DNA of 64,000 nucleotides, taken from positions 852,001 through 916,000 of the forward strand of contig NZ_CP051461.1 in the NCBI RefSeq assembly GCF_012584515.1, read 5' to 3'. Shown one piece after another: positions 1 through 64,000 of this stretch (the first letter of the stretch is position 1; each line of letters begins with the position of its first letter). The notes under the pieces are model-generated. The model saw only the letters and a program-made list of their open reading frames with translations. It was not told where the DNA came from and ran no database searches. Position numbers and translations under genes: made by a program. The DNA comes from Polaromonas vacuolata (GTDB lineage: Bacteria; Pseudomonadota; Gammaproteobacteria; Burkholderiales; Burkholderiaceae_C).

Positions 1-321
1 CTCTATATCGCCGCGCAAGGTCTCAATCTGCGGTGCTAGTCGGGCTTGGGCTTGGCGTTCTGACCAAAGCAGTTTTTCACCAAACTCGGTCAAGCGTGCA
101 CGCTGGCCTTTGTCCCACACGATTAAGCCGCGGCCCAGTGTTTGCTCCCATTCGCGCAGTGCGCCCCAGACATGACGGTAAGACAGCTGCATGGCAGAGG
201 CGGCTTTTGAAATTGAGCCTTGTTCGCGCACTGCATGTAGTAAATCCATTAAGGGATTGCGGATTAGCGCGTCTTTACCGCGCTGGGCGGTAAGTAGGTA
301 GGAGAGTTCGACTTTGTGCAT
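1..321 (-). CDS. ModE/LysR-like regulator of tungstate uptake (partial, C-terminus outside window)
   Basis: Only the first 107 codons are inside the window. The start is the ATG at 319-321, giving an N-terminus MHKVELSYLLTAQRG. Residues about 20-85 form a winged helix-turn-helix of the ModE/LysR type, with the stretch GSISKAASAMQLSYRHVW as the recognition region. Proteins of this kind pair the HTH with a periplasmic-binding-protein-like sensor domain, which would lie outside the window. It is divergent from tupBCA, the usual arrangement for an oxyanion-sensing repressor of that operon. The assignment to tungstate control is inference from position. Confidence 0.75.
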   Translation of the reverse strand, partial: MHKVELSYLLTAQRGKDALIRNPLMDLLHAVREQGSISKAASAMQLSYRHVWGALREWEQTLGRGLIVWDKGQRARLTEFGEKLLWSERQAQARLAPQIETLRGDIE

Positions 322-381
322 GGTGTGAATCGATTATCCGTGTTGGCTGTTGGCTGTTGGTCTTGGCTGCCAAGTGTTCGC

Positions 382-399
382 TATGCACGAAACTGCATA
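382..399. promoter_or_regulatory. Candidate operator between regulator and tupBCA
   Basis: TATGCA (382-387) and TGCATA (394-399) form a perfect 6-bp inverted repeat around a 6-base spacer. The geometry of arms separated by about 6 bases resembles ModE-type sites. It lies 45-63 bases upstream of the permease gene and in the leader of the divergent regulator, so one bound dimer could control both. Just beside it (341-360) TGTTGGC occurs twice in tandem followed by TGTTGG. Function is inferred only. Confidence 0.4.
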
Positions 400-444
400 A
401 CTTAGGAAACCGCAGATAGTTAAAGGCTATAGCTCTAGGCTACA

Positions 445-1206
445 GTGCATCAATTCAAATCTATGAACACTTTTTATGCCAGCGTCCAGGCCGCCATTGA
501 TCTGATATTTTCTTTTGATCCTTTGCTGGCGAGTATTGTTTTGCGCTCGCTAGCGGTCAGCGCCTGCGCTTGTTTGATCGCTTGCAGTGCGGGTCTTTTA
601 ATCGGCGGCTGGTTGGGTGTGGCGCGCTTTCGCGGCCGCAGCTTTGTGCTGGTATTACTCAACACCGCATTAGCGCTACCTTCTGTCGTCGTAGGCTTGG
701 TGGTTTATTTACTACTTTCTCGCAGTGGGCCATTGGGCTTTTTGGGTTGGCTGTTTTCTTTTAAGGCGATGGTGCTGGCTCAGGCCGTGTTGGTGTTGCC
801 GGTGGTCGCGGCGCTGGTGCGGCAAAGCGTAGAAGACGCTGACAAAAGCCACGGCGGGCAGTATGCCTCTTTAGGGGCTGGCGGCTTTGTGCGCAGCTTG
901 ATTTTGCTTTGGGATGAACGTTTTGCTTTGCTTACTGTGCTCATTACTGCTTTTGGTAGAGCTATCTCCGAAGTTGGTGCTGTGATGGTGGTGGGCGGCA
1001 ATATTGATGGCTTTACCCGTGTCATGACTACCGCTATTGCGCTGGAGACCAGCAAGGGTGACTTGCCGTTGGCGCTGGCCTTGGGCATGTTGTTGCTGGG
1101 AGTGGTGCTACTGCTCAATCTCGCCATTGCGCTGCTCAGAAGCTGGCGTGAACGCCGCGACTATCCAACAGGCAGCCCACACATCAGCTTGCGTACGGCC
1201 AGATGA
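445..1206 (+). CDS. tupB: Tungstate ABC transporter permease
   Basis: Inner-membrane permease of a tungstate importer, 253 residues from the GTG at 445, with several hydrophobic spans. The segment EVGAVMVVGGNIDG matches the cytoplasmic coupling loop region of TupB/ModB-type permeases. An ATG at 463 (MNTFYASVQAA) is an equally plausible start; GTG 445 has only a weak TAGG six bases upstream. The stop overlaps the ATG of the ATPase gene (ATGA), so translation is coupled. Tungstate rather than molybdate is chosen because the three-gene order permease-ATPase-binding protein and the binding protein itself are TupBCA-like. Confidence 0.85.
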   Translation: MHQFKSMNTFYASVQAAIDLIFSFDPLLASIVLRSLAVSACACLIACSAGLLIGGWLGVARFRGRSFVLVLLNTALALPSVVVGLVVYLLLSRSGPLGFLGWLFSFKAMVLAQAVLVLPVVAALVRQSVEDADKSHGGQYASLGAGGFVRSLILLWDERFALLTVLITAFGRAISEVGAVMVVGGNIDGFTRVMTTAIALETSKGDLPLALALGMLLLGVVLLLNLAIALLRSWRERRDYPTGSPHISLRTAR

Positions 1207-1892
1207 CAGCGCTATTTCATCTCGACAACATCAGCCTGCGCTACGGCAACGTAGCGGCACTGACGGACTGCAGCTTGCACGTTAAGGCCGGTGAAAAGCT
1301 GGCCGTGGTTGGTGCCAACGGCAGCGGTAAAAGTAGCTTGTTGAGTGTTCTACACGGTCAGCTTGTGCCGACAAAAGGCATTCGGCAGGGACCTGATCAG
1401 CTACGCCAAGCCATGCTGTTTCAACGCCCGCACATGTTGCGCGCTAGCGTGCAAAACAATGTAGCGCTTGGGCTATGGCTGCGCGGAGTGCCTTGGCGCC
1501 AGGCCCGGCGTGATGCACTCGCCGCCCTTGACTGGGTCGGGCTGGCCGATCTGGCGCAGCGCAATGCCCGTGCGCTTTCGGGCGGTCAACAGCAGCGCGC
1601 AGCACTGGCGCGCGCATGGTGTCTTAAGCCGCAGGTGATGTTGCTGGACGAGCCGACAGCCAATCTTGACCCGGGCGCTAAACGCGAGGTCGAAGCCTTG
1701 ATGGCGGACTTTTGTGCCGCCGGTACGACCTTGATATTCAGCAGTCACAACCTAGGCCAAGTCAAACGCTTGGCCAGCCGTGTGATCTACATGGAGCACG
1801 GCCGGCTGATCGCCGACTTGCCCGTGCATGAATTTTTTAACGGATCGCTGCCGGCTGCAGCGGCCAGTTTTTTAAAAGGAGAACTCGCATGA
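1203..1892 (+). CDS. tupC: Tungstate ABC transporter ATP-binding protein
   Basis: Cytoplasmic ATPase subunit of 229 residues that drives tungstate import. All ABC motifs are present: Walker A GANGSGKSS near residue 38, the signature LSGGQQQR near 125, Walker B VMLLDEPTANLD near 146, and the H-loop SSHN near 181. The gene overlaps both neighbours by four bases (ATGA at 1203 and at 1889), which marks a tightly coupled tupB-tupC-tupA operon. The length is short for an ABC ATPase because it lacks the C-terminal TOBE domain of ModC, consistent with TupC. Confidence 0.88.
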   Translation: MTALFHLDNISLRYGNVAALTDCSLHVKAGEKLAVVGANGSGKSSLLSVLHGQLVPTKGIRQGPDQLRQAMLFQRPHMLRASVQNNVALGLWLRGVPWRQARRDALAALDWVGLADLAQRNARALSGGQQQRAALARAWCLKPQVMLLDEPTANLDPGAKREVEALMADFCAAGTTLIFSSHNLGQVKRLASRVIYMEHGRLIADLPVHEFFNGSLPAAAASFLKGELA

Positions 1893-2737
1893 GAAAAGTT
1901 TTATTCACCCCAAGCCGTTTGAGAAAAGTCGGCACATTAGCCGTGCTGTCGGTTTGCCTGTCGGCTTCGCTGACGTGGGCACAAACCAAAACCATGGTGA
2001 TGGCATCGACTACCTCTACCGAGCAGTCTGGTTTGTTTTCTTTCCTGTTGCCTGAGTTTAAAAAATTCAGTGGCATAGACATCAAAGTCGTGGCTGTGGG
2101 CACAGGCCAAGCCATAGACATGGGCCGCCGTGGTGACGCTGATTTACTGTTTGTGCATGACCAAGTGGCAGAAGAAAAAGTCGTCGCTGAGGGCCATGTG
2201 CTCAAGCGTTTCCCGGTTATGTATAACGACTTTGTACTCGCCGGACCCACCAAAGATCCGGCACAGGTCAAGGGTAAAGACGTGCTGCAAGCGTTTAAAA
2301 AACTCAATGCAATGAATGCTGATTTTGTCTCTCGCGGCGACAAGAGCGGCACCAATGCAGCGGAACTGCGTTACTGGAAAAACGCTGATGTTGAGACCCC
2401 AGCGGGCAAACCCGGTTTTGTTAATTACAAAGCTTGCGGCTGCGGCATGGGCCAGGCGCTAAACATGGCTGCGAGTACCGGCAGCTATGTGTTGGTCGAC
2501 CGCGGCAGCTGGCTGGCATTTAAAAACCGCGCTGATCTGACGATCTTGGTTGAGGGCGATAAGCGTTTGTTTAACCAGTACGGCGTGATGGCGGTCAATC
2601 CGGCCATGCACCCACAAGCCAAGCTGGCTTTAGCGCAGCAATTTGTTGATTGGATTACTTCACCGGTCGGGCAAGACGTTATCGCTAGCTATAAAATTAA
2701 TGGTCAGCAGTTGTTTTTTCCTAATGCTGCACCTTAA
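1889..2737 (+). CDS. tupA: Tungstate-binding periplasmic protein
   Basis: Periplasmic substrate-binding subunit, 282 residues. A Sec signal peptide runs to about residue 32 (cleavage after LTWA) and the mature protein opens with MVMASTTSTEQSGL; the TTS-type motif is the oxyanion-binding signature of TupA. Later motifs include GRRGDADLLFVHD and SRGDKSGTNAAEL, also typical of the family. The start overlaps the tupC stop and has a good AAGGAG ribosome site at 1876-1881. The protein delivers tungstate to TupBC, probably for tungsten enzymes such as some formate dehydrogenases; no such enzyme lies in the window. Confidence 0.88.
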   Translation: MRKVLFTPSRLRKVGTLAVLSVCLSASLTWAQTKTMVMASTTSTEQSGLFSFLLPEFKKFSGIDIKVVAVGTGQAIDMGRRGDADLLFVHDQVAEEKVVAEGHVLKRFPVMYNDFVLAGPTKDPAQVKGKDVLQAFKKLNAMNADFVSRGDKSGTNAAELRYWKNADVETPAGKPGFVNYKACGCGMGQALNMAASTGSYVLVDRGSWLAFKNRADLTILVEGDKRLFNQYGVMAVNPAMHPQAKLALAQQFVDWITSPVGQDVIASYKINGQQLFFPNAAP

Positions 2738-2833
2738 TGTGAACTTGAATCTGCTGTTTAATAAAAGATCAGAACCAAGCTGGCAATTTTTTCTCTTGCC
2801 GCCAACCTGCTGGCGAAACACTTTGATTGACGT

Positions 2834-3379
2834 ATGAAATTTTCTAAACTCTTATTTGTCGCGCTAGCTTGCAGCGTATTGACTACCGGCCTATCTGCCC
2901 ATGTTCTCAAGCAGTCGGCAGAACCAGCTGGTGCTCAGGCAAAAGTGCAATTCAAAGATGCGTGGGTACGCGCTACGGTGCCAGGGCAAACTGGTAGCGG
3001 CGCCTTCATGAAAATCACTGCGCCTAACGCCAGCCGCTTAGTTTCCATCAGCACGCCAGTCGCAGGTGTGGCCCAAGTCCATGAAATGAAAATGGATGGC
3101 GACGTTATGCAGATGCGCGCTTTGACTGATGGTTTAGAACTACCGGCCGGCAAGACTGTCGAGCTAAAGTCCGGCGGCTTCCACGTGATGCTGATGGATT
3201 TAAAACAGACCTTGGTCGCCGGCAAAAAAGTACCATTAACACTGGTGTTTAAAGATGCGAATGGTGTTGAAAGCCAGCAAACTTTGAATCTGCCAATAGC
3301 CAAAGTTGCACCAATCGGTGCTAAGGATGCTATGGGTGTAATCAGTAATATGGGTGACGTGACCAATCACCGGCATTGA
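2834..3379 (+). CDS. PCu(A)C-family periplasmic copper chaperone
   Basis: Small exported protein of 181 residues. The N-terminus is a signal peptide (MKFSKLLFVALACSVLTTGL). The mature domain carries the copper motif H-x-M...M...H-x-M, visible as VHEMKMDGDVMQM near residue 86 and GFHVMLM about 28 residues later. Family members bind Cu(I) and deliver it to the CuA/CuB centres of cytochrome oxidase. It sits about 100 bases after tupA with no obvious shared function and may have its own promoter. The C-terminal tail (about 40 residues, ending NMGDVTNHRH) extends past the usual PCu(A)C domain and ends in two histidines. Confidence 0.85.
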   Translation: MKFSKLLFVALACSVLTTGLSAHVLKQSAEPAGAQAKVQFKDAWVRATVPGQTGSGAFMKITAPNASRLVSISTPVAGVAQVHEMKMDGDVMQMRALTDGLELPAGKTVELKSGGFHVMLMDLKQTLVAGKKVPLTLVFKDANGVESQQTLNLPIAKVAPIGAKDAMGVISNMGDVTNHRH

Positions 3380-3453
3380 GCTGATGGGCTAATTTCAAGG
3401 CCTTTTGATGGCCGCAACTTTAGCCCAGATTTAAAGCTTTTGGATTAGGATTA

Positions 3454-3486
3454 AATCGGTCTGGGCGGCACAAACCCAGACCGATT
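3454..3486. terminator. Inverted repeat between convergent genes, possible terminator
   Basis: AATCGGTCTGGG (3454-3465) pairs perfectly with CCCAGACCGATT (3475-3486) around a 9-base loop. It lies between the convergent copper chaperone and the Fis-type regulator, where a bidirectional terminator is expected. Neither side has a convincing T run, so intrinsic termination is not proven. Confidence 0.45.
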
Positions 3487-3563
3487 AAAACTATGGCTTG
3501 CCGTGTATTGCCGCCTAACGTTGCTTGGTGACGTTATTGACGCTTTGTGGCGCTTTGTGACGT

Positions 3564-4802
3564 TTAGCGGCGTTTGACGCTAACCCCAAGTCGGCGGTAA
3601 ACCGTCGCCCGACTGATACCTAAATTGCGTGCGGCTTTCATCACATTACCTCTGGCTTCATCGACCGCCTTGCGAATAAGCGCAGTTTCAAGGTCTTTAA
3701 GCTGAGGGCTGGCGTTGGCTGCTGCATCAGTCACACCACTTATCGTTGGAGTGGATAAAAACGGTGACACAGGCGAGAACTGGGCACTGGCTGGCACATA
3801 TGCAAAACTCACGGTGTGGCCCATGCGCAGCGGCAAGGCATGTAGTCGCACTCCACTCCACAACGGTACTTCAAGCACGTCTTCTTGACTGCTTCTTGGG
3901 CGCATAGCCGCGTCGAACAAAGACTCAAAAGACATAGAGAAAATCTCGCTGCAATGAATCGCTTGCACGTTGGTCTGGTCAGGCTGCGGAATGAGTTGCG
4001 GCAGCATTTTGCGAGCCGCCGGGTTGGCGCTCACGATTAAGCCGTCGGAGTCCACGCAGACCAAACCATCATCGTCACCGCCCAAACGGTGGCCTGGCCA
4101 GTTCAGGCGTAGCAATAATTCGTGCGCTATGCCGAGGGTGAGTTGGTTTTCGATATTGCGCGCAGCTCTGGCCACAAGGTGCATGAGTTCAGGACGCTCT
4201 GCGGCTTCAATACCGGTCAAATCCACCATGCCTACGCAGTGTCCGTCGTGGCCGAAAATGGGCGCGCCAGTACAACTGTAGACCGAGTTCGAGTCATAAA
4301 AATGTTCACCGCGGTGCAACCAAACGGGCCGCTGCTCTCGAAGTGCTGCGCCAATAGCACTCGTACCAATCGCTTGCTCTGACAAATTAGTACCTACGCG
4401 TGTGATCAGATCCGCTCGGCGATCGCTGCGATTAATTTTTCCAAGCGCATCAATCACCACACCATTGTGATTGGTCAGTATGGCGAAGTAGGGCGTGTCG
4501 CCTATGGCGCGCATTAACTTTGCAAGCACTGGCGCTGCGGCAATTATCAAGGCCCGGTTTGCTTCAACCGATCGGCGTCGCGCCGGCGCGCTAACCAAGT
4601 CGAAGGACAGAACATCTCCTGGTCGGTTCCCATTTGTCAGGCAGCGTTGCCAAGAGTTTGCAATCCAGCTTTCCAGTCCCGGCATTGCAATAGTTGCAAC
4701 TTCTCCAGAGTAAAGCAGCGATTGACGCGCATTGTGAATGGAAGTTAAACGGTCATGATTATTCAAGGCCGGCATTAATGTGGTGTACGAATTTGCGAGC
4801 AT
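3564..4802 (-). CDS. GAF-domain regulator with Fis-type HTH, lacking an AAA+ domain
   Basis: Transcriptional regulator of 412 residues, related to AcoR-like activators. It has an N-terminal AcoR-like region (residues 25-90, with SWQRC), a GAF sensor domain (about 95-225), a PAS-like middle part (about 245-330) and a C-terminal Fis-type helix-turn-helix (about 370-408, GNVMKAARNLGISRATVYRR). The sigma-54-contacting AAA+ module of true AcoR proteins (GAFTGA loop, Walker motifs) is absent, so it probably acts without sigma-54 remodelling. It lies downstream of, and on the same strand as, the ABC transporter/CoA ligase operon, which it likely controls. Confidence 0.75.
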   Translation of the reverse strand: MLANSYTTLMPALNNHDRLTSIHNARQSLLYSGEVATIAMPGLESWIANSWQRCLTNGNRPGDVLSFDLVSAPARRRSVEANRALIIAAAPVLAKLMRAIGDTPYFAILTNHNGVVIDALGKINRSDRRADLITRVGTNLSEQAIGTSAIGAALREQRPVWLHRGEHFYDSNSVYSCTGAPIFGHDGHCVGMVDLTGIEAAERPELMHLVARAARNIENQLTLGIAHELLLRLNWPGHRLGGDDDGLVCVDSDGLIVSANPAARKMLPQLIPQPDQTNVQAIHCSEIFSMSFESLFDAAMRPRSSQEDVLEVPLWSGVRLHALPLRMGHTVSFAYVPASAQFSPVSPFLSTPTISGVTDAAANASPQLKDLETALIRKAVDEARGNVMKAARNLGISRATVYRRLGVSVKRR

Positions 4803-5293
4803 TGACCATTGTGGCTAATTTCGAGACATCGTGTTGAGATGATTTGAGAAATGGATGCATATTTACGCTGTTTGCTGCACAGATTTTGACTTCAAATGTT
4901 CAAAAATTGAGCTTATTAAATTTTTATAAATCTATAAAAGAGAGAGAAAAAAGTTCTCGGCCGCCCAATTTTTAGCTCACAAAACGGGATCTAAAAGGCT
5001 GTAAATTTTCAACGTTTTCATTGGTAAAAACAGTTAATGCTAGATAAAAATTATTTTTTAGATAAAGTTTTGAAAAAGGTTTTAATGCGTTTTTAAAAAC
5101 CTTAAAAAAAACTGTTTGGCTCGCCTAGTAATTTTTTTAAAAATAAATCGTAACTATACGTATTAATTTTCGCTGTAACATTTTAAAGTGTCGTCTAATT
5201 CAAATTCTGACGCTAGACTGACGAAAATTGGGAGAGTTTTTGTTCACCCTAAAAATTTTATAAAAGCCTGTGCTGAGGCGTTGATTTAGTTAA
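4803..5293. other. AT-rich intergenic region, no gene seen
   Basis: About 490 bases rich in A and T runs between the end of the catabolic operon (right) and the regulator start (left), both read leftwards. It should hold the operon terminator and the regulator promoter. I could not pick out a convincing sigma-54 (TGGCAC-N5-TTGC) or sigma-70 site, nor a strong hairpin with a T run. Confidence 0.5.
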
Positions 5294-6073
5294 TCACAAA
5301 CCTTTGTACTGAGCTGGGCGTTTTTCAAAAAATGCGGCAACACCTTCTTTAAAGTCAGCGCTTTGCACACAGGCCTGAAAGGCTTTTTTCTCAGCATTGA
5401 GCTGGCTTTCGTAATCAGTTTCAAAAGACTGCCGCAGCAGGCGACGCATTTGTCCCATGGCGAACGTTGGGCCATTGGCAATTTTTTGCGCTAGTGCCAT
5501 GCTTTCTGCTTGCAGTGCTGCGGCTGGCACTATGTGATTAATTAAACTTAGTCGCTTGGCGTCATCTGCCTCTAGGCTCTGGCCAAGCAGCGCTATTTCT
5601 AATGCGTGGCGCAGGCCTACGACTCGGGGTAGTAAAAAAGAGGCACCGCAGTCGCAGCTAGTGCCAATGTTTACGTAGGCAAGATTAAATCGCGTGCCTT
5701 GCGCCGCCATCACGAAGTCGGCATTGAGCATCAGGCTCACGCCTGCGCCCGCCACTCTTGAATGCACGCTGGCAATGATGGGCGCGTCCTGCGCGGTCAG
5801 TAGCAGCATGGCTTGATGCAGCGGATCAATGATGTTTTTACCTATGCCTTCTGGGTTGGCCTGCATAGCGTTCAGGTCGCCACCAGCCATAAATGCCTTG
5901 CCTTGGCCGGAAATTAAAAGCGCGCGCACTGAGCGGTCGCTGGCAATATCTTGGCAGGCTGCCAGCAGGCTTTTCGCCATGTCGGCATTGATGGCATTGA
6001 GAAAATCGGGTCGGTTTAAGCGCAGTTCAAGCACCGCCTTATCGCGGCTCAAGATGATGGATTTTTCCTGCAT
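5294..6073 (-). CDS. Enoyl-CoA hydratase/isomerase family protein
   Basis: Crotonase-fold enzyme of 259 residues, the usual length. The substrate-binding loops are visible: ALLISGQGKAFMAGGDL near residue 50 (first oxyanion-hole segment) and SRVAGAGVSLMLNADFVMAA near 106 (second). The C-terminal FFEKRPAQYKGL is typical of the family. The usual catalytic glutamates near residues 115 and 135 are not evident at the second position (NIGTSCDCGAS), so isomerase or hydrolase chemistry is possible. It is the last gene of the ABC transporter/ligase operon and would act on the CoA ester made by the ligase. Confidence 0.85.
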   Translation of the reverse strand: MQEKSIILSRDKAVLELRLNRPDFLNAINADMAKSLLAACQDIASDRSVRALLISGQGKAFMAGGDLNAMQANPEGIGKNIIDPLHQAMLLLTAQDAPIIASVHSRVAGAGVSLMLNADFVMAAQGTRFNLAYVNIGTSCDCGASFLLPRVVGLRHALEIALLGQSLEADDAKRLSLINHIVPAAALQAESMALAQKIANGPTFAMGQMRRLLRQSFETDYESQLNAEKKAFQACVQSADFKEGVAAFFEKRPAQYKGL

Positions 6074-6087
6074 GACTTTCCTATTTA

Positions 6088-7782
6088 CTATTCGCTAAGG
6101 GGTTGATCAACGGATTTACGGATTGATTCACGTAACTGCTTTTTCATCAGCTTGCCATTGGCATTACGCGCCAAGGGTTGAGTGCTTAGCGTGAAGCTTT
6201 CGGGTACTTTGTAGTCAGACAGCTGTGCGGCGCAAAACAGTTTTAAAGCCTCAGCGTCGGTGTCATTGCCAGGCCGGTTCTCAGCTTCCTTAAGCACCAC
6301 AAAAGCATGCACTCGCTCGCCCAAAACTTGGCAAGCCAGGCCGACTACGGCCGCCTCTACAACCTGTGGATGGGCGGCAAGAATGGCTTCTACTTCGCTG
6401 GAGAAAACCTTGTAACCGCCGCGATTAATCACATCTTTGATGCGGTCTTGCACATACAAATGACCGCTTTCACCGAGCTTGCCAATGTCGCCTGAATGCC
6501 AGTAACCGTGGCTGAACTCCTGCGTGCTGGCGATAGGATTATTCCAGTAGCCCTTGACCACCATAGGCCCGCGTATCCAGATCTCGCCGCTCACGCCTGA
6601 GGGCACTGGGTAGCCGTCGAGGTCAACAATGATAATGTCCGCACAGGGCACGCTACGGCCTACAGAGTCACCCCATTTTTCGCTGTTTACGCTGTCACTA
6701 GGCGGCATGATGGTGGCCGGTGAGCTGGTCTCAGTTGCGCCGTAGGCATTCATTAGTAGTAGACCTGGTAGCTGCTTTGCGAGTGCTGCGATGGATGCTG
6801 GCGGCATAGGTGCGCCGCCATAAGCGCCTATGCGCCAGTTGCTTAAATCCCAAGCGCTGAAGTCAGCTCGTAGCAGACAGAGCTGGTACATGGCCGGCAC
6901 CATGATGGTGTAAGTCATGCGCTCTCGCTCGGCGAGTTGCAAAAAATGTTCAACCCTAAACGCCGGCATGATGACTAAGGCACCGGCGCAGCGAACCATG
7001 GCTAGCATTTGTGCGACCAAGCCTGTGACATGGCTCATGGGTACGGCAATGATGCTGACATCGCTTGGTCCAAGACCCATGCAGAACTCGAAATGCATGA
7101 CCGAGTGGATTAGGTTTAAATGCGTAAGCATCGCCCCCTTGGGTTTTCCTGTGGTGCCAGAGGTGTAGAGAAGGATGGCGGTATCTTCTTCATCTCCTGC
7201 ATGCGGTAGTGTGTTTTGCCCAGTGTTTTTTATAGTCTGAGCATTGCCTGCTGCTGCTATCTCAGCGTAAGTCACAAAGCCCGGCTGCTGGCCCATGCTC
7301 ACGCGCAGACGTAGCGTTTGGTTTTCGGCTGGCAATCGGGTGACTAAATCCTCGTCGGAAAATACCGCGCAAGCGCCGGCGTCTGCTAGCGCATACGCGA
7401 TTTCTGGTGCTTGTGAACGCGTGCCTATGGGCACGCAAATAACGCCAAGACGCGCCAACGCAAAAACCAGTAATACAAACTCCAGCCGATTGCCCAGCAA
7501 CAAGCCGACGCGTTCACCGGGACTAATGCCTTGCAGGGTAAGGCCGTGGGCTAAGGCATCGGTGCGGATTTTTACCTCGCGCCAGCTAAGTCGCAACGGG
7601 CCATCGATTAACGCATCACCTTCAGGTTTTTTTTTGACTGCGTTTTCTAGCAAAGCGTAGAGGCTGTGCTCTCGCTGACTAAAGCAACGCAGTTCACGGT
7701 CATCAAAATGCGTTTCTTGACGCATCTCGGGAAGCGTGAAAATCCAATCTGGAAGGGTTGGCGTTTCCCTGGGTGAGCTCAT
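6088..7782 (-). CDS. AMP-dependent acyl-CoA synthetase (class I adenylate-forming)
   Basis: Activates a carboxylic acid to its CoA thioester via an acyl-adenylate; 564 residues. Motifs are clear: the P-loop LLYTSGTTGKPKGAM near residue 205, YGATETS near 348, HSGDIG near 430, DRIKDVINRGGYKVFSSE near 447, and a C-terminal catalytic lysine in NGKLMKKQLR. It overlaps livF by four bases and ends 14 bases before the enoyl-CoA hydratase gene. The substrate is unknown; the attached branched-chain-type importer suggests an aromatic, cyclic or branched acid that is trapped as CoA ester on entry. Confidence 0.87.
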   Translation of the reverse strand: MSSPRETPTLPDWIFTLPEMRQETHFDDRELRCFSQREHSLYALLENAVKKKPEGDALIDGPLRLSWREVKIRTDALAHGLTLQGISPGERVGLLLGNRLEFVLLVFALARLGVICVPIGTRSQAPEIAYALADAGACAVFSDEDLVTRLPAENQTLRLRVSMGQQPGFVTYAEIAAAGNAQTIKNTGQNTLPHAGDEEDTAILLYTSGTTGKPKGAMLTHLNLIHSVMHFEFCMGLGPSDVSIIAVPMSHVTGLVAQMLAMVRCAGALVIMPAFRVEHFLQLAERERMTYTIMVPAMYQLCLLRADFSAWDLSNWRIGAYGGAPMPPASIAALAKQLPGLLLMNAYGATETSSPATIMPPSDSVNSEKWGDSVGRSVPCADIIIVDLDGYPVPSGVSGEIWIRGPMVVKGYWNNPIASTQEFSHGYWHSGDIGKLGESGHLYVQDRIKDVINRGGYKVFSSEVEAILAAHPQVVEAAVVGLACQVLGERVHAFVVLKEAENRPGNDTDAEALKLFCAAQLSDYKVPESFTLSTQPLARNANGKLMKKQLRESIRKSVDQPLSE

Positions 7783-8474
7783 GCCTGGACCCTCACACGC
7801 TCTGCTAAAACTGCGTTTGTCGGGAATAAATTTTCACCTCTGTCGATGACAAACTGGTGATCAAAAAGATCGCCGCTGTGATTCACGTCAGACTGTGAAA
7901 TCAGCACCGCAATCGAACTTCCCTTGAGGCTGTGTATGACTTCTGAGAGCCGCTGCGACAGCGCTGGCGCAACGCCTTCAAAAGGCTCGTCTAGTAGTAA
8001 GAGCTTGGTGCCCACGACTAATGCACGGCACAGGGCAACTAATTTTTGCTGGCCACCAGAAAGTAGTAGAGCACGTCGCTCGCGCATGTTGGCGACTTCT
8101 GGCATTAGGCTGTAGACAAAGTCTAGGCGCTCTTTTTCTTGCAGTGTTTTGCTGACCCACAGCGGCAGCAAAATATTTTCTTCCACCGTGAGCTGCGGCA
8201 CCAGACCGCGGTCTTCTGGCATGTAGCCTATTCCCAATCCAGCGCGCTCGTGTTTGTCGCTGCCATTTAAGTTTTCACCCATAAAAGTAATCTGACCCGA
8301 GTGCAGCGGCAAATGACCCATGACGCTGCGCATAAAAGTTGTTTTACCTGCACCGTTGCGACCGAGCAGACCGACTAACTGGCCTTGTTTGACCTGCAAG
8401 CTCAGGTCGCGCAGCGCTGGCATGGCTTGAATATTGACCGCCAGATGGGCGGCAGAAAGCACCGTATGCGGCAT
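7779..8474 (-). CDS. livF: Branched-chain-type ABC transporter ATP-binding protein (LivF-like)
   Basis: ATPase subunit of 231 residues. Walker A GRNGAGKTT lies near residue 37, the signature LSGGQQKLVAL near 137, and Walker B LLLLDEPFEGVAP near 157; the last is the LivF hallmark (E-G-(V/L)-A-P). The H-loop position reads ISQSD rather than a classical histidine, a common LivF-type variation. The start abuts the end of livG and the end overlaps the ligase start by four bases. The specific substrate cannot be read from the sequence. Confidence 0.87.
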   Translation of the reverse strand: MPHTVLSAAHLAVNIQAMPALRDLSLQVKQGQLVGLLGRNGAGKTTFMRSVMGHLPLHSGQITFMGENLNGSDKHERAGLGIGYMPEDRGLVPQLTVEENILLPLWVSKTLQEKERLDFVYSLMPEVANMRERRALLLSGGQQKLVALCRALVVGTKLLLLDEPFEGVAPALSQRLSEVIHSLKGSSIAVLISQSDVNHSGDLFDHQFVIDRGENLFPTNAVLAERVRVQA

Positions 8475-9220
8475 TACTTTTCTCCCGTGATGTAGCGTCT
8501 AACTTCAAGATTGGCCATGACCTCAGCGGGCGGCCCGTCGGCAATCACACGGCCACTGTAAAACGCAATCACGCGCTCGGAAAAGCGCGCCACTATGTCC
8601 ATGTCATGTTCGACAAACAGTATGGTGGCAGCCTCGCCCTGCAGCGCTTCCATGACACGCTCCATGGCGGGGAATTTCTCGTCTGCACTGACACCCGACG
8701 TCGGCTCATCTAACAGCAATAAGCGCGGTGCGCGGGCTAAAGCCATAGCGATATCTAGCAGCTTGCGCACGCCGCCAGCCAGCTCTAACACTTGGCGATT
8801 GGCGTCGGCTTGCAGTGCAAACTTTTCTAACAAGACTTGAGCGCGTTCACGCCACAATTTATTTCCTGCTGGTCGCCAAAGTGAGAGGCGACCATCGGCT
8901 GCGCCGACTGCGACGAGCAAGTTCTCCAGCACCGTCAGCTCCAGGCAAAGTTGCGGTATCTGAAACGATCGACAAATACCCATGCCTGCAATCCGTTGGT
9001 GCGACAGTTGAGTGATGTCTTGGCCGTCAAGTTCAATGCAGCCCTCGTCAGGCTTTAAGTAGCCGGTCACCATATTCACAAATGTGGTTTTTCCTGCACC
9101 GTTGCTGCCAATAATACTTAAGCGTTGGCCAGCGGCAATGTCTATGCAGAGATCGTCGGCGGCCACTACAGCGCCAAACTTTTTACCCAGTCCTCGGGCG
9201 GAAAGAAGGGGTGTGCTCAT
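8474..9220 (-). CDS. livG: Branched-chain-type ABC transporter ATP-binding protein (LivG-like)
   Basis: ATPase subunit of 248 residues. Walker A GSNGAGKTTFVNMVTGY lies near residue 38 and the LivG motif CRSFQIPQL near 83. The signature is LAGGVRKLLDIAMAL near 148, a relaxed form compared with the canonical LSYGQ, followed by Walker B LLLLDEPTSGVS and the H-loop VEHDMD. It overlaps livM by four bases. LivG and LivF form the ATPase heterodimer below the LivH/LivM permease. Confidence 0.87.
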   Translation of the reverse strand: MSTPLLSARGLGKKFGAVVAADDLCIDIAAGQRLSIIGSNGAGKTTFVNMVTGYLKPDEGCIELDGQDITQLSHQRIAGMGICRSFQIPQLCLELTVLENLLVAVGAADGRLSLWRPAGNKLWRERAQVLLEKFALQADANRQVLELAGGVRKLLDIAMALARAPRLLLLDEPTSGVSADEKFPAMERVMEALQGEAATILFVEHDMDIVARFSERVIAFYSGRVIADGPPAEVMANLEVRRYITGEK

Positions 9221-10161
9221 GCTTTCGCCTTAGGTTTAATTGGGCTGGGCCAGAAAGAGCCTATGCCATCGGGCCGGAAAGTAATCACCAATAACAAGAA
9301 GGCGCCCAAGGCTAACTGCCAGGTGTGAGGAAAGTAGAGATTAGAGAAAGAGCGTACTATCTCCAACAGTAAAGAAGCTACAAACACCGCTGATAAACGC
9401 TTATAGCCAGCGAGCACTGCGACAAATACAAATTCGCCTGAGGTCGTCCAGTTGGTTAGATTGGGCTCTACATGGCCCAGTGTTTGCGCCACGATTGCGC
9501 CGCCTGCGCCGCCCAGCAAAGCGCACAAAATAAAGCTAATGCCCAGCGAACGGCGCGCCGAGGCACCCAAGTATTCAACCCGCAGTGGATTGGCGCGAAC
9601 GGCTATGGCCATCAATCCTGCTGCAGATTGTGAGTAGACCGAAACCGACCAGCCGAGTAACACGGCAATTGCTACGGTCAGGCTGTAAAGGGCGTACTCG
9701 ATGTTGCCGCTAATATCTTTCCCCAGCAGCGTTGGCGTGAGCACAGTAATACCATCGGAGCCACCCAACGAAGTAGCTTTTGACAACAGACCAAAAAGCA
9801 CCATGGATAGCGCCAACGTCAACATGGCGAAAAATATGCCGCGGTAGCGCACCAGTAAAGGCGCAATAAGCGCACCAAAAAAGCCGGCCACCAAAGTGCC
9901 AATCAGTGTGCGCAGCAACGCATCGTTAATGCCCAATAGGGATGGCGTGAATGCTGCAGCATAAGCGCCAAACGCAAAAAACATACCTTGCCCAAACGTT
10001 GCACCACCGCCGCGCGTGAGCACCACAATGCCTAAAACAGCAAGCCCGTTAGCGGCGGCCAACGTGACCAAAAATAGCAGCCAAGCCGGTAGCATCAGGC
10101 CCACGCCTAACAAACCGATAGTGGCCACTAGAGCGAGTAAAAATGAATGTTTTGCGCGCAT
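9217..10161 (-). CDS. livM: Branched-chain-type ABC transporter permease (LivM-like)
   Basis: Inner-membrane permease of 314 residues with about eight to nine hydrophobic spans. The motifs RGGGATFGQGMFFAFGAYAA near residue 50 and GGSDGI near 133 are typical of LivM. The C-terminal RPDGIG segment matches the conserved (R/F)(R/P)P(D/E)G(I/L) tail of the family. It shares one base with livH and overlaps livG by four, so it is translated within the same message. Confidence 0.86.
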   Translation of the reverse strand: MRAKHSFLLALVATIGLLGVGLMLPAWLLFLVTLAAANGLAVLGIVVLTRGGGATFGQGMFFAFGAYAAAFTPSLLGINDALLRTLIGTLVAGFFGALIAPLLVRYRGIFFAMLTLALSMVLFGLLSKATSLGGSDGITVLTPTLLGKDISGNIEYALYSLTVAIAVLLGWSVSVYSQSAAGLMAIAVRANPLRVEYLGASARRSLGISFILCALLGGAGGAIVAQTLGHVEPNLTNWTTSGEFVFVAVLAGYKRLSAVFVASLLLEIVRSFSNLYFPHTWQLALGAFLLLVITFRPDGIGSFWPSPIKPKAKA

Positions 10162-11066
10162 TAAATAAGCCTTGCTTTGACACTTTGAAACAAGCCTTCA
10201 GGGCGAAAAATCAGCACGCCAGCCATCACCAGATAAATGCTGAAAGTTTCTATCTCAGGCATGAGGTGAACCGACATTGAACGCGCCAAGCCAACCACTA
10301 GCGCGCCGACTGCCGCGCCCTGTATGCTGCCCAGACCACCAATGATGACAACCGCAAAACTGATCACAATCACGCTAACCGATAAGCCCGGCTGCACCGA
10401 AATCATGGGTGCGGTGAAGGCGCCGCCTAGCGCGGCGAGAAACACGCCCAACGTAAACGCCCAGCAGTAAACCCGCTGCACGTTGACACCCATGCTGGCG
10501 CTAATTTCAGGGTTGTGAATCACCGCTAAAACAATCTTGCCGCTAATCGTACGGTTCAAGCCGAACCAAGTTAGGAGGCCGCAAACCAAAGCCAGCGTCA
10601 TTAGAAATAAGTCGTAACCAGCTAACCGCATGCCGGCAAATGCGAAGTTGCCAAAGAGTTGCGCCGGCTCGGATACGTAATAGGGATTCACCCCCCAAAT
10701 TAATTTGGTCAGGTCTTCGAGTACTAAAAATAGTGCGTAGGTAATGAGCAGCAAGACCACCTCGTCGCGGCCATAAAACCGTGACAAAAGATAGCGCTCT
10801 AAAAACGGCCCGACGACAACGGCGACAGCCACAGAGGACAGCAGCATTGCCACCAGCGAAAACGCGGGCGGCAGGCCAAGTGCAGCAGCTAAAGCCACAG
10901 CGCTGGCCGCTGCGTAAGCACCCACTGCATAAAGACTGCCGTGGGCGATATTAAGGATTTTAAGAATCCCAAAAACCAAGGTCAGTCCTAGCGAGACAAT
11001 AAATAGCCACGAGGCATACGCGACGGCATCGACGAGTATGGGAATAATGCTTTGCATGGGCGGCAA
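10161..11066 (-). CDS. livH: Branched-chain-type ABC transporter permease (LivH-like)
   Basis: Second permease, 301 residues, with the LivH motif LKILNIAHGSLYAVGAYAA near residue 35 and the coupling-loop segment GGLGSIQGAAVGALVVGL near 240. The end reads IFRPEGLFQ, the common C-terminal signature. It follows the binding-protein gene after a 126-base gap, a spacing often used to give the binding protein higher expression. Together with LivM it forms the channel of the importer. Confidence 0.86.
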   Translation of the reverse strand: MPPMQSIIPILVDAVAYASWLFIVSLGLTLVFGILKILNIAHGSLYAVGAYAAASAVALAAALGLPPAFSLVAMLLSSVAVAVVVGPFLERYLLSRFYGRDEVVLLLITYALFLVLEDLTKLIWGVNPYYVSEPAQLFGNFAFAGMRLAGYDLFLMTLALVCGLLTWFGLNRTISGKIVLAVIHNPEISASMGVNVQRVYCWAFTLGVFLAALGGAFTAPMISVQPGLSVSVIVISFAVVIIGGLGSIQGAAVGALVVGLARSMSVHLMPEIETFSIYLVMAGVLIFRPEGLFQSVKARLI

Positions 11067-11192
11067 TCCTAGACTTGGCAGTGCCGTATTTCAGGGAAAT
11101 TTCAACAGTCTGTTTTAGAGAATTTATTAGAAATTTATGGACTAGGCACGGCTGTTAAATAAGTATTTTTTCTCTCGAAAATCACTAGTCAA

Positions 11193-12509
11193 TTACTGAC
11201 ATTTCGCACCCGGAAAGCCGGCCTTTATCCAATCGATAGACTTCATGTTATTGGGCGGATTGACGCACTCAGGGCTAAAGGTTTGCACATCAACTGCGCG
11301 CACAACTTTGGCCACCGCATCATATTTGGTGCGGCCAATGGCTGTTCCTTGAACCGCTTGCTGACCACCGCTCAAAGACATAGCGATCTTGCCGCCAGGT
11401 GAGTCAAAGCTTGAGTTGCGCATGGCGTCTGCAATTTGCTCGGGCGTGGGTTTTTTTCCGCCGTTTTTTGCCATCGCACTTTCAACCGCTAGTTTGACGC
11501 CCATAAAACCCTGTGTCATCCGGTAGCTGGCCTGCACTGGTAGCACCTTGTTGGCGCTGAGGTAACCGGCCTGGAACCAGTCATTGAGCGGCGACTTAGC
11601 CGATAAAATACCATAAGCGCCGCGCGCACCGAGTATGGTGCCGTCGGGCACTTTATTGAGTAAGCCAGGCAAGACATGGTCGGCGGCGCTCAGCGCTAGC
11701 GTGGTGTCTTTAAATAGTCCGCGTGCGCTGCCTTGCAGTAAAAAACTCTGCAGATCTCCGCCCCACAAACTTGAGTAAGTAATGCTGGCTGGTTTGCCTG
11801 ATAGTACTGAGACCTCAGTGCCATATTGACCCGCACCGAATTTAGGCAACAAGTCTGCACCTATGTTGGCTTTGGGGTAGAGCAGACCCATGCTGGCGAC
11901 AAAGTCACTGCGCGAATCCTGACCCCAAGCGTAGTCTTGGTTGATCAAATTCATGGTCTCAACTTTGACATTGTGGGCTTTGAGGTAGAGCGCCAAAGAG
12001 ACGTTGTCCATGGCGGCGTGAGAGGCGCTGCGAAATACGTATTTAAAACTCGACTCTTCAAAAATACGTGGTGAACCGCAGTCAAATAGGTTGAGAAATT
12101 TCTTCAGTTCCTCGGCTACTGGCGCTACCGCCAAGCAGTCGCCCGAGCTTATGTAGCCAATGACTGCGTCGACGTTTTCGCGTTGGTACAGATTACGCAA
12201 TTCCTGCACCTGCTTTATGCCGCCACCGTTTTCATCAACCAACACCATCTCAATTTTCATACCGCCAAAGCCGGGCTTGTTATACGGCGCTGGCGCATTG
12301 CCCTTGTTAAATTGCTCGACCATCAGCTTGGCGGCATTCGCCGCTGGGACGCCAAAGCTTTCAGCTGCTGGACCGGATAAAAAAGTGACCACACCAAGTT
12401 TGAAAGTTTCCTCTGCCTGTGCAGTGCCCGCCGCAGTAAGCGCTGCAGCTATGACGATGCTACTGGTGCAAACGCGTATGAATTTATTTGATGGCAGATG
12501 AAAAGTCAT
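11193..12509 (-). CDS. ABC transporter periplasmic substrate-binding protein
   Basis: Exported type I periplasmic binding protein of 438 residues, first gene of the operon. A signal peptide covers about residues 1-32 (ending AGTAQA). The mature protein starts KLGVVTFLSGPAAESFG, the ligand-binding start of the Leu/Ile/Val receptor family, and has DAVIGYISSGDCLAVAPVAE later. A cysteine pair (residues 144-ish in LFDCGSP and the C-terminal AKCQ) may form disulfides. GGAGA at 12516-12520 is the ribosome site. This class frequently carries aromatic or other organic acids, which fits the CoA ligase downstream. Confidence 0.87.
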   Translation of the reverse strand: MTFHLPSNKFIRVCTSSIVIAAALTAAGTAQAEETFKLGVVTFLSGPAAESFGVPAANAAKLMVEQFNKGNAPAPYNKPGFGGMKIEMVLVDENGGGIKQVQELRNLYQRENVDAVIGYISSGDCLAVAPVAEELKKFLNLFDCGSPRIFEESSFKYVFRSASHAAMDNVSLALYLKAHNVKVETMNLINQDYAWGQDSRSDFVASMGLLYPKANIGADLLPKFGAGQYGTEVSVLSGKPASITYSSLWGGDLQSFLLQGSARGLFKDTTLALSAADHVLPGLLNKVPDGTILGARGAYGILSAKSPLNDWFQAGYLSANKVLPVQASYRMTQGFMGVKLAVESAMAKNGGKKPTPEQIADAMRNSSFDSPGGKIAMSLSGGQQAVQGTAIGRTKYDAVAKVVRAVDVQTFSPECVNPPNNMKSIDWIKAGFPGAKCQ

Positions 12510-12536
12510 TTTGTCTCCGGGTTTTTTTATTTATAA

Positions 12537-12595
12537 ATATTTTGATATGTATTCTTATTAATACGATGGCATCAAAATATGTATGCTTATTATTA
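12537..12595 (-). promoter_or_regulatory. Direct and inverted repeats upstream of the transporter operon
   Basis: ATATGTATTCTTATTAATA (12545-12563) is repeated with two mismatches at 12577-12595, a 32-base period or three helical turns. Overlapping it, ATATTTTGAT (12537-12546) and ATCAAAATAT (12571-12580) make a perfect 10-bp inverted repeat. The site is 28-86 bases upstream of the binding-protein start, where an activator or repressor would bind. The GAF/Fis regulator downstream of the operon is the obvious candidate ligand, by inference. Confidence 0.45.
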
Positions 12596-12596
12596 A

Positions 12597-12890
12597 GCGC
12601 CGCAAAAATTCATTGGAATACTAGGGCCTACCCTCGGTGAATGAATAAATCTGAAATCAAATTCCAGTCGAATTTGAGAAAAATAAACCTATTTTTCTTA
12701 TTTCTCGTTTTAGTAGTTAATCCTAGAGCCGTTGCTTCTTATTGCGATTTAGTCTTCAGGCTTGCACTAGTCAGGAGTTCTGATTGGAAGTTTCAGAAAA
12801 GCACTTTCTGCGGCTTAGCTCTCTATCTTGAAATAAATAAAAAAAAGGTAAGAGTTAATTTGTGTCGCTAGCCGACCAAGCTGAGGCAAT
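12597..12890. other. Intergenic stretch, no convincing gene
   Basis: About 290 bases between the transporter operon promoter and the comEA-like terminator. A 76-codon open frame on the plus strand (12641-12871) begins with a hydrophobic stretch but has no clear ribosome site and resembles nothing I recognise, so I do not call it a gene. Confidence 0.4.
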
Positions 12891-12897
12891 AAAAAAT

Positions 12898-12926
12898 CCC
12901 GTTTTAAGCGCTGGGCTTAAAACGGG
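12898..12926 (-). terminator. Intrinsic terminator of the comEA-like gene
   Basis: CCCGTTTTAAGC (12898-12909) pairs perfectly with GCTTAAAACGGG (12915-12926) over a 5-base loop. On the minus strand it is followed by ATTTTTT, and on the plus strand by GTTTTTAT, so it can work in both directions. It lies about 60 bases beyond the stop of the comEA-like gene. Confidence 0.8.
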
Positions 12927-12984
12927 GTTTTTATGGTGTTTACTGTTTTGTCGGTATGGTGCGAATACCTAAACTAGAAAGATT

Positions 12985-13425
12985 TTATTTTTTGCTGGCG
13001 CTCGCTGCGGGCTTGGCTGGTTCAACTTTTGCAGTGGCTTTGACGTCAGCTTTAACATCGGCTTTGACTTCGGCTTTGTTGTCGACCTTAGCTTTAAGGG
13101 CAGGGGCAGCGATTGGGTTGGTTGAAATCACAGGTTTGTCTTTGCTTGTAGCTGCTTCAGTCTTGAAGGCCGTACCGCCAACTGTCAGGCCCTGGTTAGA
13201 GAACTTCTCTGCATTGACTTGGCCAATACCTTTGACGCGGGTGATGAAGTCCGACCAGCTTTTAAAGTTGCCTTGTTTGCGCTCGGTGAGTATCTTGCCT
13301 GACATGACCGGCCCAATGCCTTTGATGCCGTCGAGCTCGACTGCGGTGGCATTGTTGACATCTACCGCAGCAAAAGCGGCCGACAAAGCCATAGCGAGAA
13401 AAAAGGCGAGGAATTTTTTGAACAT
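12985..13425 (-). CDS. ComEA-like helix-hairpin-helix protein
   Basis: Exported protein of 146 residues. A signal peptide (MFKKFLAFFLAMALSAAFAA) is followed by a ComEA-type double helix-hairpin-helix: VDVNNATAVELDGIKGIGPV and, after about 25 residues, FITRVKGIGQVNAEK. Such proteins bind double-stranded DNA nonspecifically; ComEA handles DNA in the periplasm during natural transformation. The last 50 residues are a low-complexity tail with repeated K-A-D-V units (KADVKADVKATAKV) and lysines, possibly a further DNA- or envelope-binding segment. No other competence gene is nearby, so a role in transformation is only suggested. Confidence 0.8.
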   Translation of the reverse strand: MFKKFLAFFLAMALSAAFAAVDVNNATAVELDGIKGIGPVMSGKILTERKQGNFKSWSDFITRVKGIGQVNAEKFSNQGLTVGGTAFKTEAATSKDKPVISTNPIAAPALKAKVDNKAEVKADVKADVKATAKVEPAKPAASASKK

Positions 13426-13592
13426 GGAATTTCCTTAAGAAATATTTAAAACCGGGTTGAATCACAGATTGCAGATTTTGGACTTTTACAGCCACTCATC
13501 TTGTCAACACTGCAACTACCTAACGCAAAGCCAGCAGTCGGGTTGACTGGGCTAGTTTTAAACATGCAATTTTCTTAAAATTTGTTCTGAAC

Positions 13593-14600
13593 TCAGCTCT
13601 TTTTAGCGGCAAGCCACTGCATGTATGCAGCTACGCCGGTTTGCACATCGGCAAACTGATGCTCACAGCCGGCTGCGCGCAGCGCACTAAGGTCTGCCTG
13701 GGTGTAACTTTGGTATTTGCCCACCAACGCTGGCGGAAAAGCGATGTAGTTAATCAGTCCACCGTGCGCGGCTTCTTCTAGGCTGAGTTGATCGACTTTT
13801 TGTTGACTGCGCAAAGCATTGATCACGGTGATAGCGACATCGTTAAAAGGCTGGGCTTTGCCGCTGCCTAGGTTAAAGATACCGCGTGCTTGTGGATTGT
13901 CCAAAAACCAGAGGTTGACGGCGACTACATCGTCAATATAGACAAAGTCGCGCATTTGCGCGCCCGAGCTGTAACCACCATATTCACCAAACAGCTTGAC
14001 TTTGCCGTCAGCCAAGTACTGGTGGTATTGGTGAAAAGCCACGCTGGCCATGCGGCCCTTATGCTGCTCACGTGGTCCGTAGACGTTGAAGTAACGAAAG
14101 CCAGCGACTTGGCTGGCGGCATTCTCAAAGCGTGCACCGACTTCGCGGCGTAGACGTTGGTCGAACAGCAACTTGGAGTAGCCGTAGACGTTGAGCGGTT
14201 TTTCAAATTCTGGCATTTCGCTAAAAGTGTCTGCGCCGCCATAAGTTGCGGCTGAAGAGGCGTAAAGCAAACGCGTGTTTTGCTGTTGGCAGGCATGAAA
14301 CAAATCACAAGACAAGCTGTAGTTGTTGGCCATCATGAACTTGCCGTCAAGCTCCATGGTGTCGCTGCAAGCGCCTTCGTGAAAGACCACTTCGACCCGG
14401 CCATAAGTACCGTCAGCAAAGCGTTTGTAGAAGTCGCCAGCGTCCACATAGTCGGCGATTTGTAGATCAGCCAGATTGCGAAATTTATCGCCTTCGCTCA
14501 TGTCGTCAACGGCGATGATGTCGTTGATGCCGCGGGCATTCAGCCCTTTGATGATGTTGCTGCCGATAAAGCCAGCTGCTCCTGTGACTACGATTTTCAT
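13593..14600 (-). CDS. hldD: ADP-L-glycero-D-manno-heptose 6-epimerase
   Basis: Last step in making the activated heptose of the LPS inner core; 335 residues. The NAD(P)-binding start is [16 protein letters not shown], the catalytic tetrad tyrosine/lysine is in [10 protein letters not shown] near residue 139, and [10 protein letters not shown] near 172 is typical. I place the start at the ATG 14598-14600, because AAGGAT lies at the right distance upstream. An in-frame upstream ATG at 14648 would overlap hldE1 and add a lysine-rich segment foreign to the family. It follows hldE1 in one transcription unit. Confidence 0.92.
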
Positions 14601-14622
14601 TTTTTTTATCCTTGATTTCTTT

Positions 14623-15570
14623 TTATGCTGCGCTGGCGTTGTCGCCAAACAGCTCGCTGTAACTGACAGTGGCGGTACCGAATTTACCGACCACTATGCC
14701 GCCGGCGCGGTTGGCAATCGGCACCGCGTCGCGCAGGCTGAGGCCAGCAGCGCAGAGGGCTGCGAGCGTGGCGATGACGGTGTCGCCGGCGCCAGTGACA
14801 TCGAATACTTCGCGCGCCAATGCCGCAACATGCAGCTGACCTTGGTCGTCAAACAAAGTCATGCCTTCTTCGCTGCGGGTTAACAGCAGGGCTTGAAGAT
14901 TTAGCGATGAACGCAGGTTATGCGCTTTGACCTCTAGGTCGGCGTCATCGCGCCAGCTGCCTATGACATGCTCTAGTTCGACGCGATTCGGTGTGATGAC
15001 TGTGGCGTTTTTATAACGTGCGTAGTCATTGCCTTTGGGGTCGACGAGTACGACTTTGCTAGACGCTCTAGCCTGCTCAATCATGCGCACAATGTGGGCT
15101 AAACCGCCTTTGCCGTAGTCGGAAAACAGAACGGCGTCGTGCTCGGTGTGCAGTTTTTCAAAGGTCGCTGATTGTGAGTCCAGCACTTCATGTTCGGGCG
15201 TGTTCTCGAAGTCTAGTCGCAGCAGTTGTTGTTGCCGACCAATGACGCGCAGCTTGACTGTGGTTTTAAGTTTTTCATCGCGCCCAAAATACGGAGTAAT
15301 GCCAGTTTTGGCAACCAGTGCTTCAAGTTTGTGGCTGTCGTCGTCGTTGCCGACTACTGTCAGCAAAGACGCTTTAGCGCCTAGCGTGACGATGTTGTAG
15401 GCCACGTTGGCGGCAGCGCCAATACGCTCTTCAGTGCGGGTGACGCGAACCACCGGTACGGGTGCTTCGGGCGAAATACGCTCTACCGAGCCGTACCAAT
15501 AGCGATCCAACATGGCGTCGCCCACCACGAGCACGCGGGCTGCGGCTATTTTTTCTTGTGTCAGTGTCAT
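14623..15570 (-). CDS. rfaE1: D-glycero-beta-D-manno-heptose-7-phosphate kinase
   Basis: PfkB/ribokinase-family kinase of 315 residues that makes heptose 1,7-bisphosphate for LPS core synthesis. Motifs are [20 protein letters not shown] at residue 17, and the anion-hole/base motif [20 protein letters not shown] near 258. It contains only the kinase half; the adenylyltransferase half fused in enteric HldE is absent, so a separate hldC/rfaE2 must be elsewhere, as is normal in Burkholderiales. It lies between lapB and hldD, all reading the same way. Confidence 0.9.
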
Positions 15571-15588
15571 GTGTTTGGAGATTAGTGC

Positions 15589-16740
15589 TTAAAGTTCTTC
15601 AATGCGACTGGCTGGATAGCTGTCCCATGCTTGGCAGCCTGGGCAATGCCAGAAGTGTTGGGTGGCCTCAAATCCACAGGCCGCGCAGCGGTAGCGCATC
15701 AGGGGAACGGTGGCTTTGTCCAAGGCTTGCTGGACTAACTTGTAGCGATCCGGATCATTCCACTCCTCGCCGGCAATCCATTTTGTCGCGGCCACTAAGG
15801 AGGGTTCTTGTTCGAGATGCGTGAGGTAGCACTGCTGTCCAGTGGCCTTATCCGGTGAAAGCCGTGCGATGGCTTGCATCACGTCCACCGATGGCCGGCG
15901 CGCATAGTGGGCCTTGAGCAGCGTTTGCACAGGCATCAGCAATTCTGGTTTTTGTGCAATGTTCACTAATAACTCGGCGGCTAATGGCAAGGCCTGAGGC
16001 GCGAATTTATCCAATGCCAGCAAGCTCTCGAATGCGGCTTGTGATTGCCCGGATTGCTGTAGCAGCTTGGCCTGCTCAATCAACGGGCGTGGTGATGCTG
16101 GTGCCAAAGCGCTTGCTAGGCGCAGTGATTGCATGGCTTTATCCGTGTCGCCGGCGGCCAGCATCACGCTGGACTGCTCGCACAAATAGTGGGCTTGGCG
16201 CGTACTAAAGCTGCCGCTGTTATTGTTGTCGCTGCCGAGTTTGACGGCAATTTCACTGGCATGCGCCCAGTCGCTTGAGCGCTCGTAAATCGCAAGCAGT
16301 GAGAGTCTTGCCTCTTCCTCGTAGTGCGTGCCTTCAAGTTTGCGTAAGGCCGCTTCTGCGCGGTCGAGTAAGCCGGCTTTTAAAAAGTCCAAGGCCAATG
16401 CATGTTGGGCTCGGTCGCGCTCGGGTTTGTCTAAGTCACCGCGCGCCAGCAAGTGCTCATGGACACGAACAGCGCGCTCGTATTCGCCACGACGGCGAAA
16501 TAAGTTGCCCAATGCAAAGTGCAGCTCGGAGGTGTCGGGATCGTTTTGTACGGCTTCTATGAAGGCGTCTATGGCTTGGTCTTGTTGCTCGTTGAGCAGA
16601 AAATTCAGCCCGCGAAAATAAGCCTTGGGCGCTTGGCGGTTTTCAATCTTGAGCTGGCGCAGATCTAGCCTAGAGGCCAGCCAACCCAGCGCAAAGGCGA
16701 TCGGTAGGCCAAGCAGCATCCATGTGATGTCAAAGTCCAT
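15589..16740 (-). CDS. lapB: LPS assembly protein LapB (tetratricopeptide/rubredoxin-like)
   Basis: Inner-membrane anchored regulator of 383 residues that links LPS synthesis to transport and, in enterics, to FtsH control of LpxC. There is one N-terminal membrane segment (residues 4-22), a series of TPR helices (about 45-290; for example LHFALGNLFRRRGEYERA), and a C-terminal rubredoxin-like metal knuckle with cysteines 352, 355, 366 and 369 (CAACG and CPGC). All four cysteines are intact. It overlaps lapA by 11 bases, the conserved lapAB arrangement. Confidence 0.9.
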   Translation of the reverse strand: MDFDITWMLLGLPIAFALGWLASRLDLRQLKIENRQAPKAYFRGLNFLLNEQQDQAIDAFIEAVQNDPDTSELHFALGNLFRRRGEYERAVRVHEHLLARGDLDKPERDRAQHALALDFLKAGLLDRAEAALRKLEGTHYEEEARLSLLAIYERSSDWAHASEIAVKLGSDNNNSGSFSTRQAHYLCEQSSVMLAAGDTDKAMQSLRLASALAPASPRPLIEQAKLLQQSGQSQAAFESLLALDKFAPQALPLAAELLVNIAQKPELLMPVQTLLKAHYARRPSVDVMQAIARLSPDKATGQQCYLTHLEQEPSLVAATKWIAGEEWNDPDRYKLVQQALDKATVPLMRYRCAACGFEATQHFWHCPGCQAWDSYPASRIEEL

Positions 16741-17068
16741 AATGCGGCGGTTTGGCGTTGCTTGAGCTGGACTCGGTGTTTGACGTTGAATTAGTCTGTG
16801 GGTCGGCGTCTGAATTGCCTCGACTACCGGGGTTCACGCTGGGCTCTGAGTGCTTGAGCGCACGGCGTTTTTTCCACCAGCGCGGCATCATGAGAAGTAT
16901 GCCTAACGCGACGCCTGCAGCGAAAGTGGCGAGTACGACAATCACTAAAGGCGCTTGCCAGAGTGTGCCGAAAAAGAAATTGACGGACACGATTTGCTGA
17001 TTATTCAGCGCAAAAGCAAACAGGGTAAAAAAAATAGCTGCCTTTAGCAGCCACAGCAGGTATTTCAT
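16730..17068 (-). CDS. lapA: LapA-domain inner-membrane protein
   Basis: Small membrane protein of 112 residues, partner of LapB. Two hydrophobic helices (about residues 5-21 and 42-63) are separated by the family loop NNQQIVSVNFFFGTLWQAPL; the C-terminal half is a charged, serine- and asparagine-rich cytoplasmic tail. Its coding end overlaps the lapB start by 11 bases. The pair sits between ihfB and hldE1 as in many beta- and gammaproteobacteria. Confidence 0.85.
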   Translation of the reverse strand: MKYLLWLLKAAIFFTLFAFALNNQQIVSVNFFFGTLWQAPLVIVVLATFAAGVALGILLMMPRWWKKRRALKHSEPSVNPGSRGNSDADPQTNSTSNTESSSSNAKPPHYGL

Positions 17069-17116
17069 ACAGGTATGTCTCCAGACAGGATTGTAGTCAT
17101 CGCTAAAGCCTTTATT

Positions 17117-17449
17117 TCAAGCCAGTGGCGTTGGTATTTTCTTCGCTTCTAGACGTAAAAACTCCTCGGTGCGGGACTCAACGCTTTCGCGTAAGGCTTT
17201 ACCCGGTTTGAAGTGGGGGACGCGTTTTTCGGGAATGGCGACACTCTCACCGGAGCGCGGATTACGGCCCATGCGGGGCGGACGGTGGTTGATTGAAAAA
17301 CTGCCAAAACCGCGAATCTCTACCCTGTTGCCGCGCACCATTGCCTCGCTCATGGCCTCAAGAATGCACTTGACAGCAAATTCCGCATCGCGGTGGGTCA
17401 GCTGGTCAAATCGGGCAGCCAGTTCTTCTACAAGATCGCTTCGGGTCAT
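17117..17449 (-). CDS. ihfB: Integration host factor subunit beta
   Basis: DNA-bending HU/IHF-family protein of 110 residues. The arm that inserts into the minor groove is seen as [20 protein letters not shown] near residue 60, after [16 protein letters not shown]. The C-terminus has about 15 residues more ([19 protein letters not shown]) than the enteric protein, as in other Burkholderiales. It lies downstream of rpsA, the conserved rpsA-ihfB order, but a terminator hairpin separates them here. Confidence 0.92.
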
Positions 17450-17471
17450 GGTTTAAAACTTTTAGGGCAAT

Positions 17472-17514
17472 AAAAAAGCGTGCAACAGTCGCTGATCAGA
17501 ACGACTGTGCACGC
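17472..17514 (-). terminator. Intrinsic terminator after rpsA
   Basis: GCGTGCAACAGTCG (17478-17491) and CGACTGTGCACGC (17502-17514) form a long stem with one bulged base. Read on the minus strand it is followed by six T residues (17472-17477). It lies just past the rpsA stop, so ihfB probably depends on read-through or its own promoter. Confidence 0.75.
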
Positions 17515-17546
17515 CATGTAGCGGGAGCTAAATCGGGAAACCCGGT

Positions 17547-19232
17547 TTACTTCTCGTTGTTGTCCAACTTAGCGCGCAGCAATGCGCCCAAGCTGGTCAG
17601 GCCAGCGCTTTCGCGCGAGGACTGCTGGCTCAGGGTAGACATGGCTTCTTGCTGGTCAGCGTTGTCCTTGGCTTTAACCGACAACTGGATGTTGCGGGTC
17701 TTGCGATCCACATTGACCACCACGGCTGAAACTTCATCGCCTTCTTTGAGCACGTTACGTGCGTCTTCAACGCGGTCACGGCTGATTTCGCTGGCGCGCA
17801 GGTAACCGATGATGTCTTCGCCGAGATCGATCTCAGCGCCTTTGGCATCAACTGTCTTGACCTTACCGGTCACAACAGCGCCCTTGTCGTTGATAGACAC
17901 GAAGGTTGTGAATGGATCGGAATCGAGCTGTTTGATACCCAAGGAGATGCGTTCGCGGTCGACATCAACTGCCAACACAATCGCTTCGACTTCTTGACCC
18001 TTTTTGTAGTTACGAACAGCGGCTTCGCCAGCTTCGTTCCACGACAAATCAGACAAGTGAACCAAACCGTCGATGCCGGCTGCAAGGCCAACAAACACAC
18101 CAAAGTCGGTGATCGATTTGATAGGACCTTTAACGCGGTCGCCGCGCTTGGTGTCCTGAGCAAACTCTTGCCATGGGTTGGCTTTGCACTGCTTCATGCC
18201 CAAGCTGATGCGGCGCTTGTCTTCGTCGATCTCGAGGACCATGACTTCGACTTCGTCGCCCAGAGCCACGAGCTTGCTCGGTGCTACGTTCTTGTTAGTC
18301 CAGTCCATTTCTGACACGTGGACCAAGCCTTCGATACCTGGCTCGAGTTCAACAAATGCGCCGTAGTCAGCGATGTTGGTGATCTTGCCAAACAGACGTG
18401 TGCTCTGTGGGTAGCGGCGGTTCACGCCCATCCATGGATCATCACCCATTTGCTTCAGACCGAGTGACACGCGATTTTTCTCGGTGTCAAACTTCAAGAT
18501 CTTGGCGACGATCTCTTGACCTGCAGTCACCACTTCACTTGGATGACGGACGCGGCGCCATGCCATGTCGGTGATGTGCAGCAAGCCATCAATGCCGCCG
18601 AGGTCAACGAATGCACCGTATTCGGTGATGTTCTTGACGATGCCTTTGACAGCAGTGCCTTCTTTCAGGGTTTCCATCAGCTTGGCGCGTTCTTCGCCCA
18701 TGCTGGCTTCGACCACAGCGCGGCGGCTGAGCACAACGTTGTTGCGCTTGCGATCGAGCTTGATGACCTTGAATTCCATGGTCTTGTTCTCGTACGGAGA
18801 CAAGTCTTTGATGGGACGTGTGTCGATCAGCGAACCTGGCAAGAATGCACGGATGCCGTTGACCAGAACGGTCAGGCCGCCCTTGACTTTGCCGCTGGTT
18901 TGACCGGTGACGAATTCGCCGGATTCCAGGGCTTTTTCCAAGCTCATCCACGATGCCAGGCGCTTGGCCTTGTCGCGGGACAGCAGGGTGTCACCGTAGC
19001 CGTTTTCGACTGAGTCGATGGCCACCGACACAAAGTCGCCGACCTGGACTTCGAGCTCGCCCTGGTCGTTTTTGAATTCTTCGAGAGGCACGTAGGCTTC
19101 GGATTTGAGACCTGCGTTCACAACCACGTGGTTGTGATCAATGCGCACTACTTCTGCGGTGATGACTTCACCGGTACGCATTTCGGAGCGCAGTAGGGAT
19201 TCGTTAAATAGATCGGCAAATGATTCAGACAT
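17547..19232 (-). CDS. rpsA: 30S ribosomal protein S1
   Basis: mRNA-binding ribosomal protein of 561 residues with six S1 (OB-fold) repeats, at about residues 20-85, 105-170, 190-260, 275-347, 362-434 and 450-520. Repeats three to five show the clear pattern G-x-V-K-x-I-T-x-(Y/F)-G-(A/V)-F-V, for example [19 protein letters not shown]. It helps unfold mRNA and docks it on the small subunit. It follows the aroA-cmk fusion, the cmk-rpsA linkage that is widespread in proteobacteria. Confidence 0.95.
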
Positions 19233-19391
19233 TGATTTTCCTAGTCCACAACACAGGGTTCAGTCAGCACAATTGCTGAAAGTTTTTGGTTCTGTTTGTA
19301 GCTTGTTTTAGCTTGGGTTATGCGGTCCGGGGACTGCAGCTTGGGTTACTTTTCCTGCTGAGTGGTTTGGCTGCGCGGCAGTCAAATGTGA

Positions 19392-21386
19392 TCAGAAGGG
19401 CCTTTTGTCCTGCCACCAAACGAGTACTTGTTGAACCGATTTTTTAATCGATAAAAAAGAGTTGTCCAGTAGTAGGGCGTCATCAGCAGGATGCAAGGGT
19501 GAAGCTTTGCGTGATTGGTCACGCGCGTCTCGCGCCAGCAGGTCTTGCTCAATACTCTCCAGTGTAGTCGAAATCCCTTTTGCAACCATTTGTTTATGCC
19601 TGCGCTCCGCGCGGTGCTCAGCGCTAGCGGTGAGGAAAACTTTCAGTTCTGCATCTGGAAAGATAGTGCTGCCCATATCGCGTCCATCGGCGACAAGGCC
19701 GGGAAGGCGTCTAAAGCTGTGTTGCAACTCGAGCAGGGCTTCCCGTACTTCGGGATGGGCCGAGACTTTTGAGGCCGCCATGCCGGCGCTTTCGCTGCGA
19801 ATGGCGGCGCTCAAGTCTTGGCCGTCGAGCAAAATTGTGTCATTTTTAAAACTCACACTGAGCTTACGCGTCACGCCTGCAACCGCTGCGCCGTCGTCTA
19901 GCGAAAGACCAGCTTGACTGGCTGCGTGGGCGCTCAAGCGATAAAGCACACCTGAGTCCAAAAAGTGGTAGCCCAGCTCCGCCGCCAGCTTGGCTGCTAA
20001 TGTGCCTTTGCCTGACGCGGTCGGGCCATCGATGCAGATCACGGGAATAGATTTAGATTCGGTACCGGCTAGTTCAAACAGGGCTTCGAAATAATCAGGA
20101 AAAGTTTTGGCTACGCATTTCGGGTCAAGTATCCGAACCGGTAAATTGGCGGGGTTAAAGGCCGCCAGCGAAAAACACATGGCCATTCGGTGATCGTCAT
20201 AAGTAGCTATCGCACCAGTGCACCATTTAGTGGGCGGGGTGATTTTGATCCAGTCTTGACCTTCTTCTACCGTCGCGCCTAATTTTTGTAATTCGCACGT
20301 CATGGCGGCGATGCGGTCGGTTTCTTTCACGCGCCAGCTGGCAATATTGCGCAGCGTTGTGCTGCCGTTGGCATATAGCGCCAGCATGGCCAGCGTCATG
20401 GCGGCGTCTGGGATGTGGTTGCAGTCCATGTCTATGGCTTTGAGCGGCCAAGCGCCACGTTTGATTTTGAGCGAGTGGGCGGTGCTGGTGATGTTTGCGC
20501 CCATGGCTTGTGCGGCTTCTACAAAACGAATGTCGCCTTGTATCGAGTCTGCGCCTACACCCAAAATTTCTATGCCATCAAGACCTTCCACTGGTTCAGC
20601 AATCGCGCCCAGTGCGATGAAGTAGCTGGCCGAGGAGGCATCGCCCTCGACATAAATCTCGCCGGGTGAGACGTATTGGCTGCCAGCTGGGATGATAAAA
20701 CGTTGCCAGTGCTCGGCGCCTTCAGGTTGCCGCACTTGCACGCCAAAGCGCGCCAGTAAATTCAATGTGATGGCGATATATGGCTGGGAAATGAGCTCAC
20801 CGACGACTTCGATGTGAATGTCTTGCTTGGCCACCAGCGGCAGCGCCATTAAAAGGGCGGTGAGAAATTGGCTAGAAACGTCGCCGCGCACACGAATCGG
20901 CTGGTCTAGTTTGAATGCGCCAGTGCGAATGCGTAGCGGCGGAAAGCCTGGGTTACCAAGATAGTCAATATCGCAGCCGAGTTGGCGCAGCGCATCGACT
21001 AGGTCGCCAATCGGCCGCTCGTGCATGCGCGGCACGCCGGACAGTTCAAACTCACCGCCCAGCAAAGCCAACGCCGCGGTCAGGGGCCGCATGGCAGTTC
21101 CGGCATTACCCATGAAGAGCTGGGCTTGCTGAACCTTGGCTTGACCGCCCAATCCGATGATGACTGCGCTATTGCCGGTTTGCTCGACGCTGCAACCGAG
21201 TTGGCGCAGCGCGTTAAGCATGACAGCGGTGTCGTCGGAGGCGAGCAAGTCGTGCACAGTGGTTTTGCCGTTACTCAGGGCAGCAAGTAGCAGCACGCGG
21301 TTGGAAATACTTTTGGAGCCGGGTAGGCGGATTTGGCCAGCGGCAGTTTTGAGGGACGGAACGTCAAGAAACTCTAGGTCAAACAT
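19392..21386 (-). CDS. aroA-cmk: Bifunctional EPSP synthase / cytidylate kinase fusion
   Basis: One 664-residue polypeptide joining two enzymes. Residues 1 to about 435 are 3-phosphoshikimate 1-carboxyvinyltransferase ([17 protein letters not shown] near 22, [14 protein letters not shown] near 93, [11 protein letters not shown] near 320). From about residue 440 comes cytidylate kinase with Walker [18 protein letters not shown] and [15 protein letters not shown]. The first step is in the shikimate pathway, the second phosphorylates CMP/dCMP. No internal stop or frameshift separates the halves. The fusion is known in Comamonadaceae, and its place between tyrA and rpsA explains it as joining of the adjacent aroA and cmk genes. 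Confidence 0.93.
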
Positions 21387-21474
21387 TATTAAAGACTACT
21401 CAAAATAACTGTAAATAACAAGTAGTAGTCTTAAATGACTAAAAACTACCAAAGACTAAAAATCAAGATCAACC

Positions 21475-22341
21475 TTATTTGGTACTGATCTGCCAGTTGA
21501 TGCGTGCGGTGCTGGCTTGGTTAATGTCAGCTTGCAACTGCTCGCTGTCGCCAGCAGCGATGAGTTTTTCCATCGCCAGCAATGTTTGCCGAAACAGTTT
21601 TGACTGGGCCAACAGTTCAGAATGGTTGGCCAGCAAAATATCGCACCACATTTGTGGGTCGCTGGCCGCAATTCGACTGAAGTCGCGAAAACCAGAGCCA
21701 GCCAAACTTAGGTATGCGTTACCTTCTGGCTGGGCGGCAATACTGTTCATCAGTGCATACGCAATCAGATGCGGCAGATGACTGACAGCTGCGTACGCCG
21801 CATCGTGTGCTTGTGGTGACATCTGCGTGACTTTGCAGCCCAGTGCTGTCCAGAGCTCTGTCGCCTGCGCCAGTTGAGCTGTGTAAGTGAGCTCTGTTGG
21901 TGTGAGTATGAGTTGCTTGCCGAAGTAAAGATTAACGTCAGCATGCTCAATGCCAGAGACTTCTTTACCTGCAATCGGGTGCGCGGGTACAAAGCAACCA
22001 ACATGGTCACGCAGTGAGCGCTGTGCCGCTTCGACAACATCGCCTTTGGTTGAACCCACGTCCATGATTAGCGTGCTGGGCGTGATCATGTGGCGAATCG
22101 CTTTGAGCGTCGCTTCGGTAGCCGATACCGGCACTGCCAGCAACACGATGTCAGCGCCGGACACGGCGAGCAGGGCGGAAGGTGCGGCGATATCAATCAC
22201 ACCCATTTGGCGTGCCATCTCAGTTGTGGAAGGCGATTTGCTATAACCGACTATGCGTTTGACCAGCCCGGCGCGCTTGAGTGCTAGTGCAAAAGAGCCG
22301 CCCATCAGGCCGCAGCCGATCAGGCCGAGTTGTTCAAACAT
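21475..22341 (-). CDS. tyrA: Prephenate dehydrogenase
   Basis: NAD(P)-dependent enzyme of 288 residues converting prephenate to 4-hydroxyphenylpyruvate for tyrosine. The dinucleotide-binding start is LIGCGLMGGSFALALKRAG; the catalytic region includes DVGSTKGDVV near 95 and FVPAHPIAGKE near 116 with the conserved histidine. No C-terminal ACT domain is present. It starts two bases after pheA ends, so both arms from prephenate are co-expressed. Confidence 0.92.
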   Translation of the reverse strand: MFEQLGLIGCGLMGGSFALALKRAGLVKRIVGYSKSPSTTEMARQMGVIDIAAPSALLAVSGADIVLLAVPVSATEATLKAIRHMITPSTLIMDVGSTKGDVVEAAQRSLRDHVGCFVPAHPIAGKEVSGIEHADVNLYFGKQLILTPTELTYTAQLAQATELWTALGCKVTQMSPQAHDAAYAAVSHLPHLIAYALMNSIAAQPEGNAYLSLAGSGFRDFSRIAASDPQMWCDILLANHSELLAQSKLFRQTLLAMEKLIAAGDSEQLQADINQASTARINWQISTK

Positions 22342-22343
22342 GT

Positions 22344-23426
22344 TCAGTCGCCGACTGGGTAGCTGCCCAGTACTTTATAAAAAGCACACAGTTTTTGTAA
22401 ATCAGCTAGCGCGGCGCTGACATGCGGCTCGGACGGATGGCCTTGCAAGTCAATGTAGAAGTAATACTCCCATTGGCCAGATCTTGCCGGTCGCGACTCA
22501 AACCGCGTCATTGACACACCGTGGGTTTTTAAAGGTACCAACAAATCGTGCACAGCGCCAGGGCGGTTGGTGACTGACACCACTAAGCTGATGCAATCTT
22601 TGCCGCTGGCTTGTGGCATGGGCAGGGTTTGCGGTAGGCACAGCACGGCAAAGCGGGTGCGGTTAAAGGCATCGTCTTGTATGCCGTGGGCAAGGTTGTG
22701 CAGGCCGAACTGGGTGCCGGCGCGCTCGCTGGCGATGGCGGCCCAAGCTGGATTGGTACTAGCTAGGCGTGCGCCCTCGGCATTGCTGGCGGCCGGATGG
22801 CGCTCGGCATTAGGTAAGTTGGCTGTTAGCCAGCCTTGACATTGGGCTAGCGCTTGCGGGTGGGCGTAGACAGCTTGTATGCCGTCCATGCCGCCGGTCA
22901 CGCGCAGCAAGTTGTGCCGCACCAGCAGACTGGTCTCGCCGATGATGTGTAGGGGTGATTGCAAAAACAAGTCTTTTGAGCGGGACACCACGCCTTCAGT
23001 CGAATTTTCTACCGGCACCACGCCGTAACTTGCGCTGCCAGAAGCTGTGGCACGAAACACCTCGTCAATGCTGGCGCAAGCTATGTGCTCAATGCTGGAG
23101 CCGAAAAAAAGCAACGCGGCTTGTTCGCTAAAAGTACCGGCAGGGCCTAGATAGGCCACACGAATCGGCGACTCAAGCGCTAGGCAGGCAGACATGATTT
23201 CACGCCAGACTGCGGCGACATGTTCGCCCTTGAGCGGGCCGGTGTTGCTCGCCTGTATGTGCTCTATCACCTTGGCTACCCGGTCTGGCCGGAAGAAGGG
23301 CGTGCCATCGCGTTTTTTAATCTCGCCTACATGCTCGGCCACACGTGCGCGTTTGTTTAGCAGGCTAAGCAGTTCTTGATCCAGCGCGTCGATTTGAACG
23401 CGTAGCTCGGCGAGGGTCTGTGTCAT
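22344..23426 (-). CDS. pheA: Chorismate mutase / prephenate dehydratase
   Basis: Bifunctional P-protein of 360 residues. The N-terminal AroQ chorismate mutase domain is at about 1-85 (LRVQIDALDQELLSLLNKRA), prephenate dehydratase at about 92-270 (AYLGPAGTFSEQAAL near 94, VPVENSTEGVV near 160) and an ACT regulatory domain follows, with ESRPARSGQWEYYFYIDL that normally binds phenylalanine for feedback inhibition. It lies in the serC-pheA-tyrA-aroA cluster. Intact and of usual length. Confidence 0.93.
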   Translation of the reverse strand: MTQTLAELRVQIDALDQELLSLLNKRARVAEHVGEIKKRDGTPFFRPDRVAKVIEHIQASNTGPLKGEHVAAVWREIMSACLALESPIRVAYLGPAGTFSEQAALLFFGSSIEHIACASIDEVFRATASGSASYGVVPVENSTEGVVSRSKDLFLQSPLHIIGETSLLVRHNLLRVTGGMDGIQAVYAHPQALAQCQGWLTANLPNAERHPAASNAEGARLASTNPAWAAIASERAGTQFGLHNLAHGIQDDAFNRTRFAVLCLPQTLPMPQASGKDCISLVVSVTNRPGAVHDLLVPLKTHGVSMTRFESRPARSGQWEYYFYIDLQGHPSEPHVSAALADLQKLCAFYKVLGSYPVGD

Positions 23427-23480
23427 TTTTCAGCGGTCTCCAGCAATCTTTTGGTCATAGTCACAATTTTCATTGCGCTT

Positions 23481-24572
23481 TTATGCCTGGTTTTTTTCGA
23501 AGTCTCGCATGTAGTCAATCAAGGCTTGTACACCAGCGACAGGCATGGCGTTATACAAGCTCGCCCGCATGCCACCCATAGTTTTATAGCCTTTGAGTTG
23601 TAGCAAGCCAGCCGCTTTTGCGCCGGATAAAAAGGCTGCGTCGAGTTTTTCGTCGCGCATGAAAAACGGAATGTTCATGCGTGAGCGACAGTCTTTCTCA
23701 ACCCGACTCTGGTACAGGCTAGAGGCATCAATAAAGTCATAAAGCAGCGCTGCTTTGCTGATGTTGCGCTGCTCGATGGCGGCAATACCACCTTGCTTTT
23801 TAAGCCATTTGAATGTCAGGCCAGCAACGTAAATTGCCCAAGTGGGCGGTGTGTTGTACATGGACTCACTGTCAGCCACGATCTTGTAATCGAAAGCACT
23901 AGGGCAATGCGGCAAGGCGTGTCCCAGCAACTCATTGCGAATAAAAACAATCGTTAGCCCAGCCGGGCCGACGTTTTTTTGCGCGCCGCCATAAGCCATG
24001 TCAACGCGTGTCCAGTCAATGCTTCTGGACGCCATGTGCGATGAAATATCCAATACCAGCGGGACTTTGCTACCCAGTGATTTGAGGTCAGGCAAAGTGT
24101 GCATTTCAACCCCGTGCACGGTCTCATTCGAGCAGGCGTGCACGTACTGGGCTGATTCGCTTAGCTGCCAGCTCGCTGGCTTAGGCAGGCTGGTGTAGTT
24201 GCTCTCTACGTTACTCGCTGCGATGGAAACGCTGCAGTATTTACGCGCTTCTTTTTGCGAGCGCTCGCTCCAGTTGCCGGTCACCACATAGTCGGTCTGT
24301 TGGCCGCGCGAAAGGTTGAGCGGCAAAATAGCGTTTTCAGCAATCGCGCCGCCCTGCATGAACAAAATACTGAACTCTGGCGGCACGGCTAGTAATTCGC
24401 GCAAGTCGCTTTGGGTTTGCTCGTAAATTGAGATGAACTCTTTACCTCGGTGGCTCATTTCCATCACACCCATGCCGCTGCCTTGCCAGTCCAGCATTTC
24501 TGCAGCGGCTTGGCTTAATACTTCTTCGGGTAAAACGGCTGGGCCGGCGGAGAAATTAAAGGGTCTGGTCAT
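23481..24572 (-). CDS. serC: Phosphoserine aminotransferase
   Basis: PLP enzyme of 363 residues making 3-phosphoserine from 3-phosphohydroxypyruvate (also used in pyridoxine synthesis). The N-terminus [15 protein letters not shown] is the family signature; the PLP lysine is in [15 protein letters not shown] near residue 197. The start overlaps the DUF2059 gene by four bases. Grouping with aromatic amino acid genes is a conserved proteobacterial arrangement. Confidence 0.94.
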
Positions 24573-25153
24573 TTCTTCGCGGCTGGCTTGGCCGCTGGTG
24601 CGGCTTTTGCTGTTGGCGTGCCAATAAGTTTGGCGGCGACTACGTCAAATTGTGCGGCACGCGCGGCGATGTCGTTACGTGTGATCTCAACCAGTCGCTG
24701 AATAAAGCTGTTGCCCAGTTGTGGCGCAGCAGTTTGGTATTTTTTGACGACGGGTGACTCAAAGAAGGTGGCTAGTTGTTGCAGCTCTTCGGCGCTAAAG
24801 CTTGCCATATAGGCTGGTACTAAGGCGTCATTGCTGGCTTGGGTTATCTTGCTGCCAATGATGACGGCGGCATCATCAAAATATTTTTTAAGTTCAATGT
24901 TGAGCGCATCACCGACTTCTTTTCGTTTGGCTTCAGCCACATTGGCTTGCAGTTTGGGTGCCCAGTTTTGTAGCAAGTCGTTGGCTGTGCCATCGGCCAA
25001 CTGACCGATCAGGCGCTGCAGCTCGGGTCCTTGCTGCAAGGCAACTACCTTAGCTGCCAAGGCTTGCTTAGGATCGGCTGCTTGAGCCATGACCAGGCCT
25101 GGCAAAGCCAGAGTTGCGATGGCTAGGGCCAAGGTGCTGAGTATTTTTTTCAT
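24569..25153 (-). CDS. DUF2059 exported protein
   Basis: Exported protein of 194 residues of unknown function. A signal peptide ends near residue 23 (LPGLVMA). The DUF2059 domain covers about 80-150, including [20 protein letters not shown], a helical motif typical of the family. The tail is alanine/proline/lysine rich ([11 protein letters not shown]). It overlaps both gyrA and serC by four bases, so expression is coupled to them, as in related Burkholderiales; this says nothing about its role. Confidence 0.8.
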
Positions 25154-27828
25154 TCTTCTGTTCCCGGGTTGGTTTGATCTGGTGTGCTGGTTTGTTCGTC
25201 TGGGACGGCATCAGCTGGTGTTAGCGTTTCTTCTGTCGATAGTGTCGCGTCATTTTCAACAATACGCTGCAATCCGCTCAATTTAGAGCCCTCATCTAGT
25301 GCCATCAATGTGACGCCCTGTGTAGCGCGGCCCATCTCGCGAATTTCACTCACGCGGGTACGTACCAACACGCCCTTATCTGTAATGAGCATGATTTCAT
25401 CTTCGCTACGCACCAGCGTAGCGGCTACGACTTTGCCGTTGCGCTCGCTTTGTTGGATGGCAATCATGCCCTTGGTGCCGCGGCCATGGCGGGTGTATTC
25501 GGTAATCGAGGTGCGCTTACCGAAGCCGTTATGGGTGGCGGTTAAAACGCTTTGCTGCTCGTCTTCTGCCACCAACATGGCGATGACGCTTTGGCTGACA
25601 TCGAGTGCCATGCCGCGCACGCCACGTGCTGTTCGGCCTAGCGGGCGTACGTCTTCTTCGTCAAAGCGCACGGCTTTACCACCGTCGCTAAACAGCATGA
25701 CGTCGTGTTTGCCATCGGTCAGTGCAGCACCTATTAGGAAGTCGCCCTCGTCCAGGTTGATGGCGATAATGCCGCCTTTGCGTGGGTTGTTAAAGTCGTC
25801 TAATGCGGTTTTCTTGACGGTTCCCATGGATGTTGCCATGAATACATATTGGTCCGCAGGGAAGGTCCGCTTGTCGCCGGTGAGTGCCAGCACCACATTG
25901 ATTTTTTCACCCTCTTGCAACGGAAACATGTTGACGATGGGGCGACCGCGTGAGCCGCGCGAACCAGCAGGTACTTCCCAGACCTTGAGCCAGTAAAGCC
26001 GGCCACGGTTGGAAAAGCACAATATGTAGTCGTGAGTATTGGCGATAAAGAGCTGGTCTACCCAGTCGTCTTCTTTGGTGGCTGTAGCCTGTTTGCCGCG
26101 TCCACCGCGTTTTTGCGCACGATATTCGGATAAAGGCTGGCTCTTGATGTAGCCGGTGTGGGATAGCGTGACCACCATGTCGGTGGGCGTGATTAAGTCC
26201 TCGGTACTTAAATCAAAAGAGCTGTGCTCAATATGACTGCGGCGTGCGCCCAGCTTGGTTTGACCGAACTCATTGCGAATCGCGGTGAGCTCTTCGCTGA
26301 TGATGGTGGAGACACGCTCCGAGCGTGCCAAGATGTCAAGCAGGTCGTCGATTTCGGCCATGACGCCTTTGTATTCGGCCACTATCTTGTCTTGCTCCAA
26401 GCCAGTTAGGCGTTGCAGGCGCATCTGCAAAATTTCCTGAGCCTGTGTTTCCGAGAGTCGATACAAGCCGTCGTCCCCCATGCCTAGCAGCGGCTCTAAG
26501 CCGTCGGGGCGATAGCTGTCGGCGTTGATTACTCCACCGTCGGCGCGCGCACGGGTGAGCATTTCACGCACCAGCTTACTGTCCCAAGGCTTGAGCATGA
26601 GCTCGGCTTTGGCCACCGGCGGCGTTGGTGCGTTGCGGATGATGGCAATGAATTCATCAATGTTGGCTAACGCTACTGCTAGGCCTTCTAATACATGACC
26701 GCGTTCGCGTGCTTTTCGCAACGTGAAAACGGTGCGGCGCGTAACCACTTCTCTGCGGTGATACAGAAAGACTTGAATTAAGTCTTTTAGGTTGCATAGC
26801 TTCGGTTGGCCATTGACCAGCGCAACCATGTTGATGCCAAAGGTGTCTTGGAGCTGGGTTTGCTTGTATAAGTTGTTCAGTACAACTTCTGGCACTGCCC
26901 CACGCTTGAGTTCAATGACTAAGCGCATGCCGGACTTGTCGCTCTCGTCTTGGATGTGGCTGATGTCTTCTATTTTCTTTTCATGGACCAATTCGGCCAT
27001 GCGCTCTTGTAGCGTCTTTTTGTTCACTTGGTAGGGCAGCTCGTCAACAATGATGGACTGACGCTGGCCCTTGTCTATATCTTCAAAATGGCACTTGGCG
27101 CGCATAACCACCCGGCCACGGCCGGTACGGTAACCGTCCTTCACGCCGTTGATGCCGTAAATAATGCCGGCAGTCGGGAAGTCCGGTGCAGGAATGATCT
27201 CCATCAGCTCATCAATCGTCGCTTCTGGTTTACCTAGTAAATACAAGCAGGCATCGACCACTTCATTCAGATTGTGCGGCGGTATATTCGTCGCCATGCC
27301 GACGGCAATGCCGCCTGAGCCGTTTACTAATAAGTTGGGTAAGCGGGTTGGCATGACCAAAGGTTCTTGCTCACTGCCGTCGTAGTTAGGGCCAAAGTCG
27401 ACGGTTTCTTTGTCTAAGTCAGCCAGTAATTCATGGGCGATTTTGGCCAAGCGGATTTCGGTGTAACGCATCGCTGCTGCGTTGTCACCATCTACAGAGC
27501 CGAAGTTACCTTGACCGTCAACCAAGAGGTGGCGCATGGAAAAATCTTGCGCCATACGAACAATCGTATCGTAAACCGACTGATCGCCGTGTGGATGGTA
27601 TTTACCAATCACATCGCCAACGATACGCGCTGACTTTTTATACGGTCGGTTCCAATCGTTGTTGAGTTCATGCATGGCGAACAGAACACGCCTGTGAACG
27701 GGCTTGAGGCCATCACGTGCGTCAGGGAGTGCGCGACCGACTATGACGCTCATTGCATAGTCTAGGTAGCTGCGCCGCATTTCCTCTTCAAGGCTAATGG
27801 GCAAGGTTTCTTTTGCAAACTGGGTCAT
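25150..27828 (-). CDS. gyrA: DNA gyrase subunit A
   Basis: Catalytic subunit of gyrase, 892 residues (enteric about 875). The active-site tyrosine is Tyr122 in [14 protein letters not shown], and numbering up to there matches Escherichia coli without gaps. The GyrA box QKRGGRGKQ is present near residue 565 and the C-terminal beta-propeller follows. In the quinolone region the sequence is [13 protein letters not shown]: Gln83 and Ser84, with Asp87 kept. The last 40 residues are an acidic, threonine-rich tail. First gene of the gyrA-serC-pheA-tyrA-aroA run. Confidence 0.95.
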
Positions 27829-28013
27829 AGTAGGCCTGGGTAGAGAATTGAACTTGGTCTTATTACCAGATGAATCATTTTAATGCTTGAGTTTAATGGC
27901 TAGTAATTGTTGCCTGCTAGCAACAAAAAGCCGAGTTTCTCTACTACGTGTAAGAGGAAGTCGATACCAATCTTATAGTGTTAAGAGCCTGTGGCACAAT
28001 TACTGTAACGCTT

Positions 28014-28030
28014 CGAATGATGGTCATTCG
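28014..28030. promoter_or_regulatory. Inverted repeat upstream of the OmpA gene
   Basis: CGAATGA (28014-28020) and TCATTCG (28024-28030) form a perfect 7-bp inverted repeat with a 3-base spacer, in the gyrA/ompA divergent region and 56 bases before the OmpA start. It could be an operator or a leader hairpin. A strong ribosome site AGAGGAGA sits just before the OmpA ATG. Confidence 0.35.
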
Positions 28031-28085
28031 GAGGGTATAAATCAATAAACGCAGCCAGTCTGCGCCTTTTCTCTAGAGGAGAATC

Positions 28086-28727
28086 ATGAACAAACTCAAC
28101 AAATTTGCAATGTTGTTTGCTTCCGCAGCGCTCGTTACGGCTGCTGGTGCACAAACAGTCGATAACTGGAAAAGCGGTAACGGCGAGTTGAACTGGAAAA
28201 ACGGTACTAACGAGCTGTGCTGGCGCGATGCCAATTGGACGCCTGCTACGGCGTCTCCTGATTGCGACGGTGCTATCAAGCCTGTCGTTGCTGCGGCCCC
28301 TGTTGCGGCCGCTCCTGCTGCTAAACCAGCACCTGCACCAGTTGTGGTGCCAGTTGCGCCTCCAGCAGCAACCAAAGTTACTTACGCAGCCGATGCGTTC
28401 TTTGACTTTGACCGCTCTGTTATCAAGCCAGCAGGTAAAGCCAAGCTTGACGACCTGATCAGCAAGATCAAAGGCATCAACCTTGAAGTCATCATCGCCG
28501 TGGGTCACACTGACTCCGTCGGTAGCGACAAGTACAACCAGAAGCTGTCGGTTAATCGTTCGGAAGCCGTCAAGGCATACTTGGTGTCTAAGGGCGTCGA
28601 GAAAAACCGCGTCTACACCGAAGGTAAAGGCGAGAAGCAGCCAGTTGCAGACAACAAGACTGCAGAAGGCCGCGCTAAAAACCGTCGCGTTGAGATCGAA
28701 GTTGTTGGAACACGTTCTAGCAAGTAA
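28086..28727 (+). CDS. OmpA-family outer-membrane protein
   Basis: Exported peptidoglycan-binding protein of 213 residues. Signal peptide to about residue 21 (TAAGAQT), then a tryptophan-containing N-terminal segment (VDNWKSGNGELNWKNGTNEL), an alanine/proline hinge (about 62-90), and a C-terminal OmpA domain. The peptidoglycan motif is NQKLSVNRSEAVKAYLVSKG near 155, with FFDFDRSVIKP before it and RAKNRRVEIEV after. It lacks a large transmembrane barrel, so it likely tethers the outer membrane to the wall. A strong Shine-Dalgarno and a tight terminator suggest high, monocistronic expression. Confidence 0.88.
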   Translation: MNKLNKFAMLFASAALVTAAGAQTVDNWKSGNGELNWKNGTNELCWRDANWTPATASPDCDGAIKPVVAAAPVAAAPAAKPAPAPVVVPVAPPAATKVTYAADAFFDFDRSVIKPAGKAKLDDLISKIKGINLEVIIAVGHTDSVGSDKYNQKLSVNRSEAVKAYLVSKGVEKNRVYTEGKGEKQPVADNKTAEGRAKNRRVEIEVVGTRSSK

Positions 28728-28749
28728 ACCCTAAGGTTTGCTCTTAAAA

Positions 28750-28775
28750 AACCGCGCTTAGGCGCGGTTTTTTTG
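28750..28775 (+). terminator. Intrinsic terminator of the OmpA gene
   Basis: AACCGCGC (28750-28757) and GCGCGGTT (28762-28769) form a GC-rich stem with a 4-base loop, followed by an unbroken T run to about 28774. It lies 22 bases after the OmpA stop. Confidence 0.85.
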
Positions 28776-28796
28776 TGGGCGAGTCATAATCGTTAA

Positions 28797-29510
28797 ATGT
28801 CTACCAACTCTAATTTTGACCCCGCCGAACTAGCTAAATTTTCTGATCTCGCTCATCGCTGGTGGGATAAAGAAAGCGAATTTCGCCCCTTGCATCAAAT
28901 CAACCCTTTGCGCTTGACTTGGATTGACAAAATTATTCCTCTTAAAGGTCTGAGTGTTCTTGACGTAGGTTGTGGTGGTGGTATTTTGGCTGATGCCATG
29001 GCGCGCAAAGGCGCGAAAGTCATGGGTATTGATTTAGCCGAAAAAGCACTTAAGGTTGCCCAGCTTCATGCCCTGGAAGCACAAACTGAAGGCGTTCAAT
29101 ACCAAAAGATCAGCGCAGAAGCCTTGGCGGCAGAGCAGCCTGGCACTTTTGACGTAGTGACCTGTATGGAAATGCTTGAGCATGTTCCAGACCCAGCTGC
29201 CGTCGTAAAAGCTTGTTATGCACTGGTTAAACCCGGAGGCCATGTTTTCTTCTCCACCATTAACCGCAACGCTAAGTCGTTTTTATTCGCGATTGTTGGC
29301 GCAGAGTATGTTCTCAACATATTGCCGCGCGGCACGCACGAATACGCCAAATTGATAAAGCCTAGTGAATTAGCTGCTTACTGCCGCGCCGCTGGTTTTG
29401 ATTTACAGAAAACCAGTGGCATGCAATACAACCCGCTAACACGCCACTATTGGCTAGACGACAACACCAGCGTGAACTATATGTTTGCGACTACTAAACC
29501 AGCAGCCTAA
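28797..29510 (+). CDS. ubiG: Ubiquinone biosynthesis O-methyltransferase
   Basis: SAM-dependent methyltransferase of 237 residues for two O-methylations in ubiquinone synthesis. The SAM site is VLDVGCGGGILADAMARKG near residue 49; other family motifs are FDVVTCMEMLEHVPDP near 119 and FFSTINRNAKSFLFAIVGAE near 150, and the N-terminal HRWWDKESEFRPLHQINPLR. It is followed by gph after 23 bases, an arrangement common in betaproteobacteria. Confidence 0.93.
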   Translation: MSTNSNFDPAELAKFSDLAHRWWDKESEFRPLHQINPLRLTWIDKIIPLKGLSVLDVGCGGGILADAMARKGAKVMGIDLAEKALKVAQLHALEAQTEGVQYQKISAEALAAEQPGTFDVVTCMEMLEHVPDPAAVVKACYALVKPGGHVFFSTINRNAKSFLFAIVGAEYVLNILPRGTHEYAKLIKPSELAAYCRAAGFDLQKTSGMQYNPLTRHYWLDDNTSVNYMFATTKPAA

Positions 29511-29533
29511 CGGTTTAAGCAGACTCGCATCAT

Positions 29534-30199
29534 ATGTTTAATGACATTAAAGCCGTGCTATTTGATCTAGATGGCACTTTGGTTGATAGTGCGCCAGACC
29601 TTGGCGCGGCGGCAGACAAAATGCGCACGGATAGAGGCATGGCTTCGTTGCCTTTGTCGCACTACAGACCTCTGGCTGGCGCTGGCGCACGCGGTATGTT
29701 GAGCGTGGCTTTTGGGATGCAGTCGCAAGACGCAGACTTTGAGCAGTTCAAGGAAGAATTCTTTCTTAACTACACCGCCTGCATGACTCAGCGCACCTGT
29801 AGTTTCGATGGCGTCGATGCGTTAATTGCAAGACTGGACGACGCAGGCATGAAGTGGGGTGTGGTGACAAATAAGTCTGAGCGCTTCTCGTTGCCCCTGA
29901 CACGTGCCATGCCGCTTTTTAAAACGGCTCAAACTATCATCAGCGGTGACACCACGCCACATGCCAAGCCGCATCCTGAGCCCTTGCTAGAAGCATCGCG
30001 TCGCCTCATGTTGGAGCCACAGCAATGCGTCTACGTCGGTGACGATGAGCGCGACATAGTCGCCGGCCGCGCCGCAGGTATGGTTACCGTGGCTGCCGCC
30101 TACGGTTATTTAGGTGCGATTGAAGACACGACGCACTGGAATGCAGACGCAACAATTTTTTCTCCAGAGGCCCTCTTGAAGTTGCTGCGAATGGCTTAA
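29534..30199 (+). CDS. gph: Phosphoglycolate phosphatase (HAD family)
   Basis: HAD hydrolase of 221 residues that removes 2-phosphoglycolate. The four motifs are visible: FDLDGTLVDSAPD at residue 11 (nucleophile Asp), WGVVTNKS near 111, KPHPEPLL near 145, and YVGDDERDIVAGRAAGM near 166. The closest family members are the ubiG-linked Gph proteins. Its last 25 bases contain the promoter of ssrA. Confidence 0.88.
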   Translation: MFNDIKAVLFDLDGTLVDSAPDLGAAADKMRTDRGMASLPLSHYRPLAGAGARGMLSVAFGMQSQDADFEQFKEEFFLNYTACMTQRTCSFDGVDALIARLDDAGMKWGVVTNKSERFSLPLTRAMPLFKTAQTIISGDTTPHAKPHPEPLLEASRRLMLEPQQCVYVGDDERDIVAGRAAGMVTVAAAYGYLGAIEDTTHWNADATIFSPEALLKLLRMA

Positions 30200-30202
30200 A
30201 AT
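30176..30202 (+). promoter_or_regulatory. Candidate ssrA promoter
   Basis: TTGAAG (30176-30181) and TAAAAT (30197-30202) are separated by 15 bases, somewhat short for sigma-70, and lie 10 bases before the mature tmRNA 5' end inside the end of gph. Confidence 0.5.
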
Positions 30203-30211
30203 AGTGTTTCT

Positions 30212-30598
30212 GGGGCTGCATTGGTTTCGACGTGGGTTCGGACGCGGTGTGGTGCATGTCGAGCTTAGTGTGCTCGTAAAATTGACTAAAACAAACTAAC
30301 TGCAAACGACGAACGTTTCGCACTCGCGGCTTAATTGCCCGTGAGCTTTACAACAGCAGGCCGATGGGCTGGGCAAGGGGTTTTTAACGCAAGTTAGAGA
30401 CTCCCGGCTGTAAAGATAATTTTATCGGCTGGCTCTGGGCTGGGTACCTTAACCCGGGGCAAGACAATAGGGTACTGGCGTCTTGTATAGCGTGCGACTG
30501 CGCGATGCAAGTGGCGAGACTTAAATCAGACCGCTAAACATGTAGATCTGCCCGAAAAAGGCTTGCGGACGGGGGTTCAAATCCCCCCAGCTCCACCA
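30212..30598 (+). ncRNA. ssrA: Transfer-messenger RNA (tmRNA)
   Basis: The 5' end GGGGCTGCATTGGTTTCGAC and the 3' end GGTTCAAATCCCCCCAGCTC followed by CACCA are the two halves of the alanyl tRNA-like domain. The tag-reading frame starts with GCA at 30302 and ends at TAA 30332-30334, encoding ANDERFALAA; with the tRNA-borne alanine the tag is AANDERFALAA, the betaproteobacterial type. The RNA rescues stalled ribosomes and marks the nascent chain for proteolysis. The 3' CCA is encoded. Size is 387 bases. Confidence 0.96.
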
Positions 30599-30608
30599 TA
30601 TTACGAAG

Positions 30609-30639
30609 TCCCAACTCTTATCAGTTGGGATTTTTTTTT
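30609..30639 (+). terminator. Intrinsic terminator of ssrA
   Basis: TCCCAACT (30609-30616) pairs with AGTTGGGA (30623-30630) over a 6-base loop and is followed by nine T residues. It starts 11 bases after the tmRNA CCA end. Confidence 0.9.
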
Positions 30640-31094
30640 GCCTGTTTCCCCCAGTGAAAAGGCCATTACCCTCGCGAGCGTCGACCACCACCGGTGCCTG
30701 GTTTTGGGGGTATTTATGCCCATTTTCTCTCTCTGTTCTCAGCTACCCTCGCGAGCGCTCGCGAGGCTGTTTCTATATAAATCAATGACTTACGCGGGGC
30801 CAGTTAGTGTTGGTTATTGGTAGGCAGCGGCGACAAGTGCAGAAAAGTTCATTTCTAGTCCAGATCCAGCTAAATGCTTTGGGCAGTCACCAGGCTTGGC
30901 ATCTACAGTGACTCCCAGTTGGCACTGCACAGGCTCGAAGTTCTGGGCGGGGAGGGCGGTGTTTCTGACTATGCAGAGCTTTGAGCGCAGCGGGTATGGC
31001 GCATGAACATGAGTCCGTGTGGCTTTCTGTGCTTAGGTGATTTGCAAGGGTTTGACGAAATAGCTGTTTGTCTGTTGTTATTGCATGTAGTTTA
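30640..31094. other. Gene-free stretch between ssrA and abiEi
   Basis: Apart from the palindrome and direct repeat, about 450 bases hold no credible gene. Open frames across it have no ribosome site or recognisable product. The transition from core to accessory DNA occurs here. Confidence 0.5.
30667..30766. repeat. Palindrome and direct repeat behind ssrA
   Basis: CCTCGCGAGCGCTCGCGAGG (30747-30766) is a perfect 20-bp palindrome. Its first part, TACCCTCGCGAGCG, occurs twice: at 30667-30680 and 30744-30757. The position just behind ssrA suggests a recombination or regulator site at an island edge, but no second copy was seen at the far side of the accessory region. Confidence 0.5.
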
Positions 31095-31124
31095 TTGACA
31101 AATGCAAATATTTTGCAACATACT
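31095..31124 (+). promoter_or_regulatory. Promoter with embedded operator for abiEi
   Basis: TTGACA (31095-31100), an exact -35 consensus, is followed after 18 bases by CATACT (31119-31124). Inside the spacer TGCAAA (31103-31108) and TTTGCA (31112-31117) form a perfect inverted repeat with a 3-base centre, well placed for autorepression by the antitoxin. The AUG at 31131 lies only 6 bases past the -10 box and lacks a Shine-Dalgarno, which suggests a leaderless message. Confidence 0.6.
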
Positions 31125-31130
31125 GCCACC

Positions 31131-31748
31131 ATGAACCCACGTTCCCATTCAACACAAGAGCAGGCCGTTCTCGAACTGGTTAAGGCGCGTTCGCTTGTGC
31201 GTGCCCGGGATCTTGCGCAGCAGGCGCTGCCCACCGTTGTGCTGAGCCGACTGGTTGCTGCAGGTAAGCTCGAAAGAGTCGCCCGAGGGGTGTACGGCCT
31301 ACCAGGTCAGGCAATCAGCGAACACCGCTCACTGGCAGAAGTTGCGCTGAGAGCGCCGCAGGGCGTTATTTGCCTGCTGTCGGCACTGCGCGTGCATGGC
31401 ATTGGCACCCAAGCACCCTTCGAGGTCTGGCTCGCCATCGCCCATCGCGCATCGATTCCACGTCTTGGCCAACCGGAAATTCGTGTCGTGCGCATGTCGG
31501 GTGCCGCGCTGACTGATGGCATAGAACATCTAACGATAGACGGTGTAGAGGTAGCCGTGTTTAATGCCGCAAAGACTGTGGCTGACTGCTTTAAGTACCG
31601 CAATAAAATCGGCCTTGACCCTGCTCTGGAAGCACTGCGCGATGGCTGGGCTCAACGCAAATTTACGATGGATGCGATCTGGCACTACGCAACCATAGAC
31701 CGCGTGGCAAACGTCATGCGACCTTACCTTGAAAGCGTGACAACATGA
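31131..31748 (+). CDS. abiEi: AbiEi-type antitoxin (type IV toxin-antitoxin)
   Basis: Protein of 205 residues from the ATG at 31131. The N-terminal winged helix is RARDLAQQALPTVVLSRLVA with VARGVYGLPG, the AbiEi domain mark; the C-terminal part shows VFNAAKTVADCFKYRNKIG and ANVMRPYLES. Such antitoxins repress their own operon and counter the AbiEii nucleotidyltransferase toxin, which blocks translation on phage infection. An upstream in-frame ATG at 31068 is unlikely because it precedes the promoter. The stop overlaps the start of the expected toxin gene, which is truncated here, so the antitoxin stands alone. Confidence 0.85.
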   Translation: MNPRSHSTQEQAVLELVKARSLVRARDLAQQALPTVVLSRLVAAGKLERVARGVYGLPGQAISEHRSLAEVALRAPQGVICLLSALRVHGIGTQAPFEVWLAIAHRASIPRLGQPEIRVVRMSGAALTDGIEHLTIDGVEVAVFNAAKTVADCFKYRNKIGLDPALEALRDGWAQRKFTMDAIWHYATIDRVANVMRPYLESVTT

Positions 31749-31855
31749 GCCGACATTTGGCCGCTTCTGTCCGTGCCCGTCTATTCACCGCATTTTGCAG
31801 AAATGGTGACTGCCATTCTTCGCAAGCACACAATATTTCCCGAACGGGAAGTTAA
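31745..31855 (+). pseudogene. Remnant of AbiEii toxin gene
   Basis: The ATG at 31745 overlaps the abiEi stop (ATGA), and the first 13 codons read MSRHLAASVRARL, the typical start of AbiEii/AbiGii nucleotidyltransferases. After that the frame becomes unrelated (FTAFCRNGDCHSS...) and stops at 31855, where about 250-300 residues would be expected. The toxin has been deleted, and hipBA regulatory DNA follows directly. The family call rests on a short N-terminal match plus the coupled position. Confidence 0.65.
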
Positions 31856-31949
31856 GATAAGAATCTGGCCTGACATCCTAAGTAATTCCCGATCGGGACA
31901 TATTTCTTGCATACAGCCCAGTTGTGGTTAATAATTTTCCGAACGGGAA
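31837..31949 (+). promoter_or_regulatory. hipBA promoter with three phased operators
   Basis: Three near-identical palindromes are seen: TTCCCGAACGGGAA (31837-31850), TTCCCGATCGGGAC (31886-31899) and TTTCCGAACGGGAA (31936-31949). Their centres are 49 and 50 bases apart, close to five helical turns, so bound repressors would face the same side. A promoter lies between: TTGCAT (31907-31912), 17 bases, AATAAT (31930-31935); the third operator covers the start site. HipB is the likely ligand. Confidence 0.75.
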
Positions 31950-31961
31950 ACTGAGCAAACC

Positions 31962-32222
31962 ATGACATCCATTCGATCATCTCAACAACTCGGCGGCGCA
32001 CTGCGTACCGCTCGCAAGCAGCTCGGGCTGACACAACCCCAATTGGCTCTGGCTGCCGGGGTGGGTGTGCGCTTCATCGTCGACCTTGAAGCTGGCAAGC
32101 CCACCGTGCGACTGGAAAACGTGCTTCTGGTCATTGATGCCTTGGGTGGCGAGATCCAGTTAAGCGGATTGCCAACTATTGCGGCCGACGATCAACGTGA
32201 AGGTGGTGACCATGGCGCATGA
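31962..32222 (+). CDS. hipB: HipB-like XRE-family antitoxin
   Basis: Small DNA-binding protein of 86 residues with an XRE/Cro helix-turn-helix (LGGALRTARKQLGLTQPQLA, then VGVRFIVDLEAGKPTVRLEN). It should bind the three TTCCCG-N-CGGGAA operators just upstream and neutralise the HipA kinase. The ribosome site is weak. Its end overlaps the hipA start by 11 bases. The C-terminal tail is short, as is common for HipB proteins. Confidence 0.85.
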   Translation: MTSIRSSQQLGGALRTARKQLGLTQPQLALAAGVGVRFIVDLEAGKPTVRLENVLLVIDALGGEIQLSGLPTIAADDQREGGDHGA

Positions 32223-33519
32223 ACTGGAAGTCTGGCTTTTCGCCGATCGTGTTGGCACGCTGGCGCTGGTCGATGGTCGGCTGAATTTTTGCTACGCATC
32301 TGCTTGGTTGTCGCAACCAGCCGCCGTTGCCTTGTCCGTCTCGCTGCCCCTGCAAACGCAGCCATTTGACGATCGTCGAACGCGTCCCTTCTTTGCGGGC
32401 CTGCTGCCAGAGGGTCAGATGCGCCGCCTGATTGCACAGCAGTTTCAAGTGTCTAGCCAGAACGACTTTGCGCTGCTGGACCATATCGGCGGCGAATGCG
32501 CCGGGGCAGTGACCTTTATTGCGCAGGGGCAGGCCTTAGCTGTGCCTGCCTGCAACAATGACGTTCAGTGGCTCAGTGACGACGAGGTCGTTGCCATACT
32601 GGATGAATTGCCGCGTCGCCCCATGCTGGCAGGCAAAGACGGCTTGCGACTTTCTTTGGCGGGCGCTCAAGACAAACTACCGGTGGTTTTCGATGGCAGC
32701 CGTATGGGTCTGCCCAAAAACGGCACGCCGAGTTCGCATATTTTGAAGCCGGCCATCCACGCTGTTGAAGACAGCGTAATCAACGAGGGGTTCTGCCTGG
32801 CGCTGGCTGAAGCGATGCAACTCAAGCCAGCAAAATCGAAAGTCCACTTTGTGCTGGACCGATCGTTTCTGCTGGTCGAGCGCTACGACCGACTGATCGA
32901 TGCACAGGGATACAGACATCGCCTGCATCAAGAGGATTTCTGCCAGGCGCTTGGCGTGGTCCCAGAAATGAAATACCAAAACGAAGGTGGGCCAGATTTA
33001 GCGCAATGCTTCGAATTACTTCGTCGTGTTACACGCCCAAGTGCACCGCAGGTATTGCGCCTGCTCGACTGTATGATCTTCAATGCGCTGATCGGCAATC
33101 ACGATGCGCACGCCAAGAACTTTTCGCTGCTTTATTTGGGTGAAAAGTCAGGCAAAACTCCCGTCCTATCACCGTTCTACGACACGCTGTCGACGGCGGT
33201 GTATCCAACGCTATCGCAAAAGATGGCCATGAAAATTGGCAGCAAATATAAGTTCAGCGAAGTTCGGGTAGGGCATTGGGAACAGTTTGCAGAAAGCGCC
33301 GGCCTGACCAAGTCGCAGGCTAAGAGACGCATCTTGGCGTTGGCAAAGTCACTGCCGGCCACGGCGCGCAAGCTCCAGTCTGATCCCGGGTACAGTTTTT
33401 CCGGCAATGCCGTGGTTGAGAAAATCAATGTCTTGATTGAACAGCGCTGCGCTCTGACGAGTCGGCGGCTCACCAATCCCGCCGCGGAAAATGACGCTAC
33501 CGCAGAACCCTCCGACTGA
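32212..33519 (+). CDS. hipA: HipA-like serine/threonine kinase toxin
   Basis: Toxin kinase of 435 residues from the ATG at 32212, chosen because AAGG lies 9 bases upstream; a start at 32179 would overlap hipB more. The N-terminal HipA_N domain includes DDRRTRPFFAGLLPEGQMRR near 48. The kinase core has SSHILKPAIH near 175, the lysine-containing ATP site, the catalytic loop LIGNHDAHAKNFSLLY near 290 and the metal-binding LSPFYDTLST near 318. All key residues look intact. E. coli HipA phosphorylates glutamyl-tRNA synthetase and causes persistence; the target here is unknown. Confidence 0.88.
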   Translation: MAHELEVWLFADRVGTLALVDGRLNFCYASAWLSQPAAVALSVSLPLQTQPFDDRRTRPFFAGLLPEGQMRRLIAQQFQVSSQNDFALLDHIGGECAGAVTFIAQGQALAVPACNNDVQWLSDDEVVAILDELPRRPMLAGKDGLRLSLAGAQDKLPVVFDGSRMGLPKNGTPSSHILKPAIHAVEDSVINEGFCLALAEAMQLKPAKSKVHFVLDRSFLLVERYDRLIDAQGYRHRLHQEDFCQALGVVPEMKYQNEGGPDLAQCFELLRRVTRPSAPQVLRLLDCMIFNALIGNHDAHAKNFSLLYLGEKSGKTPVLSPFYDTLSTAVYPTLSQKMAMKIGSKYKFSEVRVGHWEQFAESAGLTKSQAKRRILALAKSLPATARKLQSDPGYSFSGNAVVEKINVLIEQRCALTSRRLTNPAAENDATAEPSD

Positions 33520-33526
33520 GCCAGCG

Positions 33527-33820
33527 CTATGCTGTTAGCAGTGCGCTCTGCGCATGCCAGTCATCCGGCATCACCCGACGCAGTACAAACTCCAAATTGA
33601 TAGAACTCAGAGTTGCCTTAGCTACAATCGCTTCCAGCAATTCGGGAGCCAGCAAAGTCAGGCGCAGCAAGCGCCGCACCTGCGTCACATCCATCTCCTC
33701 CCGTTGGGCGATCTCTCTTACGTTTTGCACCTTGCCATCATCGAGCAAGCCCTGCCAGTAATGCGCCAATCCCAAAGCGCGCATCAACGGTGTGTCCTGA
33801 TGGGTTTTGCTTGCTCGCTG
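33527..33820 (-). pseudogene. N-terminally truncated HTH protein of recombinase-linked type
   Basis: The frame reads MRALGLAHYWQGLLDDGKV, then VREIAQREEMDVTQVRRLLR, an HTH motif seen in small proteins that accompany phage-like serine recombinases. The frame stays open to the left edge of the IS3-type remnant at 33821 (residues KTHQDTP lie before the first ATG), so the 5' half is replaced by the IS end. A protein from the TTG at 33787 or the ATG at 33784 is possible but would lack its N-terminal part. Confidence 0.6.
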
Positions 33821-33950
33821 TGGGCCTATCCAAATTAATGGACAGCAGAGTCCTCTAAAGATTGGTAATACAGATTTTCAAAGTTAAGTGGGCTTAGCCA
33901 GCCAACGGTTGAATGCCTGCGAATACGATTGTAATAAGCCTCCACCTACT
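33821..33950 (-). mobile_element. IS3-type element end with transposase C-terminus
   Basis: On the minus strand the sequence encodes YNRIRRHSTVGWLSPLNFE, the conserved C-terminus of IS3-family OrfB, running to a TAA and the element tip near 33821 (TGGGCCTATCCAAATTAATG). No catalytic domain is left. It abuts the HTH fragment on one side and a MITE-like copy on the other. Confidence 0.8.
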
Positions 33951-33951
33951 C

Positions 33952-34008
33952 ACCTCAGGATTTGCTAAGCAACGGCGACTATTAACGTGAATGTCTGATG
34001 TCTCTTTT
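33952..34008 (+). repeat. MITE-like palindromic repeat, copy A (right part)
   Basis: Right two-thirds of the repeat family: CCTCAGGATTTGCTAAGCAA, then GGCGACTATTAACGTG and a TGATGTCTCTTTT end. The left terminal repeat is missing; the IS3-type remnant takes its place. Confidence 0.7.
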
Positions 34009-34027
34009 CTTCCGTCTGAAGTGAAGA

Positions 34028-35077
34028 TCAGCGCAGCTCGTACCAGACGCCCCGACCACTGCCGTGCTGGTTCAGGTGTCCGCGCTCGACTAGCGAGCGA
34101 AAGTGCTGCTTGAGCGTGTTCCGGCTGGTGCTGGTTAACTTGATCGCCTCGCCAATCGTGACACGGCCATGTTCGCGGGCAAACTCGACAATCTGTAACG
34201 ACAGCTCAGGCAGCGCGGCCAGTACCAGTTTTTCACGCTCGACTTTCTTCTCCAAGCGCCGCACCTGCTCTGCCAATGCGCGTAGGAAAAACACCAGCCA
34301 AGGCTGCCAGTTCGGCGCATCCGTACGAATCGTGCCTTGGGTTTGTCGCAGGGCAAGGTAGTAGGCTTCCTTATTCATCTCGATCACGCTTTCCAGCGAG
34401 CTGTAGGGTACGTAGGCGTATCCAGCCTGCAAAAGCATCAGCGTAGTCAGCGCCCGGCTGATTCGGCCGTTACCGTCCTGAAACGGGTGAATTTCAAGGA
34501 ATACGACCACAAAGACCGCTGTAATCAGCAGTGGGTGACACAGTTTCAACTCACGTTGCTCAGACACCCAACGGATTAGCTCGGATATCAAACGCGGGGT
34601 ATCAAACGGCGAAGCAGTCTGGAACACGATGCCGACCTGCTCGCCGTGTTCGTTGAAAGCGGCCACGCTGTTGGTGTTCGTTTTGTACTGTCCGCGATGC
34701 CAGGCATCTTTCTTGCTTTAGCGCAGCAATACCTGATGCAGCTGCTTGACGTAGTTCTCGGTAAACGGGATATCGTGCCAAGCGCTAAAGATCAAATCCA
34801 TTACCTCGGCGTAACCCGCCACCTCTTGCTCGTCCCGAGTGTCGAAGGACTTGATCTCCAGATTTGCCAGCAGTTGCTCGACCTCGCGGTCTGAGAGTTT
34901 GCTGCCCTCAATGCGGGTCGATGATCCGATGCTCTCGATGGTGGCCACGCGGCGCAACGCCGATAAGCGCTCAGGTGCGAGCGTCCCTAGGGCACGCCAG
35001 GCTCCCTTGAACTCGTCAGTTTTGGTGACGAGGCTCAGGATTTCTTGGGTGATCTGGAGGGTTTCAGTGCGGAGCAT
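34028..35077 (-). pseudogene. Fic-family adenylyltransferase gene split by one stop codon
   Basis: The frame from the ATG at 35077 codes for 119 residues, stops at TAA (34718-34720), and continues in the same frame to 34028, 349 residues in all. The junction reads LHQVLLR-stop-SKKDAWHRGQY, where family members have tyrosine, so a single TAC/TAT to TAA change explains it. The Fic core HPFQDGNGR (residues 197-205) is intact, as is the class II inhibitory motif S-x-x-x-E-G (Ser53, Glu57, Gly58). A winged helix follows at the C-terminus. The second part could be translated alone from 34666 but would lack the inhibitory helix. Confidence 0.85.
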
Positions 35078-35168
35078 TAACCAATACTAAACCCATTTAC
35101 ACCCAATTAAACCCAATTTCAAGCCGCCAACCCGCAACATACCTATTTACACCCAACAAAGGACGAAG

Positions 35169-35260
35169 GGATATCCACGTTTAGCGCTCCTACCGTTAGA
35201 GCTGCGCAACTGATACCCAAGGAATTTTCTCGGTATCAGCGACTATTGGATGTCTCTTTT
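35169..35260 (+). repeat. MITE-like palindromic repeat, copy B (divergent)
   Basis: Starts ATATCCACGTTTAGCGCT and ends GCGACTATTGGATGTCTCTT; the centre differs from copies C and E but shares GCGCAACT and CAGCGACTATT. It lies between the fic gene and the helicase gene. Confidence 0.6.
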
Positions 35261-35363
35261 GTCCTCACGCCAAATCAAACTATCAGGAGACGCCGCCATG
35301 TCACGAAATTTTGGCCTACCCCGTCAAATTGGCACTGGCAATAACAACCCGCCGAACAATAGG

Positions 35364-37412
35364 TCAACTAGGCTCTTCGTCATCAGCGACTTCTGAAGCC
35401 GCGCAATAGCCACCGATTTGCTTCACGTAGGCCAGCAAATCCTTGTAAAACGCATTAGCGCTGAGCGTGGACGAGTCGCCGACCAGTAGCAGCTTGCGCC
35501 TGGCGCGGGTCATACCCACGTTCATGCGGCGGATGTCTGAAAGAAAGCCGATATCGCCGTGTTGGTTGCTTCGCGTCAGCGAAATCGCGATGACGTCACG
35601 CTCCTGGCCTTGAAATGAATCAACGGTGCCCACGCTAAGCGTGCGGTCTTGCAGCAAGCTGTTGAGCGCAGAGGACTCTTCAATGGCGTCCTTCAAATAG
35701 TTGATTTGGGCGCGGTAGGGGGCGATTACGCCGATAGTGAGCGGTTTTTGTGCGTGCTCGTGCTCGGTCGACTCGCGAGGTTCTAAACGCGCAAGGAGCT
35801 GAGACAGGCGCTTGAGCAGCAAATCCGCTTCTTCGGGATTGGCCGTAGAACGGCTTTCGTGGATGGTTGTTTCGAGGAAGCCCAAACCCGCTGTGTCCAG
35901 AAATTCCACCGGCAGGTCGGGCGCGAAGCGCTGGTCGTAGGCGGCTAGGCCAGCGTGCTTCACGCTTTGATGCGCTTCTAATTGGCCGCTATAGAACTGC
36001 TGAGAGCTAAACGCCATGATGTGCTCGTGCATGCGGTACTGCACGGTGAGTGTGCGGGCCGTGGTGGGTTGCCGCTTGATGCACTTTTCGAACAGTGTTT
36101 CGCGCAGGCCTTCGCGGGCCGCTTTCTCGCTTTTAACGGTGGGCGGCAGCTGGTGGTGATCGCCCACCAAAACGACGCGCTCGCCCTTGGTAATCGGAAT
36201 CCAGCAGCCTGGCTCCAAAGCCTGTGCGGCTTCGTCGATGAAAACGGTATCAAAAGTCAGGTGGCGGATGTCCCGGTTGTTTGCGCCCACCAGCGTGCCG
36301 GTGATGACCTGTACCGATTCGAGTACGTCCTCGGTGATGAAGCGCTCCAAATCGTTGGCGGCCTGAATGAGCATCCGGGCTTCTTCCTTCATCAGCTGGC
36401 GATGCTGCCGCTCCTCGAAGCCAAATTTGCGGATGCGGTCGCTGGCACGGTCGTTGGCTGTATTTCGCAGCTGCGTGGCAGTCTGGCGCATGGCGTGCAT
36501 TTTGCTGTAGCTCGGGTGGGCCATTAACTGTGCATCAAGGGTGTGCTGGAGCAGCAGGTCCGACACACGGCTGGGATTGCCCATGCGGATGACCTTAACG
36601 CCGCGCTCAGCCAGTTTTTCGGTCAGAAGATCCACGGCCGTGTTCGAGGGTGCGCACACCAGCACGCGTCGCTCACGCCGGGTGGTTTCCAAGATGGCCT
36701 GCACCAGCGTGGTGGTTTTGCCGGTACCAGGCGGGCCGTGGATGATGGCGACGTCTTGGGCGGTAATCACATGGCGCACGGCCACCAGCTGCGACTCGTT
36801 GAGTGTGCTGGGGTAGAACAGGTCGTCGGCTTTAGGCTCACGAAAGCGAGCTTGCCGGGCCCCCAGCAGCACGTCGCGCAATTGGGCCAGCCGGTCGCCA
36901 CGAGCGCGCATCACTTCCCTCAGGGCGTTGTCCATGCTGCGGTAGCTGACCTCGTCGAAGGTGAGGTCGATGCCGAGCTTGCCACCGCCCAGATTGCCGC
37001 CGTTAAGTACCCAGTCGGGAAGCTCTTCTTTGCTGGTGGTCAGCTGTAGCTTGTTGTGCTGCAAGCTGGTGATCACGCCATTGAGCGTGGGCGCCTCTAG
37101 GGAGGCGTGACCCGGCAGATTGACAAACAGTGAAGCATTGCGGCCCACCTGAAACAAGTGCAAACGCTGCTGGCCAGGAGCGCGTTCTAGTTCCAGTACC
37201 ACTTTGCCGCCAAAACCGATGTCTTCTTTAGTGATGGTGATGGGGTACCAAGCCAGACCACGCCGCTGGCGCTCCTCAATGCTGGCTTTGGCGCTTTTGA
37301 GTTTGAACTGTGCGAGGTCTTCCTTTTGCTCAAGTTGCAACAAGGCTAGAACGTGGGCTAACTCTTTTTCAGCAGCGTAAGGATCGGTGGGGATAACGTC
37401 GAGGTCAGTCAA
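35364..37412 (-). CDS. Superfamily I helicase (IGHMBP2/DNA2-NAM7 type)
   Basis: ATP-dependent helicase of 682 residues. Motifs: Walker A GPPGTGKTTTL near residue 226, motif II IDEAAQALEP near 391, motif III VGDHHQLPP near 410, motif IV QYRMHEHIM near 455, motif V VDSFQGQERDVIAI near 600 and motif VI NVGMTRARRKLLLVGD near 630. The N-terminal 200 residues form the IGHMBP2-like beta-barrel/stalk region. The start is a TTG at 37412 without clear ribosome site, so the N-terminus is uncertain. It is bracketed by two inverted IS3-type ends. Bacterial relatives act in RNA/DNA processing or in defence islands; the role here is not known. Confidence 0.85.
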   Translation of the reverse strand: MTDLDVIPTDPYAAEKELAHVLALLQLEQKEDLAQFKLKSAKASIEERQRRGLAWYPITITKEDIGFGGKVVLELERAPGQQRLHLFQVGRNASLFVNLPGHASLEAPTLNGVITSLQHNKLQLTTSKEELPDWVLNGGNLGGGKLGIDLTFDEVSYRSMDNALREVMRARGDRLAQLRDVLLGARQARFREPKADDLFYPSTLNESQLVAVRHVITAQDVAIIHGPPGTGKTTTLVQAILETTRRERRVLVCAPSNTAVDLLTEKLAERGVKVIRMGNPSRVSDLLLQHTLDAQLMAHPSYSKMHAMRQTATQLRNTANDRASDRIRKFGFEERQHRQLMKEEARMLIQAANDLERFITEDVLESVQVITGTLVGANNRDIRHLTFDTVFIDEAAQALEPGCWIPITKGERVVLVGDHHQLPPTVKSEKAAREGLRETLFEKCIKRQPTTARTLTVQYRMHEHIMAFSSQQFYSGQLEAHQSVKHAGLAAYDQRFAPDLPVEFLDTAGLGFLETTIHESRSTANPEEADLLLKRLSQLLARLEPRESTEHEHAQKPLTIGVIAPYRAQINYLKDAIEESSALNSLLQDRTLSVGTVDSFQGQERDVIAISLTRSNQHGDIGFLSDIRRMNVGMTRARRKLLLVGDSSTLSANAFYKDLLAYVKQIGGYCAASEVADDEEPS

Positions 37413-37607
37413 AAGAACAGAGATTTAGCCAGCTTAAATTTCTAACCGTCCGTTCGGATTGAGTTAGTTGAAAGCTACCGGGTGATTGAAAAATGTCAAA
37501 TGGATTTTGCCCCCTAGCCTCGGCTGCAGGTCTTGGCGTCTGCCAATCCCCTGACACATCCAATGACTTGATATGAAAAAAAAATAGGCTATGACGCGGT
37601 AAGAAGC

Positions 37608-37682
37608 TGAGGCCACTTAACTTTGAAATCTGTATTTCCAATCTTTAGAGGACTCTGCTGTCCATTAATTTGACTAGGTCCA
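37608..37682 (+). mobile_element. IS3-type element end, inverted relative to the first
   Basis: The same transposase 3' end and tip as at 33821-33950, now on the plus strand: CCACTTAACTTTGAA, CTTTAGAGGACTCTGCTG and the tip ending at 37682. One base is missing in GAAATCTG relative to the first copy, so the frame is broken. Together the two copies bracket fic and the helicase. Confidence 0.75.
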
Positions 37683-37868
37683 AACGTTCAATTGAATTCA
37701 GAGCGCAAGCACTAAATAAAGCCCGTTAGCTCGGTAAACAAACGCTAAAAACGGTAGCTGCCAAACTCAATATGTCTTTAGACACGCGCAAAGAAGTTCT
37801 GTCGTAGCAAGACTAAAATTAATTTTTTTGATTAATACGACTTGAAATCGCCCTCGGAGACTTTCGGA

Positions 37869-38096
37869 ATGATGGAATGGATTCCTATCGTATTTATTAC
37901 GTTCAAGGTTCTTGTGTTGAGCATAGGTATGTTCTTTGCTGTCAGGTGGCATTACAACCAAGGTGGCAGGAAGATGGATAAGCTTGCGGTACTGCGTGCG
38001 ACTGGCAAAGTGGCCGCTCTCTTCGTTCTAGCGCTCTTGACTCTGGGACTCCTGTCTTACTTCGTTGTTAGGAAGCTCGGTTTAGAAATGTATTAA
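37869..38096 (+). CDS. Small two-helix membrane protein, unknown function
   Basis: A 75-residue protein from the ATG at 37869 (GGAG at 37856-37859). Two hydrophobic helices, about 5-27 and 48-68, flank a charged loop (RWHYNQGGRKMDKLAVLRA). An in-frame ATG at 37842 would add nine residues but has no ribosome site. I do not recognise a family. It stands alone between the IS3-type end and a gene-poor stretch. Confidence 0.5.
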   Translation: MMEWIPIVFITFKVLVLSIGMFFAVRWHYNQGGRKMDKLAVLRATGKVAALFVLALLTLGLLSYFVVRKLGLEMY

Positions 38097-38422
38097 TCTT
38101 TCCATGGCGGCAAAAAACAGTCGATTGGTTTCCAGTCATGCGACAACCACTTCCCGATACGGTCATAAAGTATTTGCGACAGGTGGGTGCAGGCGGTTAA
38201 CTAGCGGTGTTGTTGCGCCAGCTTGTATTGTGCGGGTCTCCAAAAGTATGTCTACTTTTGCAAGCATTTTCTGCACAGCGGTCATCGCGCCTAAGGTCAA
38301 ATGAAATATTGTCGAACCAAGAAAAAATCCTGAGTCAGCAAGATTATTGAGCTGTAGTTTTATTAATTCATTGTCAGTCGGGACATGTAGATGAGCATCT
38401 TTTTGCGCATCAAGAATCACTT
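38097..38422. other. Intergenic region, nothing convincing
   Basis: About 325 bases between the small membrane protein and the end of the DMT transporter gene. A minus-strand open frame (38163-38480) overlaps the transporter's end and has no recognised product. No clear hairpin with a T run was seen. Confidence 0.4.
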
Positions 38423-39346
38423 TCAACGTTTGACCAAAGCACGCTTTGACACGACGACAAATGTGATAACCGCTATGCAAATAAATAGCGCGAGTGGGTC
38501 AAAAGTCTCGCCCATCAAAATAATCGAATAGCTGTAGGTAAAAAATGGCTGCAGGAATTGCAGCTGGCTAATGCGTTGAATACCGCCCAGAGCAAGGGCA
38601 CGATTCCAAGAAAAAAATGCGAGCAGTGAGTTCACAAATGCAAGAAACGCCAAAGCACCCCACTGCACCGCACCAAAGCCGGAAAAATCCGCCACATTAA
38701 AGTTCAGCAACGCGAGTGGTAACAACACAGGTAAATTCAATACCAGCGCCCAGCACATGACTTCCCATCCTTTCATTTCCTTAGACAAGGCACCACCTTG
38801 GGCGTACCCGTAACCAGCCAACACCACTGCACCTAGCAATGCAAGATCGCCGAGATAGATACCACCACCCATGTCACTGCGTATTGCTGCAAACACCGCT
38901 ACAGCTACGAAGCCTGCAATTGAAGCCAGCCAAAAAAGTAGAGGCGGGCGATCCTTGGTGATCAAAGTTCCGAAGATCGCAGTTGCTAACGGAAGAGCTG
39001 CCAATACTGCCCCGCCATGACCGACCGGCACGTGCTGCATGCCGACGGCAGTGAGGATAGGGAATCCATAAACGACGCCTAGCGACATGAGCAAGAGACG
39101 CTTAATTTGTGAGACGTTGGGACACGCTGAGCGGGTGAAGTACAAAATAGGCAGTGCAGCAAGTGCCGCCAACATGGACCGAAACAGTCCGATCTGCATC
39201 GCGCTCAAATGTCCTGCAAGAATCTTTGCGCAGGGCAACGTCAAAGCGAACGCAGCAACAGACATCGCACCTAAGAGGTAAGCTTCCACTTCAACAGAGG
39301 CCGCTGGACGTAGCTGCAATTGAGAAACAGGCTTCATTTGGCTCAT
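38423..39346 (-). CDS. DMT-superfamily (EamA) transporter
   Basis: Inner-membrane protein of 307 residues with about ten hydrophobic helices in two EamA repeats (about 25-155 and 165-300). Typical features are FRSMLAALAALPILY in repeat one and SQLQFLQPFFTYSYSIILMGE near 270, the conserved end of the second repeat. Such proteins export metabolites or amino acids; the substrate cannot be told. It stands alone, with repeat-rich DNA upstream. Confidence 0.85.
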   Translation of the reverse strand: MSQMKPVSQLQLRPAASVEVEAYLLGAMSVAAFALTLPCAKILAGHLSAMQIGLFRSMLAALAALPILYFTRSACPNVSQIKRLLLMSLGVVYGFPILTAVGMQHVPVGHGGAVLAALPLATAIFGTLITKDRPPLLFWLASIAGFVAVAVFAAIRSDMGGGIYLGDLALLGAVVLAGYGYAQGGALSKEMKGWEVMCWALVLNLPVLLPLALLNFNVADFSGFGAVQWGALAFLAFVNSLLAFFSWNRALALGGIQRISQLQFLQPFFTYSYSIILMGETFDPLALFICIAVITFVVVSKRALVKR

Positions 39347-39440
39347 GGTGTTTGTCTTGATAATAATTAATAGTGATTTGACTAACGACCCTAACCCGGA
39401 GCGTTAAATGTCAGAGCTGATTGTGATCAAAAAAGATAAA

Positions 39441-39504
39441 AAAAGGGACAGCTACGTTAGCGATCTCAGTTGCGCAGCGCTAAATGTGGATGTCTATGGA
39501 TGTC
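39441..39504 (-). repeat. MITE-like palindromic repeat, copy F (reverse orientation)
   Basis: On the minus strand GACATCCACATTTAGCGC is followed by TGCGCAACTGAGA, matching the left half of copies B and E. The other side ends GCTAACGTAGCTGTCCC. It abuts an IS3-type tip. Confidence 0.6.
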
Positions 39505-39505
39505 C

Positions 39506-39540
39506 GAGGACTCTAATGTCCATTAAGTTGGCAATGTCCA
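39506..39540 (+). mobile_element. IS3-type element tip, short remnant
   Basis: GAGGACTCTAATGTCCATTA and the bases to 39540 match the last 35 bases of the element ends at 37682 and 33821 with a few changes. It truncates the cupin gene to its right. Confidence 0.65.
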
Positions 39541-39728
39541 GTATGACGCAGAGCCGAAACTGAATTTAGGGTTAGGCGCGTGAGATTCACGCCGAAGTTT
39601 GCGCGGCCGAAAACGTCACAAGGCTGGCTTGTCGTTCGCCCTAGCAACGGTTCGGGATGCACTGACGTCTTGCTTCTCGGGGGTACTTCAGCAGCGACTG
39701 CGATGACTGGAATTTTCTTTTTCGACAT
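39541..39728 (-). pseudogene. N-terminal fragment of a cupin-domain protein
   Basis: From the ATG at 39728 the frame reads MSKKKIPVIAVAAEVPPRSK and then FGRANFGVNLTRL and SALRH, the N-terminus of small single-cupin proteins in which metal-binding histidines would follow. After SALRHT the sequence is IS3-type tip, and the frame stops soon after (39513). About 60 of the expected 140-160 residues remain, so it is a remnant. Identification rests on general resemblance to that family's N-terminus. Confidence 0.6.
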
Positions 39729-39902
39729 AAGACTCGCAACAGAAATTACTATTGGCTAACCCTTATGTCAAGCCGCAGGCCATAGTTTCTTGCTGTCGGT
39801 CGGCTCAAACCGCTGGTAATACATCAGCTCCAAGGCTCAATAGAAAAGTGATGCTTTGGCGGCCGGATTCTTAAAGTTTTGCCGTCCGAGGTTATGCATT
39901 TC

Positions 39903-40514
39903 TTACTCGCATATCTTAAAAATCGGTAATCGGACGTTATCACCAACCGTGGCGATATCGATATGTCTATAGCGGCCAGAACCGTGTTCTTCAGCAAACA
40001 ATGAGTCGTGTGATTTTGGTAGCACTAATTTGCGATTGTCAAAGGTGAGAACAACATTGAAACGGTTGAGAGTGTTCTTTTTTACTTTCCCAAAGTGGAA
40101 GTGATATCCGTAGCTGTGGTTTTCAGCTTTGTCTACTCCGTAGGTTGAACTGGCTACGGAAATGAACTTAAGGATATTTTGCACCTCCATCGAATCCACC
40201 AATTTTCTGTGGTGCATCAGGGCTAAGGCATCATCGTAGACGGGAATAATTTTACATTCCTCTAGGTACGTTAGCCACTCCCAGCGGGAGGAGTCACTCT
40301 CATCATATATAGGTTGTCCTTCCAGCTCAAGTTCCGCCAAAATTCTGTCGAAGCGGAGTAGGCGTGCATGAATAGTTTCGATTTCTCTCGTTCGCGCTTC
40401 TAATCCGGAGCTCAATCGTTGCCTTCGCTTGAGCCTACTGAAGATAATCGGATGGACTGTTTCTTCCAGATAGTCAAGAACGGCCAGCGTTTCCATATTA
40501 GCAATCTCGCGCAT
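39903..40514 (-). CDS. Hypothetical protein, unrecognised
   Basis: A 203-residue soluble protein from the ATG at 40514, with an excellent AAGGAG ribosome site 6-8 bases upstream, so it is very likely translated. The N-terminal half is helical and charged (FSRLKRRQRLSSGLEARTRE), the C-terminal half looks beta-rich with YGYHFHFGKVKKNTLNRF and VVLTFDNRKLVLPKS. No signal peptide or membrane helix. I recognise no family. It is preceded about 90 bases upstream by another unrecognised gene on the same strand, so the two may form a unit. Confidence 0.6.
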   Translation of the reverse strand: MREIANMETLAVLDYLEETVHPIIFSRLKRRQRLSSGLEARTREIETIHARLLRFDRILAELELEGQPIYDESDSSRWEWLTYLEECKIIPVYDDALALMHHRKLVDSMEVQNILKFISVASSTYGVDKAENHSYGYHFHFGKVKKNTLNRFNVVLTFDNRKLVLPKSHDSLFAEEHGSGRYRHIDIATVGDNVRLPIFKICE

Positions 40515-40603
40515 AAATCTCCTTGTGTCTAACGTAGAGGTGAGGGGGCGGCCAGAGCGTGAAGCGCAGAGGGTAGCTAGCAGGTTCCCTTTAGAGCGCC
40601 ATG

Positions 40604-41356
40604 TTAAACCTTGGTTGCATTGGCGATGGCATTGGCTTCTGATATTGCAGCAAGCAACTGCGGTTGGTGCTGGAACTTTGTAAGGATGCCTTCGTTGTAT
40701 GAGCTTACTTGCTTTTGCAAGAGTGTAGAAGCTTCTGCTGGGGTGGCTGCGCCAGTCGACAGTAAAGCTGAGCGGAGAATTTTTGCGTGCTCAAAGAACT
40801 TAGTTACAGAAAGCCACTGGTCATGAATGCTCTCAGGAGTTACCCATGTTGCAGTCTTCTCCTCGAAGACGATTGTCCACAGGAATACAACACCGTGGAG
40901 GTGCGAGAGATATTTAAGAAATAGCGAGTATGTTGGAACCGTCTCTCTGGGAAGCTTTGAAAGTTGTTCGGCGGACAACTTCGACTCGCTCAACGCTTCC
41001 AATTGAGATTTCAGGAACATCGGAACTATTGATAGCCCCGGTACTTCCTCAACCTTTTCTGGGGTCAGCTTCTGAATTTCCTTTGCGAGGATGACGCTTA
41101 TCTTGTGCGATGGCTCAAATGTACCGTCTTTTGCAGCGAGTTCTTTCACCATGTCTTCAGTCACGTAGACCTTAATGAAGGAGCGAAGGACAACATCAAT
41201 GGCTACCAATTCTGAGATGCGGACAAAATGAACGTATGCCAATCGCTTTTCGGCATCTCTAAGGTTGCGACGATCCAGACTGGCGCGAATCCAATAGCTT
41301 AGGCCCGCCGAGATTAGCGCGCCGATAAGACCGGAGGTAAGCGCAATGTTTTGCAT
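40604..41356 (-). CDS. Hypothetical membrane-anchored protein, unrecognised
   Basis: A 250-residue protein with one N-terminal membrane segment (LTSGLIGALISAGLSYWI, residues 7-24) followed by RASLDRRNLRDAEKRLAY and a mostly helical cytoplasmic or periplasmic domain. The positive residues after the helix suggest the body is cytoplasmic. No enzyme motif was seen. The ribosome site is weak. It lies on the same strand about 90 bases before the other unrecognised gene and next to an integrase remnant, which suggests both are cargo. Confidence 0.55.
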   Translation of the reverse strand: MQNIALTSGLIGALISAGLSYWIRASLDRRNLRDAEKRLAYVHFVRISELVAIDVVLRSFIKVYVTEDMVKELAAKDGTFEPSHKISVILAKEIQKLTPEKVEEVPGLSIVPMFLKSQLEALSESKLSAEQLSKLPRETVPTYSLFLKYLSHLHGVVFLWTIVFEEKTATWVTPESIHDQWLSVTKFFEHAKILRSALLSTGAATPAEASTLLQKQVSSYNEGILTKFQHQPQLLAAISEANAIANATKV

Positions 41357-41519
41357 AGAGGTCTAAGGTAATTCGCACCGCAAGACTTGCGAATTAATCT
41401 GGCGGTTACTGTTCAATCTGGTCATAACTTCCTGATGAATGTGATTTGTCTATTAGGTTTGACTTGAATATGCTGTATTTAAATGCAGTTATGAATAAGT
41501 CATGAGATCCGGTATTCAA

Positions 41520-41786
41520 TCTTGTCGCTTTATCCGCCTTATGTATCAGATTCGCGAAAATGTACTTTTTTTACTATAGCATCAGTACCGAGAAGATGCA
41601 CCTGTACTGGGTGCGTTTTATATTATCTGGCACGTAAAAAGTAGGCAAATGCGATATCTGCGCGACATGGGACTACCTGAGGTAGAAGCCTTTCTGACGA
41701 TGCTAGCTACCGAGCTCTAGGTTTACACCTCCGCCCACAATCAAGCCTTAAGCGCATTGTTGTTCGTGGATCAAAATCAGGAATAG
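41520..41786 (+). pseudogene. Integron-integrase-like tyrosine recombinase remnant
   Basis: Broken frames encode YYSISTEKMHLYWVRF, then after a one-base frameshift near 41616 WHVKSRQMRYLRDMG, EVEAFLTMLATE, an in-frame stop (TAG 41717-41719), and SAHNQALSALLF. These blocks align in order with the N-terminal SAM-like domain of IntI/XerC recombinases. The catalytic C-terminal domain is missing; homology ends where MITE copy C begins at 41787. It is a dead fragment of a gene that once mobilised DNA here. Confidence 0.7.
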
Positions 41787-41872
41787 AAAGAGACATCCAC
41801 GTTCAGCACTGCACAACTATTTCCTCAGAATTTGCTCAGTAACGGCGACCATGAACGTGGAGGTGCCTTTTT
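41787..41872 (+). repeat. MITE-like palindromic repeat, copy C (complete)
   Basis: Begins AAAGAGACATCCACGTTC (41788 on), continues through TGCACAACTATTTCCTCAG and TTTGCTCAGTAACGGCGAC, and ends GAACGTGGAGGTGCCTTTT. The ends are inverted repeats. It interrupts or replaces the integrase remnant. Confidence 0.75.
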
Positions 41873-41942
41873 AGACCGATAGACACGGCGACAGCTGCGA
41901 TTAAGTTTCTTTGCAAACTGTAATCGCGCAAAATCTGCGTTC

Positions 41943-41982
41943 TGAATTCATCGCTATGACTATTAACGTGGATGCCCTTTTT
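41943..41982 (+). repeat. MITE-like palindromic repeat, copy D (right end only)
   Basis: GACTATTAACGTGGATGCCC followed by TTTTT matches the right terminal part of copies A, C and E. The left part cannot be recognised. It lies 60-100 bases upstream of the DUF1003 gene. Confidence 0.55.
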
Positions 41983-42043
41983 GTCCATAATTTTGTCCAT
42001 ACAGGCCGTCATAATCGATGAAACGTTTTGAGAGGCATATTCC

Positions 42044-42619
42044 ATGGCGCAAGATACCCCAGACAGCCGACCTCCTGTGAGCGCAACGCTTGGCGAGGTA
42101 GATCACTGGCGCTTTCACCGACCTCATGCGCATCTCTTTTCCACATTCGGCAACGACACACTTGCGCTCAAAGCTGAGGCTTTTGCAAGATTTTTTGGCA
42201 CACCATTATTTTTGGGTGCGCAGACGCTAATAGTTGTCGCATGGATTGGCATCAACGCCTTGGGATTCACGACCTTTGACGTTTACCCATTCATACTACT
42301 GAATCTGGCGTTCAGCTTGCAGGCTGCGTACGCTGCTCCTCTGATATTGTTGGCACAGACAAGACAGGCTGCACGTGACAAAGTTCACTCAGAAGCTGAT
42401 GCGCAACATCGGGAGGCACTGGCAATTGCCAACGAGCAGAGGCAGTCTGAGGCGGCGAAGAACACTGATCAGATATTGCAGTTGCTTGAACAAAATACCC
42501 GTCTTACAGAGGCAACGAAGCAACTGACAGAGCGAATTGAAGTCTTGACGGTAGAGATGCACAAGCACTTTTCCAACACGTTGACAGGGGCTGCTCCAGC
42601 GGTGGATTCAGTTGGATAG
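42044..42619 (+). CDS. DUF1003 membrane protein
   Basis: Protein of 191 residues. The DUF1003 core is AEAFARFFGTPLFLGAQTL near residue 45, followed by a helix, then FDVYPFILLNLAFSLQAAYA and APLILLAQTRQ near 100. Two membrane helices are predicted by eye. The C-terminal 75 residues are a charged coiled coil (LLEQNTRLTEATKQLTERIE). Function of the family is unknown. A terminator hairpin follows it, and MITE-like repeats flank it on both sides. Confidence 0.8.
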   Translation: MAQDTPDSRPPVSATLGEVDHWRFHRPHAHLFSTFGNDTLALKAEAFARFFGTPLFLGAQTLIVVAWIGINALGFTTFDVYPFILLNLAFSLQAAYAAPLILLAQTRQAARDKVHSEADAQHREALAIANEQRQSEAAKNTDQILQLLEQNTRLTEATKQLTERIEVLTVEMHKHFSNTLTGAAPAVDSVG

Positions 42620-42708
42620 CGTGTTTCGACTATTTGCGCTGGCCTAAAAGAGGGGAAGCTTTGCATGCGCCGCTTAACCTTTCTGAGCGGGTGCCAGTGA
42701 TGGCATTC

Positions 42709-42735
42709 AGCCCGCGTAACAGTGGGCTTTTTTTC
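42709..42735 (+). terminator. Intrinsic terminator after the DUF1003 gene
   Basis: AGCCCGC (42709-42715) pairs with GTGGGCT (42722-42728), with one G-T pair, over a 6-base loop, followed by seven T residues. Confidence 0.65.
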
Positions 42736-42869
42736 GACTGGACTTCAAGGCGATCTAGCCCAGCCTCACGGTTCAGGATCTCGTGCGTATGGACATTTTT
42801 TGGCCGACTTAGACATTCAAGGAATGCAAGGAATAAAAGGAACATCAGGAATATCGGAATAAAAAATAA

Positions 42870-42954
42870 AAAGAGACATCTACGTTTAGCAATGCGCAAC
42901 TATTGCCTCAGCATTTGCTAAGTAACGGCGACTATTAACGTGGATTTCCCTTTT
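42870..42954 (+). repeat. MITE-like palindromic repeat, copy E (complete)
   Basis: Begins AAAGAGACATCTACGTTTAG, continues AATGCGCAACTATTGCC and CATTTGCTAAGTAACGGCG, and ends ACTATTAACGTGGATTTCCC. It is about 80 percent identical by eye to copy C and lies upstream of the methyltransferase gene. Between the DUF1003 terminator and this repeat, and from it to 43063, no gene is seen. Confidence 0.75.
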
Positions 42955-43063
42955 ATTTTTCTACTTTATATGTGGCACTTAAGCTACGCCGTGAACCATT
43001 TTTTTATTTTGTTGACCGGGAGGCTAGCGGCCACCGACAGCGTATCAAAAAGAAGATCAAGCA

Positions 43064-44686
43064 ATGCCATTTTTAGATTGGACGAGCAAGAATCAGGCGA
43101 AGGAGACCGTCTGGAAGGTTTCTTATCACTTGCTAAAACAGGAGTCAGTCCACGGTGACGTGAGTGGCGTCAATGCCGATAACCTGCTGATTCAGGGTGA
43201 TAACTTGCTGGTGCTCAAAGCCCTGATCCCGTTTTATGCGGGTCAGGTTAAGTGCATTTTCATTGATCCGCCATACAACACCCAGAGCGAGTTTGAGCAC
43301 TACGACGACAAGCTGGGACACAACCAATGGCTGTCAATGATGTATCCCCGGCTGGTGTTGCTTAGAGAGTTATTGAGCAAAGATGGGTTCATCATTTTTC
43401 ACATCGACGACGCTGAGAGCCATTACGCCAAAGTTTTAATGGACGAAGTGTTTGGACGCTCAAATTATCAAACTTCGATTTATGTCCAGGTGCGATACAC
43501 AGCCAAGACATTAAAGTCCGATATGGCGTATCACAAGCAAATTGAACAAGCGCTGGTTTATCGCCGTTCTTGTGGAGCGAGGCCTCACAAACCTGCTATT
43601 CAAACGGAGGGATTTGAAAAGTTCAACTTTGACATCACCGAACTTGCGACTGGTCGAAAAACAGTCTTGGGTGGTAAGACTGTTTTTATATTTCAGCCTG
43701 GCGAGTATGTAATTGAGAAAGTTCCGGGTCATGTTGACGGCTTGAAACGAATATGGGCGACCGGCTCAATTCTTGATGGCAATTCGTCAGGAAGATTTTT
43801 TCGAGATTATTTGGCGGGAAGGTTTGGCGTGGATGGCGCAGGCGCACTTTACAAAGTTGCCGGTATCGGCGACGACGGACTGGGCCATCGCTATTTGACA
43901 GGTCCAAAAAAGGTGTCTGCAACAAAGGGAAAGTATTTCCAAGGTGTGCCGGTTGAGAAACGTTGCTTGAACGTTCAAGATGCAGAGCTACCCATCGAAA
44001 ACTTTTATGACTTTTCCTCTCAATTTGGTAATTGCCGTAGTGAAGGCGGTGTAGATTTCCGATCCGGTAAAAAGCCTGAGGCCTACATCAAGAAAATGCT
44101 CGACCTTTTCTCCCAGCCGGGTGAACTAGTAATGGACTCATTTTTAGGCTCTGGTTCGACTGCGGCTGTGGCTCACAAAACCGGGCGTGCATACATCGGA
44201 ATTGAACAAGGAGAGCAGGCGCGAACGCACTGCATGCCACGCCTAAATACGGTTATTGGTGGCGACAGGTCTGGTGTGGCAATCGATGCCGGATGGGTCG
44301 GTGGTGGTGGTTTTCGTTTCTGCACTTTGGGCGAGCCTGTTTTTGACTGCAATGGCCGCATTAGCGCAGATGTGAAGTTCGCCACGCTGGCAGCCTACCT
44401 CTGGCACTTTGAGACTGGCGAACCTGGCCAGCAGGCTTTCGACAAGCCGTTGCTAGGCTTTCACGACGGCACTGCTTACTACCTGCTTTACAACGGCATT
44501 CTGGGCGATCGCCGCCACGCTGAAGGCAATGTGTTGACCCACGCTGAGATGCAAGCCATCAAAGAGATATTTCTGCACGTTGGACCAAAGGTGGTTTATG
44601 CAGAAATGTCGCGTTTGGACGCGTTGCGCTTAGGTGCGGAAGGCCTCACCTTCAAGCAGATTCCCTATGAAGTGAAGATGCGATGA
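43064..44686 (+). CDS. Type III-like DNA methyltransferase (Mod), without restriction partner
   Basis: Adenine- or cytosine-N4 DNA methyltransferase of 540 residues. Motif IV is IDPPYN at about 67-72 and the SAM motif MDSFLGSGSTAAVA lies near 365, the beta-class order (catalytic motif first) typical of type III Mod subunits. The middle is the target-recognition region. The stop overlaps an ATG (ATGA at 44683) exactly as Mod-Res pairs do, but the restriction gene is cut off after a few codons by an IS3-type end. The methyltransferase looks complete, so it would be an orphan that marks DNA without restriction. Confidence 0.87.
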   Translation: MPFLDWTSKNQAKETVWKVSYHLLKQESVHGDVSGVNADNLLIQGDNLLVLKALIPFYAGQVKCIFIDPPYNTQSEFEHYDDKLGHNQWLSMMYPRLVLLRELLSKDGFIIFHIDDAESHYAKVLMDEVFGRSNYQTSIYVQVRYTAKTLKSDMAYHKQIEQALVYRRSCGARPHKPAIQTEGFEKFNFDITELATGRKTVLGGKTVFIFQPGEYVIEKVPGHVDGLKRIWATGSILDGNSSGRFFRDYLAGRFGVDGAGALYKVAGIGDDGLGHRYLTGPKKVSATKGKYFQGVPVEKRCLNVQDAELPIENFYDFSSQFGNCRSEGGVDFRSGKKPEAYIKKMLDLFSQPGELVMDSFLGSGSTAAVAHKTGRAYIGIEQGEQARTHCMPRLNTVIGGDRSGVAIDAGWVGGGGFRFCTLGEPVFDCNGRISADVKFATLAAYLWHFETGEPGQQAFDKPLLGFHDGTAYYLLYNGILGDRRHAEGNVLTHAEMQAIKEIFLHVGPKVVYAEMSRLDALRLGAEGLTFKQIPYEVKMR

Positions 44687-44736
44687 CTTTGACCTATGTG
44701 GACCTAGCCAAATTAATGGGCAGCAGAGTTCTCTAA
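44683..44736 (+). pseudogene. Possible start of a lost restriction (Res) gene
   Basis: An ATG overlaps the Mod stop and reads MTLTYVDLAKLM before running into the IS3-type end (from about 44699) and a TAA at 44736. Only the first five or so codons can be native. The call rests on position: type III res genes usually start this way after mod. Confidence 0.4.
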
Positions 44737-44800
44737 AGATTGGTAATATAAATTTTCAAAGTTGAGTGGGTTTAGCCAGCCAACGGTTGAGTGCCGTCTG
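44699..44800 (-). mobile_element. IS3-type element end, fourth copy
   Basis: On the minus strand the copy encodes RRHSTVGWLNPLNFENLYYQ and ends at a TAA and the tip near 44699 (TGGACCTAGCCAAATTAATG). It is in the same orientation as the copy at 33821 and about 90 percent alike by eye. It cuts off the restriction gene. Confidence 0.78.
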
Positions 44801-44809
44801 TGTAGATAA

Positions 44810-45052
44810 TCAAACCCAGCCGCGCAGCCATTGATTTTTGTCCCGTAATTCTTGCCATTTCATACGGTGTGTTGAGTTGGAATGCACGGCCTCCAACTCA
44901 ATCCATTCAATTTTCTCGCCCTCTCGCTCAGGCGCTTCAACCTTTGAGACAAGAAAGTGTTTCTGCTTTGCGACTGGTACGACAGCAGTCCACTTTGAAA
45001 GCATTAACTTATTCGATTGCAATATGTTTATTTTGTCGTTGGTAGTTGTCAT
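44810..45052 (-). CDS. TIGR02450-type small Trp-rich protein
   Basis: Soluble protein of 80 residues. The family pattern is seen: KLMLSKWTAVVPVAKQKHFL near residue 15 and, at the end, WQELRDKNQWLRGW. Members are short conserved proteins of unknown function in many Gram-negative bacteria. It is complete in length and ends just beside the IS3-type end. Confidence 0.78.
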   Translation of the reverse strand: MTTTNDKINILQSNKLMLSKWTAVVPVAKQKHFLVSKVEAPEREGEKIEWIELEAVHSNSTHRMKWQELRDKNQWLRGWV

Positions 45053-45498
45053 GTCTCGATTGTGAACTCACCACCGTCTCCAAGTATTTTTAAGTGAATC
45101 GGTTAGCGACAGTTCTCGTCAGCGGATGTGGTTTAGATATTGGACTTTTCCCAACTCGTATGGGCTTGCGGTAATAACGCAAATTAGGCGAAAAATTTAT
45201 GCAAAATGATTCTGCAGCCAATAGCGCTTCTAGCCTGATACAGACAGGGCGCTATTCGAAGTCGATGGCCGCATCTTCGGCGTACAAATCTGCGTTATCC
45301 ACCACAACACCGAAGGTGATGGTGCGGTCCAGATTGATTTTTGCTACGCCCGCTACAACAGCTGTTGTAGCGTAAAAAATTGCGATGAAAACCAGCGTTA
45401 GCCAGTGGAAGATAATTCTGCAAACTGCTGATGATTTGCGCAAACTAGGCGTAATTAGCGTTTCAGTTAGGGTTAAGTTTTTTCTCTATCTTAGATAG
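45053..45498. other. Intergenic region with one doubtful small frame
   Basis: About 445 bases. A minus-strand frame of 63 codons (45252-45443) would encode a small protein with one hydrophobic helix (IIFHWLTLVFIAIFYA); it has no clear ribosome site and resembles nothing known to me. AATAGCGC (45220-45227) and GCGCTATT (45249-45256) form an inverted repeat without T run. Confidence 0.35.
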
Positions 45499-45896
45499 TT
45501 AGCGCTTGGCCGCAGCGAGCAGTGCCTCGAATTCTTGAGCAGGTATTGCTTTGGAATAAAACCAGCCTTGTGCATAGTCACAACCGTAACCGGCCAGTAA
45601 ATCACGCTGCTGTTCAGTCTCTACGCCTTCTGCGATGACTTTTAAACCTAATTTATGCGCCATAACAATAATGGCTTCGCACAATGCCTTATCGTCTGAA
45701 CCTTCGACTAGGTTGCGCACAAAGGATTGATCAATTTTGAGGTAATCAAGTTCGAACTTTTTCAGATAAGCCAGAGATGAATAGCCGGTACCGAAATCAT
45801 CCATCGCAATTGCAATTCCAGCGTCACGAAATGTACGGAGTGTGTCAGTAACATTGACCTCCGCATTGAGTAATAAACCTTCTGTTATCTCCACTA
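45499..45896 (-). pseudogene. EAL-domain c-di-GMP phosphodiesterase, C-terminal fragment
   Basis: The last 132 or so residues of an EAL domain remain: VEITEGLLLNAEV, AMDDFGTGYSSLAYLKKF (catalytic loop 6), LDYLKIDQSFVRNL, VIAEGVETEQQRD and DYAQGWFYSKAIP. The EAL motif itself and all upstream sensor or GGDEF parts are missing. The gene is cut at the IS4-type element end (45897), and its 5' part is not found on the element's other side. Confidence 0.85.
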
Positions 45897-47219
45897 CTGT
45901 CCGGTTAAAAGTCGAATAAATTCAACTGGTTAGCAAAGAGGGGTGGTTCTGTGGCCACCAAATCAGTCTGCAAGGCGCATGAAATATGGGTTTTCTCGAA
46001 TACAGAGACGGAAAGAATCTGTAGCAACGTGTACAGGGATGCATTGAGTTGAAGTTCCTTCTTAACAATGGCGATGAGCACGTAGGTGGAGACGGCGCAC
46101 CAGATTTGCGTCTTCACCGCGTTCTCGCTTGTGCCCAAGAATTTCTTGATTCGTAAGTGCTGCTTGATCCATTTAAAGAACAACTCCACCTGCCAACGGT
46201 TCTTTTCTTGTATAGCGCCGCGATGATCAGAGCCGGCAGGGTTGTGTTGTTGGTCAGAAAGATGAGTGTCTTGTCTGTTTCGGGGTCCTTGAATCGAATG
46301 CGCCGTAGGTGCTCAGGATAATGTTGGGAGCCGTAAAAATCGTTGAGTGCGATGGCTTGATCGCACACCACTCCTGTTGTTCTGTCCGTGTTGGCCGAGT
46401 ACATGCGCCTAGCGTTCATGTTGGTCTTGGCACGCGTTACAAAGAAAGCTCCTAACTGATGCATCCGATACAGACGCGCAAAGTCCAAGTAGCCACGATC
46501 CATCACGTAAAAAGCACCCACCTCAACGCTCAGGATATCGAGCACATTAACGTCGTGCATCTTGCCGTCACTGATGTGAATGAAAGCGGGAATCGCGCCG
46601 CGAAGATCCAGCAACGTGTGCAATTTGATGGCCGCCTTGGACGAGCGAAATGGTGCCCACTCGAACAGACTCAAGCACAGATCAATGGCTGTTGAATCCA
46701 ACGCATAGACCGTGTTTGTCAGACCCAACCCGAGGCCCTCGTCGCAGTAAAGCTTGCGCGCCCGGCAAAACAGCAAGGCTGCCAAATCGGACCAAATTCG
46801 CCAATCCCGAGCATCGTTGGCGTCGGCCAGTGTGGAGCGATGAACGGCATGGCGCAGGCCCATCGAATAGAGCTTGCTGGCGTTGGCGCCCAACGTCACC
46901 TCGATATCACGCAGACTCTCACGCCACGTTAACTGAGCAAACGCCATGACTCGAAATTGCTCGGCACAGCTCAGCCGACGCACGCCGGAATTGCCGCTGT
47001 AGCTATCCACGATGCGCGTAAAACTCGTCCAAGGCACGAACTCCATGAGTTGTGCAAACAGCGTCTTGCCGACATTCATCGCGAACCTTTCGGAGTATTA
47101 ACTCCAGAAAGGTAGCTAAAAGTGAAGAAACAAGATTCAAATCGGCACCAAACAAAATCGAACGCTAGGCCGCACCAGCATTGGGTTTCGGTGATTTCAC
47201 CATGCGTTTAACCGGACAG
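45897..47219 (-). mobile_element. IS4-type insertion sequence (degenerate)
   Basis: The ends are 13-bp perfect inverted repeats: CTGTCCGGTTAAA (45897-45909) and TTTAACCGGACAG (47207-47219), 1323 bp in all. Similarity continues outwards as CACTACTG and CAGCAGTG, so the repeats may be about 18 bp with one mismatch. No target-site duplication can be seen at the edges, which suggests a later deletion or recombination. Confidence 0.85.
45905..47079 (-). pseudogene. IS4-family transposase, frameshifted in the YREK motif
   Basis: DDE transposase. The first part (47079 to about 46205) has the first Asp in YALDSTAIDLCLSLFEWAPF and the second in FYVMDRGYLDFARLY. The third part (VELFFKWIKQHLRIKKFLG) is in another frame and runs to 45905. 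At the junction the DNA reads TACAAGAAAAGAACCGTTGG, where family members read YKNRW; removing AAAAG restores the frame and the exact Y-x2-R-x3-E-x6-K spacing. A programmed slip would leave two extra residues between Y and R, so a 5-base insertion, hence an inactive gene, is the better reading. Confidence 0.85.
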
Positions 47220-47697
47220 CAGTGAATTTATTCAATAATTGAAACATTTTTTGAGTATTGCTGTTTTAGGATTATTTAAATCAGACCCTATGCAGACGGT
47301 CAGAGGCTTTCTACATAGAGTCTGAATAATTACTTTTTTGTACAAAAAAAAATTACAGTGCCCCAACGCGTAAATATTGAGGTTTTCACTAACCCATTAC
47401 ACGGCGCTTATGCATGCTGTGAGCGGTTTATATTGCGCTACTAAAGCGCTGAAAAACAGGTTTCGGCCACCATGCATTGTTTTTTGATTTTTGCGCACCA
47501 TGTACTTTTAATTCCCATGCGCAGTCAGGATGAATTTGACACTCTTAGTGGCCGTCGTCTCTTGGTGCAATATTGCGCTTGCTTAGTCGGTGCTTGAAAT
47601 GTGCCGTATGCAAGTACCGCATCGAATTAACTTCGCTGAGACTCACGCCGCAACCCACCCACTGCCAATTTACTCACTCACTACAGAAAGAATCACC
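47220..47697. other. Intergenic region right of the IS4-type element
   Basis: About 480 bases between the element and the DJ-1/PfpI gene, moderately AT-rich in the first half. No gene or repeat-family copy is seen. The right edge of the accessory region is probably here, since core NAD genes follow. Confidence 0.45.
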
Positions 47698-48381
47698 ATG
47701 AAAAAAATCCTAATGCTATTGACCTCGCATGACCAACTCGGCAACACAGGCGCGAAAACTGGTTTCTGGCTGGAAGAGTTTGCCGCCCCGTATTACGCCT
47801 TTAAGGATGCAGGCGCTGCCATCACACTGGCTTCTCCATTAGGCGGTCAACCACCGCTAGACCCCAAGAGCGACGACGCCGCTTCGCAGACCGATGCCAC
47901 GCGCCGTTTCAAAGCCGATGCGGATGCCCAAGCACTGCTTGCCAGTACGCATAAATTGAGCGACATGAGTGCTGGCGCTTTTGATGCGGTGTTCTACCCC
48001 GGTGGTCACGGCCCACTGTGGGACTTGGCGGAAGACAAAAACTCTATCGCCCTAATTGAAGCCATGTTGACGGCGGGTAAACCGGTAGCAACTGTGTGCC
48101 ATGCGCCCGGCGTTTTGCGGCACCCCAAAATCGGCGGTAAATCCGTCGTGAACGGCAAGACTGTGACAGGTTTCACCAATACAGAAGAAGCCGCTGTCGG
48201 CCTAACCGACGTCGTTCCTTTTCTGGTCGAAGACATGCTTAAAAGCAATGGCGGCAGTTACTCCAAAGGTGCGGATTGGCAACCCTATGTGTTGACCGAC
48301 GGCTTGCTGATTACCGGACAAAATCCGGCCTCATCAGAGCCAGCCGCACATGCCTTGCTGGACTTGCTGAAAAAGCTCTGA
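47698..48381 (+). CDS. DJ-1/PfpI-family protein (glyoxalase III/Hsp31-like)
   Basis: Class I glutamine amidotransferase-like protein of 227 residues. The nucleophile elbow is VATVCHAPGVL near residue 138 (catalytic Cys), with FDAVFYPGGHGPLWDL near 93 and the conserved Glu in GFWLEEFAAPYY near 23. The layout matches the Hsp31/YhbO-like group that degrades methylglyoxal or acts as a deglycase or chaperone. The start at 47698 is chosen over an upstream in-frame ATG because MKKILMLLTSHD is the family start and AGAAAG precedes it. Confidence 0.86.
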   Translation: MKKILMLLTSHDQLGNTGAKTGFWLEEFAAPYYAFKDAGAAITLASPLGGQPPLDPKSDDAASQTDATRRFKADADAQALLASTHKLSDMSAGAFDAVFYPGGHGPLWDLAEDKNSIALIEAMLTAGKPVATVCHAPGVLRHPKIGGKSVVNGKTVTGFTNTEEAAVGLTDVVPFLVEDMLKSNGGSYSKGADWQPYVLTDGLLITGQNPASSEPAAHALLDLLKKL

Positions 48382-48501
48382 GCTAAAGCGTTAGCTGCGC
48401 ATTAAGGTCAGCTGCCCTGGGCCGTATCAATAGCCTGCTGCGGCGCTATGTTGACAAGATTGCAATGCGCTTATCGGCGCTTGCGCCGCTATGCTTGTCA
48501 A

Positions 48502-49392
48502 ATGATCAATTTTGACTTTACCCCAGCAGAAATTGCTGTACTGGCCCAAGCTGACGTCGCCCGCGCACTGGCTGAAGATGTCGGAGCAGGGGACTTGACA
48601 GCCTCTTTGATAGACCCCAGCCGGCGCGTCCGTGCCAGGGTTTTAGCGCGTGAATCGGCTGTGATTTGCGGCGCACCTTGGGTAATTGCTACTGTGAAAG
48701 CGCTAGACGCCAGCGCCAGCATAGTCTGGCATGTGAGTGAGGGCCAACGCTGTCACTCTGAACAAGTAGTTTTAGACATTGAGGGCAATGCCCAAGCCTT
48801 GCTAACGGCAGAGCGCACAGCGCTTAACTTTATGCAGCTACTCAGTGCCGTGGCCAGCAAAACAGCTAGTTTTGTCGAAGTCGTTAACCGCGTTGCAGGC
48901 AACCGTGCGCAGATTGTTGACACGCGTAAAACTATTCCGGGCTTGCGCTTGGCGCAGAAATACGCGGTAAGAATAGGCGGTGGAACCAATCACCGTATCG
49001 GCTTATACGACGCCATCTTGATTAAAGAAAACCATATCGCCGCGGCCGGCGGCATCACCGCCGCATTAAGACAGGTGCAAGCTTCGCTTGACTCTAGCGG
49101 GCAAAAGCCTAAGTTTGTCGAAGTGGAAGTTGAAACGCTGGCTCAGCTCGAAGAAGCTTTGGCAGCCGGCGCTCGCATGGTGTTACTTGACAACATGTCT
49201 TTAGAGCAACTGCGCCAAGCTGTCGCCATCAACGCAGCAGCTGCTATGCCGGCCGTACTAGAGGTGTCTGGCGGTGTGAATATGGACAGCGTTCAAGCCA
49301 TTGCAGCTTGCGGCGTAGACCGCATTTCTATCGGTGCCCTGACCAAAGATGTGAAAGCGACCGACTTTTCAATGCGCTTTGACAATCTATAA
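48502..49392 (+). CDS. nadC: Nicotinate-nucleotide pyrophosphorylase (carboxylating)
   Basis: Quinolinate phosphoribosyltransferase of 296 residues, third step of de novo NAD synthesis. Motifs: [14 protein letters not shown] near 26, [20 protein letters not shown] near 98, [20 protein letters not shown] near 138, and [17 protein letters not shown] near 200. The ATG at 48502 fits the family start; an in-frame upstream ATG at 48448 adds an arginine-rich segment and is unlikely. It is followed 11 bases later by nadA. Confidence 0.92.
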
Positions 49393-49403
49393 ATACAAAC
49401 GCC

Positions 49404-50531
49404 ATGAACACCAACGCTACAAACACCAACCCAATACACACTCTGATCGATGTGGAATACGAGCAGCCCGCCTGCTCTACAAAACTCAGCTGGGCGCGTG
49501 TGCCGCAAGAACCCAGTCAGAGCGAGCGTGCAGCGCTAAAAGACAAAATCACGCGCCTTTTAAAAGAGAAAAATGCGGTCATGGTGTCGCACTACTACGT
49601 GCATCCAGACTTACAAGATTTGGCTGAACAAACCGGTGGCATGGTCAGTGATTCGCTTGAAATGGCTCGCTTTGGGCGCGACCATGGCGCGCAAACGCTG
49701 CTGGTGTCGGGTGTCAAATTCATGGGTGAAACGGCTAAGATTTTGTCGCCCCACAAAACCATTTTGATGCCTGATTTGGACGCCACCTGTTCGCTAGACT
49801 TGGGCTGTCCGATCGCTGAATTCAATGCCTTTTGTGACGCGCATCCCGACCGCACGGTAGTGGTTTACGCCAATACCAGCGCCGCGGTTAAAGCACGTGC
49901 AGATTGGGTCGTCACCAGTAGTTGCGCGCTGGATATCGTGCGCGCTTTGAAAGACAGCGGCCAGAAAATTCTTTGGGCCCCGGATAAACACTTGGGCGGC
50001 TACATTCAGCGTGAAACCGGTGCCGATATGGTTTTTTGGCAAGGCGCCTGCATAGTCCACGACGAGTTCAAAGCGTTTGAGCTGCAAGCCCTGATGAAGG
50101 AACACCCGAAGGCCAAAGTGTTGGTGCACCCCGAGTCGCCCAAAGACGTGGTGGCGTTGGCAGATGCGGTGGGTTCTACCAGCGCAATTCTCAAGGCCGC
50201 GCAAACTTTTGAAGCGAGCGAATTCATAGTCGCCACCGACATGGGCATGCTACACAAACTGCGCACGCTCAACCCCAGCAAGACCTTTATCGAAGCGCCC
50301 ACTGCTGGCAATAGCGCGACTTGTAAGAGCTGCGCGCAGTGCCCTTGGATGGCCATGAATGGTTTGGCCGGTGTGGCGCAGGTGCTGGAATACGCTAGCC
50401 AGCAAATTGTTATAGACCCTGCCCTTAGCGCGCGTGCGCGTTTGCCGATTGATAGGATGCTAGCCTTTACCGCGGGCTTAAAAAACGGCTATGCAGCCGG
50501 TAGCTTGGTGCGCGATATTGGCGCGGCTTGA
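49404..50531 (+). CDS. nadA: Quinolinate synthase A
   Basis: [4Fe-4S] enzyme of 375 residues that condenses iminoaspartate with dihydroxyacetone phosphate. The cluster cysteines are in [12 protein letters not shown] near 130, GACIVHD near 215, and [13 protein letters not shown] near 303. The substrate motif [18 protein letters not shown] near 58 is typical. It is co-transcribed with nadC and converges with nadB. Confidence 0.93.
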
Positions 50532-50681
50532 TGGGCGTTTTTTCGTGTCAGAGCAGGTAGTGGCGATTGGCAAAAAAGGTGGTTAAAAAACGTTCTTTGT
50601 GCAGCTGCTAGAAGGCGTCAAACCATGCGCGTTTGAACTCAAGCAAGGCACGCATCCGCCCAGTGTTAGCGACAGATGATT

Positions 50682-52307
50682 TTATTTTTCGGGAAATAAA
50701 GTCGTGGCAATAGCGGCCTCTAATGTGTGGGGATAATCCCGGCTGTAGTGCAGGCCGCGACTTTCGCGGCGGGACTTCGCGCTTTGGATGATGAGGTCAG
50801 CAACCTGCACCAAGTTGCGTAGTTCCAGCAGATCGCGCGAGACATGAAAATTGGCATAAAACTCGTGAATCTCCGCCTGCAACAAAGCCACGCGGTGAGC
50901 CGCGCGCTCTAAGCGTTTGTTGGTTCGCACTATGCCAACGTAGTCCCACATGAAGCGGCGTAATTCATCCCAGTTGTGCGAGATCACTACCGACTCATCA
51001 GCGTCGGTCACGCGGCTGTCGTCCCATGCGGGCAGGCTCAAATTCGTCGCCGCTTGTCCCGCTTGGCTTACCAGTTCAGCGGCAATAAAGTCTGCGGCTG
51101 CGCGTGCAAACACCATGCATTCGACGAGTGAATTTGATGCTAATCGGTTCGCACCATGCAGGCCGGTACAAGCGGCTTCGCCGACTGCATAAAGCCCAGC
51201 TATATCGGTACGGCTGGATAAATCCGTGCGCACGCCGCCGCAGGTGTAGTGGGCGGCTGGCACGACCGGAATCGGTTGCTTTGACATGTCTATGCCGAGC
51301 GCTAAACAGTTGGCGTAAATATTGGGGAAATGCTCTTTTATAAACGCCAGTGGCTGGTGCGATATGTCTAGGTAGACGCAATCAAAGCCGCCTTTTTTCA
51401 TTTCAAAATCTATCGCGCGGGCCACGATATCGCGGGGCGCTAGTTCAGCGCGGCTGTCGTGCGCCGGCATAAAGCGCGTGTCGTCTGGTAGCAACAAGCG
51501 CCCACCTTCTCCGCGAACCGCTTCGCTGATTAAAAAAGACTTGGCATGCGGGTGAAACAAACAGGTGGGGTGAAACTGTATGAACTCCATATTTTGCACA
51601 CTGCAACCGGCTCGCCAAGCCGCAGCAATGCCGTCGCCGGTGGCGGTGTCGGGGTTTGAGGTGTAGAGGTAAACCTTGCCAGCGCCGCCTGTCGCCAAAA
51701 TCGTGTGCGGCGCTTGAAAGGTCAGGACTTCGTCAGTGTCGTTGTCTAGCGCGTAAAGACCGACGCAGTGGTTGATGCTAGGCGGCGCAGAGTTTTGAGC
51801 CAGTTTGGCGCTGGTGATTAAGTCCACCAATGTGTGGTTTTCAAACAGCGTCACGTTTGGGCTTTGCTTGACTTTTTCTATTAGCGTTTGCTGCACAGCG
51901 GCCCCGGTGGCATCGGTCACATGCACTATGCGTCTGGCGCTATGACCGCCTTCGCGCGTCAGGTGTAGCTGACCGGCTTCTTGTGAAAAAGGCACACCTA
52001 ATTTTTGCAACCAAGCAATGCTGCTAGGCGCTTGTTCGACCACAAATTGCGTGGCCTTTAAGTCGCACAAACCTGCGCCTGCAACCAAGGTGTCGTCCAC
52101 ATGGGCGGCAAAGCTGTCTTCTTTGTCCCAGACCGCAGCAATACCGCCTTGGGCCCAGCCACTAGAGCCTTCGCTTACCGCGCGTTTGGTGAGAATGGCG
52201 ACTTTGTATTTTGGCGACAAGAGTAGGGCGGCGCTTAGACCGGCCAAGCCACTGCCGACAATGAGTACGTCAAACTGAAGTGTTGAGCTGCTTGAAGTTG
52301 CCGTCAT
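50682..52307 (-). CDS. nadB: L-aspartate oxidase
   Basis: FAD enzyme of 541 residues that makes iminoaspartate, first step of NAD synthesis. The FAD-binding start is LIVGSGLAGLSAALLL near 15; SSGWAQGGIAAV near 48 and REGGHSARRIVHVTDATG near 117 are family marks, and ALYAVGEAACTGLHGANRLA near 373 is the active-site region. The C-terminal helical domain (RRFMWDYVGIVR) is complete. It faces nadCA, so the whole pathway to NaMN is encoded in about 4 kb. Confidence 0.93.
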   Translation of the reverse strand: MTATSSSSTLQFDVLIVGSGLAGLSAALLLSPKYKVAILTKRAVSEGSSGWAQGGIAAVWDKEDSFAAHVDDTLVAGAGLCDLKATQFVVEQAPSSIAWLQKLGVPFSQEAGQLHLTREGGHSARRIVHVTDATGAAVQQTLIEKVKQSPNVTLFENHTLVDLITSAKLAQNSAPPSINHCVGLYALDNDTDEVLTFQAPHTILATGGAGKVYLYTSNPDTATGDGIAAAWRAGCSVQNMEFIQFHPTCLFHPHAKSFLISEAVRGEGGRLLLPDDTRFMPAHDSRAELAPRDIVARAIDFEMKKGGFDCVYLDISHQPLAFIKEHFPNIYANCLALGIDMSKQPIPVVPAAHYTCGGVRTDLSSRTDIAGLYAVGEAACTGLHGANRLASNSLVECMVFARAAADFIAAELVSQAGQAATNLSLPAWDDSRVTDADESVVISHNWDELRRFMWDYVGIVRTNKRLERAAHRVALLQAEIHEFYANFHVSRDLLELRNLVQVADLIIQSAKSRRESRGLHYSRDYPHTLEAAIATTLFPEK

Positions 52308-52470
52308 GAGATGAACTTTAAAAGTTGAAAAATTAACGTTGCCGTTTGCGGCAGTTACAGTGCGCGGTCAGCCCAAGTCTGTTGAACGTCAACACGGCAA
52401 CACCAAGCTATTCGTCGCTAAAGACTTGATAACAAGCGTGAGTTTTTATAAATCCTAGCGCAAACGTGAA

Positions 52471-53979
52471 TCACTTTGGGGTAAGCAAACCGCCTCGGCT
52501 TTGTTTGCCCCAAGTTTGCGTGCCGGTTAAAAAATAAAACCATCCCCAAGCTGCGCCTAGGTGACGTAAAAGCTGAAAACTAAACGGTTCAATCAACGCC
52601 GCTAGTAGCGCCAAGCCAAAACTGAGGCGATGAGTAGTGTGCGCTAGCTCGCCTTTATTGGCCTCGGTTTGAGCCCAACGCTGGTACAAATAAACCGACC
52701 ATAAGTGAAACACCAGATCAATCGCAATCTTGCTGCCTATCACCCAGCCGACCGGGGCCAACACACCTAGCGAGCCTTTGAGCAAAAAGTAAATGAGTAA
52801 AAAGAAAGCCGTTAATCCATACAAGGGTTGCAACGTATCCACCGCTTTGACCGGTAGCATGGCCAAGCCCAGCCAGCCGTGGCGGCGGTCGCCCACCATA
52901 TCGCGATACCAAAATTGAGTTTGCAAAAAGCCGCCAAACCAACGCCTGCGTTGACGTAAAAACGCACCTATAGTGCTGGGTGCCTCAGTACGGGCGCGGG
53001 CTGTGCCCAACACGCGAGTGGTCCAGCCGCGCCCAGCAAGCATGCCAAAGCGTCGCAAACGGTGAATCAACTCGTAATCTTCGACCAAACAGTCCGGGTC
53101 AAAGCCGCCAACTTCTATCACAGCGCTACGCCTAAAGCCGGCAAACGCGCCGGATATAAGCAACAAGCTGTTGACCTGCATCCAGGCATAGCGGGATAAA
53201 AAGTTACGTATGTATTCGTAGGTTTGAAACCATTGAAACAAACGTCCACTGAGCGAGGCATCGCACACGGGAGTGAGCACCCCGGTAGCGGCGACTAAAT
53301 TAGGCTCGTTTGAGAATGCGTCGCGCACTGAGCCAATGGCTTGGGCTTCCAGCAAGGTGTCGCCGTCTACCGTGAGGACTATGTCTGTGTGCATCTGCAC
53401 AATAGATGCGTTCAGCGCAACGGCTTTGCCGCCATGCGGCAGACGCAGCCAGCTAATCGTTGGATGGGTTGGGCTAGCTGCGCTCATCAATCCCATATCC
53501 GGCGGCGTCAAGCCGTAGAGTTCGAGCATGACGCTGGCAGTCGCGTCGCTAGAGCCATCATCAGCCACTACGATTTGGTCGGGCGGGTCGATTTGCGCCA
53601 ACAGCGCAGCAAGCGTTATGGGCAGCACAAGCGCTTCGTTGTGGGCAGCCACAATGACGCCCAAACTAGCTCGGTTGGCTGGCTTAGTTAGATTTGTTGG
53701 GGCGAGACTTTGATCGTTGTCGGTAAAGGCAAAGGGCAGGCTGCCGCCAGCCAAGTCAAAGGTTTTCCAAAACACAAACACCAGTAGCAGAGTGTCGTAA
53801 GTCACATACGCAATGCCGGTAGACCAAGCGAGCGCACCGCTGTAGCGAAAAGCCATGGCAAACAAAAACACCCATAACAAGACAATGCTTAGGTGAATAA
53901 TTACCGCACGCAGCGGCGTTGGCGGAGGGCTGTAGCGCGGCGACGCAGCCTTAAGAGACAACGAAAGTGATGACAGCAA
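52471..53979 (-). CDS. Family 2 membrane glycosyltransferase (PgaC-like)
   Basis: Processive GT-A glycosyltransferase of 502 residues. Two N-terminal helices (about 25-65) precede the catalytic domain with VVADDGSSDATASV near 135 and VLTVDGDTLLEAQAI near 195 (D-x-D type metal site), VEDYELIHRLRRFG near 305 (general base) and RQRRRWFGG near 345 (Q/R-x-x-R-W). Three or four helices follow. This layout is that of poly-N-acetylglucosamine or related polysaccharide synthases. No partner genes (deacetylase, export porin) are adjacent, so the product is unknown. Confidence 0.82.
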   Translation of the reverse strand: MLSSLSLSLKAASPRYSPPPTPLRAVIIHLSIVLLWVFLFAMAFRYSGALAWSTGIAYVTYDTLLLVFVFWKTFDLAGGSLPFAFTDNDQSLAPTNLTKPANRASLGVIVAAHNEALVLPITLAALLAQIDPPDQIVVADDGSSDATASVMLELYGLTPPDMGLMSAASPTHPTISWLRLPHGGKAVALNASIVQMHTDIVLTVDGDTLLEAQAIGSVRDAFSNEPNLVAATGVLTPVCDASLSGRLFQWFQTYEYIRNFLSRYAWMQVNSLLLISGAFAGFRRSAVIEVGGFDPDCLVEDYELIHRLRRFGMLAGRGWTTRVLGTARARTEAPSTIGAFLRQRRRWFGGFLQTQFWYRDMVGDRRHGWLGLAMLPVKAVDTLQPLYGLTAFFLLIYFLLKGSLGVLAPVGWVIGSKIAIDLVFHLWSVYLYQRWAQTEANKGELAHTTHRLSFGLALLAALIEPFSFQLLRHLGAAWGWFYFLTGTQTWGKQSRGGLLTPK

Positions 53980-54241
53980 AACACAGCCCTAGCCAAAAAT
54001 GAAAGTGAAATGGAAAGATTCGAAATGCAATAAGCGCTTAGCTAAATTGCAGTGCTAATGGTTTTTGTCGTTGGTAGTTGTTTGTCAACTGCAAACGCTT
54101 AGCACGACTACCGCATCTTTGTGAGGCTGATCTGCTGTTCGATAAAAGTGGGTCTCGTATTCGATCGTTATCAAACACTTAAGACACCAAGCTGTTATCT
54201 TCAGCAATTGTTGTACTTGTTGTGTTTGTAAATGTAAGTGT

Positions 54242-54859
54242 ATGACGAGCAATCTTCACTACACACTTTTAATCACCCTTATGGCGTCTATCTCTACTGT
54301 CTCCACCAACACTCGGTACACCCGCACCGCCATGGTTTTTCATTGGTTAGTCGCATTGCTAATCAGTGCAAATATTCTTTTGATTTGGATCGTGGACTTG
54401 CTGCCCGACGAGCGTCAGCGCTTGGCTATTGACACGCATAAGTCACTGGGTATCACCGTGTTGGGGCTGGCTGTTTTACGATTGTTGTGGCGCTTTGCAC
54501 ATCAACCTCCTGAGTTGCCGGGCAGCTACGCTCGCTGGGAACGCCGTGCCTCTAAAGTCGCCCACGGACTGCTTTACGCCTTGATTTTTTTAATGCCCTT
54601 GTCTGGCTGGCTACATGACTCAGCCTGGAAGGACGCGGCCACTCACCCTATGCAATTGTTTGGTTTGGTGCCGTGGCCGCGCATTAGTCTGATCATGAAC
54701 TTAGAGCCCGCCACCAAAGAAATGCTGCACGACGCATTTGGTGCACTGCACGAATGGGCTGGCTTTACGCTATATGCCTTGTTTGCCTTGCATGTTGCTG
54801 GCGCGCTAAAACATCAATGGCGCGACAAACATAAAGAGTTGCAGCGGATGTGGTCTTAA
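54242..54859 (+). CDS. Cytochrome b561-type protein
   Basis: Inner-membrane di-haem cytochrome b of 205 residues with four hydrophobic helices. Haem-ligand histidines are expected in AMVFHWLVALLISAN near 31, AIDTHKSLGITVLGLAVLR near 63, ASKVAHGLLYALIFLMPLSG near 103, and FTLYALFALHVAGALKHQWR near 175. It passes electrons from the quinone pool to periplasmic acceptors. The start may be the ATG at 54242 or 54281 (MASISTVSTN); no strong ribosome site decides. It stands alone. Confidence 0.85.
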   Translation: MTSNLHYTLLITLMASISTVSTNTRYTRTAMVFHWLVALLISANILLIWIVDLLPDERQRLAIDTHKSLGITVLGLAVLRLLWRFAHQPPELPGSYARWERRASKVAHGLLYALIFLMPLSGWLHDSAWKDAATHPMQLFGLVPWPRISLIMNLEPATKEMLHDAFGALHEWAGFTLYALFALHVAGALKHQWRDKHKELQRMWS

Positions 54860-55026
54860 ATAAAACTGTTGTGAGTCAACGGCAAGATTTTTTTAGCCTC
54901 GATATTTCGTGACTTTTAAAGCCAGTCATAGTGACGTATGCAATGCGCAACCTTTAAATAAAAACGCCAGTAGATAAGTTTGACTGCTTGGTAGGCGTTG
55001 AATGTTTATTTTTAGGTAAATTAAAA

Positions 55027-55042
55027 GCCACTCTAAGGTGGC
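55027..55042. terminator. Bidirectional terminator hairpin
   Basis: GCCAC (55027-55031) pairs with GTGGC (55038-55042) over a 6-base loop; T-rich runs follow on both strands (TTTATTTTTTT rightwards, TTTTAATTT leftwards). It lies beyond the outer-membrane protein stop and after the cytochrome gene. Confidence 0.6.
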
Positions 55043-55079
55043 CATTTATTTTTTTAGAATTTTTAATTTAATTTAAAAA

Positions 55080-55661
55080 TCAGAATTTATAGCCAACGCC
55101 AAAATTAAAGCCGTTGACCGTTTCCTTATCTTTGTTCAGATATTGCATGTAGTCTGCATTCAATGAAATCTTAGGCGTGATTGCGTAGCTAACACCTGCA
55201 CCATATGAAAAACTACTCCAGCTGCCGGTGCTAGTGTCGGCGGTATCAGAGACGGTAGATTTCGTACTTGCAAAACCTACGCGACCAAAAATTTCTATTT
55301 CGTTATTGAGCTTAATCTTAGGTTTTAGATATAAGCCGAGCGCATTGTTTATTTTAAAATTTGCATTCGCAACGCTTTGACCGTTAGCGGTGATTGAGGA
55401 GGTACCAACGCCAAAAGCGACCATGCCTTCGACGGCTAGATTGGGATTGAATTCGTAACCCACAATACCGCGCAGTGCAGAAGGCTTTGTCTCAATGTTA
55501 AAGCCCCTCCGGTCTATTTCAACCGTGGTTGCGGTGTACGCGAGTTCAACATAAGTTTGAGCTTGTGCTGCTGCACATGCCAATAGGGTTGCTGAGACGA
55601 GAATGATTTTTTCATGAATAAATTCAAATTGAAGTTGATAAGGGTTTGAATTCTGAATCAA
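55080..55661 (-). CDS. Outer-membrane beta-barrel protein, start codon out of frame
   Basis: Small porin-like barrel. From 55600 the frame reads IILVSATLLACAAAQAQTYV, a signal peptide with AQA cleavage site, followed by about 170 residues with alternating beta-strand pattern, ending NGFNFGVGYKF with terminal Phe, the outer-membrane insertion signal. The expected start, ATG at 55615 followed by an A tract (55607-55612), is one base out of frame: it has six A residues where seven would give MKKIILVS. The open frame can only start upstream at 55661, adding an odd 15-residue leader. A frameshift, slippage switch or sequencing error is likely. Confidence 0.7.
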   Translation of the reverse strand: MIQNSNPYQLQFEFIHEKIILVSATLLACAAAQAQTYVELAYTATTVEIDRRGFNIETKPSALRGIVGYEFNPNLAVEGMVAFGVGTSSITANGQSVANANFKINNALGLYLKPKIKLNNEIEIFGRVGFASTKSTVSDTADTSTGSWSSFSYGAGVSYAITPKISLNADYMQYLNKDKETVNGFNFGVGYKF

Positions 55662-56081
55662 TTCTTACTAATTGATCAATAACAAAACACTTAGATTGTC
55701 TTGTTTGGACAACAACAAAGTATTCATTTAGAAAATTTCGGCATGAATAACCGTGAATAAACAGTCTTGATGATTGGTTTTTTTAACTTGTTGAAGCTGC
55801 AATTTAGATTGCAACATGCGGTCATAAATGAGTGAAATATTCATCAGTTTTCTCGCGATACACCTAAATTTTTTTTCGTCGCACTCTCATCAAGGTCGTA
55901 CACATCACGGCTGATATTTAAACGGCGTTTAAAAATGCAAAACGGCTTTATTTTTTTGGTCTAAAAAAAAGAATATCTTGCTTCTAGATAACCGGGAATT
56001 TCATCTGCTTCAAACCTTAGCAAGTTAAGATGTTTATCAAGATGCCGCCCAAAAGCTGACGAAAAACCAGGACGACAAAGA
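55662..56081. other. Divergent promoter region, no gene seen
   Basis: About 420 AT-rich bases between the outer-membrane protein and the sigma factor gene. Long A and T runs are present near 55870-55970. I found no convincing TGTAA/CGACTA-type promoter for the sigma operon here. AGGA at about 56069 serves as its ribosome site. Confidence 0.4.
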
Positions 56082-56711
56082 ATGAAGCAAGAGTTAAATA
56101 ATGAGAAAAATAGCGTTGCGGGTGAGACATCCTTGCTGATAGATGCCCAATTTCTTGAACTGCTGCGCCAGCAAATGCATAAATTTGCAACACAACAACT
56201 ATCCGACAGCGACTTGGCTGAAGATGCGGTGCAAGAAGCTTTAGTGGGTGCGCTTAAAAACGCCAAATCTTTCACCGGTCGCGCGTCGCTTAAAACTTGG
56301 GTCTTTGCTATTTTAAAAAATAAAGTTGCCGATGTATTGCGGCAAAAGCAGCGCTTGGTCTACACCGGCAGCCTAATACGTGAGGACGATGACAACGAAG
56401 ATTTATCCGAGCTTTTTAATGCCAAGGGATTTTGGCAAATCGACGAGCGACCTTCGACTTGGGGGAATCCGCAAGAATTACTGCATCAGGGGCAGTTTTG
56501 GAAGGTGTTTGAACTTTGCCTAGAAAATCTGCCGGGCATGCAAGGTCGTGTTTTTATGATGAAAGAATTCATCGAACTAAATTCGAATGAAATTTGTACT
56601 GAAGCCAACATTACAGTGAGTAACCTCAACGTGTTGCTATACCGTGCCCGTTTGCGCTTGCGCGAATGCTTGGAAGACCGCTGGTTTAAGTCCGAAAGTG
56701 CTGCATGTTAA
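56082..56711 (+). CDS. ECF-type sigma factor
   Basis: RNA polymerase sigma factor of 209 residues, group IV. Region 2 is DAVQEALVGALKNAKSFTGR with KTWVFAILKNKVADVLR (about 48-88), region 4 is GRVFMMKEFIELNSNEICTE and NVLLYRARLRLRECLE (about 160-200). Region 3 is missing, as in ECF factors. It overlaps a zinc-finger anti-sigma gene by seven bases, the usual pair. Closest neighbours on the other strand are the bufferin operon, a frequent target of ECF factors, so it may respond to metal stress; that link is inferred. Confidence 0.85.
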   Translation: MKQELNNEKNSVAGETSLLIDAQFLELLRQQMHKFATQQLSDSDLAEDAVQEALVGALKNAKSFTGRASLKTWVFAILKNKVADVLRQKQRLVYTGSLIREDDDNEDLSELFNAKGFWQIDERPSTWGNPQELLHQGQFWKVFELCLENLPGMQGRVFMMKEFIELNSNEICTEANITVSNLNVLLYRARLRLRECLEDRWFKSESAAC

Positions 56712-56947
56712 ATTGTAAAAATGCGACGCGATTAATTTCTGAATCGCAAGAAAGAGAGTTAATGCTGCGGGAGAAAATGCCGCTAAAAGTCCATCTCATG
56801 ATGTGTTCGGCTTGCAATAACTTCAAATTACAAATGCCATTTTTAAGTCAGGCCATGCGTTCTTTCTCTCAATGGGAAGGTGTTGACGCCGATGACAATA
56901 TTTTTAAGACCGTCAAGCCATCTAGGCAAGACAATCTAGATAAGTAA
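56705..56947 (+). CDS. Zinc-finger anti-sigma factor (short)
   Basis: Cytoplasmic protein of 80 residues. HLMMCSACNNF (about residues 30-40) supplies H-x3-C-x2-C, the zf-HC2 anti-sigma motif, with Cys4 near the N-terminus. It has no membrane helix, so it is a soluble zinc-binding anti-sigma of the ZAS type that could sense oxidation or thiol-binding metals directly. It overlaps the sigma gene by seven bases. Confidence 0.78.
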   Translation: MLNCKNATRLISESQERELMLREKMPLKVHLMMCSACNNFKLQMPFLSQAMRSFSQWEGVDADDNIFKTVKPSRQDNLDK

Positions 56948-56981
56948 ACCCAATGTTCAAACTTCAAAGTCGGGTCTGAAT

Positions 56982-57587
56982 ATGTTGGATCGCCAGGCGA
57001 CTGCCTTGATAAAACCCGCTGTTTTGTATCTGGCGAAACTGGTTAAACGCGCAGGTATTACGGCGAATCAAATTAGCCTGATGGGTTTTTTGATTGGTAT
57101 GGCAGCTGCTTTTTTGATTGCAAACAGTGCTTATTTAACTGGCGCTGTAGTGATACTTTTGTCTCGAAGTTTGGACGCATTAGACGGCGCTGTCGCCCGC
57201 TTGAGCAAACCTACTGATGTGGGCGGGTTTCTCGATATTGCTTTTGACTTTTTGTTCTACGCCAGTATTCCCTTGGCTTTTGCGTTGAGCGATCCAGAGC
57301 GCAATGCGTTGCCTGCTGCTGTAATTTTGGCGGCATTTATAGGTACGGGTTCTAGTTTTTTAGCCTTTTCCGTTATTGCTACAAAGCGCGGCATGACTAG
57401 TCTTGACTACCCTGATAAGTCTTTTTTCTTTTTGGGCGGTCTAACTGAGGCGACGGAAACTTTAATCTGTTTTATCGCCATGTGTGTTTATCCAGAATTT
57501 TTTATCGAACTGGCTTACGGCTTTTCCGCCTTGTGCGCCATCACCACTGTCACACGCATTTGGTGGGGCTATAAGGCGTTTTCATAA
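56982..57587 (+). CDS. CDP-alcohol phosphatidyltransferase family protein
   Basis: Membrane enzyme of 201 residues with about six helices. The family motif D-x2-D-G-x2-A-R-x7-G-x3-D-x3-D is complete in DALDGAVARL and GGFLDIAFD near residue 65-90. It transfers a phosphatidyl-type group from a CDP-lipid or an alcohol phosphate; the exact substrate is unknown. It follows the anti-sigma gene by 34 bases and may share its transcript, which would tie membrane lipid change to the same stress signal. Confidence 0.85.
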   Translation: MLDRQATALIKPAVLYLAKLVKRAGITANQISLMGFLIGMAAAFLIANSAYLTGAVVILLSRSLDALDGAVARLSKPTDVGGFLDIAFDFLFYASIPLAFALSDPERNALPAAVILAAFIGTGSSFLAFSVIATKRGMTSLDYPDKSFFFLGGLTEATETLICFIAMCVYPEFFIELAYGFSALCAITTVTRIWWGYKAFS

Positions 57588-57616
57588 ATCTTATTTTTTT
57601 TGAACGATTAGCCGTT

Positions 57617-58123
57617 TCAAATTTTATGTCGGGCAATCCAATGGTCAATAGACAATTTTCCCGGGCCATAAACCATTAAGAACAGTAGCACAGCAGCCCA
57701 GGTGCCGTGGGTAGGGTAGGCGCCGGGATACACCAGTAGCTGTATCGTCATGGTCATACCTAGCAAGGCTAATGCCGACAAGCGCGTGGCCAATCCCAAC
57801 AAGATGAGTGCGGGAAACAAATGCTCCGCAAAAGCCGCTATTGGAGCGGCTATTTCGGGTGAGATGAACGGCAGTTGATATTCACTTTCAAACAAAAATT
57901 TCGCCGAATCAGACAGTCGTGGCCAACCCAAACTTATATTGCCACTAACGATATTGAGCACAAAGCCTTCGACCTTGGTTTGGCCTGATTGCCAAAACAC
58001 AGCAGCAATCGAAAAGCGTGCAATAAAAGCGATCAAGGTGTGCGGTATACGGCTGCAAAGATGCACAAATGTTTGCGTCAAATTAACGAGAAGATTGCGG
58101 CTTGTGGTGGCGTTAGGCTTCAT
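57617..58123 (-). CDS. DoxX-family membrane protein of the bufferin operon
   Basis: Inner-membrane protein of 168 residues with four helices (about 28-50, 80-100, 108-125, 140-157). Family features are FIARFSIAAVFWQSGQTKVE near 34 and AAFAEHLFPALILLGLATRL near 95. It is the last gene of the DUF2282-DUF692-DUF2063-DoxX operon and overlaps the DUF2063 gene by four bases. The same four-gene set in Cupriavidus metallidurans is known as gig (gold-induced). Its role may be in redox or precursor export, not proven. Confidence 0.83.
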   Translation of the reverse strand: MKPNATTSRNLLVNLTQTFVHLCSRIPHTLIAFIARFSIAAVFWQSGQTKVEGFVLNIVSGNISLGWPRLSDSAKFLFESEYQLPFISPEIAAPIAAFAEHLFPALILLGLATRLSALALLGMTMTIQLLVYPGAYPTHGTWAAVLLFLMVYGPGKLSIDHWIARHKI

Positions 58124-58893
58124 GGTTTTATGTCTTTGTTAGAAATATTAGTGATGAGTTTTAGCCTAATCAAGCTCGCTAATAGGGTGCCCAAATCAAA
58201 GTCTTGATCGTGTTCTGTAGCGTTATCTGCCGCTAGTGCTAGACCTTCGCCCGTCATCAGTTGCGCAATAAATATGCCGTCAGCGCGGCTTAAATGTTGC
58301 AGGTCAACCTGCAGCTCTTGCCTGTAGATCAGCACTGTTTGCGCCACTGTGGGGTCTACTGTTTCCATCGCCAGTATGTCTTGATGTGCGGCCCATAGCG
58401 ACCACACGGCATGCGAAGACTGCAGTAATTGCACCGAGGGGTGAAGCACGATTTTCAGTTCTGCCAGTGCCTCTGGATTGGCCAGTGCTTGGCCTAACAT
58501 TTGCTGCGTCACTGGTTCTGCATCAGCGGCGTGATAGGCACTAAGCCTATGCATTTCTAGCCTTGCCACGTCAGGCAGATACGCCAGTGAGCGCGCCGGT
58601 GGGAAGGTCTGAATAAAATCTGCGAAACTTAAACCCAGCCACGTGAGTACTCGGGTTTTGACTGGATTGGTTTGTATGAAGACGCGTGCCATAGCCCGAA
58701 AAAATTCCTCACCTACCAGCGCCTTGGTAACTGGAAATGTGTCGGCCAGTGCATCAACTAATGAGACCACCACGTTGTTGCGATAGACCGCAAATCTGAC
58801 GGCGGGATCAGATCCATTCCAGCAATATAAATCGTTGGGTACGGCTAATTGAGCATCGAGCAAGGCGCGAGAAAAGTAGGCTTGATCGCTCAT
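58120..58893 (-). CDS. bufC: DUF2063 partner protein of the MNIO enzyme (BufC-like)
   Basis: Protein of 257 residues. The N-terminal DUF2063 domain shows [20 protein letters not shown] near 34 and [10 protein letters not shown] near 63, family marks once called a DNA-binding domain but now seen as the partner that helps the DUF692 enzyme recognise the peptide. A C-terminal helical domain (about 120-250) follows. It overlaps bufB and the DoxX gene by four bases each, so the three are made together. Confidence 0.85.
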
Positions 58894-59762
58894 GGTGCGG
58901 GATAAAGCAAAGCTAGCTGCTGATCCGCAAGCGCGACTTCTGCCACCAGCATGGACAGTGGCGGGACATCGTTATCGCGCTCTATCAATGTGGCAACCGG
59001 CCCTGTTAACTCAAGTGCGTGCGCATATAAATCCCACACAGCTCGGCTCACTGGGCTGCCGTGGCTGTCAATCAATAAGCGATCGCCCGCCGCATCGATT
59101 TGTTCGGCAAAGCCCGCTAGGTGAATCTCGCCCACTTGTGCCAACGGCAGGGCGCGCAAGCTAGCGACGGGGTCGCGGTGATGGTTGATACTTGAGACGT
59201 AAACGTTATTCACATCTAACAGCAAACCGCAACCCGTGCGCCGCACTACTTCTGTGATGAAGCTAGCCTCGTCCATGGTCGACGTTGAAAACTCCACATA
59301 AGTGGCTGGATTCTCCAGCAACATGCGCCGTTTTAAATGTGATTGCACTTGGTCTATATGTTCGCAAACCCGCTCTAGCGTGGCTTGTGTAAGGGGAAGC
59401 GGCAGTAAGTCGTTTAAATAAGTATCACCGTGGCTTGACCAAGCCAAATGTTCAGAAAAAGAATCGGGCTGATATCGCTCTAGCAAGAGCTTGAGCGCAT
59501 TTAAATGTCCCTTATCTAAGGGCGTCTCAGCGCCAATCGATAGCGCAACGCCATGGATGGAGAGGGGATAGTTCTCGCGGATTCGGGTCAGGTAATGGTG
59601 AAAAGGACCACCTGCGACCATAAAATTTTCAGCATGTACTTCAAAAAAGCCAACCTCTAGTCGACTATCAAGTACATCCTGAAAATGCCCTGACTTCAAA
59701 CTTGTACCCGCGCGCTTAGGCAAAGTAGTCAAGGGTGCAGCACTCGACTTGTTAAGATTCAT
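58890..59762 (-). CDS. bufB: DUF692 multinuclear iron oxidase (MNIO, BufB-like)
   Basis: TIM-barrel iron enzyme of 290 residues that modifies cysteines of the bufferin precursor (thiooxazole formation in studied cases). Expected metal ligands are visible in order: [10 protein letters not shown] near 68, [10 protein letters not shown] near 104, [16 protein letters not shown] near 177, [11 protein letters not shown] near 213, [10 protein letters not shown] near 230 and [10 protein letters not shown] near 264. All look intact. It lies between the precursor and BufC genes and overlaps the latter by four bases. Confidence 0.88.
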
Positions 59763-59818
59763 TCGAGTATTCCTAAAAATTTCAGGTGCTGCGTTAGAGG
59801 CGGTAGTGGCTTAATTGC

Positions 59819-60127
59819 TTAAGCCTTCTTAGCGGTGAAAGCTTCCAGTTGACCCATGCCAGTGGCTGAAGTTGACGATGGTGTTTTCAGGCAAGTACCG
59901 GTAGGAACCATTTTCCATGCATTGGCTTGAAAGTCGACTTTTGAAGTGCCTGCACATGTGGTGCCCGGGCCTGCAGCGCAGTCATTTTTTGCTTTCAGTG
60001 CGACGCCAAAACATTTCTCACCATTGCCAGCAGCAAGCGCTGGGGCTGCGGCCATTGTCATCGCTGCACCAAACGCCATGCTCAAGACCGCAGCGCGCGC
60101 GCATGCTGAGTTAGAAATTTTATTCAT
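59819..60127 (-). CDS. bufA1: Bufferin-type RiPP precursor (DUF2282, BufA1-like)
   Basis: Precursor peptide of 102 residues. A Sec signal peptide (residues 1-32, ending APALA) precedes a core with four cysteines at 39, 50, 58 and 79 (EKCFG, NDCAAG, TTCAGT, TGTCLK), the DUF2282 pattern. In studied bufferins these cysteines are modified by BufB and the peptide binds copper in the periplasm. The start is the ATG 60125-60127, since [15 protein letters not shown] is the family start. The tail after Cys79 is about 23 residues long, longer than usual. Confidence 0.88.
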
Positions 60128-60165
60128 TTTGAAATCCATCCATTTATAAAAAGTTAATGAGATCA

Positions 60166-60189
60166 GCAAGGCTAAAAATTTAGCCTTGC
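60166..60189 (-). promoter_or_regulatory. Inverted repeat in the bufferin mRNA leader
   Basis: GCAAGGCTAAA (60166-60176) and TTTAGCCTTGC (60179-60189) are perfect 11-bp arms with a 2-base centre, 39-62 bases upstream of the bufA start. It lies at or just after the predicted transcription start, so it may be an operator or a 5' stabilising hairpin. No T run follows, so it is not a simple terminator. Confidence 0.5.
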
Positions 60190-60197
60190 CATGACTG

Positions 60198-60225
60198 TAG
60201 TCGCACCAGAGTTTGATTTATTACA
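60198..60225 (-). promoter_or_regulatory. Candidate ECF promoter of the bufferin operon
   Basis: On the minus strand TGTAAT (60225-60220) and CGACTA (60203-60198) are separated by 16 bases, an ECF-like pattern (AAC/AAT-containing -35, CGA-containing -10). It predicts a start near 60190 and a leader of about 60 bases. Assignment to the sigma factor at 56082 is inference. Confidence 0.5.
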
Positions 60226-60483
60226 CCGATTTAAGATGATTCTTTTTCATTTCATTTCCTTACAATTTATGTAGTACTTTATTATTAATTTGTATACATT
60301 TTTTATCTATCCTAATGTTGTTCGGAAAAAGCTTACACGTGTGGTCTTTGCGCTGTTTAGTGGGCGTTCAAGCCTAGCTTGGGATTGACCAAAGGGCAGA
60401 CTTTGGCGTTGCTGTCTGATTTTTTGTAGATCCTAGTGAGTCAAAGCTCGACAGTTGTCGTCACCTGATTTTTTCACGATCTA

Positions 60484-60501
60484 TCCCCGCAGCGGCGGGG
60501 A
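60484..60501. other. GC hairpin in the buf-phn intergenic region
   Basis: TCCCCGC (60484-60490) and GCGGGGA (60495-60501) form a perfect stem with a 4-base loop. The remaining bases from 60226 to 60544 are AT-rich and hold no gene that I can see. Confidence 0.4.
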
Positions 60502-60544
60502 GATAAAAGCTATTAACCGACTCCGAAAGAAATATTGACTGTGA

Positions 60545-60573
60545 TGTAACAATTGGCGTAATTCAAACGACTA
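60545..60573 (+). promoter_or_regulatory. Candidate ECF-like promoter of the phn operon
   Basis: TGTAAC (60545-60550) and CGACTA (60568-60573) are separated by 17 bases, closely resembling the bufferin promoter candidate on the other strand. It lies 48 bases before the phnD-like start, with AAAGGA at 60607-60612 as ribosome site. Confidence 0.42.
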
Positions 60574-60620
60574 AAAGCAACCGGTCTATTGCCAGCAGTC
60601 GACCTTAAAGGAAACCCCCG

Positions 60621-61487
60621 ATGCCGTTTTTTAAGCCATTATTTGCAGTTTTTCTCGCCGCCGTGATGGCGTCTAGCAGCTTCGCCGCTGAGCCAGCGCT
60701 CAAGTTTGGCGTCGGCCTGTTTCAGCCCGACAAGGAAAAAAACGACGCTACTTATCGTCCTTTGGCGGATTATTTGGCCAAGAAGTTAGGTCGGGCGGTT
60801 GAACTGCGAACCGTCGACAGTTGGGAAGGTTTGGCCAAATCCTTATCCACGGGTGAGACGGATATTGCATTGCTAGGGCCGTGGGGTTATGTGCTGGCTA
60901 ACAATCAAGCCAATGCCCAAGTTGTGTCGACCATTCTCTATGACGGCAAACCCGAATACTTTGCCATTATGGTCACCCATCCAAATTCAGGCATCAATAG
61001 TCCAAAGGACTTGAAAGGCAAGACTTTTGCATTCGGCGATAAAGGCTCTACCTCGGGTTATCTGATTCCTCTGCACTACTTTATGCAGCAAGGCATTGAT
61101 CCCGAGACTTACTTCAGCAAAGTGCTCTACACCAAACACCAAGCCATTGAAGTGCAGGTCACACAGGGCGCTCTAGATGCTGGCGCTGACTACAACCGCA
61201 ACCGCAACGCCATGATTGAGCTCGGGCTGATTAAGGCTGAACAATCAAAAATTTTCTGGCAGTCACCAGCGCTGCCCAATGATGCTTTTGCGGTTAGCGC
61301 AAGTTTGTACAAAAACAAAGCGCTGATCGAAAAAATTCAAGCGGCTTTGCTTGAAGTCGGTGCTGATCTTAAGTCGCAACCAAACTTGCTGCCTGCGCAT
61401 TACACCGGGTTTGTGAGTCGTGACGATGGGTTTTATAAACCGATTCGGGATGCTGGACTCGCCACTGGAAAACTTCAGGTTAAGTAA
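60621..61487 (+). CDS. phnD: Phosphonate/phosphite-type ABC transporter binding protein (PhnD-like)
   Basis: Periplasmic binding protein of 288 residues. Signal peptide to about residue 22 (ASSSFAAEPA). The family motifs are FGVGLFQPDKEKNDATYRPL near 29, STGETDIALLGPWGYVL near 75 and FAFGDKGSTSGYLIPLHYF near 134 (the S-T-S-G phosphonate oxygen-binding site). It is the first gene of a phnDEC-like operon. Whether the ligand is phosphonate, phosphite or another oxyanion cannot be settled; no C-P lyase gene is in the window. Confidence 0.85.
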   Translation: MPFFKPLFAVFLAAVMASSSFAAEPALKFGVGLFQPDKEKNDATYRPLADYLAKKLGRAVELRTVDSWEGLAKSLSTGETDIALLGPWGYVLANNQANAQVVSTILYDGKPEYFAIMVTHPNSGINSPKDLKGKTFAFGDKGSTSGYLIPLHYFMQQGIDPETYFSKVLYTKHQAIEVQVTQGALDAGADYNRNRNAMIELGLIKAEQSKIFWQSPALPNDAFAVSASLYKNKALIEKIQAALLEVGADLKSQPNLLPAHYTGFVSRDDGFYKPIRDAGLATGKLQVK

Positions 61488-61495
61488 ACCCTCTT

Positions 61496-62374
61496 ATGTT
61501 GCAAAGGCTAGTGGCGCATTTTTTTGGCCGTTTTGGTTTTTTGAGTCTGAGTTTGGTTTACGCCTGCCTTGTGGTTGTTTGCTTGTCGCAATTAATTAGC
61601 GATGGTGATTTATCGTTGGGCCGGCGTCCGCTACAAAACTTGATGCAGACTGCGACTGAATTTTCTTACCCCAGTTTTTTAGATGTTTGGTTTGGCAACC
61701 CGCGTCTGGAATATGTCAGCAGTGACGGCACTGTACTGCGTGTAGAAAACCGACGTGTTGTCGAGACTAACTACCTGCTAGGCCTAGCCCGCGCCACATG
61801 GACTACCTTTAGTATTGCAACTTTGGGCTCGTTGTTAGCCGCTGTTCTGGCCTTGCCACTCGGTGTGTTGACGGCGCGTAATCTGGCTGCGCCGCGGTCG
61901 CTGCGTTACATCGCCAAAGCGGTTTTGGATGTGGCTAGATCTATTCACACTTTAGTCTTTGGTTTGGTCTTAGTGGGTATTGTTGGGCTGGGGCCAACGG
62001 CTGGCATATTAGCGATAGCGCTGCACTCAATGGGTACTTATGGAAAGTTATTTTCTGAGTCGATTGAGACACTCGACATTGCCGCCATAGACGCTGTTCG
62101 TGCCGTCGGTGCTGGACCTATGCAGATTTTTTTCAACGTTATCTGGCCATCAGTTTTGCCGCAATTTGTCTCTAACCATTTGTATGTTTGGGAATTTAAT
62201 ATTCGCGATTCAACAATTCTGGGCGTGATTGGCGCGGGTGGATTGGGCCTATTAATCTCAGAAGCGACTTCGCTGTTTCAATGGGGACGCTTGTCGACGG
62301 TTTTGATTGTGATTGTGATTTTGGTGTCTAGCTTTGATGCTTTGAGCCGAAGAATTCGCAAGGCTCTTGCGTGA
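61496..62374 (+). CDS. phnE: Phosphonate-type ABC transporter permease (PhnE-like)
   Basis: Inner-membrane permease of 292 residues. One N-terminal helix precedes a core of about five to six helices. The coupling loop reads ESIETLDIAAIDAVRAVGAG near 187, and EFNIRDSTILGVIGAGGLGL near 241 is a PhnE hallmark. It starts nine bases after phnD and overlaps phnC by four (GTGA). Intact. Confidence 0.87.
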   Translation: MLQRLVAHFFGRFGFLSLSLVYACLVVVCLSQLISDGDLSLGRRPLQNLMQTATEFSYPSFLDVWFGNPRLEYVSSDGTVLRVENRRVVETNYLLGLARATWTTFSIATLGSLLAAVLALPLGVLTARNLAAPRSLRYIAKAVLDVARSIHTLVFGLVLVGIVGLGPTAGILAIALHSMGTYGKLFSESIETLDIAAIDAVRAVGAGPMQIFFNVIWPSVLPQFVSNHLYVWEFNIRDSTILGVIGAGGLGLLISEATSLFQWGRLSTVLIVIVILVSSFDALSRRIRKALA

Positions 62375-63192
62375 GCGCGAGTGCAGTTGTTTTTCTCGAT
62401 TCAGTCAAATGCAAATCGGGCGCTGACTTTGAGCTCAGTATTGATTCGCTCACAATTGAAGCGGGTGAGCGGGTCGCTATCGTGGGGCATAACGGCGCTG
62501 GTAAGTCGACTCTGTTTCGCCTGCTCAGCGGCTTTATTGCACCCGACCAAGGGAGCGTTCAAATTTTGCAACGCGCGTTGCATACGCCGCTCAATGCCAA
62601 ACAAATGCGAGGGCTTCGCTCTGAAGTCGGTCAAGTCATGCAAGGCCTGCATTTGGTGCAGCGTTTGAGCGTGATTGAAAACGTGTTGATTGGCTGCCTT
62701 GGACGCTTTCACGGCTGGCGCAGTTGGGCGCGTATTTATCCCGAGTCTGAAGTGACAGCAGCCTGTGATGCCTTGAATTCAGTCGGACTGCTGGCCTATC
62801 GCGATATGCGTACCGATAGCCTGTCTGGCGGTGAACGCCAAAAAGTCGCTATCGCGCGTTTGTTATTACAGCGCCCGCGTTTGATTTTGGCGGACGAACC
62901 GACCGCCGCCTTAGACCCGACTGCTGCGCGTGAGGTGTGTCAGCTCATGACGAAAGCGGCTGCCCAATCCACTTTAGTTTGCATAATCCACAACCCAGCT
63001 TTGCTGCCATTGCTAGCTGACAGAGTGATTGGTTTGAAAAATGGTTTTGTCGCTTTTGATTTACCGGTCTCTGCGGTAGATACGGCTTGCCTTGAGGCGC
63101 TTTACAGTTCCGACAACACGCTAACTTCTACGCTTTTAGCTGCTGAGCACAACATAGAAAACTCAAAAATTACAACCAGGGTTGCGGTATGA
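62371..63192 (+). CDS. phnC: Phosphonate-type ABC transporter ATP-binding protein (PhnC-like)
   Basis: ATPase of 273 residues with GTG start overlapping the permease stop. Walker A GHNGAGKST near residue 36, Q-loop GQVMQGLHLVQRLSVIENVL near 88, signature LSGGERQKVAIARL near 152, Walker B LILADEPTAALD near 172, and an H-loop IHNP near 205 (His kept). The C-terminal 40 residues extend past the domain. It overlaps the following metallophosphoesterase gene by four bases. Confidence 0.87.
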   Translation: MSASAVVFLDSVKCKSGADFELSIDSLTIEAGERVAIVGHNGAGKSTLFRLLSGFIAPDQGSVQILQRALHTPLNAKQMRGLRSEVGQVMQGLHLVQRLSVIENVLIGCLGRFHGWRSWARIYPESEVTAACDALNSVGLLAYRDMRTDSLSGGERQKVAIARLLLQRPRLILADEPTAALDPTAAREVCQLMTKAAAQSTLVCIIHNPALLPLLADRVIGLKNGFVAFDLPVSAVDTACLEALYSSDNTLTSTLLAAEHNIENSKITTRVAV

Positions 63193-64000
63193 ATGCGTCT
63201 AATGAAAATCCCGGCAGATCTTGCCCGCTGGCCTACCGCTATGGCGCTGCTGCGCTGGCGACAGCGCCCATCGTATCGGCGCAAACACTGTATGTAGTCG
63301 GCGGTTTGTACGGGAACGCCCAGGCGCTAGACGCAGTCGATATTCTGGCAGCGCAGGAAAAATCAAAACCGACGATTTGTTTTAACGGTGACTTCAACTG
63401 GTTTAACGTGGACGAGCCGGGGTTTGCGTCTATCAACCAACGCGTGTTGGCGCATCACGCGATTGCTGGCAATGTTGAGTTTGAATTGAGCACTGCCATG
63501 ACGGACGCTGGTTGCGGCTGCGCTTATCCAGACAATGTTGATGACAGCCTGGTCGAACGATCCAACCGCATTCATACGCGCTTGAAGTTAACCGCTCAAA
63601 TGTTTCCTGAAATTTTGCGTCGTTTATCTAGCTTGCCAATGTTCGCTAGATATTCTGTGGGCGATGCGCAAATCGCTGTGGTGCATGGCGATGCAAACTC
63701 TTTGTCCGGTTGGTCATTTGATGCGGCTGAGCTTGATAAGTCGGCTAATCGTGCGTCGATTGTTCAAGCATTTGCTGCGGCCAAGGTAGATATTTTTGCC
63801 AGTACGCACACTTGCTTGCCCTCTACCCGCCGCTTTGATTTGGCGCATGGCATGGGTATTGTGGCTAACAATGGCGCTGCGGGTATGCCAAATTTTCAAG
63901 GGCAACACGCTGGTCTACTCACCCGTATCAGCATTCATCCTTGCCCACATGCTCGGGTTTATGGCGTCAAGCAGGCAGAGGTCTACATAGACACTATTTC
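63189..64000 (+). CDS. Metallophosphoesterase-like protein (partial, 3' end outside window)
   Basis: The frame opens at ATG 63189, overlapping the phnC stop (ATGA), and is still open at 64000, giving at least 270 residues. Motifs resemble calcineurin-type phosphoesterases: LYVVGGLYGNAQAL near 35, ICFNGDFNWF near 61 (G-D), AGNVEFEL near 88 (G-N-x-E), VVHGDANSLSGW near 160, and STHTCLP near 196. The first D-x-H pair is replaced by GGLYGN, so metal binding may differ. Operon position suggests it processes the compound the transporter brings in. Confidence 0.72.
   Translation, partial: MNASNENPGRSCPLAYRYGAAALATAPIVSAQTLYVVGGLYGNAQALDAVDILAAQEKSKPTICFNGDFNWFNVDEPGFASINQRVLAHHAIAGNVEFELSTAMTDAGCGCAYPDNVDDSLVERSNRIHTRLKLTAQMFPEILRRLSSLPMFARYSVGDAQIAVVHGDANSLSGWSFDAAELDKSANRASIVQAFAAAKVDIFASTHTCLPSTRRFDLAHGMGIVANNGAAGMPNFQGQHAGLLTRISIHPCPHARVYGVKQAEVYIDTI

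Follow-up and report, generated by a model that had tools for sequence, protein, structure and literature searches.

Miniature repeat families of Polaromonas vacuolata share an end motif that is probably the cis sequence of a subclass 2.3 HUH transposase

Several described systems associate short repeats with a transposase gene. In the TIRYT/TIRtron system, tyrosine transposase genes are flanked by TIRs, and these repeats can likewise be found single, as dimers, or in groups (Di Nocera et al. 2013, PMC3733652). REPINs are built of two inverted conserved ends and a spacer, with a single strand that can be folded, and the ends of GI doublets are reported to lie 71 bp apart (Bertels and Rainey 2011, PMC3116915). 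A survey of TnpAY1 transposases (Quentin et al. 2018, PMC6006769) gives NHYH, WE, and YVDLNP as the signature of subclass 2.3 in its Table 1, together with a median length of 325 residues and a distribution mainly in Chromatiales and Alteromonadales. According to this survey, automatic and manual searches alike failed to yield REP-like sequences for either subclass 2.1 or subclass 2.3, and the 26 TIRYT examples that it placed fell into subclasses 2.1 (20 examples), 2.2 (four), and 2.5 (two), with none in 2.3.

The repeats described here were analysed in a stretch of 64 kb, hereafter the window (chromosome 852001-916000), and in the genome to which it belongs, which was searched as one contig of 3,837,686 bases. 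An earlier note on the letters of the window had described a family of short repeats with inverted ends. Such a family is real, as the 17-mer end AAAGAGACATCCACGTT has eight window matches at up to three mismatches vs 0.11 expected (one of the eight, at window 58760, lies outside the repeat region and has no element), but several of the copies then listed need correction. Three families, A (84 bp), B (188 bp), and C (133 bp), could be recognised, and their ends alone were seen to be common to them. The end AAAAGRGACATCCACGTT, found in all three families and in lone ends, occurs at 33 chromosome sites at up to three mismatches vs five for a reversed-pattern control. All 33 sites are grouped in eight places of the 3.84-Mb chromosome (Table 1), and the stretches within 250 bp of them add up to 0.31% of it. 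The end reads AGGGACAT or AGAGACAT in this genome, with the core RGACAYCCAC (shorter form GACAYCCA), whereas the motif of some TIRYTs, not all of them and not a required one, is GGGGWSAS. On the other hand, the 33 ends take the form of inverted dimers, lone ends, and tandem groups, as TIRYT/TIRtron repeats do in some genomes. The earlier note knew of no described family with this sequence. The general kind had been described in 2013 (PMC3733652), and family A is one of at least three that share their ends; the motif itself, its link to subclass 2.3, and the miniature families of this genome nevertheless appear to be new, and no description of RGACAYCCAC was found in the titles and opening parts of abstracts that were screened.

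Table 1. Positions of the repeat elements, the candidate transposase gene, and neighbouring features
Feature	Coordinates	Strand	Remarks
HUH/Y1 (REP-type) transposase gene, 385 aa	chromosome 496679-497833	-	
Family A, whole	window 41786-41871	+	end motifs inverted at 41786-41803 and 41854-41871
Family A, whole, nearest to consensus (94% over 84 bp)	window 42869-42954	+	
Family A with internal insertion	window 35164-35260	+	between fic-like gene and helicase gene
Family A, right half only	window 33953-34008	+	extra truncated right end; after IS3-family remnant
Family A, inverted and rearranged	window 39441-39505	-	adjoins IS3-type end
Family B, left part missing	window 41873-41983	+	adjoins right end of A at 41786-41871; BLAST match from 41879
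Family B, fuller copies (up to 188 bp)	chromosome 1058995, 1059737, 1061898		
Family C, 133 bp	chromosome 2404576-2404708		second start at 2408217
Eight end-motif places	chromosome 74, 118, 498, 887-895 (window), 1059-1062, 1133-1137, 1553-1565, 2404-2408 kb		
Integron integrase (IntI) pseudogene, residues 1-78	window 41538-41768	+	context, outside element
IS4-type gene	window 46114-47079		

Family A has inverted ends and a common interior, and 11 copies (whole, cut, or rearranged) could be aligned, five from the window and six from 1553-1565 kb. A search of the genome with the consensus returned window copies at 94% and 89% identity (window 42870-42953 and 41787-41870, respectively, across 84 bp), the others being located at 1553-1565 kb. 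Thus, the repeats also occur beyond the window's accessory region, contrary to the earlier claim, given these six further A copies and a motif present in eight places, and the copies 0.66 Mb away argue against local tandem duplication as the source of the family. Among the six copies originally listed, five belong to family A, but the one at 41943-41982 is the right end of family B; moreover, the copy at 33952-34008 consists of a right half only, that at 35164-35260 contains an insertion, and that at 39441-39505 is rearranged. The perfect 17-base inverted repeat attributed to the family exists, but in the consensus only.

Folding of the single DNA strand had been suggested as a check. Among six A elements and one C element, five were clearly better than shuffles, with z values of -2.67 to -3.15, and the remaining two had values of -1.65 and -1.00; the elements may thus be described as hairpin-capable inverted ends with a spacer. 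For family B, inverted ends are present in the sequence. Such folding, together with the arrangement GGGACATCCAC...GTGGATGTCCC followed by TTTT, is also what would be expected if the repeats were transcription terminators that act in both directions and are retained because of their stem and T-run. However, no excess covariation was found in the stem of A (one pair changed on both sides vs 2.3 in shuffles) and many of the ends are solitary, and a terminator function is regarded as very improbable.

In their general build, the elements resemble REPINs, with two inverted conserved ends, a spacer, and a foldable single strand (PMC3116915). Lone ends, tandem clusters, and a RAYT-type gene near the same ends are additional points of likeness to the REPIN/RAYT system as described there. 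The tandem truncated ends, located at chromosome 1061853/1061870/1061898, 1558440/1558468, 1135291-1135345, and 2404691-2404744, consist of short outer end pieces placed beside another end in the same direction. Unlike in the described REPIN/RAYT cases, no GTAG-footed hairpin was recognised in the end, the copies are few (33 ends in eight places), and the spacers are unrelated between families. In GI doublets the ends lie 71 bp apart, and the elements here measure 84-188 bp overall. Doublet ends are not more conserved than lone ends, the match to the consensus being 0.861 (n=20) and 0.931 (n=12), respectively, which runs opposite to what REPINs would predict, in a comparison that is biased by the mismatch cut-off with which the lone ends were picked.

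Several neighbouring sequences were found to break off at an element end. Family B is broken where the A copy at window 41786-41871 has its right end; insertion of A into B at window 41786 was ruled out, as the left flank is not B. Only 2 bp lie between the end of an IS3-family element and the A copy at chromosome 1562437, and no continuation of this IS3 copy (broken at 1562434) was found past the A copy. At the lone end at chromosome 1559810, AbiEii breaks off, leaving about 70 residues (remnant matching positions 2-57 of 238 of PF08843, E 5.8e-14), and a facing pair of ends about 1.4 kb apart (1558440-1559827) holds AbiEi and the cut AbiEii. At 1133-1137 kb, the starts of three orphan Rhs modules coincide with lone ends. 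The integrase remnant that was thought to be abutted exactly by a repeat proved to be a real IntI pseudogene, but a gap of about 17 bp separates the end of its match from the A copy at window 41786. Its position beside a repeat, as well as the presence of single genes between copies, such as the fic-like gene that sits tightly between two of them, would suit gene-cassette recombination sites (integron attC or similar). Nevertheless, the order of the boxes is wrong for such sites, since GTT precedes AAC in the A consensus, both of them at odds with the RYYYAAC/GTTRRRY rule, and an attC search of nine stretches of the genome returned no A copy. In addition, 11 integron loci of the genus had no end motif at up to four mismatches and the attC-like sites listed for five of these loci are different, and no IntI match was present near the 1553-1565 kb cluster. 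An attC-type origin is therefore scarcely credible.

Based on their small size, the earlier note had proposed that the repeats are moved by something else, with a RAYT or a DDE transposase as candidates. Nothing was found that links the family to a DDE transposase. By contrast, among the genes scanned beside the clusters, a RAYT-type candidate was found in the 385-aa protein (Table 1), whose gene has two end motifs upstream, on the gene strand, with cores at -121 and -224. The protein weakly matched Y1_Tnp (PF01797) at E 0.002 and also matched the NCBIfam model REP_Tyr_transpos at E 1.3e-11 (44.6 bits), in the first case under the family cut-off and in the second under the cut-off of 80, and 18 of 28 aligned relatives matched Y1_Tnp at E <= 0.01. 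It contains SNHYH, FWEGR, and YVDLNP, with NHYH at residues 70-73, WE at 164-165, and YVDLNP at 185-190 (protein P0001). The three motifs are invariant in alignment A4 of 28 sequences, and in alignment A3 of 35 sequences only the third residue of the HuH motif varies (NHLH in L137, NHTH in L141 and L148). Judged by motifs, length, and alignment, the predicted protein carries the TnpAY1 subclass 2.3 motif signature. Besides NHYH, WE, and YVDLNP, a long protein with extra domains and the existence of Alteromonadales members are shared with this subclass as described in the survey, whereas that survey has no REP-like sequences for it and a conserved cis motif with miniature elements is present here (PMC6006769). 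A Rhodoferax sp. was named among the close relatives of the protein.

One of the two upstream ends, AAAAGAGACATCCACGTTAGTGAG, matches element C at its left end in 23 of 24 positions. No core, inverted or direct, was found within 400 bp downstream of the gene, and none of families A, B, and C could be aligned to that stretch. This arrangement, two upstream copies and no inverted downstream copy, departs from that described for TIRYT/TIRtron, although the two are alike in having an HUH/Y1 gene and appear alike in its neighbouring repeats, which seem unrelated to GTAG REPs and lie in some cases at a similar distance from the gene. Seven of the eight end-motif clusters are far from the transposase gene. 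The genome has two Y1_Tnp matches at E <= 1, and the second (3172246-3172566) has no core motif within 1 kb.

Relatives of the gene were examined for the same motif. The gene is present in four of 87 genus genomes (own included, E <= 1e-20), and 13 records of the plasmid collection, one of them (Aeromonas) chromosome-sized, contain relatives at 40-45% identity. Across 16 loci, which are related to one another and comprise three of the own genus and the 13 best places from the plasmid-collection records (seven Pseudoalteromonas), GACAYCCA occurred in 11, on the same strand as the gene and no more than 300 bp upstream of it, whereas 13 of 646 control windows contained it (Fisher 4e-14); with the own locus excluded, 10 of the other 15 have it. 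It was found on the opposite strand upstream in none of the 16 loci, and for 10 of the 11 core-bearing loci the nearest upstream core is found between -69 and -80. Counting of 8-mers without a preset motif also placed GACACCCA at the top (10/16 loci vs 11/731). Thus, the search for a RAYT-like partner led to relatives of the gene that carry the same core at a nearly fixed distance. By genus, the upstream core was found in the own genus (3/3), Pseudoalteromonas (6/7), Shewanella (1/1), and Aeromonas (1/1); it was absent in Saccharobesus, Catenovulum, Vibrio, and Photobacterium (0/1 each), making five core-less loci in all, two of which have GACAGGCA near -150. The core is GGACACCCAC in two genomes, at -74 in G036 and at -69 in G020. 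Read on the other strand, the core is GTGGRTGTCY, so that most copies contain GTGG, one form of the 5' GT[AG]G tetranucleotide found at the foot of REP hairpins; GTGG is absent from certain upstream copies in relatives (L137, L139, L147, and L148).

The near-fixed upstream distance and strand in 10 loci might simply mean that the motif serves the Y1 gene as an operator or promoter, with all other copies being by-products of recombination between islands. However, an operator alone would not be expected to have inverted copies downstream, which were found within 400 bp in six of the 16 loci (L136, L141, L144, L145, L147, and L148), four of them (L141, L145, L147, and L148) also having the upstream core. 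Two inverted copies just past an IS30 gene in L139 may be a further downstream case, and a direct core within 400 bp downstream was seen in one locus of 16 (G036). Downstream ends such as TTAATAGTGGTGGGTGTCACTT are similar to the right end of A, TTAACGTGGATGTCCCTTTT. In two lineages there are inverted doublets whose interiors are unrelated; these, like the tandem copies, are equally unexpected for an operator alone, and this possibility is considered improbable.

The second lineage, from another order, is represented by Pseudoalteromonas piscicida (NZ_CP074588.1), in which 49 kb around the gene contain 14 core sites (reversed control, one) and three other 50-kb stretches contain two, none, and three (reversed controls, one, one, and two). 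Its inverted core doublets measure 89 bp and 44 bp, and the latter has an extra tandem left end 26 bp ahead, the same build as at 1558440/1558468 in the own genome. In P. shioyasakiensis, six tandem cores are located upstream of the gene and two inverted cores downstream; its sites are concentrated next to the gene, and 49 kb contained no inverted doublet shorter than 250 bp. Within the own genus, the sole end motif found in G036 at two mismatches lies on the contig that bears the gene, 2.7 kb from it, and a 222-kb sample of this genome away from the gene had no core sites (control, two). The closest genus homologue (80%, G407) has a gene copy starting at a contig end, with no upstream side to read, and no end motif at up to four mismatches was found in 225 kb (about 6%) of that genome.

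All 298 other family genomes searched lack the exact 17-mer AAAGGGACATCCACGTT, and the A consensus, compared with 100 relatives, gave nothing at E <= 0.001. At two mismatches, the end motif matched once each in 10 of 60 other genus genomes, in which the reversed control had 26 matches, i.e., more than the real motif. In a general collection of genome contigs, the 18-mer occurred in 12 stretches from unrelated groups, one match each, which is close to chance (estimate 15). Given this absence from the family genomes and the chance-level matches elsewhere, the elements are, within the searched set, specific to this genome. A blastn search of the plasmid collection with one A copy gave no match, and viral sequences contained one 17-mer match, apparently within a coding region. 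No relatives of the transposase were found in the viral scan or in phages. The sole Rfam match was tmRNA, and a search of solved structures gave two weak, unrelated matches.

Short, non-coding repeats with clear inverted ends and unrelated interiors are also typical of MITEs derived from DDE transposons. The repeats would then derive, by internal deletion, from an extinct or unsampled element with 18- to 23-bp TIRs, and the motif beside the Y1 gene would be one more insertion. The clusters do contain IS3, IS30, and IS4-type transposase genes or remnants. Of these, IS30 (1060077-1061182 and its copies) and the IS3 remnants, the ones whose ends were compared, were rejected as the mover, as their ends differ. 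However, no parent DDE element was found, with no DDE gene between facing ends among the genes scanned near the clusters, and the flanks have no consistent target duplication by eye. Neither an empty site nor a position of cutting was recovered. The 17-mer, missing from the 298 family genomes and scattered as single matches in genome contigs, does not favour such an origin, which also fails to account for a core placed between -69 and -80 upstream of Y1 genes from other genera. Ordinary MITEs are thus an unlikely, if conceivable, explanation.

Taken together, the repeats are probably REPIN/TIR-type non-autonomous miniature elements whose shared end is the cis sequence of the subclass 2.3 HUH transposase, and we infer that they move. 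By analogy with the IS200/IS605 and RAYT literature, the HUH/Y1 transposase would recognise the end motif in single-stranded DNA, cut it, and join the ends elsewhere. Insertion may be favoured at, near, or just inside existing copies of the motif, which would explain the clusters, the tandem stubs, and a bias toward one direction, and one-sided joining, or deletion beside an end, would explain the cut-off genes. More tentatively, with somewhat less than even confidence, subclass 2.3 may represent widespread TIR-type single-strand transposons of beta- and gammaproteobacteria, in which RGACAYCCAC seeds adjacent-hopping miniature doublets, cut-off genes, and tandem ends and thereby helps to build and mark toxin and defence islands. 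The motif provides a candidate DNA substrate for an HUH subclass that had none in the 2018 survey, so that activity becomes directly testable. It also offers a possible mechanism for gene truncations, orphan Rhs modules, and the gathering of defence genes around short repeats in islands.

With regard to direction, 13 of 15 A and B copies are in the + direction (binomial 0.007), a bias that is only suggestive, since copies inside a cluster may be related. All A and B copies are located on the chromosome half with positive GC skew in 8-kb samples, with the exception of one slightly negative sample at 0.4 Mb. Finally, inspection by eye often shows GTCC just after the right end, and the true element end may thus lie a few bases farther out.

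A decayed chromosomal integron lies left of a copy of the 84-bp miniature inverted-repeat family A at 41786; it takes up window 41340-41785 and continues left to roughly 34000. Its integron integrase (IntI) pseudogene retains residues 1-78 only, with a frameshift and stops, and upstream of it lies a LexA-like box, CTGTATTTAAATGCAG. The main genes left of this remnant lie on the minus strand. Among the 87 genus genomes, 13 contain an IntI match above the family cut-off, which is full length in nine. A fic-like gene between A copies (window 34028-35077) is broken into two reading frames, and a G058 relative aligns across it.

Elsewhere on the chromosome, A copies at 1553-1565 kb are interspersed with genes for a HamB-like helicase, AbiEi, AbiEii, and a UvrD-like helicase, a set that constitutes a defence-type island; AbiEii is cut off at a lone end (an end motif without inverted partner), with AbiEi beside it. 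At 1133-1139 kb, three of the orphan Rhs modules start at a lone end motif, and the genes accompanying the modules are, going by position only, possible immunity genes. Beside polA, an island with copies of family B (188 bp) is flanked by sequence from the polA end and beyond it, present at both 1058.7-1059.0 and 1062.1-1062.3 kb (48 and 176 bp, 81-90% identity), a duplication of the kind that an integrating element might leave.

Two IS30-family copies, one in this island, are 99.5% identical and hence probably active not long ago; further copies exist. Another copy starts at about 2408260, just within an element of family C (133 bp).

Coordinates of the attC-like site and IS30-family copies
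Feature	Location	Coordinates	Remark
attC-like site	window	40527-40609	single one in integron region
IS30-family copy	L055 (polA island)	1060077-1061182	
IS30-family copy	L057 (end-motif cluster)	2407103-2408207	

Upstream of the HUH/Y1 (REP-type) transposase gene in relatives from Catenovulum and Photobacterium (L138 and L142), GACAGGCA occurs near -150 in place of the motif core GACAYCCA, and is perhaps its diverged form. Inspection by eye places a HicB-like gene at L131 (G036:C198, around 16119), flanked by two copies of the motif on the upstream side of the transposase gene, and HigBA-like genes upstream of the counterpart in G020.
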